From a virus: DNA of 28,534 nucleotides. The translations under genes and the position numbers were made by a program. The notes beneath the pieces are model-generated. The model was not told the origin of the DNA and did not search any database. It saw only the letters and a program-made list of their open reading frames with translations. Of the stretch, positions 1 through 28,534 are shown in pieces. The stretch covers positions 1-28,534 of the IMG/VR virus record IMGVR_UViG_3300044631_000738; one strand, 5' to 3'. The number at the start of each line of letters is the position of its first letter. Within the stretch, counting starts at the first letter, position 1.

Positions 1-984
1 ACAATCGATGCAGCAGATGCACTACGCTTTGTGGCAACAGTAGCAGCAGGAACATCAGTTTCTGCAGTAGCAACTAACGCAACAATCGTATCAGCACTAC
101 ACACATCGGCAGCACCAGTCGGAGCATCGTCAGGATCATCATCTTTGACAATCGCAACAGGCACTGGAACAACTGCAACATTTTTTGTCTACACAAAGAC
201 AACAGCAATTGGAACCGTTGTAATTAACAATGGTGGAACAACTCTTACATACTATGTACAGGGTACTGCTGGTAAGATCAACAACCTAACAGTTTCAGCA
301 CCTTCAGCAGGTGCAGCAGGAACTAAGCAGGATATCGTTGTAACTGCAACAGATGCATTTGGCAACAAGGTATCTGGCAAGTCAATTACAGCAACCGTCT
401 TTGCTTCAACAGCAGTTATGGATACAGCAACAGTAACAACTGGTGCTACTCTAACAGACTTTGGAACAGCAACCTTTAAGGCTACTCTTCCAACAACAGG
501 AACACGCTCACTAATTACTTTTGCACCAACAACATCATCAGATGCAGTTGCAGCAGCAGTAGTTGGTTTGACTGCTCCAACACTTGCACCATTTGCAGAG
601 ATTGCAGTTCGTGATCTAGTATCAGAACTTGCTGCTGAAAAGGCTGCAAAGGATGCAGCAATCGCTGCTAAGGCTGTAGCAGATGCTGCAGTTGTAAAGG
701 CTGCTGCAGATGCTGTTGCTGCTAAGGCTGCTTCAGACAAGGCACTTGCTGATGCAAAGGTTGCTGCAGATGCAGCACTTGCTGCAGCAGTTAAGGTAGA
801 GACAGATAAGGCTGCTGCTGCTAAGGTAGCATCAGATGCTGCTCTTGCTGCTAAGGATGCACAGATTGCTAAGTTGACAGCAGATAATGCTGCTGCTCTT
901 TCTGCTTTGAAGAAGTCATTTAATGCACTTGCTACAAAGTGGAACAAGAAGAATCCAAAGGCTAAGGTTACCTTAGTTAAGTAG
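1..984 (+). CDS. Ig-like/coiled-coil surface or virion protein, 5' end missing
   Basis: The reading frame is open to the first base of the window, so the true start lies upstream; the GTG at 31 is internal. The visible part begins with Ala/Thr/Ser-rich beta-type sequence. It includes an Ig-like stretch (TATDAFGNKVSGKSITATVF) of the kind found in bacterial adhesins and S-layer proteins. An Ala/Lys/Asp-rich heptad region of about 90 residues follows, predicted as a long coiled coil, then a basic C-terminus. Codon choice is very uniform (GCA/GCT, ACA, AAG) and the gene ends in a perfect hairpin, both fitting strong expression. It could be a tail-fibre, virion-decoration or cell-surface protein; the family was not identified. 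Confidence 0.7.
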   Translation, partial: TIDAADALRFVATVAAGTSVSAVATNATIVSALHTSAAPVGASSGSSSLTIATGTGTTATFFVYTKTTAIGTVVINNGGTTLTYYVQGTAGKINNLTVSAPSAGAAGTKQDIVVTATDAFGNKVSGKSITATVFASTAVMDTATVTTGATLTDFGTATFKATLPTTGTRSLITFAPTTSSDAVAAAVVGLTAPTLAPFAEIAVRDLVSELAAEKAAKDAAIAAKAVADAAVVKAAADAVAAKAASDKALADAKVAADAALAAAVKVETDKAAAAKVASDAALAAKDAQIAKLTADNAAALSALKKSFNALATKWNKKNPKAKVTLVK

Positions 985-991
985 TTTGAGT

Positions 992-1016
992 CCTGGTGGG
1001 CGAAAGCCCACCAGGG
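992..1016 (+). terminator. Perfect 10-bp GAAA hairpin, terminator or translation-control element
   Basis: Arms 992-1001 and 1006-1015 are perfectly complementary around a GAAA tetraloop. The following bases are GTTTACT, a weak T tract, so termination may be partial. The 3' arm contains the AGGG at 1013-1016 that would be the Shine-Dalgarno sequence for the ATG at 1023, so the hairpin could also hide that ribosome site. Confidence 0.7.
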
Positions 1017-1022
1017 TTTACT

Positions 1023-1796
1023 ATGAATTCAATTTATTTTAATCATATACCAAGAACAGGTGGAACCACACTATCCAGAATGTTACATAATTCTGGAATC
1101 AATAGGTGTGGTTTAAATATTTTTACTCCAGAAACTTCTATTAAAAATAACAAAAACTTTAATGAATCTGATATCATTGAAAGCAATTTGATAATGGGGC
1201 ACTACGGAATTGCCCCTTCAATATTTAATCCTGAAATAGACACAATAACCTTTTTAAGAAACCCTGTAAATCAGGTAGTGAGTATGTTTACTAAACTAAA
1301 CTATGAGAGTCAAACCTCAGATATCAATGCAAGAGTATTTGAAGTATTCCGATTAAGTAAGTTTAAGAATGACCCACTAAGTCTATTCAGAGAGTGGCTT
1401 TATGATCAAAGGTCAATCGAGTATACTCACAATGGACAGATATATAACCTAATAAATACGAGGCATCCATATCTCTACGACCCAATAGCAAAGACTGCCA
1501 TGGATATAGAAACACATGTCGTTGTCACAGAGACAAACGCAAAAGAAAAGATGGACTCCCTTATGTTTCTGGGGAACACAGAGAACCTTTATGATGGATA
1601 TATCAGAATAGTAGACATTATCAACAACAGATTCAATGTTAGCCTAATAAAGTTACAAAGGGCAGGAGTCTACAATGGTATAAAAGAAACAAAAGATATA
1701 CTAGGATCCCTAAGTAAGTCAGAGATAGCCTATATTTTAGATAAAAGCAGTATAGATTTCCACTATTGGGAAGTTTCTCAAAACAATAGCAACTAG
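1023..1796 (+). CDS. Sulfotransferase, Sulfotransfer_2-like
   Basis: Predicted cytosolic PAPS-dependent sulfotransferase of 257 residues. The N-terminus holds the 5'-phosphosulfate-binding loop HIPRTGGTTL, the hallmark of heparan-sulfate 2-O-sulfotransferase-like proteins, and a downstream ITFLRNPVNQVVSMF segment matches the 3'-phosphate-binding strand (R and S). ATG 1023 is chosen because the P-loop normally lies within about ten residues of the start; an upstream GTG at 996 is inside the hairpin. The acceptor is unknown, possibly a surface glycan. AT-rich codon use differs sharply from the preceding gene. Two other sulfotransferase-like genes lie at 24.3 and 28.2 kb. Confidence 0.75.
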   Translation: MNSIYFNHIPRTGGTTLSRMLHNSGINRCGLNIFTPETSIKNNKNFNESDIIESNLIMGHYGIAPSIFNPEIDTITFLRNPVNQVVSMFTKLNYESQTSDINARVFEVFRLSKFKNDPLSLFREWLYDQRSIEYTHNGQIYNLINTRHPYLYDPIAKTAMDIETHVVVTETNAKEKMDSLMFLGNTENLYDGYIRIVDIINNRFNVSLIKLQRAGVYNGIKETKDILGSLSKSEIAYILDKSSIDFHYWEVSQNNSN

Positions 1797-1808
1797 CAGT
1801 ATCTTCTT

Positions 1809-1831
1809 GGCTGTCAAACGGCAGCCTTTTT
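1809..1831 (+). terminator. Rho-independent terminator after the sulfotransferase
   Basis: Stem GGCTGTC (1809-1815) and GGCAGCC (1820-1826) with loop AAAC, followed by five T residues (1827-1831). It ends the sulfotransferase transcript just before the next promoter. Confidence 0.8.
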
Positions 1832-1842
1832 ATGCAATAAAA

Positions 1843-1851
1843 TGGTATAAT
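1843..1851 (+). promoter_or_regulatory. Extended -10 promoter (TGGTATAAT)
   Basis: A TG-N-TATAAT element directly behind a terminator and about 39 bases before the next gene's start. No convincing -35 box is seen at 16-18 bases upstream, as is common for extended -10 promoters. The predicted start near 1858 gives a leader carrying AAGGGGG at 1876-1882. Confidence 0.65.
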
Positions 1852-1889
1852 CATCCTATCAGACATAATGTCTGCAAGGGGGAAGGCAA

Positions 1890-4031
1890 ATAAAACGACT
1901 ATCACGAATAGCAATAGCAACATTGTTAGCCTTTGGATGGCTTATTATAGCCCCAACAGAGGCTCATTCTGACGACCCTCTAACTGTTGCAGCCCAAGAA
2001 ATACAGGAACTTAACGATAGCGTAGATGACCTTGGTTACCAAGATGACTTTATAGATCTTATAGAGATAGCAGAAAATAAGTTTGCTTCAGCCACAAATG
2101 CGAAGGAACTTAAAGATGATGCCTATGATGCCCACGAAGATGCAGCAGAAGCAGAAGCCACAGCCTTAGAAGCAAAGAACCTTGCCCAGTCAAATGTGGA
2201 TGGGCAGACAGCCACAGTAGCCTTGGCCCTTGAACATAAAGACAATGCTCTTGAAGAAAGAAACGATGCACAGGATGCTCTCAGCATAGCCAACATAAAT
2301 GTTCAAACCACACAGTCTAACATGCAGGCTGCTGGAGGAACAGGTTTGGCATACACTGTTTATACTCTTGTTAGACAGGGTAATGTTGCTACCCCAGGAT
2401 CTGTGCTTTGTTCTGGCACTTGGAACTCAAACTCTATGTATCTTCCAGTTTGTGGCAACAGGTATGAAAATTTTATAGTTAAATTTACTGGAACGATTAC
2501 TGTCCCATCATGGTTTACAACAACATATTTTGCAGGATATACAGATGATGGATTTAGAATGTATGTAGACGGAGTTCTTGCAGTTGATAACTGGCAAGAG
2601 CAAGGCACTACTTGGAGTGATTATTCACCAGTATATGATGTTAGTGAAGACAAAACATTGGGTGTAGAAATTTGGTGGTACAACGGTGGTGGGCCAGGAT
2701 CTTATCATCTTGGATGGGCAATTCCTGGAGGCTGGACTGGAGCAGGATGCGACTATGCTGGAGATCCACGAGTATGGGGACAAAACTTTAGTTGTAATCT
2801 TAATACATTTTCTTCTGGCTCAGGACCAACACAGGAACAGATCAATGCTTACAATGATGCTGTTGAAGCACAGGCTATAGCACAAACAATCTATAATAAT
2901 AAATTAGCAGTATATAATGACAAACTAAATGTTTACAATCAAGAAGTACAAGTCTTACAAAATCTCACATCAAACCTCACAACAACAATCCAAAACCTAA
3001 CAATCGCACAACAAAACCTAACATCTGCTTTAGAATTAAAGAATAATAGAATCAACACATATAATCAATCTATAATTGATTTAAATGCTGCTATTGAAGA
3101 TGCATGGACTTATTATTTTGAGCAGGCACAAAGAGAACTTAATGCTGCTATTGCTCAGGCAGCAGCCAATGCTGCAGCCAATCAGCCTACCCCAGAACCC
3201 ACACCAGAACCTTCTCCAGAACCAACTGAAGAGCCAACAGATGAACCAAGCCCAGAGCCTTCACCAGAGCCTACAGATGAGCCTACACCTGAACCTACTG
3301 AAGAACCAACACCAGAGCCTACAGTAGACCCTACAGATGAGCCTACACCTGAACCTACCCCAGAGGTTACACCAGATCCAGAACCAACTGAGGAGCCAGT
3401 TGTAGAGCCTACTGAAGAACCTACCCCAGAACCTTCACCAGAACCTGGACCAGATCCAGAACCAGAAGATAATCCTTGGACTGAGCCAGATGTAGAAATC
3501 AAAGATGAAGTATTAGAAGCCCTCATTCCTGAAAAGGGAACTGGTACATCAGAAGATTTATCTGGAGTTATTGCTAACCTTACAAGCAAAGATAATAAGT
3601 TAGTTACTCTTTCCCCTGAACAAATTACAGCAGTAAGTCAAACACTCAAAGCATTGACGCAAGAAGCAAAAGTAGAAGTTGCAGAAGACCTTGGCATTAA
3701 GCCGTCAGAAGTTGCACAGATTGCTGAGCAGATGAAGTCTAACCCAGAACTTGCCTCAGCATTTGTTGAGTTCGCAGAAAGAGCAGGGGATGCAGGAGAA
3801 ACCCCAATGCCATTTACATTAGCAGATGCAGTAACAGAAGTACAAACAGAAGCATTTCTTGAAGACCCACTTGGAGCAGTATTTGAAGTGGATGTAGCAG
3901 AACTCCTATCCAATTTCTCTGAGTTGGGTATGGACATGACAGACGATCAGAGAGAAAAAGCCCAGGAAGTCATTATCCCAGTAATCATTGTTTCACAGAT
4001 TGCAAATGTAATGATTGGGATGAGGAGGTAA
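1890..4031 (+). CDS. Secreted PA14-domain protein with Pro/Glu repeats, probable ATA start
   Basis: Reading from ATA at 1890 gives a textbook signal peptide (basic KRLSR, then hydrophobic IAIATLLAFGWLIIAP, then TEA) behind the strong ribosome site AAGGGGG. The first permitted start, TTG 1923, would remove the basic n-region and has no ribosome site, and an in-frame stop at 1866-1868 excludes earlier ATGs. Order: signal peptide (1-27), helical coiled coil (about 30-145), PA14-like carbohydrate-binding beta domain (about 150-300, with YTDDGFRMYVDG), second coiled coil (312-428), about 100 residues of PTPEP/PTEEP/PTDEP repeats, then a helical C-terminal domain ending in a hydrophobic stretch and MRR. 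Probably a secreted or surface-attached adhesin or virion spike. The ATA could also be a mutated or misread ATG. Confidence 0.75.
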   Translation: MKRLSRIAIATLLAFGWLIIAPTEAHSDDPLTVAAQEIQELNDSVDDLGYQDDFIDLIEIAENKFASATNAKELKDDAYDAHEDAAEAEATALEAKNLAQSNVDGQTATVALALEHKDNALEERNDAQDALSIANINVQTTQSNMQAAGGTGLAYTVYTLVRQGNVATPGSVLCSGTWNSNSMYLPVCGNRYENFIVKFTGTITVPSWFTTTYFAGYTDDGFRMYVDGVLAVDNWQEQGTTWSDYSPVYDVSEDKTLGVEIWWYNGGGPGSYHLGWAIPGGWTGAGCDYAGDPRVWGQNFSCNLNTFSSGSGPTQEQINAYNDAVEAQAIAQTIYNNKLAVYNDKLNVYNQEVQVLQNLTSNLTTTIQNLTIAQQNLTSALELKNNRINTYNQSIIDLNAAIEDAWTYYFEQAQRELNAAIAQAAANAAANQPTPEPTPEPSPEPTEEPTDEPSPEPSPEPTDEPTPEPTEEPTPEPTVDPTDEPTPEPTPEVTPDPEPTEEPVVEPTEEPTPEPSPEPGPDPEPEDNPWTEPDVEIKDEVLEALIPEKGTGTSEDLSGVIANLTSKDNKLVTLSPEQITAVSQTLKALTQEAKVEVAEDLGIKPSEVAQIAEQMKSNPELASAFVEFAERAGDAGETPMPFTLADAVTEVQTEAFLEDPLGAVFEVDVAELLSNFSELGMDMTDDQREKAQEVIIPVIIVSQIANVMIGMRR

Positions 4032-4032
4032 T

Positions 4033-4239
4033 ATGAAAATAATAACAAAGGTTGTGAAGGGATTCTTCACATGGTTAAAAGATGCAGGGGTGGAGATAAT
4101 CGCACAAGCCTTTACCCTCCTTGGATTCTTCATAGCATGGCTAACTTTAACGGGATCAGCAAGAGACATTGTTGGTATTGCAGTACTTGCAACCACAGTA
4201 ATCTGGCTAATAACAATCCCACTAAGAAAGGAGGACTAA
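4033..4239 (+). CDS. Small two-helix membrane protein
   Basis: A 68-residue protein with an amphipathic N-terminus, two predicted membrane helices (about 20-43 and 46-62) and a charged C-terminus (RKED). The ribosome site GAGGAGG lies inside the end of the PA14 gene and the ATG follows its stop by one base, so the two are probably co-transcribed. The following gene is also a small membrane protein, and the pair resembles a holin or anti-holin set or a membrane partner for the PA14 protein. No family was recognised. Confidence 0.75.
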   Translation: MKIITKVVKGFFTWLKDAGVEIIAQAFTLLGFFIAWLTLTGSARDIVGIAVLATTVIWLITIPLRKED

Positions 4240-4241
4240 AT

Positions 4242-4526
4242 ATGGCAACTAAAAAGGTAGTAGAGCCTCCTAAGAAGGAGCACCCACAAAAGGCTTTGAC
4301 AAATGTCTTGATGCGTATCGTAGCAGTGTTCGCTGCTTCTGGTCTATCAGTACTTGGTGCTGGAGCAGTAGTAGGAATTGATACAGTCCAGGCAGTTATG
4401 CTTGCGGGTCTATTAGGCGTAGCCACCGTTATTGAAAGGCTTGCAAGGGCTTTTTTGGACGATGGAAAACTCACATTGGCAGAGATCAATGATGCGTTTA
4501 AAACGGTAGATAAAAAGGCTAATTAG
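4242..4526 (+). CDS. Small membrane protein, holin-like
   Basis: A 94-residue protein. ATG 4242 is preceded by AAGGAGG, and the previous gene's stop is two bases away. A charged N-terminus (about 25 residues) is followed by two hydrophobic helices rich in Gly/Ala/Val (about 27-48 and 50-66) and a charged tail with an LTLAEINDAF segment. Size and layout fit phage holins of the r1t type, but there is no endolysin beside it (the CHAP gene is 7 kb away), so a role in membrane or surface assembly with its neighbour is equally possible. Confidence 0.7.
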   Translation: MATKKVVEPPKKEHPQKALTNVLMRIVAVFAASGLSVLGAGAVVGIDTVQAVMLAGLLGVATVIERLARAFLDDGKLTLAEINDAFKTVDKKAN

Positions 4527-4542
4527 TCATTATTGACGGTAG

Positions 4543-4572
4543 TTGACAGCCCTCTCTGGGCAATGGTATACT
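4543..4572 (+). promoter_or_regulatory. Strong sigma-70-type promoter with inverted repeat
   Basis: TTGACA (4543-4548), an 18-base spacer, and extended -10 TGG-TATACT (4564-4572). An inverted repeat spans it: GCCCTCTC at 4549-4556 in the spacer pairs with GAGAGGGC at 4590-4597, which is the ribosome site of the next gene. Since the left arm is upstream of the predicted start near 4579, this may be an operator-like DNA palindrome rather than an RNA hairpin. Confidence 0.8.
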
Positions 4573-4603
4573 TAAGTATCACCTATCTGGAGAGGGCTTT
4601 GTC

Positions 4604-5128
4604 ATGACCTGTATTGTTGCTTTACGCCATGAAGATAAGATTTATATGGCTGGAGATCGTGGAGCATCAGATGATGGAGTTATTCTTTCACTTGAGTCAC
4701 CAAAGGTTTGGAAAGTTGGTCCGTATCTAATTGGTTATGCTGGATCAATGGACGGGGACAGAATTAGACACAACTTTAGACCATCAGCACCCAACATTAA
4801 AGACACAGATAAGTTTATGCATACAAAGTTTATCAAAGAACTTCGTGAATTTTATAACGAGTTCTGGATTGACACATCTAAAGAAGGCGAACTTAGTTTG
4901 ATTATTGGCATTCGTGGTGAAATCTACGAGCACAGTTCTGGAGATATGTCTTTATCTAAATACTCATTGCCATATGTTTCTATCGGTTCAGGATCAGAGT
5001 ATGCATACGGGGTTTTATATGCAACAGATAAGCAAAAAAATGCAAGGAATAGAGTAAATCAAGCGGTATCTGCAGCAATTAAATTTAACCCATCATGCAT
5101 GGGTCCAGTTGACATCATAAGCGCTTAG
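4604..5128 (+). CDS. Proteasome-beta/HslV-like Ntn hydrolase
   Basis: Predicted N-terminal-nucleophile peptidase of 174 residues, the size of HslV. After removal of Met the protein starts with Thr1 (TCIVALRHEDKIYMAGDRGA). Asp17 (AGD) and Lys33 (SPK) fall at exactly the catalytic positions of proteasome beta and HslV subunits, and the GSGSEYAYG motif matches the conserved GSGxxYA region. No propeptide is present. It has its own strong promoter and a good ribosome site (GGAGAGGG). No ATPase partner (HslU, Mpa/ARC) is seen in this window, so it may form a stand-alone ring, use a host ATPase, or interfere with the host proteasome. The last of these is speculation. Confidence 0.85.
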   Translation: MTCIVALRHEDKIYMAGDRGASDDGVILSLESPKVWKVGPYLIGYAGSMDGDRIRHNFRPSAPNIKDTDKFMHTKFIKELREFYNEFWIDTSKEGELSLIIGIRGEIYEHSSGDMSLSKYSLPYVSIGSGSEYAYGVLYATDKQKNARNRVNQAVSAAIKFNPSCMGPVDIISA

Positions 5129-5137
5129 GGGTATACT
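5109..5137 (+). promoter_or_regulatory. Leaderless promoter for the acidic protein gene
   Basis: TTGACA (5109-5114), a 17-base spacer and TATACT (5132-5137). Six bases separate the -10 box from ATG 5144, so transcription should begin at the start codon. The promoter lies over the end of the Ntn-hydrolase gene. Confidence 0.8.
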
Positions 5138-5143
5138 TAGTAT

Positions 5144-5365
5144 ATGAACGAAGAATTTGAAGAGATCCTTAAGGACATTCAGAATATAGAGTCAGACTTT
5201 GACGAGTTCGAGATATGGCTTGACAACGGAATTGAACGGGGATGGATAACAGAGCCGTTCTGCAATACTCATGAAGGAGATCCTTACATGACAGACGAAG
5301 AACAGCAAGAGTGGGAAGAAGGCGGAGACCCATGTCAAGTAGTTTTAAAAATCAAACAACAATAA
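5144..5365 (+). CDS. Small acidic protein, conserved actinophage type
   Basis: A 73-residue protein with roughly one third Asp/Glu. The C-terminal part reads GWITEPFCNTHEGDPYMTDE and then GGDPCQVV. The C-x2-H and DPC pattern resembles small actinobacterial and actinophage proteins of unknown function. It has its own leaderless promoter and no ribosome site. High acidity would fit a DNA-mimic or a binding inhibitor, but nothing in the sequence shows this. Confidence 0.75.
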   Translation: MNEEFEEILKDIQNIESDFDEFEIWLDNGIERGWITEPFCNTHEGDPYMTDEEQQEWEEGGDPCQVVLKIKQQ

Positions 5366-5378
5366 TAAGGAGAATAAA

Positions 5379-6353
5379 ATGAAGAAAGTACTACTAGCAT
5401 TACTATCAATTACAATTGCATTCACAGCAATGCAGCCATCACAGGCACAAGATGAGCGAGTCCTTGCAATTATTGACTCCTCTATCAACTCAAACAATTT
5501 TCCATCAATCATTCACGAAGTTTGTTTTACAACTGTAAAGTCTAAGATTGTTGCTCAGAATATGTCATGCCCTAACGGAGAACTATTTATGGAGGGCAAG
5601 GGAGCAGCAGCATCACCTTGGCCAGCATCCCTAAACAATGCCACATATCATGGAGACTCTATGGTTAAGGCTGCACTCGCAAAGACTCCAAACATCAAGA
5701 TTGTATTTATTAGAGTCTACAATGTTTCTTCTCTTGGAAACTCATCAACTCCATTTAATGGATCAACAATCCTTAGTGCTATCGACTGGGTCAATAAGAA
5801 TGCATCAAAGTATAGCATTGATGCTGTGTCAATTAGTCAGTCTGGTATTAATACATCAACAAGATCACTACACATTGGCTGCACTGATCAATCAATCTTT
5901 AGTCCATTTGTAACTCAGGTTTCACAGTTAAATGCACAGAACATTCCTACTTTTGTTGCCACTGGCAATGATGGTCTAAAGACAATTGTTGGTTTCCCAG
6001 CATGTGTTACAGGAGTTATCGGTGTTGGATCATCAACCGATGTTCTGGATGCTGGAACTTCTGTAGGGGCAACGGCTACAAATAGAGGTCCAGGCCTTGA
6101 CATGGTTGCTCCTGGAACAGTTAGTATTACAAAGTACAATGGATCACAGACAACTGCATCTGGAACTTCTGTGTCAACTGCACTTGCAGCAGCATCTTAT
6201 GTAAACGGAAATACATTCAAGTCATTTACACAATACATAGATACTCTTCCAAAGAAAACAATTAAGTTTGTTGATTCTGTAGTTGTAAATAGCAACAAGA
6301 CAAGAACAACTGTTTGGGAACCGACAAGAGTAATCACCTCTAACTTGCCATAA
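5379..6353 (+). CDS. Secreted subtilisin-like serine protease (S8)
   Basis: A 324-residue protein behind AAGGAG. The signal peptide MKKVLLALLSITIAFTAMQP ends near SQA (residues 21-23). S8 motifs are in the right order: Asp33 in VLAIIDSS, His91 in YHGDSM, oxyanion Asn197 in ATGNDG and Ser264 in SGTSVSTA. The domain is compact and has no recognisable prodomain, since the Asp motif starts ten residues after the predicted cleavage site. It should be exported and could process surface or virion proteins, or act on host surface layers during lysis or adsorption. It is followed directly by a tRNA gene. Confidence 0.88.
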   Translation: MKKVLLALLSITIAFTAMQPSQAQDERVLAIIDSSINSNNFPSIIHEVCFTTVKSKIVAQNMSCPNGELFMEGKGAAASPWPASLNNATYHGDSMVKAALAKTPNIKIVFIRVYNVSSLGNSSTPFNGSTILSAIDWVNKNASKYSIDAVSISQSGINTSTRSLHIGCTDQSIFSPFVTQVSQLNAQNIPTFVATGNDGLKTIVGFPACVTGVIGVGSSTDVLDAGTSVGATATNRGPGLDMVAPGTVSITKYNGSQTTASGTSVSTALAAASYVNGNTFKSFTQYIDTLPKKTIKFVDSVVVNSNKTRTTVWEPTRVITSNLP

Positions 6354-6390
6354 GGCAAAAAGTCCTGGGTATGACTTAAAACTGCCCTAT

Positions 6391-6463
6391 TGCCCTATAA
6401 CTCAGTTGGTAGAGTGCCGAACTGTTAATTCGGATGTCCCTGGATCGAGGCCAGGTGGGGCAG
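6391..6463 (+). tRNA. tRNA-Asn (GTT)
   Basis: A full cloverleaf: acceptor TGCCCTA/TGGGGCA, D arm ACTC/GAGT, anticodon stem CCGAA/TTCGG with loop CTGTTAA (anticodon GTT, 6424-6426), T stem CCTGG/CCAGG. The T loop ATCGAGG lacks the usual first T. CCA is not encoded. A direct repeat TGCCCTAT overlaps its 5' end (6383-6390 and 6391-6398). Confidence 0.9.
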
Positions 6464-6472
6464 CGGTCTGGT

Positions 6473-6487
6473 GTATAATTGTTATAC
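6473..6487 (+). promoter_or_regulatory. -10 box inside a palindrome
   Basis: TATAAT (6474-6479) lies in the inverted repeat GTATAA-TTG-TTATAC. It sits ten bases after tRNA-Asn and 33 bases before ATG 6512, with AAGGG as ribosome site. The palindrome is a candidate operator for the decoration cassette that follows. No clear -35 box was found. Confidence 0.55.
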
Positions 6488-6511
6488 CAAAGCAATTAAG
6501 ATAAGGGTAAA

Positions 6512-7168
6512 ATGATAATAAAGAAAAATGGAATGTCAGGGTCAGAATGGTGGCTAAACTCTGGCCAATTATCTTTGCCAGATATACTTATCCAGTCTGG
6601 ACTTCCACAAAAATGGTCTAGACATAACTCAAAAGATATTATAAGTATTCATAGTGTTTTAAAGCCAGTAAACAATTATGTTCTTAACCTATATCCAAAG
6701 CCACAAATTATAAGTATCAATAATAATTTAATTACTTTTAGACAAAAAACTCATGCTGAAATTTGGGTTGAAGAGAGAGATGACAATACACTGTATGCCT
6801 TAGATAAGTGCCATCAAAGACAGTTTTATCCATCTTCTAATAGTTTAGAAGTTCAAGAATGCTTTGCACCAACATATAGATTCTATATTCCGTGGTTTAT
6901 AAATAAAAGTGTTGAGATACAAATAAAGAGCGTAGAAGATGAGGATACCCCATTCCACATTGGTAAAAAAAATATTATTGGAAAAGAAATTTCAGAGTAT
7001 TCAGATTACGCCTATCCAGGCTTTGTTGATTTTAAAATTAAAAATACTGGTAAGTATCAGTTAAAAGAAAAGTATGCTATTATTAGTAAGAATACTGCAA
7101 TGTACGATATGTCTGCTGTCTTAAGTGACGAAGAAATATCACAAATAGAGGACTACTATGGACGATAA
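6512..7168 (+). CDS. Uncharacterised protein of the decoration cassette
   Basis: A 218-residue protein with no signal peptide or membrane helix. It is rich in aromatic and Asn/Lys residues. The central part has alternating polar/hydrophobic strands typical of beta-sandwich folds (YRFYIPWF, then VEIQIKSV). ATG 6512 follows ATAAGGG. It overlaps the next gene by 11 bases, so it is translated together with it. First gene of a cassette ending in glycosyltransferase, oxygenase and carbamoyltransferase genes. Function not recognised. Confidence 0.75.
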   Translation: MIIKKNGMSGSEWWLNSGQLSLPDILIQSGLPQKWSRHNSKDIISIHSVLKPVNNYVLNLYPKPQIISINNNLITFRQKTHAEIWVEERDDNTLYALDKCHQRQFYPSSNSLEVQECFAPTYRFYIPWFINKSVEIQIKSVEDEDTPFHIGKKNIIGKEISEYSDYAYPGFVDFKIKNTGKYQLKEKYAIISKNTAMYDMSAVLSDEEISQIEDYYGR

Positions 7169-7922
7169 TGAGTTAGAATTAACTTTCATTCCACATGAAA
7201 AGACTGATGGTCTTTTGTCTCCAGAGCCATCATATAAAAAAATACCTCAATGGTATAGAGACCTAGCAAAACATTTTAATAGTAATGACTTAAAATCTTT
7301 ATGCCCAGTAAATGATAGAGGCGGAGACGGATCTAATGTTTCTACAAAGTTGTGCCTTCCGTTTCAAGACGCAATGTCCCTTGGGTACATGTATTTACTT
7401 GAAGATGATCTAGAGGTAAACCTTAGTGTATCTGGAAAACCATCTTTGTCTTGGAAAAAGAATTTTATGATGATGGACAAGAGACCACATGTTGATATGG
7501 CAATTCCAAAAGATGTTCATCCTATACAGTTTGGAGTTAAAATGCAGTGGTATTATGAAACACCTAAAGACTATTCTTTGTTAATGACAATGCCAATAAA
7601 CAGGCCAGACTTGCCATTCTGGGTTCCATCTGGGATAGTCGACTCTGATGTTTGGGGACTTCCTGCTTTTATACCATTCTTTATAAAAAAAGATTTTGAA
7701 GGAGTTATACCTATGGGAACACCAGTATTTCAGATGATACCTATAAAGAGGGAGTCCTGGAACTTGGTAGTAGATGATTCTTTTAAGGCAAGAGAAAAGC
7801 ATCAACTAATATCAGAAAATAGAAGGTCTGACATAACAGCACACTACAGAAAATTTGCATGGAGAAAAAAAGAATATGCAAAGTATAAAAAAGAACAGAT
7901 AAACAATAAAGGAGATAACTAA
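7158..7922 (+). CDS. Uncharacterised phage protein, DUF6065-like pattern
   Basis: A 254-residue protein. It has a SYKKIPQWYRDL opening, a KLCLPFQDAMSLGYMYLLEDD segment, then aromatic-rich strands and a basic Lys-rich tail (about 225-254). This pattern of I-P-x-W-Y, a conserved C-x-P-x-x-D-A and strand-rich centre recalls uncharacterised phage proteins (DUF6065-like) that often sit with glycosyltransferases and 2OG oxygenases. The assignment is from memory of the pattern only. Start overlaps the previous gene; its stop overlaps the next ATG (TAATG). Confidence 0.7.
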   Translation: MDDNELELTFIPHEKTDGLLSPEPSYKKIPQWYRDLAKHFNSNDLKSLCPVNDRGGDGSNVSTKLCLPFQDAMSLGYMYLLEDDLEVNLSVSGKPSLSWKKNFMMMDKRPHVDMAIPKDVHPIQFGVKMQWYYETPKDYSLLMTMPINRPDLPFWVPSGIVDSDVWGLPAFIPFFIKKDFEGVIPMGTPVFQMIPIKRESWNLVVDDSFKAREKHQLISENRRSDITAHYRKFAWRKKEYAKYKKEQINNKGDN

Positions 7923-8587
7923 TGCTGAACACAAATGGGTCTTTGTCTAATAGCAACAAAGAGCATAAGTTTTTTGAAAAATATCTAGACAACGATCTAG
8001 AAGAACTTGCTAGTTTTTTAGAAGAAAAGTATAAACTAATCGAAAGCGCTAAACTTCGTGGAGTTGCTACGATGGAAAATGATCCAGGATATTGGCTAGA
8101 CTCTGGAAGTTTATCTACTGTTAAGTGGAGAGAGTATAATGTTTTTCAACTTTATCATCCTTCTCTACACAAGTTGTACTCTGAACTATCAAAGACTGTT
8201 AAAGAAGCCTGTGAGTACTATGGCGTAGACTTTGACAAGCAGCAGTACTATGTTCAGGGATGGTTTAATATTAACAAGATAGGCAACGGAAAGTTAAACT
8301 GGCATGATCATGGTGCTCCAGGTGCTCCTAATTTCCACGGATACTACTGTGTAAAGGCTGAGCCATCAATCACATACTACAGACTGTTTGGTGATCCAAA
8401 TAGAGAGATTGCAAATCATAATATTGACAACAGAATGATTGTTTCTGAAATGGGACACCCACACGCACAAGGTGATTGGGATTGGTCTGGATCAAGAATT
8501 ACAGTTGCCTACGATATCCAGCCTCTTGAGTCTCTTATTAGGGGCGGTAGCCATACAATTGAGCAGCACTGGATTCCATTGTTGTAA
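7922..8587 (+). CDS. 2OG-Fe(II) oxygenase-like protein (TIGR02466 type)
   Basis: A 221-residue protein resembling the 2OG-Fe(II) oxygenases common in cyanophages. A helical N-terminus is followed by a beta-helix core with WFNINKIGNG, metal-ligand candidates His128-Asp-His130 (NWHDHG), a distal GHPHAQGD (His179/His181), and Arg192 in GSRITVAYDI as the 2-oxoglutarate contact. It likely hydroxylates a protein or sugar target in the cytoplasm; the substrate is unknown. ATG overlaps the previous stop and follows AAAGGAG. Confidence 0.72.
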   Translation: MLNTNGSLSNSNKEHKFFEKYLDNDLEELASFLEEKYKLIESAKLRGVATMENDPGYWLDSGSLSTVKWREYNVFQLYHPSLHKLYSELSKTVKEACEYYGVDFDKQQYYVQGWFNINKIGNGKLNWHDHGAPGAPNFHGYYCVKAEPSITYYRLFGDPNREIANHNIDNRMIVSEMGHPHAQGDWDWSGSRITVAYDIQPLESLIRGGSHTIEQHWIPLL

Positions 8588-8588
8588 A

Positions 8589-9422
8589 ATGAAAAAAATA
8601 TTAGTTTATTTTTATGGGTACAAAAGTAAGTTACTGCCACAAGCGGTAGAACAACTCATAAAAAATCAAAGTGGTCACAATGATATACATGTTGTAGTGT
8701 ACGATCAAACAAATGTATTAAGACCAGAGAAGTTTTTAGGGCTAGAGTATAATCACATTTATTGGGATAGTTTGGTATCTAGATTTAAATATCTTTATCT
8801 TTTGAAAAAAAGAAAAGGCTTTGATTTTTTTATGTACGTTGACGGTGCCAAAATGTTTGAAAAAGATTGGGATGTGGAGTTATTAAAGCATGACAATCAA
8901 ACAAGCATAATCTTATCAGGCAACCACAATATTGTATTTAATAAAGATAAATATAAGTTTTACCCAGAGTATAGAAAAGAAGAAATAAAAGAAGAAACCA
9001 AAACAAATTGGGTTGTTAAAGATTTTTTCTTTATGCCATTCAGTTTGCTTGAAGTTTTACCAGACATCTCAATATTCAAATATCATGGGGTAGAAGAATA
9101 CCTTTCGTTGTTTGCAGCACATGAAAACATCGATGTTATTGCTCTTCCAACTGGATTTACTATTGATGAAGAGCCTGACATAATAAAAAATGACTTTATT
9201 CCTTTTTCTTTATATCATAATTATACAAAGGTCATAGATTCTTTTAAGTCAAAAAATGAGTCTATGCCTGGGGTTCATGAACTTATGAATATTATTGACT
9301 ATGATTTTTCTAGTTTAGAGTATTTTCCATATAATAGAAATGATGTAGAATACATATATCTATCTAACCTAGATGCTATGGCTGAAAAAAGATTTCGTGA
9401 AGTACAGAACAGTATTTACTGA
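8589..9422 (+). CDS. Glycosyltransferase, GT-A fold (GlcNAc family-like)
   Basis: A 277-residue protein. A short beta strand (KKILVYFYGY) opens a Rossmann-like domain. The central SRFKYLYLLKKRKGFDFFMY then VDGAKMFEKDWD matches the GlcNAc-transferase layout in which a DxD-type motif is followed by W-D; here the motif reads VDGA, so the metal site is atypical. ATG 8589 is chosen because it follows the previous stop by one base. The product probably acts on a cell-surface or virion glycan with the neighbouring oxygenases and carbamoyltransferase. Confidence 0.7.
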   Translation: MKKILVYFYGYKSKLLPQAVEQLIKNQSGHNDIHVVVYDQTNVLRPEKFLGLEYNHIYWDSLVSRFKYLYLLKKRKGFDFFMYVDGAKMFEKDWDVELLKHDNQTSIILSGNHNIVFNKDKYKFYPEYRKEEIKEETKTNWVVKDFFFMPFSLLEVLPDISIFKYHGVEEYLSLFAAHENIDVIALPTGFTIDEEPDIIKNDFIPFSLYHNYTKVIDSFKSKNESMPGVHELMNIIDYDFSSLEYFPYNRNDVEYIYLSNLDAMAEKRFREVQNSIY

Positions 9423-9442
9423 TGAAAAGTTAAGGATAAGAA

Positions 9443-10006
9443 ATGATAACGGCTCCTGTAGTAATTAAAAACTTCATTACTCCTGAAGATGCACAAACAC
9501 TGATAGATGAGATTAATCATCCATCAGAAATAAACCCATACCCAGAGTACTATAAGACTAGATATGGTGGAACCGCATACCCATATAACAAAGTGGTCTT
9601 GGGGATTCAGAAAAAATATTCTCTATTGTCCAATGATATACATCAACGGCTTAATCCAGATGAAACAAAAAAAATACAAACATTTAAATCTTTTGGATCT
9701 GTCTGGGTACGGGGCAATTCTGGCAATGCACATATTGATGACCAAGCACCAGAAGAGTTTATTGAATACAGCACGGTAATATACCTTGATGATGATTTTA
9801 CTGGAGGAGAACTATACTTCCCAGGTTTAAATTTTACTTACAGGCCTGAAAAATATGATGGTATATTCTTTATAAGTGACGGAGACTTATGGAGACATGG
9901 TATATCTGAAATAGAAAGTGGACACAGAACCACCCTGCTTTATATGCACACAACGCAAACAGAGCACTCAGATGGGTATGTAATTGTTGACCCAGACCTT
10001 AACTAA
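9443..10006 (+). CDS. 2OG-Fe(II) oxygenase, prolyl 4-hydroxylase-like
   Basis: A 187-residue protein with a full iron and 2-oxoglutarate site: His97 and Asp99 (AHIDD), the conserved YLDDDFTGGELYFP strand, His152 (WRHGIS) and Arg162 (GHRTTLLY). It starts with the NFITPEDAQTL helix usual for this family. AAGGA precedes ATG 9443. Its sequence differs clearly from the oxygenase two genes upstream and from the two near 25-27 kb, so four distinct oxygenase-type domains occur in 20 kb. Confidence 0.85.
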   Translation: MITAPVVIKNFITPEDAQTLIDEINHPSEINPYPEYYKTRYGGTAYPYNKVVLGIQKKYSLLSNDIHQRLNPDETKKIQTFKSFGSVWVRGNSGNAHIDDQAPEEFIEYSTVIYLDDDFTGGELYFPGLNFTYRPEKYDGIFFISDGDLWRHGISEIESGHRTTLLYMHTTQTEHSDGYVIVDPDLN

Positions 10007-10010
10007 AATC

Positions 10011-10097
10011 ATGAAAAACATAATAAAAAAAATTAGGATATACTTTATACTAAGGGAAATTAGAAAAAATGAAAAGAAAAATAAATATTTATATTAA
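10011..10097 (+). CDS. 28-residue basic peptide
   Basis: ATG 10011 lies four bases after the oxygenase stop; the frame reads MKNIIKKIRIYFILREIRKN and ends in KKNKYLY. It is strongly basic and could form one amphipathic helix. Its stop overlaps the ribosome site (TAAGGA) of the carbamoyltransferase, so it may mainly couple translation. No ribosome site of its own is clear. Similar basic microgenes occur in cyanophage decoration cassettes. Confidence 0.45.
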   Translation: MKNIIKKIRIYFILREIRKNEKKNKYLY

Positions 10098-10106
10098 GGA
10101 AACAAT

Positions 10107-11531
10107 GTGATAATTCTTGGAGTAAACGAAACATCTCATGATGCCTCAGTGTCATTGATTAAAGATGGCGAAATACTTTTTTCAGGGCATGCAGAAAGGT
10201 ATAGCAAACAAAAAAATGATTGGTATGTGAATGATAGTTTAATAAAAGATGCTTTGCAGTATGGTACACCAGATAGCATTGCCTACTATGAAAAGCCCTT
10301 TCTAAAGGCTTCCAGGCTGGCTTTAAGAGGTGGTTCTGGAGAGTGGAAGCCAAGGTTTGATATACCTGGTGTTCCAAGGAAGTCTTTTAGCCATCACTAT
10401 TCTCACGCAGCAGCAGGGTACTACACAAGTTCCTTTAATGATGCTGTCATAGTTGTGCTAGATGCTATTGGAGAATACAATACCTCAACAATTTGGGCTG
10501 GACAAGGAGACAACATAAGTCTTAAGTATAAGAAAAACTATCCTGTTAGTTTTGGACTATTTTATTCAGCATTTACACAACTAATAGGTCTTATGCCAAA
10601 CCAAGAAGAATATATTATGATGGGCATGGCAGCCTATGGAAACAAAGAACGGTATGCAAGTAAGGTTTCTAACTACTTCATTAGACACGATATGCAGAAG
10701 TATAATTTTCACAAGGGAATAATTGATTGGGATGAACCAATAACAGAAAAAGACAAATTTGATATAGCAGCAGCAGTTCAATATGTTTATGAGTTGAGGC
10801 TTGCAGAGTTTATGATGATGGCTAAAAAGATAACTGGAAAAACTAACCTTGTATTTATGGGTGGCTGTGCACTCAACTCTTCAGCCAACACATTGCTATG
10901 GAATATCTTTGATATGGTTTGGATTATGCCAAACCCAGGAGATGCTGGTAGTTCTTTAGGTGCAGCAGCAGCCCTATATGGAAAACATATTGATTGGAAG
11001 AGCCCCTACCTTGGATACGACCTTGGAGGAGAGTATCCAGTCCAGCAAATTGTGGACGGTATACTAAAGGATGGAATCGTAGCAGTAGCATCAGGAAGAG
11101 CAGAGTATGGTCCAAGAGCATTAGGAAATAGATCAATCCTTGCCGATCCAAGAGACCCCAACATTAAAGACAAAGTTAATAGAATTAAGCAGAGAGAACT
11201 CTTTAGACCATTTGCTCCAGTAGTTATGGAAGAGTGTGCATCTAAGTGGTTTGATATGGACTTTACAAGCCCATATATGCAGTATACGGTCAAGTGCCTT
11301 CAGCCTGAGAAGATACCTTCTGTGGTCCATGCAGATGGAACATCAAGAGTTCAGACTGTAAATAAAAATCAGCACCGTGGGCTCTGGAGAGCAATCAATA
11401 AATTTTATCTTGAAACTGGTGTGCCAGTCTTACTAAACACTAGTCTTAATATAAAAGGTCAACCACTTCTTAATGATGAAATTGATATTATTAAGTGGGA
11501 AAAGGAATACAATTTCAAGATCTGTAGGTAG
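10107..11531 (+). CDS. Carbamoyltransferase, NodU/CmcH family
   Basis: Predicted to transfer carbamoyl groups from carbamoyl phosphate to a hydroxyl on a sugar or similar acceptor, via a carbamoyl-AMP intermediate as known for the family. 474 residues, a little shorter than bacterial NodU. N-terminal GVNETSHDASVSLIKDG, SHHYSHAAAGYYTSSF, FMGGCALNSSAN, GDAGSSLGAA, and the YrdC-like C-terminal markers AEYGPRALGNRSILADPR and LFRPFAPVV with VLLNTSLN are all present. GTG 10107 is chosen with AAGGA seven bases upstream; an overlapping ATG at 10105 is out of frame. Last gene of the decoration cassette. Confidence 0.9.
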   Translation: MIILGVNETSHDASVSLIKDGEILFSGHAERYSKQKNDWYVNDSLIKDALQYGTPDSIAYYEKPFLKASRLALRGGSGEWKPRFDIPGVPRKSFSHHYSHAAAGYYTSSFNDAVIVVLDAIGEYNTSTIWAGQGDNISLKYKKNYPVSFGLFYSAFTQLIGLMPNQEEYIMMGMAAYGNKERYASKVSNYFIRHDMQKYNFHKGIIDWDEPITEKDKFDIAAAVQYVYELRLAEFMMMAKKITGKTNLVFMGGCALNSSANTLLWNIFDMVWIMPNPGDAGSSLGAAAALYGKHIDWKSPYLGYDLGGEYPVQQIVDGILKDGIVAVASGRAEYGPRALGNRSILADPRDPNIKDKVNRIKQRELFRPFAPVVMEECASKWFDMDFTSPYMQYTVKCLQPEKIPSVVHADGTSRVQTVNKNQHRGLWRAINKFYLETGVPVLLNTSLNIKGQPLLNDEIDIIKWEKEYNFKICR

Positions 11532-11532
11532 G

Positions 11533-11541
11533 TGCTATAAT
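11533..11541 (+). promoter_or_regulatory. Extended -10 promoter (TGCTATAAT) for the lysis gene
   Basis: TGC-TATAAT begins two bases after the carbamoyltransferase stop. The predicted start near 11548 leaves a short leader with AAGGAGG in front of ATG 11568. No strong -35 box is visible. Confidence 0.65.
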
Positions 11542-11567
11542 AGTATAAGAGAAAAAGGAGGCCACAC

Positions 11568-12221
11568 ATGGCAGCAAAAGGTAGTCTAGAAGCAATCATA
11601 GAGATTGCAAAGAAAGAAGTGGGCACAATCGAAGGCCCAAAGGATAATGAAACAAAGTACGGTGCATGGATCAAGGTTAACTTCCAACCATGGTGCCAAT
11701 CTTTTGTTTCTTGGTGTGCATTTACAGCGGGAGTTAAGTCATTCCCTAAGTCAGCATCAACAGTAGCAGCAGCAGACTGGTTCAAGAAGGCAGAGCGTTG
11801 GTCAGATGCTCGTAACGATGACCCACAAGCAGGAGACTGGATTTATTTTGATTTCCCAGATGATGGTGTAAATCGTATTTCACATGTTGGTCTTTGCATT
11901 AAGAACAATGGCGATGGAACAATCCAAGTTATTGAGGGAAATACTTCAGGAACTGCAAAGGGAGACCAGCGCAACGGCGGAATGTGCGTAGAGAAGACTC
12001 GTGCATACGTAAAGAATAACAAGAAGAAGTTAGTCAACGCTGTAGTTGGTTGGGGTCGTCCAGTTTATACTGGTGAAGAAAATGCTCCATTACTAAACAA
12101 GGTGGCAGCAACCGCAACAACACCAGCAAAGGCCACATCAGCAGATGCTGCGAAGAAGTCTGCAAAGCCTACTACAAAGAAGTCTTCTGGTGGCGGAGGA
12201 AAGGGTAGTGTGGCCCTATAA
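11568..12221 (+). CDS. CHAP-domain endolysin
   Basis: Peptidoglycan amidase or endopeptidase of 217 residues. The CHAP domain covers about residues 5-160: nucleophile Cys43 in PWCQSFVSWC, His106 in SHVGLC and Glu123/Asn125 in IEGN. A Thr/Ala/Lys-rich linker and a Gly-rich basic tail (about 170-217) replace a typical cell-wall-binding domain, and could bind the wall electrostatically. No signal peptide, so release needs a holin. The holin-like gene at 17770 and the small DUF2061 protein directly downstream are candidates. The stop overlaps the next ATG. Confidence 0.88.
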   Translation: MAAKGSLEAIIEIAKKEVGTIEGPKDNETKYGAWIKVNFQPWCQSFVSWCAFTAGVKSFPKSASTVAAADWFKKAERWSDARNDDPQAGDWIYFDFPDDGVNRISHVGLCIKNNGDGTIQVIEGNTSGTAKGDQRNGGMCVEKTRAYVKNNKKKLVNAVVGWGRPVYTGEENAPLLNKVAATATTPAKATSADAAKKSAKPTTKKSSGGGGKGSVAL

Positions 12222-12421
12222 TGGAATCAACCAAAAGAACACTACTTAAGACAGCAAGTTGGGAAACATTTCATCTTGTTGGTGTCGCTGGAGTAATATA
12301 TCTGTTTACTGGTGAGTGGGAGTATGCAAGTCTTGGTGCTCTCATTTATATTGGATGGGAAGCACTTGGCTATTTCTTGCATGAAAGAGTATGGGTTAAG
12401 TTTGGAAAGAGTGTAAAATAA
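12221..12421 (+). CDS. DUF2061 membrane protein, first copy
   Basis: A 66-residue protein with two membrane helices. The family pattern K-T-A-S-W-E near the start and ALGYFLHERVW at the end matches DUF2061 (xxKTxxWRxxx...YYLHERxW). The usual R in TWR is E here. ATG overlaps the endolysin stop (TAATG), so the two are translationally coupled, which hints at a role at the membrane during lysis. A second copy lies at 14486. Confidence 0.8.
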   Translation: MESTKRTLLKTASWETFHLVGVAGVIYLFTGEWEYASLGALIYIGWEALGYFLHERVWVKFGKSVK

Positions 12422-12531
12422 TGCGTATTAAAATAATTAGAGCAGTGGTTAAACTACTTGGTTATGAGTGGGGTGGAGATAAACTCAATGCTCCTATCTG
12501 GACTGTAAAAGAAAAGAAAAAATCTAAGTAA
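12421..12531 (+). CDS. 36-residue basic protein
   Basis: The frame starts in the previous stop (TAATG) and its own stop abuts the next ATG (TAAATG). A hydrophobic-basic N-terminal helix (MRIKIIRAVVKLLGYEW) is followed by a Lys-rich end. The exact coupling on both sides argues for a real gene. Function unknown. Confidence 0.6.
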   Translation: MRIKIIRAVVKLLGYEWGGDKLNAPIWTVKEKKKSK

Positions 12532-12717
12532 ATGGCATTATACGAATACGATTGTATGCCTTGCGGTCAAAGGTATACAAAAGAAAGATCAATCAAAGAA
12601 GACGACCCAGGGTACGGTTGCGAAACTTGCAATCTGCCTCTGGTTCGTGTATACTCTAATGTAGGAGCAGTATTCAACGGTAGTGGATTTTATTCAACAG
12701 ATAACAGAAAAAGATGA
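12532..12717 (+). CDS. FmdB-type zinc ribbon protein
   Basis: A 61-residue protein beginning MALYEYDCMPCGQRYTKERS, the classic start of FmdB/Zn-ribbon_8 proteins, with C8-x2-C11 and C30-x2-C33 as zinc ligands and the GSGFYSTD ending. Such proteins are common in actinobacteria; the phage role is unknown, possibly transcriptional. It overlaps the next gene by four bases (ATGA). Confidence 0.85.
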   Translation: MALYEYDCMPCGQRYTKERSIKEDDPGYGCETCNLPLVRVYSNVGAVFNGSGFYSTDNRKR

Positions 12718-13325
12718 TAACAAGCATACCAGATGGGCAAATATGTCAGTCTTTTGACCCTATGATGTTTTTGCCTGAGAAGACATTAAACATAATTAAT
12801 GTTACTCAGAATGCAAACACATCCTGTGTTGCACCAGCATATGTATATATTGAGGGTACCCATGGTAAAAAATTCTTGTGTGACTATCATTATTATTATG
12901 AGATGAACATGACAAGAACAGGTGGTAACCAAGAAATTGCTGCGTCCTGGAAAGAAATACAGCAGTTTATAATTGATGAAAGAGAAAGGGTAAAAGATAC
13001 CTTTGCTAAAGATATAACGACAACAGAAACATTAGGGTTTAAATGTTCTATTTATAGCACACACAAGCCAAGTTTGGTTTGTACCGCTGATGCACTTGTA
13101 AAGGTAACTCCCACAAAGTACGTTGATGGAAAGATAAACTTTACAAAGACTAATGATTTTAATAACAATCATGGTATTTTTTATTGCAATTTTCATTTTA
13201 GAAAAAACTACTACAGATATTATAGCAATGGCGTAAGGTATGAAGATTTCCACAATATCTTAGATGAAAGATACAGGATGAATATTACGATTGCCGAAGA
13301 GTCCTTAAATTTAGAGTGTGTATAG
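12714..13325 (+). CDS. Two degenerate DUF7455-like zinc repeats
   Basis: A 203-residue protein that seems to contain two diverged copies of the small zinc protein found at 13422. The first has SCVAPAYVYIEG and FLCDYHYYYEMN followed by FIIDERERV, the second VCTADALVKV and FYCNFHFRKN followed by ILDERYRM. In both repeats the first Cys of the C-x2-C pair is missing (Asn and Ser instead), so zinc binding is probably altered. Starts within the previous gene (ATGA overlap). Confidence 0.65.
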   Translation: MITSIPDGQICQSFDPMMFLPEKTLNIINVTQNANTSCVAPAYVYIEGTHGKKFLCDYHYYYEMNMTRTGGNQEIAASWKEIQQFIIDERERVKDTFAKDITTTETLGFKCSIYSTHKPSLVCTADALVKVTPTKYVDGKINFTKTNDFNNNHGIFYCNFHFRKNYYRYYSNGVRYEDFHNILDERYRMNITIAEESLNLECV

Positions 13326-13332
13326 CATAAAC

Positions 13333-13361
13333 TTGACACAGCCATGAAACTGTTGTACAAT
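13333..13361 (+). promoter_or_regulatory. Consensus-like promoter for the zinc-protein/APS-kinase operon
   Basis: TTGACA (13333-13338), 17-base spacer, TACAAT (13356-13361). The predicted start near 13368 gives an AT-rich leader of about 54 bases to ATG 13422. A TATACT at 13416-13421 directly abuts the ATG and is too close to serve it. Confidence 0.75.
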
Positions 13362-13421
13362 TAGGTATAAGAAAATTTTTAATAATTTTATTCAACTAAC
13401 ACAGGAAAGATAGAGTATACT

Positions 13422-13679
13422 ATGAAGACTATGATTAAATCAGAGGATCAGGTAAAAGAGTGGGTCCTAAAGGCTACAGACAGATGTGATTCCTGTGCTG
13501 CAGAAGCATTGGTACAGATTACTGGGCTTAACGGAGACCTTATGTTTTGTGGTCATCACTATAACAAGATTATGAACAACCCTAAAAGTTATAAAAAAAT
13601 GATGTCATTTATGATTACCGTCATAGATGAAAGAGATAAGTTAATTGAAAATAAAGCAAAGGAAGAGCCACACGCATGA
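13422..13679 (+). CDS. DUF7455-like small zinc protein
   Basis: An 85-residue protein with DRCDSCAAEALVQITGLNGD and LMFCGHHYNKI: a C-x2-C pair and a C-x2-H pair, the pattern of actinobacterial and actinophage DUF7455 proteins. A helical tail (MITVIDERDKLIE) follows. First gene after a strong promoter; its end overlaps the APS-kinase fusion start by four bases (ATGA). At least three relatives occur in the window. Function unknown. Confidence 0.8.
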   Translation: MKTMIKSEDQVKEWVLKATDRCDSCAAEALVQITGLNGDLMFCGHHYNKIMNNPKSYKKMMSFMITVIDERDKLIENKAKEEPHA

Positions 13680-14437
13680 TTATTCAAATTATTGGACTGC
13701 CAGGATCTGGGAAAACAGAACTAGCCAAGGCCCTAAAAGAACGCATTAACGCTATTCATCTCAATGCAGATGAGGTTCGTGCAACAGTTAATTCAGACTT
13801 GGGGTTTGCACCAGAAGATAGACTAGAACAGTCTCGTCGCATGGGCGAGATGGCTCGTCTAATTTCCAAGCAAGGGGTTGCTCCAGTCATTGTTGACTTT
13901 GTTTGTCCAACAGACCTAACTCGTGTAGCATTTGGTAATCCAGACATTTTGGTATTCATGGACACCATTGCAGAGGGTCGCTTTGAAGACACTAATAAAA
14001 TGTTTGAACGACCAACAGATTTTGATGTATCTTTTATTAGTCACAACTTAGATGCAGAAGCAAAGGCATCTCACATCATTGATAAGTTTAGTCTTCATGA
14101 TTGGTCTGCACCTACAACTCTCATGCTGGGTAGGTATCAGCCTTGGCACGAAGGTCACCACGCCCTTTACAAAGAGGCTGGTAAGAGAACTGAGCAAGTG
14201 CTTCTTGGAGTACGTAATACCTACAACACAAGTGAGAAGGATCCACTTAAGTTTGATCAGGTAAAAGAATATATTGCCAAGGACGACTTTATGGATGGTG
14301 CATTAGTATTAAGACTACCCAACATTACCAATATCGTATATGGTCGTGATGTAGGATATAAAATTGAGCAAGTAGATTTGGGGGCAGACATTCATGCTAT
14401 ATCGGCTACGCAAAAGCGTAAAGAGATGGGTATCTAA
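13676..14437 (+). CDS. APS-kinase-like / HxGH nucleotidyltransferase fusion
   Basis: A 253-residue two-domain enzyme. Residues 1-140 match adenylylsulfate kinase (CysC): P-loop GLPGSGKT (7-14), LNADEVRATVNSDLGFAPED and DRLEQSRRMGEMARL. Residues 145-253 are a cytidylyltransferase-like domain with GRYQPWHEGH (His158, His161) and ISATQKRKEM, closest in style to NMN adenylyltransferases (NadM/NadR) and not to ATP sulfurylase, which has QxRNPxHxxH. The kinase-first order is opposite to NadR. Either it makes PAPS from sulfate (supporting the sulfotransferases) or it is an NAD-salvage or other nucleotide enzyme. Domain calls are firm; the reaction is not. Confidence 0.8.
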   Translation: MIIQIIGLPGSGKTELAKALKERINAIHLNADEVRATVNSDLGFAPEDRLEQSRRMGEMARLISKQGVAPVIVDFVCPTDLTRVAFGNPDILVFMDTIAEGRFEDTNKMFERPTDFDVSFISHNLDAEAKASHIIDKFSLHDWSAPTTLMLGRYQPWHEGHHALYKEAGKRTEQVLLGVRNTYNTSEKDPLKFDQVKEYIAKDDFMDGALVLRLPNITNIVYGRDVGYKIEQVDLGADIHAISATQKRKEMGI

Positions 14438-14489
14438 GGTTTGGAACATAATCAGTAAAGGTCCTAAAAATATGGAGTGGCCAGCATGA
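14394..14489 (+). CDS. Overlapping 31-residue basic Trp-rich peptide
   Basis: A +1-frame ORF inside the end of the fusion gene. ATG 14394 follows a GGGGG run at 14380-14384, and its TGA overlaps the next start (ATGA). The product begins MLYRLRKSVKRWVSKVWNII and is basic with an amphipathic helix pattern. The coupled ending supports translation, but most of the frame is constrained by the overlapping gene. Confidence 0.4.
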   Translation: MLYRLRKSVKRWVSKVWNIISKGPKNMEWPA

Positions 14490-14689
14490 ATGTATCTAAA
14501 CAAAGATCAGCACTAAAGGCTATTACATGGCGTATAATTGGAACAGCAGATACATTTGCTATTGCTTGGCTTATAACCAAAGAGCCAGTTACAGCAGGTG
14601 CAATCGCAAGTTTCGAGGTAGTTACAAAGACAATCCTTTATTACTTCCATGAGCGTGGTTGGAATAAAGTTAAATGGGGGAGAAAATAA
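14486..14689 (+). CDS. DUF2061 membrane protein, second copy
   Basis: A 67-residue protein with the full DUF2061 signature: LKAITWRIIGTADTFAIAWL, then KTILYYFHERGWNKV. Two membrane helices. ATG 14486 is preferred over GTG 14477 because GGAG lies eight bases before it. It keeps the TWR motif lost in the copy at 12221, so the two are diverged paralogues. Stop overlaps the nuclease ATG. Confidence 0.85.
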   Translation: MNVSKQRSALKAITWRIIGTADTFAIAWLITKEPVTAGAIASFEVVTKTILYYFHERGWNKVKWGRK

Positions 14690-15096
14690 TGTTTGAATAT
14701 TATGTAAAGAAAGTAACAAAGGTCGTTGATGGAGATACAATCGATGTCGATATTGATTTAGGGTTTGACATTTCTTTTAGTTCAAGAGTAAGACTGGCTG
14801 GTATTGATACCCCTGAGTCTCGCACTACAGACAAGGCTGAAAAGGTCTTAGGACTGGAAGCAAAGGCTTATTTGAAGGCTGCTATTGATTCTGCCAAGGT
14901 TGTCGTTATCAAGACAGAGAAGATGAACTCGTCTGAAAAGTATGGTCGTATTTTGGGATGGGTTTACCTTGACGGAGACACCGTTTCTCTTAATGACAAG
15001 ATGATTAATGATGGTCACGCCTGGGGCTATATGGGAGAGACAAAGGTTAAGGACTTTGATGCACTTGCTAAGGCTAGAAAGAAATCTGGAAAGTGA
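14689..15096 (+). CDS. SNase-like thermonuclease
   Basis: A 135-residue staphylococcal-nuclease-fold protein. VVDGDTIDVDIDLGF, VRLAGIDTPE and KYGRILGWVY carry the calcium and catalytic residues Asp21, Arg35, Asp40, Glu43 and Arg87, which by chance have the same numbers as in the staphylococcal enzyme. No signal peptide, so it acts in the cytoplasm, perhaps on host nucleic acid. ATG overlaps the previous stop; the next gene starts within its end. Confidence 0.88.
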   Translation: MFEYYVKKVTKVVDGDTIDVDIDLGFDISFSSRVRLAGIDTPESRTTDKAEKVLGLEAKAYLKAAIDSAKVVVIKTEKMNSSEKYGRILGWVYLDGDTVSLNDKMINDGHAWGYMGETKVKDFDALAKARKKSGK

Positions 15097-15344
15097 TTAA
15101 CATCCTTTATTTTACTGCAGAATGGTGCAACCCTTGTCAAAGGACTAAGCCAATAGCAGAAGAACTTCATTCTGAAGGAGTCATTAATTTTCAATTTATT
15201 GATGCTGACTCCGAAGTCGATATGGTAAAGAGGTTTGCAATAAAGTCTGTGCCAACATACATACTGATTGAAGATGGCAAAGAGGTCAAGCGTATGAACG
15301 GTGCAAAAACACGAGAACAGTTTTTGGAGTTTATCAGTGAGTGA
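15093..15344 (+). CDS. Thioredoxin
   Basis: An 83-residue thioredoxin fold with ILYFTAEWCNPCQRTKPIAE (redox pair Cys12/Cys15, motif CNPC instead of CGPC) and the cis-proline loop SVPTYILI. GTG start overlaps the nuclease stop by four bases. It could reduce ribonucleotide reductase or serve as a polymerase processivity factor as in T7; neither partner lies in this window. Confidence 0.88.
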   Translation: MINILYFTAEWCNPCQRTKPIAEELHSEGVINFQFIDADSEVDMVKRFAIKSVPTYILIEDGKEVKRMNGAKTREQFLEFISE

Positions 15345-15669
15345 TCCAGATGAAATCATAAACGAACTATTACTAAAAGGTGGGCTAGAGTTTGCTGGGG
15401 TAGATCCAGAGACTGGAGAGCCTATGTATAGGCCAACCAGCATATTAAAAAACATTGATCCATCACTAAGTAAAGATATGTCTTCTTATTTTTCAGCAAC
15501 AACTATGAGTTTATGGCAAAAAGGATTTATTGATATGGATGTTACTATTGAAGACCCTATAGTCAAACTGGCTGAAAAATCATTTGATATAGATGCAGTC
15601 AACTCACTAGCAAAAGATGAAAGAGTTGTTATTAAAGAGATAATTAGAGTTCTTTCAGAAAAAAAGTGA
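15337..15669 (+). CDS. Uncharacterised 110-residue protein
   Basis: GTG 15337 overlaps the thioredoxin end and gives MSDPDEIINELLLKGGLEFA; an earlier in-frame GTG at 15301 lies deep in thioredoxin and is less likely. Mostly helical and acidic, with GVDPETGEPMYRPTSILKNI. No cysteine, membrane segment or recognised family. Part of a tightly overlapping chain with nuclease and thioredoxin. Confidence 0.7.
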   Translation: MSDPDEIINELLLKGGLEFAGVDPETGEPMYRPTSILKNIDPSLSKDMSSYFSATTMSLWQKGFIDMDVTIEDPIVKLAEKSFDIDAVNSLAKDERVVIKEIIRVLSEKK

Positions 15670-15692
15670 TACAATGAATGCTAGGAGCGTTT

Positions 15693-16106
15693 ATGAATAA
15701 CTGGTATGGTGCTGCTGGGCTAACTGTAACTATCTTATTAGTTTTGGCTACCTATGTTTTTGCATCACGAGACAAAGGCAGTTCTAACATAGTCAGCCAG
15801 TCCATGCTTCTTTACAGGTTTAACAGCGGTAAAAAGTATTCAAGAAAAATAATAAACAAAACACAGTCAAAAAAGCATTATGACAAAACCAATGTAAAGG
15901 TTATTATCTTGGATAACCAAGCATACTGGATCAAAGATAATATTTTTTACAGAGCACCAATAAATGGTCAGTCAATTGATAAAGAGTCTGCAGAAGAAGT
16001 TGACACGATACACATGGATAAGGTACAATTAGATAAGATGCTGTTTATAATGGACAAACTAAGAGAAGGGATTAACGATGATAGTAGGGGTTCAGGGGAC
16101 AAGTAG
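15693..16106 (+). CDS. Single-pass membrane protein
   Basis: ATG 15693 is chosen with AGGAG six bases upstream; an in-frame ATG at 15678 lacks a ribosome site. One N-terminal membrane helix (AAGLTVTILLVLATYVFA) is followed by a basic cytoplasmic region and a compact domain (VKVIILDNQAYWI). 137 residues. It overlaps the next gene by 29 bases. Function unknown. Confidence 0.7.
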   Translation: MNNWYGAAGLTVTILLVLATYVFASRDKGSSNIVSQSMLLYRFNSGKKYSRKIINKTQSKKHYDKTNVKVIILDNQAYWIKDNIFYRAPINGQSIDKESAEEVDTIHMDKVQLDKMLFIMDKLREGINDDSRGSGDK

Positions 16107-16428
16107 TTTTGACAACTATAATATATTCCTCAGATCAATGGCCGTTGCCCTTTCTGAACTAGAAGAACAAGACAAAGACTTTATTATTTATTCTGCAGGA
16201 CCAAATAACATAAACATGATGGCTATGGAGTTTGCAAACTTATCTGAAAGAGGAATGAAGTCAAGAAAAAAGAACATTAAGTTCTTTAAGGTTACTTCTG
16301 AATGGTTAGAAGAAAATATAAAAGATATAAATCATTTTGCTTTTCTTTCTAATCCAAAAGAGCCTGTTTCAAAGATTGTTCATTTATCAAAACTAAATAA
16401 TATAAATACAAACGTATATAACTTTTAA
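16078..16428 (+). CDS. Small Rossmann-like protein, possibly SLOG/DprA-related
   Basis: A 116-residue protein beginning MIVGVQGTSSFDNYNIFLRS and continuing with FIIYSAGPNNINMMAMEFAN. A G-x-x-G/S-F-x-D start followed by an xSAGPxNxNxMA segment resembles the nucleotide-binding loop pattern of SLOG-type Rossmann folds (DprA/YspA-like). The match is weak and made by eye. AGAAGGG precedes ATG 16078, inside the upstream gene. Confidence 0.6.
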   Translation: MIVGVQGTSSFDNYNIFLRSMAVALSELEEQDKDFIIYSAGPNNINMMAMEFANLSERGMKSRKKNIKFFKVTSEWLEENIKDINHFAFLSNPKEPVSKIVHLSKLNNINTNVYNF

Positions 16429-16474
16429 GGTGTATACATCATCTGTGCAAAGCACACAACAGAACGGGAACAAC

Positions 16475-16687
16475 ATGAAAACAATTAATTCTTTAAGTGT
16501 TATGGAATCAATCGTAACCAACAACAAGCAACTGTCTTGGGATGGTTGGACAGTAGTCGAAACATTTCCATCAGAAAAGGCATACTTTTCAAAGTTTGGA
16601 ATATACAAAAACAATAAGTGGCAAATGAAAAAAGAGTTTGTTCCTTCTAGTCAAGGGTGGGAAATTCCAGATAAGTATGTGAAGTAA
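16475..16687 (+). CDS. Uncharacterised 70-residue protein
   Basis: ATG 16475 is preferred; an in-frame GTG at 16430 would add 15 polar residues and coincides with a TATACA that may be a -10 box. The protein contains QLSWDGWTVVETFPSEKAYF and ends in GWEIPDKYVK, a compact beta-type pattern with many Trp residues. No family recognised. Its stop abuts the WhiB start. Confidence 0.7.
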   Translation: MKTINSLSVMESIVTNNKQLSWDGWTVVETFPSEKAYFSKFGIYKNNKWQMKKEFVPSSQGWEIPDKYVK

Positions 16688-16969
16688 ATGAACAAGTATA
16701 AATGGAAAGATAATGCCATATGTTTAGATTATGACACAAACTTATTTTTTGATAAGTATGAAGAGGATGAACTACTTAGACCAGCAATAGATGCACTTTG
16801 CTCTGGATGCTCTGTTAGAAAAGAATGTTTTTCTGTTGGAATATCTGGCAAAGAATGGGGAGTTTGGGGTGGAGTATACTTAGAAAATGGAGAAGTCTCT
16901 AAGGAGTTTTCTAGCCACAAGAGTAAAACTGACTGGGGTAAAACCTGGCAATCGTTAACTATGGAGTGA
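16688..16969 (+). CDS. whiB: WhiB-family iron-sulfur transcription factor
   Basis: A 93-residue protein with the four cluster ligands Cys12, Cys38, Cys41 and Cys47 (LCSGCSVRKEC) and the WhiB turn GVWGG (about 57-61). WhiB proteins bind a 4Fe-4S cluster and contact the primary sigma factor; they occur only in actinobacteria and their phages. Phage versions are known to repress host WhiB function, for example in septation and superinfection exclusion. This gene is the strongest host marker in the window. Confidence 0.93.
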   Translation: MNKYKWKDNAICLDYDTNLFFDKYEEDELLRPAIDALCSGCSVRKECFSVGISGKEWGVWGGVYLENGEVSKEFSSHKSKTDWGKTWQSLTME

Positions 16970-16970
16970 T

Positions 16971-17210
16971 ATGTATACAGATGAAATGAAAAGAGCCTTC
17001 AGATCTTTACACTGTCCAAAAGGTTTCTCTTTGCAGATTGTAGATAATGATAACTTCTTAACTGTAAAGGCAAAAGAAAAAGACTTTATGTCTTTGGATA
17101 CAGTTGAAAAGAAAAAAGAAGCAATAGAGTATATGATTCGTGTAAAGAAAGCCCTTGAGGATAATGGTGCAATTGTGCTATTAGTTAGAGAAGGTGGGGT
17201 AGAGTTGTGA
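16971..17210 (+). CDS. Conserved hypothetical protein, 79 residues
   Basis: Begins MYTDEMKRAFRSLHCPKGFS and contains LQIVDNDNFLTVKA and EYMIRVKKALEDNGAIVLLV, which look like a small alpha/beta fold. GGAG inside the WhiB end precedes ATG 16971. One Cys, no membrane helix. The next gene's GTG overlaps its stop. Function unknown. Confidence 0.75.
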   Translation: MYTDEMKRAFRSLHCPKGFSLQIVDNDNFLTVKAKEKDFMSLDTVEKKKEAIEYMIRVKKALEDNGAIVLLVREGGVEL

Positions 17211-17611
17211 TTGAGTCAATCTTGGTTGGAACATTTGTATTTTTAACGCTACTATTCTTGTCATTGTATGTTGTGCAGGTAAAAAAAAATAGAGCAATAC
17301 TTGCAAACACTCTACAACTTTTAGTTATGCAACAATCTTTAAACGAGGAAAGTAAAACAGACAAAGAAAAATCAAATGAGGACTTTTTAAAATTTGTTTC
17401 AGACTCAAGAGATTGGGCATATCAATACATAGATGATGTCCAGTCATCACTAAATAAATTTATTAGTGATATTGAGCCTGAGATAGCCTACTTTGACGAG
17501 TACGGGGTTGTAGGATCAGCATTTCCACACTACCACTCAATGAAGAAAATTTCTGGGGCCTACAAAGAACTAAAGAAACTGCTACCAGAAGACTATGATA
17601 GAATAGGGTAA
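17207..17611 (+). CDS. Membrane-anchored helical protein
   Basis: A 134-residue protein with one N-terminal membrane helix (ILVGTFVFLTLLFLSLYVV), then a charged coiled-coil region and a C-terminal helical part with FPHYHSMKKISGAYKELKKL. GTG 17207 overlaps the preceding stop (GTGA) and its stop overlaps the next ATG. Could be an i-spanin-like or superinfection protein; nothing specific is seen. Confidence 0.7.
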   Translation: MIESILVGTFVFLTLLFLSLYVVQVKKNRAILANTLQLLVMQQSLNEESKTDKEKSNEDFLKFVSDSRDWAYQYIDDVQSSLNKFISDIEPEIAYFDEYGVVGSAFPHYHSMKKISGAYKELKKLLPEDYDRIG

Positions 17612-17760
17612 TGATCGTCCTGAAAAGCATAAAGAACCTTAACCTTTTTATATGTGAAGAGGAATTATGTCAGGATGAGAGTACACATGTTTGGGCAAGT
17701 TCTGAAAGCAGAATAGTCGACTTGTGTGATTTACATTATAGTCAAGCAATAAAATCCTAG
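17611..17760 (+). CDS. 49-residue zinc protein, DUF7455-like
   Basis: The frame starts in the previous stop (TAATG) and encodes FICEEELCQDESTHVWAS followed by VDLCDLHYSQ. The C-x4-C and C-x2-H spacing, with the T-H-V-W strand between, matches the zinc proteins at 13422 and 24857 in a shorter form. Coupled translation supports it as a real gene. Confidence 0.65.
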   Translation: MIVLKSIKNLNLFICEEELCQDESTHVWASSESRIVDLCDLHYSQAIKS

Positions 17761-17769
17761 GAGGAAAAA

Positions 17770-18033
17770 ATGAACGAACAAATTAAAGCAGCACTAGCGT
17801 CATACGGACGATCAGTACTTGGAGCAGCAACAGCAATGTATGCCTCTGGTGTGACAGATCCACAGACACTAGCATACTCACTACTTGGTGCACTTGTGCC
17901 AGTTGTATTGAGAGCAGCAAACCCTTCAGACACCGCATTTGGAAAGATGCCATCGGTAGATGAGGTAGATAAGGCAGTTAGATCTGCCAAGGTAGTCAAG
18001 AAGACTGCTAAGAAGGCAGCAGCAAAGAAGTAA
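17770..18033 (+). CDS. Holin-like small membrane protein
   Basis: An 87-residue protein behind AGGAGG. An N-terminal helix (YGRSVLGAATAMYASG) and a second hydrophobic segment (LLGALVPVVLRAA) are followed by a strongly basic tail (VVKKTAKKAAAKK). Two short hydrophobic helices with a Lys-rich C-terminus fit phage holins. It ends in a terminator, so the rightward operon stops here. Confidence 0.7.
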   Translation: MNEQIKAALASYGRSVLGAATAMYASGVTDPQTLAYSLLGALVPVVLRAANPSDTAFGKMPSVDEVDKAVRSAKVVKKTAKKAAAKK

Positions 18034-18045
18034 TAAATTAGATTA

Positions 18046-18076
18046 ACAGGTCTGTTTATTTGACAGGCCTGTTTTT
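18046..18076 (+). terminator. Terminator overlapping the hsp20 promoter
   Basis: Stem ACAGGTCTGT (18046-18055) with ACAGGCCTGT (18063-18072), one G-T pair, loop TTATTTG, then a T run to 18076. The next promoter's TTGACA (18060-18065) lies in the loop and right arm. Confidence 0.8.
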
Positions 18077-18088
18077 CTATGTTATAAT
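18060..18088 (+). promoter_or_regulatory. Full-consensus promoter for hsp20
   Basis: TTGACA (18060-18065), 17-base spacer ending in TGT, TATAAT (18083-18088): consensus at both boxes plus an extended -10. The leader of about 49 bases contains a G run (18106-18111) and AAGGGG before ATG 18144. Confidence 0.88.
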
Positions 18089-18143
18089 ATTATTACCTGC
18101 CCAAATGGGGGGAATTAAATTATTCGCTTGAAAGGGGAATAAC

Positions 18144-18560
18144 ATGGTAACAAAATACGCTATGGATCTATTCAATGATCCTTTTTTTATTGGCTTCAAC
18201 AGAGAGTTGAGTCGCCTAAATACAGCACATAAAACAAACTCACAGTCATACCCTCCGTATGATCTTATCAAACTGGATGAAGATACATACAAGATTTCAC
18301 TGGCTGTCGCTGGGTTTTCAAAGAATGATATTGACGTTTCAGTAGATAACGGAACATTGATTATCAAGGGTGAGATTGTTGAAGTTACAGATGCAGAGGT
18401 AGTTCATAAGGGAATCGCAGGAAGAAAGTTCGTAAGATCTTTTGCACTGGGAGAGTATATGGAAGTAACATCTGCAGAACTTAAGGACGGTATGCTGCAT
18501 GTTAATGTGGTTCGTATTGTTCCTGAAGAAAAAAAGCCTAAATCTATTAAAATTAAGTAG
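18144..18560 (+). CDS. Small heat-shock protein Hsp20/IbpA
   Basis: A 138-residue alpha-crystallin chaperone: PPYDLIKLDEDTYKISLAVA, then FSKNDIDVSVDNGTLIIKGE, IAGRKFVRSFALGEYMEV, and an ending with a short basic tail. A-G-F and the GTLIIKG strand are typical. Such proteins hold unfolding proteins and form oligomers; T4-like cyanophages also carry them. The gene has its own very strong promoter, so it may be made in bulk during virion assembly. Confidence 0.92.
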   Translation: MVTKYAMDLFNDPFFIGFNRELSRLNTAHKTNSQSYPPYDLIKLDEDTYKISLAVAGFSKNDIDVSVDNGTLIIKGEIVEVTDAEVVHKGIAGRKFVRSFALGEYMEVTSAELKDGMLHVNVVRIVPEEKKPKSIKIK

Positions 18561-18687
18561 TATAATAGATAACATTCCGATATAAGACTTTAAAAGGTTT
18601 TACAACGGATGCTCCTATGAGTGGAGAGTTAGCAGGAGTCGAATCTTCGTGGCTAATAGACCTGAGCAGTCGTCTATAAACTGCTCA
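18561..18687 (+). ncRNA. Possible small RNA between hsp20 and pstS
   Basis: TATAAT (18561-18566) directly follows the hsp20 stop and would start an RNA near 18573. The stretch has no convincing ORF. It ends with an 8-bp hairpin, TGAGCAGT (18663-18670) and ACTGCTCA (18680-18687), followed by ATTATTC. Inside are GTTAGC/GCTAAT and CTCC/GGAG pairings, and the hairpin loop can pair with TATAAGAC at 18581-18588. This may be a terminated RNA of about 115 bases or simply an hsp20 3' end. Confidence 0.4.
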
Positions 18688-18690
18688 TTA

Positions 18691-18730
18691 TTCATCTTAA
18701 GTTCATCGCTAGTTTACAGCATTTGATCGC
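18691..18730 (+). promoter_or_regulatory. PHO-box-like 11-bp direct repeats
   Basis: TTCATCT (18691), TTCATCG (18702) and TTTACAG (18713) recur at exact 11-base steps, with a weaker TGATCGC at 18724. Seven-base units with four-base gaps are the layout of PhoB and actinobacterial PhoP boxes (GTTCACC-type). The array replaces the -35 region of the pstS promoter, whose TATACT lies at 18750-18755. Confidence 0.65.
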
Positions 18731-18749
18731 TAATGTAGTCATTCTAAAG

Positions 18750-18755
18750 TATACT
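18750..18755 (+). promoter_or_regulatory. -10 box of pstS, leaderless
   Basis: TATACT ends seven bases before ATG 18763, so the message should start at or next to the start codon. No TTGACA is present at the proper distance, consistent with activation through the upstream repeats. Confidence 0.7.
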
Positions 18756-18762
18756 TATTAGT

Positions 18763-19758
18763 ATGAAGATTAAACTCATCATAGCAACACTAATCTCTAG
18801 TGTCTTGTTTATACCTACCGCACAAGCAGCAGATCTAACTGGCTCAGGCTCGTCATTTGCTTCTAATTTTATAGAGAAGTGCAGAGTGGCATATGCTTCA
18901 TCTGGCAATAACATTTCTTATACCCCAAACGGATCAAGTTCTGGAAAGAATCAACTTGCTCTAGGTTTGACTGATTTTGCTATTAGTGATGTTCCATATG
19001 GATCATCAGAAGTAAAACCAAAAACTGATTTTGTCTATGTACCAATTGTTGCTGGTCCTATTGCTATTAGTTATAAATTAGATGGCTATAAAGGTCAAAT
19101 AAAACTAACCAAAGAAAATCTAGCAAAGATTTTTGCTGGTCAAATTAAAATGTGGAATGATCCACTTCTAAAGAAGAACAACCCAAGTAAACTTCCAGCA
19201 AAGAAAATAACTGTTATTTATAGAGCAGATGGATCTGGAACTTCTGAGGTTTTTACAACTTACCTTAATACAGTTGCAAAAAATATATGGAATAAGCCTG
19301 CAAACAAATCTTTTTCTACTGCATTCCCAGGTAACATTAATGAAAAAATAGGATCGTTTGTTTCTGCATCTGGATCTCAAGGAGTAGCAATGCTACAATC
19401 AAAGACAGATGGGTCTATTGCTTACAATGAAGTTTCATTTACTAAACCATTTGGTGTTTCTTATGTTGAAAACGGATCAGGAAGATTTGTTAAGCCAACA
19501 GTAAATGCAGCATCTAGATTCTTATCAGACTTTACATCTAACCCAGATGGAACAATTACTCCAAACTATAATAATCCAAATAAGATGGCGTATAACATTT
19601 CTACATTTAGTTATGGAATAGCACCCGTTGGGTCAAGCGAAGTTGCCAAATTCTTCACCTTTGCCATTACAAAATGTAAGGCTACAGAGTTTGGGTATTC
19701 TCCTATAAGTGGGAACGCTCTTAAACTTGCTAAATCTCAAATAGCAAAAATTAAGTAG
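18763..19758 (+). CDS. pstS: Phosphate-binding protein PstS
   Basis: A 331-residue periplasmic-type phosphate receptor. Signal peptide 1-22 (ends AQA, then ADLTGSGSSFA). Phosphate-contact motifs are present: GSGSSFA, NGSSSGKNQ, DFAISD, RADGSGTSEVFTTYL and SASGSQGVAML. There is no lipobox cysteine, unlike the lipoprotein PstS of most Gram-positive hosts, so it is likely released or held otherwise. Phage pstS is known from marine cyanophages, where the host Pho system controls it; the repeats upstream suggest the same logic here. Ends in LAKSQIAKIK, then TAG immediately followed by a -10 box. Confidence 0.93.
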   Translation: MKIKLIIATLISSVLFIPTAQAADLTGSGSSFASNFIEKCRVAYASSGNNISYTPNGSSSGKNQLALGLTDFAISDVPYGSSEVKPKTDFVYVPIVAGPIAISYKLDGYKGQIKLTKENLAKIFAGQIKMWNDPLLKKNNPSKLPAKKITVIYRADGSGTSEVFTTYLNTVAKNIWNKPANKSFSTAFPGNINEKIGSFVSASGSQGVAMLQSKTDGSIAYNEVSFTKPFGVSYVENGSGRFVKPTVNAASRFLSDFTSNPDGTITPNYNNPNKMAYNISTFSYGIAPVGSSEVAKFFTFAITKCKATEFGYSPISGNALKLAKSQIAKIK

Positions 19759-19764
19759 TACAAT
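19759..19764 (+). promoter_or_regulatory. -10 box of the structured RNA
   Basis: TACAAT immediately follows the pstS stop. With six bases to 19771, transcription would begin at the first base of the RNA's closing stem. No -35 box is obvious. Confidence 0.55.
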
Positions 19765-19770
19765 ATAGTT

Positions 19771-19854
19771 GTCCCACACAGGACCTTAGTGATGGATTAG
19801 TTACCCATTGGATAGAGACCGTGGCGCAAGTCAGGTGAATTGCCTGTGTGGGGC
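19771..19854 (+). ncRNA. 84-nt structured RNA candidate
   Basis: A 12-bp closing helix joins 19771-19782 (GTCCCACACAGG) with 19843-19854 (CCTGTGTGGGGC), one G-T pair. Inside lie GATGG/CCATT and ACC-TGGC/GTCA-GGT, the latter capped by a GCAA tetraloop, suggesting a three-way junction. An alternative fold gives a tRNA-like 7-bp acceptor (GTCCCAC/GTGGGGC) beside a CAGG/CCTG arm with seven-base loop, but the T-loop and anticodon consensus are missing. No T tract follows. The fold matches no riboswitch or tRNA I recognise; function unknown. Confidence 0.55.
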
Positions 19855-19868
19855 CTAACATTTGGCGG

Positions 19869-19874
19869 TATAAT
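19869..19874 (+). promoter_or_regulatory. -10 box of the HNH gene, leaderless
   Basis: TATAAT ends seven bases before ATG 19882. This spacing places the transcript start on the start codon. Confidence 0.65.
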
Positions 19875-19881
19875 AATATCA

Positions 19882-20154
19882 ATGACTGACAAAGAGTTGG
19901 ACCATTATAATAAGCAGCAGTATAAAAAGATGCTTGCTAAGATAAAAGAGGATTCTGGCTGTGTAGATTGTGGTGTTAGTAATCATATAATCCTAGACTT
20001 TGATCACATAAGAGATAAAAAATACAACGTATCAAGAATGATCCATGATGGTTTTTCATGGAAGGCTATCAAGAAAGAGATAGAAAAGTGTGAAGTGGTT
20101 TGTGCCAACTGTCACAGGATCAGGACCCACAACAGGTTAAACGACATGCTATAA
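19882..20154 (+). CDS. HNH endonuclease
   Basis: A 90-residue HNH nuclease. Zinc pairs C-x2-C in GCVDCG and C-x2-C in VVCANCHRIRT frame the catalytic LDFDHIRDKK, with W-K-A-I-K-K-E-I between them as in other phage HNH proteins. ATG 19882 is chosen because the -10 box lies seven bases upstream; an earlier GTG at 19840 would begin inside the structured RNA. Free-standing homing or packaging-related nuclease. Confidence 0.88.
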   Translation: MTDKELDHYNKQQYKKMLAKIKEDSGCVDCGVSNHIILDFDHIRDKKYNVSRMIHDGFSWKAIKKEIEKCEVVCANCHRIRTHNRLNDML

Positions 20155-20155
20155 T
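20147..20155 (+). promoter_or_regulatory. Extended -10 promoter (TGCTATAAT), leaderless
   Basis: TGC-TATAAT overlaps the end of the HNH gene; six bases separate it from ATG 20162. No ribosome site precedes that ATG. Confidence 0.7.
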
Positions 20156-20161
20156 AGTTAT

Positions 20162-21139
20162 ATGTTAAAAGAAGGCGATTTTGTTATGGGTTCAACATCC
20201 GAAGGCGTAGTCCACGGAGTCGTAGAACACATCATGACAGAGGGCGGAGTATACGGAGTTCCTGGAACAGAGTATGCAATTCAGTCAATGCCACCAGATA
20301 ACCCAGCAATGGCTGTTAGAATTTACGAACAAGAAGATGGTAAGTGGGAGCCAACTGCATACAGTATTGGTATGATGTATCAGGACGCTACTAAGATAGA
20401 TATGGAAACTCATTCAATGGATTCAGAAGTTGAGATGGCAATGTACGACTCACAGGTTGGTAAGTCGTATAAAGAAGAAGAAAAGATTAAAAAAGAATAC
20501 GAAGGTTGCGGCTGTCCAATGTGCAAAGAATTAAACGTTACATGTGAAGAGTGCCCACAGTGCCAGGCTGGAGAAATGAAATCAGATTGCTGTGCTAGTG
20601 TAAATAAGCAAGCACCTTGCTGGGATGGATATGTGCAGCGTGGTATGAAGCCAGGAGCAAATGGTAAACCAGTTCCTAATTGTGTACCTGCTGCAAAGGC
20701 AGATGACTTTTTTGAAGATGATGACACAGTTGAATATGAAACAGATTCAGTATCAAAGGCTGAAGGATATTCTCCACCAGCAGGAGCGAGAGCAGCAGCA
20801 AGAAAAGCAATTAAGTTTAAAGAAGATGGTAAAGCAACTGGTGCAGGAACTTCAGTAGGCTGGACTCGTGCAGGACAGTTAGCAAGAGGGGAAACTTTAT
20901 CTCTTAGTACTGTTAAGAGAATGTTCTCATACTTCTCACGTCATGAAGTGGACAAGAAGGGTAAGGACTGGGGCAACCAGGCAAACCCATCTAACGGATA
21001 TATCATGTGGTTAGCATGGGGCGGAGACGCAGGATTCTCTTGGTCAAGAGGAATTGTTAATCGTGAAAAAGACAAGGCTTTGTTTGCTGATTTCGGCAAG
21101 GATTATACAAAGTCACAAAGAGAAAGACACACAATATAA
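20162..21139 (+). CDS. Multi-domain phage protein with assembly-type modules
   Basis: A 325-residue protein in four parts. Residues 1-80 form a beta-rich domain (MLKEGDFVMGSTSEGVVHGV). About 118-145 is a Cys cluster (GCGCPMCKE, CEECPQCQ, CCAS), possibly metal-binding. Then PCWDGYVQRGMKPGANGKPV-PNCVP, a segment often seen in phage portal or prohead-protease proteins. About 205-325 is a conserved module: ARAAARKAIKF, GWTRAGQLARGETLSLSTVK, RMFSYFSRHEVDKK, WLAWGGDAGFSWSR. The module is widespread in phage structural polyproteins; its role is not known to me. Start fixed by the leaderless promoter. Confidence 0.7.
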   Translation: MLKEGDFVMGSTSEGVVHGVVEHIMTEGGVYGVPGTEYAIQSMPPDNPAMAVRIYEQEDGKWEPTAYSIGMMYQDATKIDMETHSMDSEVEMAMYDSQVGKSYKEEEKIKKEYEGCGCPMCKELNVTCEECPQCQAGEMKSDCCASVNKQAPCWDGYVQRGMKPGANGKPVPNCVPAAKADDFFEDDDTVEYETDSVSKAEGYSPPAGARAAARKAIKFKEDGKATGAGTSVGWTRAGQLARGETLSLSTVKRMFSYFSRHEVDKKGKDWGNQANPSNGYIMWLAWGGDAGFSWSRGIVNREKDKALFADFGKDYTKSQRERHTI

Positions 21140-21267
21140 TGCCAAAGAAAAAAGCAGCAGCGTTTAATCCTATTCAGATTAAAGATGGTTGGATTGTCAG
21201 ACTATATAAAGATGGCCGTATTAAGTCTAAGATTGCGCCATACGAAGTTAAACATCCTAAAAAATAA
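21139..21267 (+). CDS. 42-residue basic protein
   Basis: ATG 21139 overlaps the previous stop (TAATG). The frame encodes MPKKKAAAFNPIQIKDGWIV and RLYKDGRIKSKIAP, a small beta hairpin with basic ends. It is the last rightward gene before the strand switch and its stop is four bases from the end of the opposing TipAS-like gene. Confidence 0.65.
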   Translation: MPKKKAAAFNPIQIKDGWIVRLYKDGRIKSKIAPYEVKHPKK

Positions 21268-21270
21268 TAT

Positions 21271-21666
21271 CTATTTAGTCAATTTGTGTAAATAAAATGG
21301 TACCAGTCTATATAGATAGTCTGCTAATCCAGGATAAAAATTGTTAAAAAATTGTGCATAACTGTAGTCTGTTTTACAAAGACAAGATAATCTCAAAATA
21401 TATTCTTTTGTAATTGGAAAAAACCATTTATGAAAATGCTCAACAAGATCTTCAAATCCAGACTCAGCGAGTTTACTCTTAATTGGGATGTTATACATTA
21501 CTAACTCACCAAGCCTATTAGTTAAAGATGTTGCCTCTTCAGACATAGACTTCCAGTCTTCTTTAGAGTATGTCGATATTTTTTGTTTTGCAGCAATAAC
21601 TAAATGATTGTTTGGATCTGAAAGCATCCACTCTCTCCACAATTCATTACATGTGATTTTTTCCAT
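21271..21666 (-). CDS. TipAS-like antibiotic-recognition domain protein
   Basis: A 131-residue all-helical protein. STYSKEDWKSMSEEATSLTN, FEDLVEHFHKWFFPITKEYI, and FFNNFYPGLADYLYRLV match the TipAS domain order (W-x-x-x-x-x-E-A, then the H-x-x-W/F-F helix, then PGLA-x-[FY]L). TipAS domains bind thiopeptides and other cyclic antibiotics, normally fused to a MerR-type DNA-binding domain that is absent here. A stand-alone phage copy could sequester an antibiotic or modulate a host TipA-like regulator. Leaderless promoter overlaps the tRNA-Arg 3' end. Confidence 0.65.
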   Translation of the reverse strand: MEKITCNELWREWMLSDPNNHLVIAAKQKISTYSKEDWKSMSEEATSLTNRLGELVMYNIPIKSKLAESGFEDLVEHFHKWFFPITKEYILRLSCLCKTDYSYAQFFNNFYPGLADYLYRLVPFYLHKLTK

Positions 21667-21673
21667 GTGTAGT

Positions 21674-21682
21674 ATTATAGCA
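21674..21682 (-). promoter_or_regulatory. Extended -10 promoter (TGCTATAAT), leaderless, overlapping tRNA-Arg
   Basis: On the minus strand TGC-TATAAT is followed by seven bases and ATG 21666. The TG lies in the last bases of tRNA-Arg, so the tRNA 3' end and the promoter share DNA. Confidence 0.65.
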
Positions 21683-21753
21683 CCCCTGGCAGGAATCGAA
21701 CCTGCGACGCTTGGCTTAGAAGTCCAACGTTCTGTCCACTGAACTACAGAGGT
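21681..21753 (-). tRNA. tRNA-Arg (TCT)
   Basis: Acceptor ACCTCTG/CAGGGGT, T arm GCAGG-TTCGATT-CCTGC, anticodon loop CTTCTAA (TCT). The anticodon stem TTGGA/GCCAA has an A-G mismatch next to the loop. No encoded CCA. Reads AGA, frequent in this phage. Confidence 0.88.
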
Positions 21754-21757
21754 TTAG

Positions 21758-21830
21758 TATCTCCAACGGAATTTGAATCCGTGTTGCTGCCGTGAAAGGG
21801 CAGAGTCCTAGGCCACTAGACGATGGAGAC
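21758..21830 (-). tRNA. tRNA-Glu (TTC)
   Basis: Acceptor GTCTCCA/TGGAGAT with one G-T pair, anticodon stem CTGCC/GGCAG with loop CTTTCAC (TTC), T arm ACGGA-TTCAAAT-TCCGT. No encoded CCA. Four bases from tRNA-Arg. Confidence 0.9.
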
Positions 21831-21834
21831 AAAG

Positions 21835-21908
21835 TACATCTGGAAGGACTTGAACCTTCGGCTCTCTGCATATAAGGCAGGTACTCTAACCAACTGAGTT
21901 ACAGATGT
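21835..21908 (-). tRNA. tRNA-Ile (TAT)
   Basis: Acceptor ACATCTG/CAGATGT, D arm ACTC/GAGT, anticodon loop CTTATAT (TAT) on stem CCTGC/GCAGA with a C-A mismatch at its base, T arm GAAGG-TTCAAGT-CCTTC. It reads AUA, a codon that is common in this phage. Confidence 0.88.
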
Positions 21909-21909
21909 G

Positions 21910-21984
21910 TACACCAGGTAGGACTTGAACCTACGAATAGCCGAATTATGAGTTCGGTGCCTTAACCAACTTGGCTACTGGTGC
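21910..21984 (-). tRNA. tRNA with CAT anticodon (Met, or Ile2)
   Basis: Acceptor GCACCAG/CTGGTGT, anticodon stem CCGAA/TTCGG with loop CTCATAA (CAT), T arm GTAGG-TTCAAGT-CCTAC. The G1-T72 pair means it is unlikely to be an initiator, which needs a 1-72 mismatch. Elongator Met and lysidine-modified Ile2 cannot be separated by eye. Confidence 0.85.
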
Positions 21985-21990
21985 TAGACC

Positions 21991-22134
21991 TTATTTGATT
22001 AATAAACCAAAGAATGTTCCAATTAGAAAGCAAAGAATACCAACAGTCCAATGATAATAGGTTTTCATATGCTCTTTAATAATTACATGCTTTAGTTCGT
22101 CTGGGATTTTTTTTAACTTATCGTAATCCACCAT
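21991..22134 (-). CDS. 47-residue single-pass membrane protein
   Basis: ATG 22134 has GGAG eight bases upstream. A charged N-terminus (MVDYDKLKKIPDELKHVIIK) is followed by one membrane helix (WTVGILCFLIGTFFGLLI) and a terminal Lys. First gene of the leftward microgene chain next to the tRNAs. Function unknown. Confidence 0.65.
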   Translation of the reverse strand: MVDYDKLKKIPDELKHVIIKEHMKTYYHWTVGILCFLIGTFFGLLIK

Positions 22135-22148
22135 GATTAACTCCAGCC

Positions 22149-22310
22149 TTACTTAGAAATTGATTGCATTACACCAAGAAGTAGTTGTTCTCTAATAAGA
22201 TTTTGTCTACGCTCAAACCTTGATAGTTGTGGCTTAGCCTGTGTTCTTTTCTTGTTTTTGTTTGCTCGCTTGATCTTGTGTTGAGACACTTTGTTGTTAG
22301 ACTTTTTCAT
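22149..22310 (-). CDS. 53-residue very basic protein
   Basis: Begins MKKSNNKVSQHKIKRANKNK and continues with KRTQAKPQLSRFERRQNLIR; the N-terminal half is nearly all Lys/Arg/Asn/Gln, the rest a short amphipathic helix. Probably binds nucleic acid or ribosomes. ATG overlaps the upstream stop (TAATG) and GGGAG serves as ribosome site. Confidence 0.65.
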   Translation of the reverse strand: MKKSNNKVSQHKIKRANKNKKRTQAKPQLSRFERRQNLIREQLLLGVMQSISK

Positions 22311-22444
22311 TACTCTCCCTGGCTTTCTGATACGTTGTCACATGGACAGATAATTGATTCTGGAAGTTCATGAACCTTTGTCACAATTGTGATCATAGTT
22401 TCACACTCTTTGCACTTATAAATTTTCTTAACTCGATTGCTCAT
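22310..22444 (-). CDS. 44-residue zinc ribbon
   Basis: MSNRVKKIYKCKECETMITI then SIICPCDNV: C-x2-C and C-x-C pairs separated by a strand and turn, a minimal zinc ribbon. The gene starts from a leaderless promoter (TTGACT-17-TATGAT, six bases before ATG). Stop overlaps the next ATG. Confidence 0.7.
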   Translation of the reverse strand: MSNRVKKIYKCKECETMITIVTKVHELPESIICPCDNVSESQGE

Positions 22445-22450
22445 AGACTA

Positions 22451-22479
22451 ATCATACCATTCTCTGTAGTGTAAGTCAA
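22451..22479 (-). promoter_or_regulatory. Leaderless promoter for the zinc-ribbon operon
   Basis: On the minus strand TTGACT (22479-22474), 17-base spacer ending in TGG, TATGAT (22456-22451), then six bases to ATG 22444. It lies over the end of the phosphatase gene. Confidence 0.78.
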
Positions 22480-22925
22480 CTCTTATTGCCATCCCAAGTA
22501 CCTATTTTTTTTGTAGGAATGTTGTGATCTTCCCATAATTTTATCACATTTGGATTATCATCAACAGCATAAGTGACATCCCATAGTTTAGTTATCTTAT
22601 CAAGCATATCTTTCTTTGCTTCATAATCTGGTCTGTTGTCATCATCTGATCTCATGAACAAGCCATGAGACCTAATATTATTCTTAGCAAGCCACATAGA
22701 TGTCAGCCCACGATATTTTTCTTTTCGAGATGTAACAACAAGTATAGAGTGTCCATCACTGACAGAATTATTAAGCATCTCAACTACCTCTACGTTTGGC
22801 AGGGCATCTATAGAGGCACTATGAAAGGCATCGTAATCCCTATTAGAGCCACGAACATGGTGGAGGTATGGATCTACATTGGCTAGGGTACCATCTACAT
22901 CGTAGATGTGTGCTGTCGGCTTAAT
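22476..22925 (-). CDS. PNKP-type HAD phosphatase, probable ATT start
   Basis: Predicted polynucleotide 3'-phosphatase or related HAD hydrolase of 149 residues. Read from ATT 22925 it begins (M)KPTAHIYDVDGTLANVD: the catalytic DxDGT lies where the family normally has it. RDYDAFHSASIDALPNVEVV, LVVTSRKEKYRGLT and YAVDDNPNVIKLW match the phosphatase domain of T4 Pnkp. There is no ATG, GTG or TTG between the upstream stop and the catalytic motif; the first ATG (22778) would delete it. ATT overlaps the stop of the small upstream gene (ATTAA), with AAGG nine bases before. It probably repairs RNA or DNA ends; no kinase domain is fused. Confidence 0.78.
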   Translation of the reverse strand: MKPTAHIYDVDGTLANVDPYLHHVRGSNRDYDAFHSASIDALPNVEVVEMLNNSVSDGHSILVVTSRKEKYRGLTSMWLAKNNIRSHGLFMRSDDDNRPDYEAKKDMLDKITKLWDVTYAVDDNPNVIKLWEDHNIPTKKIGTWDGNKS

Positions 22926-23010
22926 CTTGGCTAACCTTGTATGTCATAATAAAATAGCATGCCACATACCCAGCAATAAATGCTGGTACCAAAAAGAATA
23001 AACTAATCAT
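22921..23010 (-). CDS. 29-residue membrane peptide
   Basis: The product begins MISLFFLVPAFIAGYVACYF and ends in KVSQD: a single membrane helix with a short polar tail. Its ATG overlaps the previous stop (ATGA) and its TAA overlaps the ATT start of the phosphatase, so it is embedded in a coupled chain. Confidence 0.55.
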   Translation of the reverse strand: MISLFFLVPAFIAGYVACYFIMTYKVSQD

Positions 23011-23180
23011 TCAAAATCCACCTGTCTCTCAAATAAGTTGGTCATATAATTACCTTTTCCTCTAGCAATATGTGCTGCAGCCAGGCGCATACCTAGTGCA
23101 TTTGTTACTGCTGGCTCAATAGGAAGAGCCTCAATCTCCCTTGCTATCTCTTCTCGTAATGCCATTTCGTCTATACTCAT
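23007..23180 (-). CDS. 57-residue helical protein
   Basis: Begins MSIDEMALREEIAREIEALP and contains GMRLAAAHIARGKG; two helices, acidic then basic. GGGAGGA gives a strong ribosome site and the end overlaps the next ATG. Resembles small conserved actinophage proteins of unknown function. Confidence 0.65.
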   Translation of the reverse strand: MSIDEMALREEIAREIEALPIEPAVTNALGMRLAAAHIARGKGNYMTNLFERQVDFE

Positions 23181-23497
23181 TCTTTATCCTCCCAATAGGC
23201 TTTGCCAAACTCATCGTAATCATCCCAGCCAGAATCAGACATATCAATCTTGATTTGATCCAAATCTTCTTTCCAGGCCTTAATGTCTATGGTATAGTAT
23301 GTTCCCCACCATTCGTAAGGCTTGTTAAGAATTTTGTACGTTTTTGCGTGGTACTTATATCGCCACCCAAATTCTTCATCTTCGTCCATATTAACACACT
23401 TAACTAAATGATTTGCTGCAAACTCTCCAGAGATGTTTCCTATCCATCGTAATGGTAGTATCTTAGTTCTTTGTGTCTTCGTTGAATGATTTATCAT
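23177..23497 (-). CDS. Uncharacterised acidic aromatic protein
   Basis: Up to 106 residues. Contains EFAANHLVKCVNMDEDEEFG, YEWWGTYYTIDIKAWKEDL and an acidic Trp-rich end. The first ATG (23497) lies 35 bases inside the preceding gene and has no ribosome site, so the N-terminus is uncertain. The end overlaps the next gene by four bases. No family recognised. Confidence 0.6.
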   Translation of the reverse strand: MINHSTKTQRTKILPLRWIGNISGEFAANHLVKCVNMDEDEEFGWRYKYHAKTYKILNKPYEWWGTYYTIDIKAWKEDLDQIKIDMSDSGWDDYDEFGKAYWEDKE

Positions 23498-23591
23498 CTT
23501 CAGTCACCCACACTTTCTTTCCATCTTTGTATACAGGCCAATAGCCCAAGGCTCTCCAGTCCATCTTCGTAATCTTAGGCTCTCTTGGCAT
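23463..23591 (-). CDS. 42-residue Trp-rich protein
   Basis: MPREPKITKMDWRALGYWPV then YKDGKKVWVTEDDKSF. A small beta hairpin with basic N-terminus, loosely like the protein at 21139 (W-x-V-x-x-Y-K-D-G). It overlaps the neighbours on both sides. Coding status rests on this layout alone. Confidence 0.5.
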   Translation of the reverse strand: MPREPKITKMDWRALGYWPVYKDGKKVWVTEDDKSFNEDTKN

Positions 23592-23682
23592 TTACACACC
23601 AGATCTTTCCATCAGACATTGTTTGATGAGCATTCCAAAACCACTCTGATTCTTTAGATAGTCCGCATACATTGCACATCAT
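23575..23682 (-). CDS. 35-residue Cys protein
   Basis: MMCNVCGLSKESEWFWNAHQ, then IWCVNAKRA: C-x2-C-G, His and one more Cys, a likely one-zinc knuckle. The ATG overlaps the previous TGA (ATGA), supporting translation. Confidence 0.5.
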   Translation of the reverse strand: MMCNVCGLSKESEWFWNAHQTMSDGKIWCVNAKRA

Positions 23683-23789
23683 TGTCTATGCCGTTTCTTA
23701 TTTCCAAACTTAGACTTAACATCAGCCTTAGCCTGATTAACTATGGCGTTCGTAATGTCTTCTAAATTAAACTCTTCTTCAGCATCCAT
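23679..23789 (-). CDS. 36-residue protein, N-terminus MDAEEEFNLED
   Basis: A short acidic N-terminus and a basic tail (KSKFGNKKRHRQ). Its ATG overlaps the stop of the next microgene upstream (TAATG), and its own stop overlaps the following ATG. The N-terminus resembles that of the gene at 23789-23887, suggesting a tandem duplication. Confidence 0.5.
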   Translation of the reverse strand: MDAEEEFNLEDITNAIVNQAKADVKSKFGNKKRHRQ

Positions 23790-23887
23790 TAGTCAATCCT
23801 ATCTAAATCTTCAAGGCTATTAATACCATAAAGATTAATCATTTCTTCAACAGTAAACTCTAAGTCAAACTCTTGTTCAGTATCCAC
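23789..23887 (-). CDS. 32-residue acidic protein, N-terminus MDTEQEFDLEF
   Basis: GTG 23887 lies 11 bases inside the end of the preceding gene and the TAA overlaps the next ATG. The sequence MDTEQEFDLEFTVEEMINLY and GINSLEDLDRID is strongly acidic. Starts without a visible ribosome site, so probably relies on coupling. Confidence 0.45.
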   Translation of the reverse strand: MDTEQEFDLEFTVEEMINLYGINSLEDLDRID

Positions 23888-24086
23888 CTAAGCACTCATT
23901 TCTTGTATGAAACAGTCTAATCTTTGTCATAATTTTGCGGGATGGAGCATAAAGATCATCCTTACAAGAAGAACACTTATAAGACCATTCACCAGTAAAG
24001 AAGTCATGTACATAACCCTTAGCGTTAGCATACTTCTTGGCTACAAAGGTTTGAAATGGATCGGGTATATCGTAATGTCTAGGCAT
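23877..24086 (-). CDS. 69-residue zinc-finger-like protein
   Basis: ATG 24086 has GGAG at good distance; the longer frame to 24128 would lie inside the membrane-protein gene and is not needed. Contains PRHYDIPDPFQTFVAKK, then YKCSSCKDDLYAPSR and LFHTRNECLGGY. C-x2-C with H and C at the end gives a possible zinc site. Function unknown. Confidence 0.68.
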   Translation of the reverse strand: MPRHYDIPDPFQTFVAKKYANAKGYVHDFFTGEWSYKCSSCKDDLYAPSRKIMTKIRLFHTRNECLGGY

Positions 24087-24309
24087 CTCGTCTCCAGTGT
24101 AGGTAAGATCTAATATAAACAGCACCATAGGCTACTGCTGCAAAGATAAATCCATACTGATCTGTGACTAAAGCATATGCTATCCATAAACACTCATTGA
24201 AAAGTAAAACAAACCATCCCCATAGGGTTTTTTTACCTACAAAATAAATACCAGATACGCCAATGCAGGCAAGTACCCAGTGTGCATAGTCAGCAATCCA
24301 TTGAATCAT
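24079..24309 (-). CDS. Small membrane protein
   Basis: A 76-residue protein with three hydrophobic segments (AHWVLACIGVSGIYFVG, WGWFVLLFNECLWIAYAL, FIFAAVAYGAVYI) and a basic end (HWRRDA). No family recognised; it resembles membrane proteins found in actinophage genomes. Leaderless promoter TTGACT-17-TATACT. Confidence 0.72.
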   Translation of the reverse strand: MIQWIADYAHWVLACIGVSGIYFVGKKTLWGWFVLLFNECLWIAYALVTDQYGFIFAAVAYGAVYIRSYLHWRRDA

Positions 24310-24315
24310 ATATAT

Positions 24316-24344
24316 AGTATAACAGAGAACTACCTCTAAGTCAA
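24316..24344 (-). promoter_or_regulatory. Leaderless promoter of the membrane-protein operon
   Basis: Minus strand: TTGACT (24344-24339), 17-base spacer ending in TGT, TATACT (24321-24316), then six bases to ATG 24309. Same design as the promoter at 22451-22479. Confidence 0.78.
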
Positions 24345-24842
24345 TTTGATTGATTTACTCAGCAATTCTAGATAATGTGGATAACATTTTTCGATATCCT
24401 GTTTACTAAAATATTCTTCTTCATATTCTTTAACTGTTTTACTAGACACAAGATACTCATAGTCCTTGTCGTCTTTCATCATAGGATATTCCATAGGATT
24501 TTTTTTAAAGCCTAGAGTATCACACACACTTTTTGTTATTTCTTCTGGAAAAGAAACTAAATCTTCGTAATCAATAACTAAATTAGCATCCTTGTTTAAA
24601 AAAGTATATGTATCAATATAATATTTTATGTAGTCGTTGTCTAGATATGTATCTGGAAAATAATGTTTCTTCATTGCCATTGTGGATTTTATACTATCAA
24701 AAGGATTTCGTGCAATAGTTATAATAAAACTATTATCAAAAACTTGATAATGGCTAGAGTCTATCTTTTGAGATGAGTATGTTAGAATAAGGTGTTGAAG
24801 ATAATGTGTCCCAGACCTTGGGTATGTAATTATTCTATTCAT
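24336..24842 (-). CDS. Short sulfotransferase-like protein
   Basis: A 168-residue protein with MNRIITYPRSGTHYLQHLIL, the 5'-phosphosulfate-binding loop (TYPRSGTHYL), then FIITIARNPFDSIKSTM, the 3'-phosphate-binding strand (R-N-P-x-x-x-x-x-S), and LVIDYEDLVSFPEE. Length is well below the 250-300 residues of typical sulfotransferases, but both PAPS motifs are present. Its C-terminal half aligns with the partial gene at the right edge (VIDYxxLVxFP; LSSK/VSSK...EY). Acceptor unknown. Confidence 0.78.
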   Translation of the reverse strand: MNRIITYPRSGTHYLQHLILTYSSQKIDSSHYQVFDNSFIITIARNPFDSIKSTMAMKKHYFPDTYLDNDYIKYYIDTYTFLNKDANLVIDYEDLVSFPEEITKSVCDTLGFKKNPMEYPMMKDDKDYEYLVSSKTVKEYEEEYFSKQDIEKCYPHYLELLSKSIKLT

Positions 24843-24856
24843 TTAAAGATTACCAG

Positions 24857-24982
24857 TTAGACAATCAGGCCCATAGAAAGATGGTCTAAGCATACATCTG
24901 CAACAATATACTTCTCATTGTTAACAACAATATCAAAATGAGTAGCATCGCTATCGCAAAAAAAACACTTAGACTTATTCAT
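24857..24982 (-). CDS. 41-residue zinc protein, DUF7455-like
   Basis: MNKSKCFFCDSDATHFDIVV then YIVADVCLDHLS: C-x2-C and C-x2-H pairs around a strand pair, the same plan as the proteins at 13422 and 17611. Leaderless: TGG-TATAAT ends six bases before the ATG. Confidence 0.68.
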   Translation of the reverse strand: MNKSKCFFCDSDATHFDIVVNNEKYIVADVCLDHLSMGLIV

Positions 24983-24988
24983 ATATTT

Positions 24989-24997
24989 ATTATACCA
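24989..24997 (-). promoter_or_regulatory. Extended -10 promoter (TGGTATAAT), leaderless
   Basis: Minus strand TGG-TATAAT followed by six bases and ATG 24982. It drives the zinc microgene and probably the sulfotransferase-like gene behind it. Confidence 0.68.
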
Positions 24998-26392
24998 TTA
25001 AACAAAATCAAACCATATAGGCATAATATATCTTGACCCATTTACAGGCATTATGTTATACCAGTAGTGGACATTTCCAGGAAACATAACTAGGTCACCA
25101 GCCTTCGGCTTAATAGATACATCTTGATGCATAAAGGAAATCCTTCCTCCTTCGTAATCATCATTTAGGTATATCCACCCAGCCATATGGTTAGAATCTT
25201 TAGACCCCATGTCATCTATAGGAATTGTAAAACTGCTGCTGTGTCTCCACTCAGCAAAACGAGAATGTCTTGGCTTTACTTTTACACCGTATTCTTTTTC
25301 TAAAAGAGAATGAACTCCAGGAATATATTTTTCTGGAAGATCAAGAGAGTCATAGTATATTAATGATATGGCACCAGATTGAAGCATCCTTACATTACTT
25401 GTTTCTGTTTCTTTAATCATTTTTACAATGTCAGAACATTCTTCTTTGCTAAGATAATTATTAAATACCTTTATATTGTTAGCGCCTCTACCAATTGCTG
25501 CAAAATTTTTAGCAGTTAAGTTTGCATCAGTTGTGGTAGATTCTTTACCATTAAACTCTTTAACTAACTTAAGAAGTTGGCTAATATCTTCTTGATCGGT
25601 ATGAATCATAAAATCATATACTCCAAACTTATCAGAAAGTTCTTTTATTTGTTTCTTTACTTCTTCCATCGTTCCCTTTACATGATGATGCTGCCTTCTT
25701 TCTGGTGCATTTTTATCATACTTAACATTCTTTTCATCATCTAGATTATTAATAATAAGTGGATCAATGATTACTATTGGCTTAGGGCCTTGAATTTTTT
25801 TAAACTGATCCTTATACAATAAGTTATCGTCAACATAAATATATTCACAATGCTTGTTTGCTATACCAATTGTAGTATCTGAAGAACCAACAACTGCCAT
25901 ATGTGTTTTGTGAGTATGTGTTTGCATCAAATCCATGAATTTGTCCATCCAAACTGCAGATATTGCAACTCTTTTATCTAGAGTGTCAATTAGGCTTGGG
26001 TCATGCATGTAATGATCTACTACTATCTTTTCAGACTTGTCATTACCTTCATCGCCCCATCTTCCAGCAACTAGGTTTACACCAATTCTTCCAGGTGCAA
26101 ACTGATTTAGTGTGTCAACTATTTTAGCAGCATAGTCTGGACTTGTCCCATATGCAGGCAACGCAATAGTCATAATTAATTGATTTGTTTTCTGTAGGGC
26201 TTCTTGTATAACTAAAGAAAAATCTATACCACCTGGACCATATGGAAGAAGAACAGATTTTACATTTGCATTATCTAGTTCTTGTGCCATACCGAGAATT
26301 CCCTTAAGGTCTAGATGCTCAGTGCTATCATTTACTTGCCAGTGTCTTCTCCACATCCAGTGAAAAGTTATTGGTCTATTTGTGTTATCCAT
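24998..26392 (-). CDS. Luciferase-like monooxygenase / degenerate 2OG oxygenase fusion
   Basis: A 464-residue two-domain protein. Residues 1-290 match luciferase-like FMN enzymes of the SsuD type: ITFHWMWRRHW, AQELDNANVKSVLLPYGPGG, TIALPAYGTSPDYAAK, FAPGRIGVNLVAGRWGDEG. Residues 305-464 match the prolyl-hydroxylase-like oxygenase encoded by the next gene upstream (GWIYLNDDYEGGRISF; KAGDLVMFPGNVHYW; GSRYIMPIWF). The paralogue's first iron ligand His is Pro391 here (IPIDD versus LHVDD) and its distal His is Tyr445 (WYNI versus AHEV), while Asp393 and Arg454 remain. Iron binding is therefore doubtful, and the domain may act as a binding module. Confidence 0.75.
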   Translation of the reverse strand: MDNTNRPITFHWMWRRHWQVNDSTEHLDLKGILGMAQELDNANVKSVLLPYGPGGIDFSLVIQEALQKTNQLIMTIALPAYGTSPDYAAKIVDTLNQFAPGRIGVNLVAGRWGDEGNDKSEKIVVDHYMHDPSLIDTLDKRVAISAVWMDKFMDLMQTHTHKTHMAVVGSSDTTIGIANKHCEYIYVDDNLLYKDQFKKIQGPKPIVIIDPLIINNLDDEKNVKYDKNAPERRQHHHVKGTMEEVKKQIKELSDKFGVYDFMIHTDQEDISQLLKLVKEFNGKESTTTDANLTAKNFAAIGRGANNIKVFNNYLSKEECSDIVKMIKETETSNVRMLQSGAISLIYYDSLDLPEKYIPGVHSLLEKEYGVKVKPRHSRFAEWRHSSSFTIPIDDMGSKDSNHMAGWIYLNDDYEGGRISFMHQDVSIKPKAGDLVMFPGNVHYWYNIMPVNGSRYIMPIWFDFV

Positions 26393-26651
26393 TTTTTGCT
26401 ACTCTTCCTTTTGTTTTGAACCAAGAACCTATCTTAGCCTTGGCAACCTTGCTTCTTAAGATTTCACCAAATGTTTCATGAGATATCTCTGATCCAAGAT
26501 ATTCTTGACCAGTTTCAAGATCAATTAGTTTCCACTTTCCAGGTGCCTTTGTGTGTAGTATAAGGTCAATTGGGTGATCGTAATCATTTACTTCAGATCC
26601 ATCTAGAAGTTTTCTTTTTTTATTGTGAGGTTCTGAAGCGTTTTCTATCAT
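26385..26651 (-). CDS. Uncharacterised 88-residue protein
   Basis: Basic, with DYDHPIDLILHTKAPGKWKL, DLETGQEYLGSE and a KVAKAKIGSWFKTKGRV tail. A compact beta/alpha fold is likely. Leaderless start (TATAAT six bases before ATG 26651); its end overlaps the fusion gene's ATG by eight bases. Genes of this kind lie beside oxygenases in other phages, but I do not recognise a function. Confidence 0.7.
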   Translation of the reverse strand: MIENASEPHNKKRKLLDGSEVNDYDHPIDLILHTKAPGKWKLIDLETGQEYLGSEISHETFGEILRSKVAKAKIGSWFKTKGRVAKNG

Positions 26652-26657
26652 TGTTCA

Positions 26658-26663
26658 ATTATA
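26658..26663 (-). promoter_or_regulatory. -10 box, leaderless
   Basis: Minus strand TATAAT, six bases before ATG 26651; lies between the two oxygenase-type genes. No -35 box is visible. Confidence 0.6.
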
Positions 26664-26665
26664 CC

Positions 26666-27274
26666 CTACGGTATTGTAAACCAGATAGGTAGGGTATATC
26701 TTGTTCCAGACAAAATTTCAAATACTTCATGTGCATAGTGCATATTTCCAGGGAACATGATTAGGTCACCCCTTTTAGGTTTAAAGACAAACCCATGTGT
26801 AGCAAAACCCAACTCTCCGCCCTCATATTTATCATTTAAATAAACAAGTGTTGGCAGATGATTGTCTGTTACATAGCCAAGATCATCAACATGAAGGCTT
26901 AGTTTGCTGCCGACATCCCATCTTGCAATATTTAGCCTATCGCTTTTTGGCTCAACATTTTCAATGTCATACGCCTTTTTTATTTCATCAGATACTCTGC
27001 CGATTACATTATCTTTGTCAGGAATTCCTTCATAGTTGTGAATCCACGAAGTAGGATTGCCATCGTTATCTTTTTGAGAAACAAAACTTACCATTCTTCT
27101 TTCATCTATGTGTGATAAAATATATCTAATCTCTTTATCAGAAAGAAAGTTTGGGATAATTTTTATGTTATCTGGAGAGTTTCCCACCTTTTCAAAAAAC
27201 TCCATGTAGGATGGTTTTCTTTCGATTTCGGCTGGGTTATGTCCAACAGGCTGATTATTAACTATATATGGCAT
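26666..27274 (-). CDS. 2OG-Fe(II) oxygenase, prolyl 4-hydroxylase-like
   Basis: A 202-residue protein with an intact site: His128 and Asp130 (LHVDD), TLVYLNDKYEGGELGF, KRGDLIMFPGNMHY, His182 (AHEV) and Arg192 (GTRYTLPIWF). Start: an in-frame ATG at 27292 exists, but TATAAT (27286-27281) lies between it and the ATG at 27274 with six bases to spare, so 27274 is taken as the leaderless start. Its domain is the closest relative of the C-terminal part of the downstream fusion, pointing to duplication and then decay in the fusion copy. Confidence 0.88.
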   Translation of the reverse strand: MPYIVNNQPVGHNPAEIERKPSYMEFFEKVGNSPDNIKIIPNFLSDKEIRYILSHIDERRMVSFVSQKDNDGNPTSWIHNYEGIPDKDNVIGRVSDEIKKAYDIENVEPKSDRLNIARWDVGSKLSLHVDDLGYVTDNHLPTLVYLNDKYEGGELGFATHGFVFKPKRGDLIMFPGNMHYAHEVFEILSGTRYTLPIWFTIP

Positions 27275-27280
27275 ATAACT

Positions 27281-27286
27281 ATTATA
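27281..27286 (-). promoter_or_regulatory. -10 box, leaderless, fixes the oxygenase start
   Basis: Minus strand TATAAT followed by AGTTAT and ATG 27274. It lies within the longer reading frame from 27292 and so argues against that start. Confidence 0.6.
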
Positions 27287-27338
27287 CACCATAGGTAAAT
27301 CTTTAAAGTTCGGCGCAAAATAGAAGTTATAAACCTTC

Positions 27339-27360
27339 CTATGCCCTAAACGGGCAATAG
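27339..27360 (-). terminator. Possible terminator of the 27.5 kb microgenes
   Basis: Minus strand CTATTGCCC, loop GTTTA, GGGCATAG: an 8-bp stem with one bulged T. No clean T tract follows, so termination would be weak. Confidence 0.4.
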
Positions 27361-27363
27361 TGG

Positions 27364-27546
27364 TTAGTATCCTTCATCTGCTCCCATATCGATAACACCC
27401 TTAGTATCAAGGCATAGTTTACATATCTCAAAGAACATTGTGCCAGAGGAATCTATTCTATAATCGTAATCATGTTCATGAGGTGTTTTACGCATCTCAT
27501 TGAACCTTTTCCAAGGGTCCTTCATGAAGTCATCTAGGCTAGACAT
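27364..27546 (-). CDS. 60-residue hypothetical protein with HEHDYDYR motif
   Basis: MSSLDDFMKDPWKRFNEMRK, PHEHDYDYRIDSSGTMFFEI, CKLCLDTKG. A C-x2-C pair and a His-rich stretch could bind a metal. ATG 27546 is chosen as the start that overlaps the upstream stop (ATGTCTAG) with least overlap; in-frame ATGs at 27552 and 27573 are alternatives. Confidence 0.6.
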   Translation of the reverse strand: MSSLDDFMKDPWKRFNEMRKTPHEHDYDYRIDSSGTMFFEICKLCLDTKGVIDMGADEGY

Positions 27547-27700
27547 TCTCATACTTTCTTTTATATTCATCATAGGTTACATAGCACTTGCCACAGGCTA
27601 TCTCACCACACTGCAATGACCATTCAAATTCATGGGTGCAGTTAATTATGATCATTTTCCAAAATCGGTTGTCTATTTGTCTTTTTGTTAGAGGTTTCAT
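27539..27700 (-). CDS. 53-residue Cys-rich protein
   Basis: MKPLTKRQIDNRFWKMIIIN, then CTHEFEWSLQCGEIACGKCY: C-x-H, C-x4-C-x2-C, which suggests one zinc site. Leaderless promoter TTGACA-17-TATGAT. The C-terminus YDEYKRKYENV is charged. Function unknown. Confidence 0.68.
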   Translation of the reverse strand: MKPLTKRQIDNRFWKMIIINCTHEFEWSLQCGEIACGKCYVTYDEYKRKYENV

Positions 27701-27706
27701 AACTCA

Positions 27707-27742
27707 ATCATATCAAATTTTGCGGGGGATGTCAAGTATAAT
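27707..27742. promoter_or_regulatory. Divergent leaderless promoter pair
   Basis: Minus strand: TTGACA (27735-27730), 17-base spacer, TATGAT (27712-27707), six bases to ATG 27700. Plus strand: TATAAT (27737-27742), six bases to ATG 27749. The two promoters abut back to back within 49 bases between the start codons. Confidence 0.75.
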
Positions 27743-27748
27743 AGACTA

Positions 27749-28063
27749 ATGACCCTATTATATATACTCTATAGCCCTATACATAAGGCTGTCAAGATAG
27801 GTATATCAGATGTAAGCGGAAGAAGGTTTGCAGCCCATAGGACCAAGGGTTGGATATTGATCAAGTATTGGTGGTTTTCCGAACGGGATAGAGCGAGAGC
27901 AGTAGAATCCCTAGTAGTACATACACTTACTAAGAAGCATGGTTCTTTCCTGGATAAGGCAGATATGCCACAAGGGGGATATACGGAGACATTTGATGCG
28001 TCGAAGATAACTCGAAGAGGTTTGATCCGTATGGTCAATAGGGCTATAAAGGACCTATCGTAA
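27749..28063 (+). CDS. T5orf172/GIY-YIG-like endonuclease
   Basis: A 104-residue protein. LLYILYSPIHKAVKIGISDV and SGRRFAAHRTKGW match the GIY-YIG-related T5orf172 pattern (Y-I-L ... V-K-I-G, then R-x-x-x-H), RARAVESLVVHTL supplies the Glu helix, and GGYTETFDAS closes the domain. Only rightward gene in the leftward arm, possibly a mobile nuclease insertion. Leaderless start. Confidence 0.75.
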   Translation: MTLLYILYSPIHKAVKIGISDVSGRRFAAHRTKGWILIKYWWFSERDRARAVESLVVHTLTKKHGSFLDKADMPQGGYTETFDASKITRRGLIRMVNRAIKDLS

Positions 28064-28066
28064 TCT

Positions 28067-28165
28067 TTATTTGCCGTTGCATTTTGGACACTGTTTTGTA
28101 GGGTTTGATACCCCATAAGGTAGTTGATACATACCGCCACAGTTAAAGCATAGGATGTTTAGCAT
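28067..28165 (-). CDS. 32-residue zinc ribbon
   Basis: MLNILCFNCGGMYQLPYGVS then KQCPKCNGK: two C-x2-C-G/N knuckles, a complete minimal zinc ribbon. ATG 28165 is two bases after the stop of the sulfotransferase-like gene. Its stop lies three bases from the stop of the opposing T5orf172-like gene. Confidence 0.68.
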   Translation of the reverse strand: MLNILCFNCGGMYQLPYGVSNPTKQCPKCNGK

Positions 28166-28167
28166 AA

Positions 28168-28534
28168 TTACAGTGTACCAGTAACGCCTATACACCTTGC
28201 AAGCAGTGCGTCATAGATTTTGTACATTCTTGAAAGATCCATAGACTGTATGTGTGTCTTTATTTCTTGATACTCATCAACCCTTTTGCTAGACAGGATA
28301 TGCTTATGCTCTGTATAGTCTCTTAGGTTATCCACATACTCTGTATTTATTATCTCAAGACCTATCATATCGCATACAGTTCTTGTTGTCTCAAATGGAA
28401 ACTCTACTAGGCTATTGTAGTCTATGACAATATCAAACCTATCAACTATGGTCATATCGTCTACGCCAGAAAGATATGTGTTAAAGTTCTTTAAGACGCT
28501 TTCTTTCCATTCTGGTGTGTGGATTTTATCCATA
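28168..28534 (-). CDS. Sulfotransferase-like protein, N-terminus beyond the window
   Basis: Open to the window edge. The visible 121 residues match the C-terminal half of the sulfotransferase-like gene at 24336 (IVIDYNSLVEFPFETTRTVC; HILSSKRVDEYQE). An ATG occurs at 28533, but the PAPS-binding loop expected at the start of this family is absent, so the true start is almost certainly upstream. Confidence 0.75.
   Translation of the reverse strand, partial: MDKIHTPEWKESVLKNFNTYLSGVDDMTIVDRFDIVIDYNSLVEFPFETTRTVCDMIGLEIINTEYVDNLRDYTEHKHILSSKRVDEYQEIKTHIQSMDLSRMYKIYDALLARCIGVTGTL

Follow-up and report, generated by a model that had tools for sequence, protein, structure and literature searches.

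The 28.5-kb virus record analyzed here (the window) encodes a luciferase-like monooxygenase (LLM) joined to a P4H-type 2OG oxygenase domain that has lost its iron ligands. Our preferred explanation, to which we give a probability of roughly 0.7 as a whole, is that this is an actinobacteriophage flavin monooxygenase barrel with the iron-dead P4H-type domain as its obligate partner, which would bind the substrate or a carboxylate or act as a lid. Sequence analysis established that the two domains are associated, that the iron triad is broken, that the P4H-type domain is under purifying selection, and that its fold and its carboxylate-binding Tyr and Arg are retained.

The fusion ORF (24998..26392, minus strand) encodes 464 aa, and its ATG is preceded by a AAAAGGAAGAG motif. 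Profile searches, structure prediction, and fold comparison resolved it into an LLM TIM barrel (aa 1–283; 25544..26392, minus strand) and, joined to it by a linker, a DSBH domain (aa 305–464; 24998..25480, minus strand), referred to below as the pseudo-2OG domain. The C-terminal part passed the cutoff of the Pfam model 2OG-FeII_Oxy_3 (PF13640; 31 bits against a cutoff of 27), which was matched by 33 of 36 relatives (E ≤ 0.01). When modelled alone, the pseudo-2OG domain gave a DSBH fold with a pLDDT of 89 and a pTM of 0.87, and its best fold match was the viral prolyl hydroxylase vCPH (Z 15.6, 158 residues, 3.1 Å); the comparison with PHD2 gave a Z of ~14. The full-length model (pLDDT 78, pTM 0.56) leaves the mutual orientation of the domains too uncertain to read. 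An earlier, preliminary description of this DNA had proposed an LLM fused to an oxygenase domain at this locus, which was borne out by the profile matches and the fold comparison.

The pseudo-2OG domain carries Pro391, Asp393, and Tyr445 at the iron-ligand positions, together with Arg454, exactly as had been described. The histidines cited for the intact paralogue, His128 and His182, are present there as an HVD motif and a His, but they were numbered from Met7 and become 134 and 188 when counted from the first ATG. The loss of both iron-ligand histidines from the fusion was confirmed, and it exceeds chance, as seen in an alignment of 84 rows (83 window-type fusion ORFs and the window, some of them copies of one sequence). 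Position 391, the proximal His site, was never His (Pro in 65 rows, Ser in 9, Arg in 6, and Ala in 4), and position 445, the distal site, was Tyr in 80 rows, His in three, and a gap in one truncated row. All three rows with His445 carried Asp393Asn. Type A sequences have a one-residue deletion between Tyr445 and Arg454, giving a spacing of 9 compared with 10 in the paralogue, so that Trp444 is as possible as Tyr445 at the distal-ligand site. Across all LLM-linked domains the three ligand positions vary (Pro, Ser, Arg, Ala, Gln, or Leu; Asp or Asn; Tyr or His), and Tyr408 and Arg454 were kept in 77 out of 77. In OGFOD1, the equivalent residues Tyr169 and Arg230 bind the C5 carboxylate of the cosubstrate (PMC4396695).

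Relatives of the fusion are encoded in at least 129 IMG/VR stretches. Each of the 83 distinct LLM proteins in the fetched loci had its partner, of which 72 were fused, two were fused but cut by contig ends, and nine were split; no LLM copy without a partner was found among these 83. In the loci of the nine split proteins, the dead 2OG gene has its own ATG a few bases from, or overlapping, the LLM stop, and in most of them an AAAGGAG-type motif lies inside the end of the LLM gene. Sequencing frameshifts were rejected as the origin of the split loci, since the junctions are clean stop/start arrangements, mostly with this motif, and recur in several distinct sequences. A sister branch (the L100-L114 type) has the same LLM, with 58–62% identity overall, and breaks the triad otherwise, by replacing Asp with Asn or the proximal His with Gln or Leu, the distal His being retained.

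The fetched loci contained 209 distinct 2OG-type sequences, and the HxD...H iron triad was broken in all 77 LLM-linked domains and intact (H-D-H) in all 132 other nearby ones; the sequences are related and these counts are not independent events, so changes within the dead group are the safer measure. In a tree of 2OG domains from which the three ligand columns had been left out, all dead domains grouped together off one branch (SH-aLRT 89, below the starred level), nested among live ones. The proximal-His column changed at least eight times inside this group and not at all in the 82 live rows. As to whether the Pro/Tyr changes are conserved among relatives, the loss of the triad is therefore common to the whole family, while the substitutions differ by branch.

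An 88-aa protein (26385..26651, minus strand) is encoded immediately upstream of the fusion, the 3' end of its gene overlapping the fusion start by 8 nt, and directly upstream of it lies the gene for an intact P4H-type 2OG oxygenase with the HxD...H motif and Arg (26666..27292, minus strand). In all 82 loci with enough sequence, the 88-aa gene was directly upstream of the LLM and overlapped its start, most commonly by 8 nt, and a live 2OG gene was upstream in 75 out of 75. The fusion likely shares a pathway with the 88-aa protein and the live 2OG enzyme encoded upstream. The 88-aa protein is similar to the last ~50 aa (KRKLxDGxEV...KWxLxDxETG) of a nucleotidyltransferase/kinase-like protein (554 aa) of Klebsiella Marfavirus phages, and is apparently a small module that occurs alone or fused. 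The L115-L120 contigs have runs of different 2OG oxygenase genes, some with Lys replacing Arg at the cosubstrate-carboxylate position, and two large actinophage genomes (G006 and G007) each have at least six 2OG-type genes in separate regions.

This gene order bears on a second reading, in which an ancestral 2OG homodimer has turned into a pair of one live and one dead member. The pseudo-2OG domain would then dock to, or heterodimerize with, the live 2OG oxygenase encoded upstream and keep the iron enzyme bound to the flavin enzyme, so that their oxidations follow one another. The constant presence of the live gene in all 75 loci agrees with such a role, as does the tree, which places the upstream live 2OG proteins of the L102/L107-type branch as sisters to the dead ones. 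However, the live 2OG gene of type B loci is located 1.6–2.3 kb upstream, with space for one more gene between, and we consider docking a possible but not a favored function.

Directly downstream of the fusion, a sulfotransferase-fold protein (24336..24842, minus strand) is a frequent but not universal neighbor. The genome that carries sulfotransferase-fold genes also encodes an APS-kinase-like/cytidylyltransferase-like protein (13676-14437, plus strand), and these genes could constitute a phage sulfation pathway. A NolO-like carbamoyltransferase (10107-11531, plus strand) was identified by a strong phrog_1601 match. Taken as genomic context, the sulfotransferases, the carbamoyltransferase, and the APS-kinase-like protein hint at the modification of small molecules or glycans. 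Elsewhere in the window, an HslV/proteasome-like peptidase (4604-5128, plus strand) is shortly followed by a subtilase-like protein (5379-6353, plus strand), and a protein that by eye is small-heat-shock-like (18144-18560, plus strand) lies beside a PstS-like phosphate-binding protein (18763-19758, plus strand). A 131-aa protein with a TipAS antibiotic-recognition domain (21271-21666, minus strand) apparently has no DNA-binding domain.

The window encodes a WhiB-like regulator (16688..16969, plus strand), a host marker for actinobacteriophages that was found in eight of nine records. A 119-kb relative had portal and terminase proteins 47% and 56% identical, respectively, to those of its closest phages, which are Streptomyces phages of ~130 kb. 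WhiB and this distant kinship suggest that the hosts are probably actinobacteria. The habitat is likely aquatic. Two pattern scans of 84,980 species genomes found no LLM homologues in cellular genomes at the sensitivity used, and cultured phage records yielded none beyond a weak SsuD-like match (E 3e-3). We found no earlier description of the LLM/pseudo-2OG fusion in the open-licence literature.

The top sequence-model matches of the LLM part were NCBIfam alkanesulfonate monooxygenase models (E ~2e-7). Its score against Pfam Bac_luciferase was 16.9 bits, below the curated cutoff of 27.9, which marks it as a divergent member whose assignment is carried by the fold match. In the fold comparison, CmoJ, SfnG, LadA, and SsuD were matched with Z ~21 (250–262 residues, 3.1–3.6 Å). 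MsuD uses a Ser-Ser loop together with a His/Tyr pair to hold the flavin phosphate, and its active site is closed by a lid insertion and the C-terminus of the neighboring subunit (PMC8234197). N106, V108, G110, and G169-S170-S171 of the phage LLM, invariant in 80 rows, correspond to residues of the FMN site and O2 pocket of MsuD (PMC8234197). H127 was present in 79 of these rows, and no clear equivalent of MsuD's H-x-x-R-Y motif was seen. Given that the positions aligning with Thr49, Arg77, and Trp195 of MsuD are altered, FMN binding by the LLM domain is likely but not certain. The barrel is presumably active as a flavin enzyme.

The phage LLM resembles SsuD and MsuD, which are group C FMN-dependent alkanesulfonate monooxygenases, in its TIM barrel, its N-x-V and GSS flavin-site residues, and its best sequence-model matches. 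It differs from them in being ~100 aa shorter, without the lid insertion and the RGGA loop, and in adding the C-terminal pseudo-2OG domain. An identity as an alkanesulfonate monooxygenase was rejected by a motif test, in which the sulfonate-binding motif (W195/R225/R296 and the RGGA loop) was not found in the phage LLM; W195 of MsuD aligns with Asp189, and the LLM scored ~30 of the 518 bits demanded by TIGR03565. The FMN reductase families PF01613 and PF03358 were absent from six phage records, all of them possibly incomplete, so that the host must supply the reduced flavin, unless the cofactor is a different one.

Many actinobacteria make F420, and F420 enzymes tied with the FMN enzymes in the fold comparison (Z ~21). 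With the hosts being probably actinobacteria, the LLM might thus be an oxidoreductase that depends on F420 instead of a monooxygenase that depends on FMN, its pseudo-2OG partner being the same. We consider this unlikely, because FMN alkanesulfonate monooxygenases come first among the sequence models and the NxV and GSS residues match those of MsuD.

The preliminary description had also considered that an alternative alignment might supply other iron ligands. No in-register distal His was found, but invariant residues nearby left room for a relocated site, at which the C-terminal domain would still be an enzyme, its metal bound for example by His384, His402, or His442 together with Asp393 or Asp394. 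His384 and His402 were found in all 68 type A domains and Asp394 in all 77 LLM-linked domains. Type B, however, has Lys for His384 and Asn for His402. In the model, the strand preceding the lost proximal ligand ends at His384, seven residues ahead of that ligand; His402 is frequent among live 2OG enzymes too and is thus no replacement ligand; and His442 is not invariant. A relocated metal site is therefore very unlikely. His442 and His446 were also rejected as substitutes for the distal ligand, being variable and lying 12 and 8 residues before the Arg, compared with 10 in live enzymes.

Median dN/dS values, which are approximate (median dS 0.7–1.4), were 0.13 and 0.11 for the pseudo-2OG domains of type A and type B, respectively, and 0.10 for the LLM, all below the 0.19 of the live 2OG enzyme encoded upstream. 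Together with the kept Tyr408 and Arg454, these low values indicate that the iron ligands were freed from a constraint that still acts on the remainder of the domain. That the C-terminal domain is a decaying, non-functional leftover of a fusion, as its lost iron ligands and variable ligand columns might suggest, is hardly credible given dN/dS values of 0.11–0.13 across open frames of full length, the existence of over 70 distinct proteins that carry it fused, and the survival of the domain as a separate gene in split loci. The narrower idea that the copy in the window alone is decaying fails as well, since the loss is family-wide, with different substitutions per branch and purifying selection on the domain. 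The earlier view, in which a flavin-enzyme domain is combined with a dead 2OG domain, is in turn well supported by the family-wide loss and the selection.

In the partner model that we favor, the barrel, an SsuD/MsuD-like flavin monooxygenase of group C, would carry out the oxygenation using reduced flavin from the host. The P4H-type domain, kin to the neighboring iron/2OG oxygenases, would have lost iron catalysis and become the obligate partner of the barrel. It may bind a ligand, either the substrate or a carboxylate such as 2OG, and/or close the flavin active site, and could replace the closing role in a barrel that has neither the long lid insertion of SsuD/MsuD nor their sulfonate-binding loop. 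Such a partner would work equally well whether fused to the barrel or translated separately as a subunit. The preliminary description had suggested reuse as a substrate-binding module, which is compatible with the kept Tyr408 and Arg454, although the data do not set it apart from a lid, scaffold, or sensor role. Reuse is most likely the best reading of the pseudo-2OG domain, whether as a putative substrate binder or as a lid. More speculatively, the domain might bind 2OG or another carboxylate through Tyr408 and Arg454, without iron, as the lid of a minimal flavin barrel; flavin oxygenation would then require either the ligand of the 2OG site or a docked live 2OG enzyme, in the service of a phage-specific two-step modification. 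We regard this version as rather doubtful.

The pseudo-2OG domains share with P4H-type 2OG oxygenases (vCPH, PHD2, and the phage families phrog_61 and phrog_2297) the DSBH fold and the Tyr/Arg pair of the site for the cosubstrate C5 carboxylate, but all LLM-linked members have a broken HxD...H iron triad. A precedent that works alike is found in the two-domain oxygenases OGFOD1 and Tpa1p, whose C-terminal DSBH is metal-free and has been proposed to function in substrate or partner recognition (PMC4396695). The catalytic domain of OGFOD1/Tpa1p is a 2OG oxygenase, whereas that of the phage system is a flavin TIM barrel. Bacterial luciferase LuxAB is also a flavin TIM barrel dependent on a non-catalytic partner, LuxB, which is a paralogue of LuxA. 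The phage system is similar in combining a flavin barrel with a probably non-catalytic partner, but its partner has an unrelated fold. To our knowledge, pseudoenzymes are well known for kinases and proteases and sparsely documented for iron oxygenases.

The flavin monooxygenase/pseudo-2OG system is real and conserved, recurs in many viral contigs, and represents a new architecture of a known theme, that of pseudoenzyme partners. Automatic annotation would label the pseudo-domain a '2OG-Fe(II) oxygenase', a label that its sequence contradicts. The natural split and fused forms make partner dependence directly testable. In these phages, a pseudoenzyme arose when a domain linked to a flavin enzyme with an unrelated fold lost its iron site.
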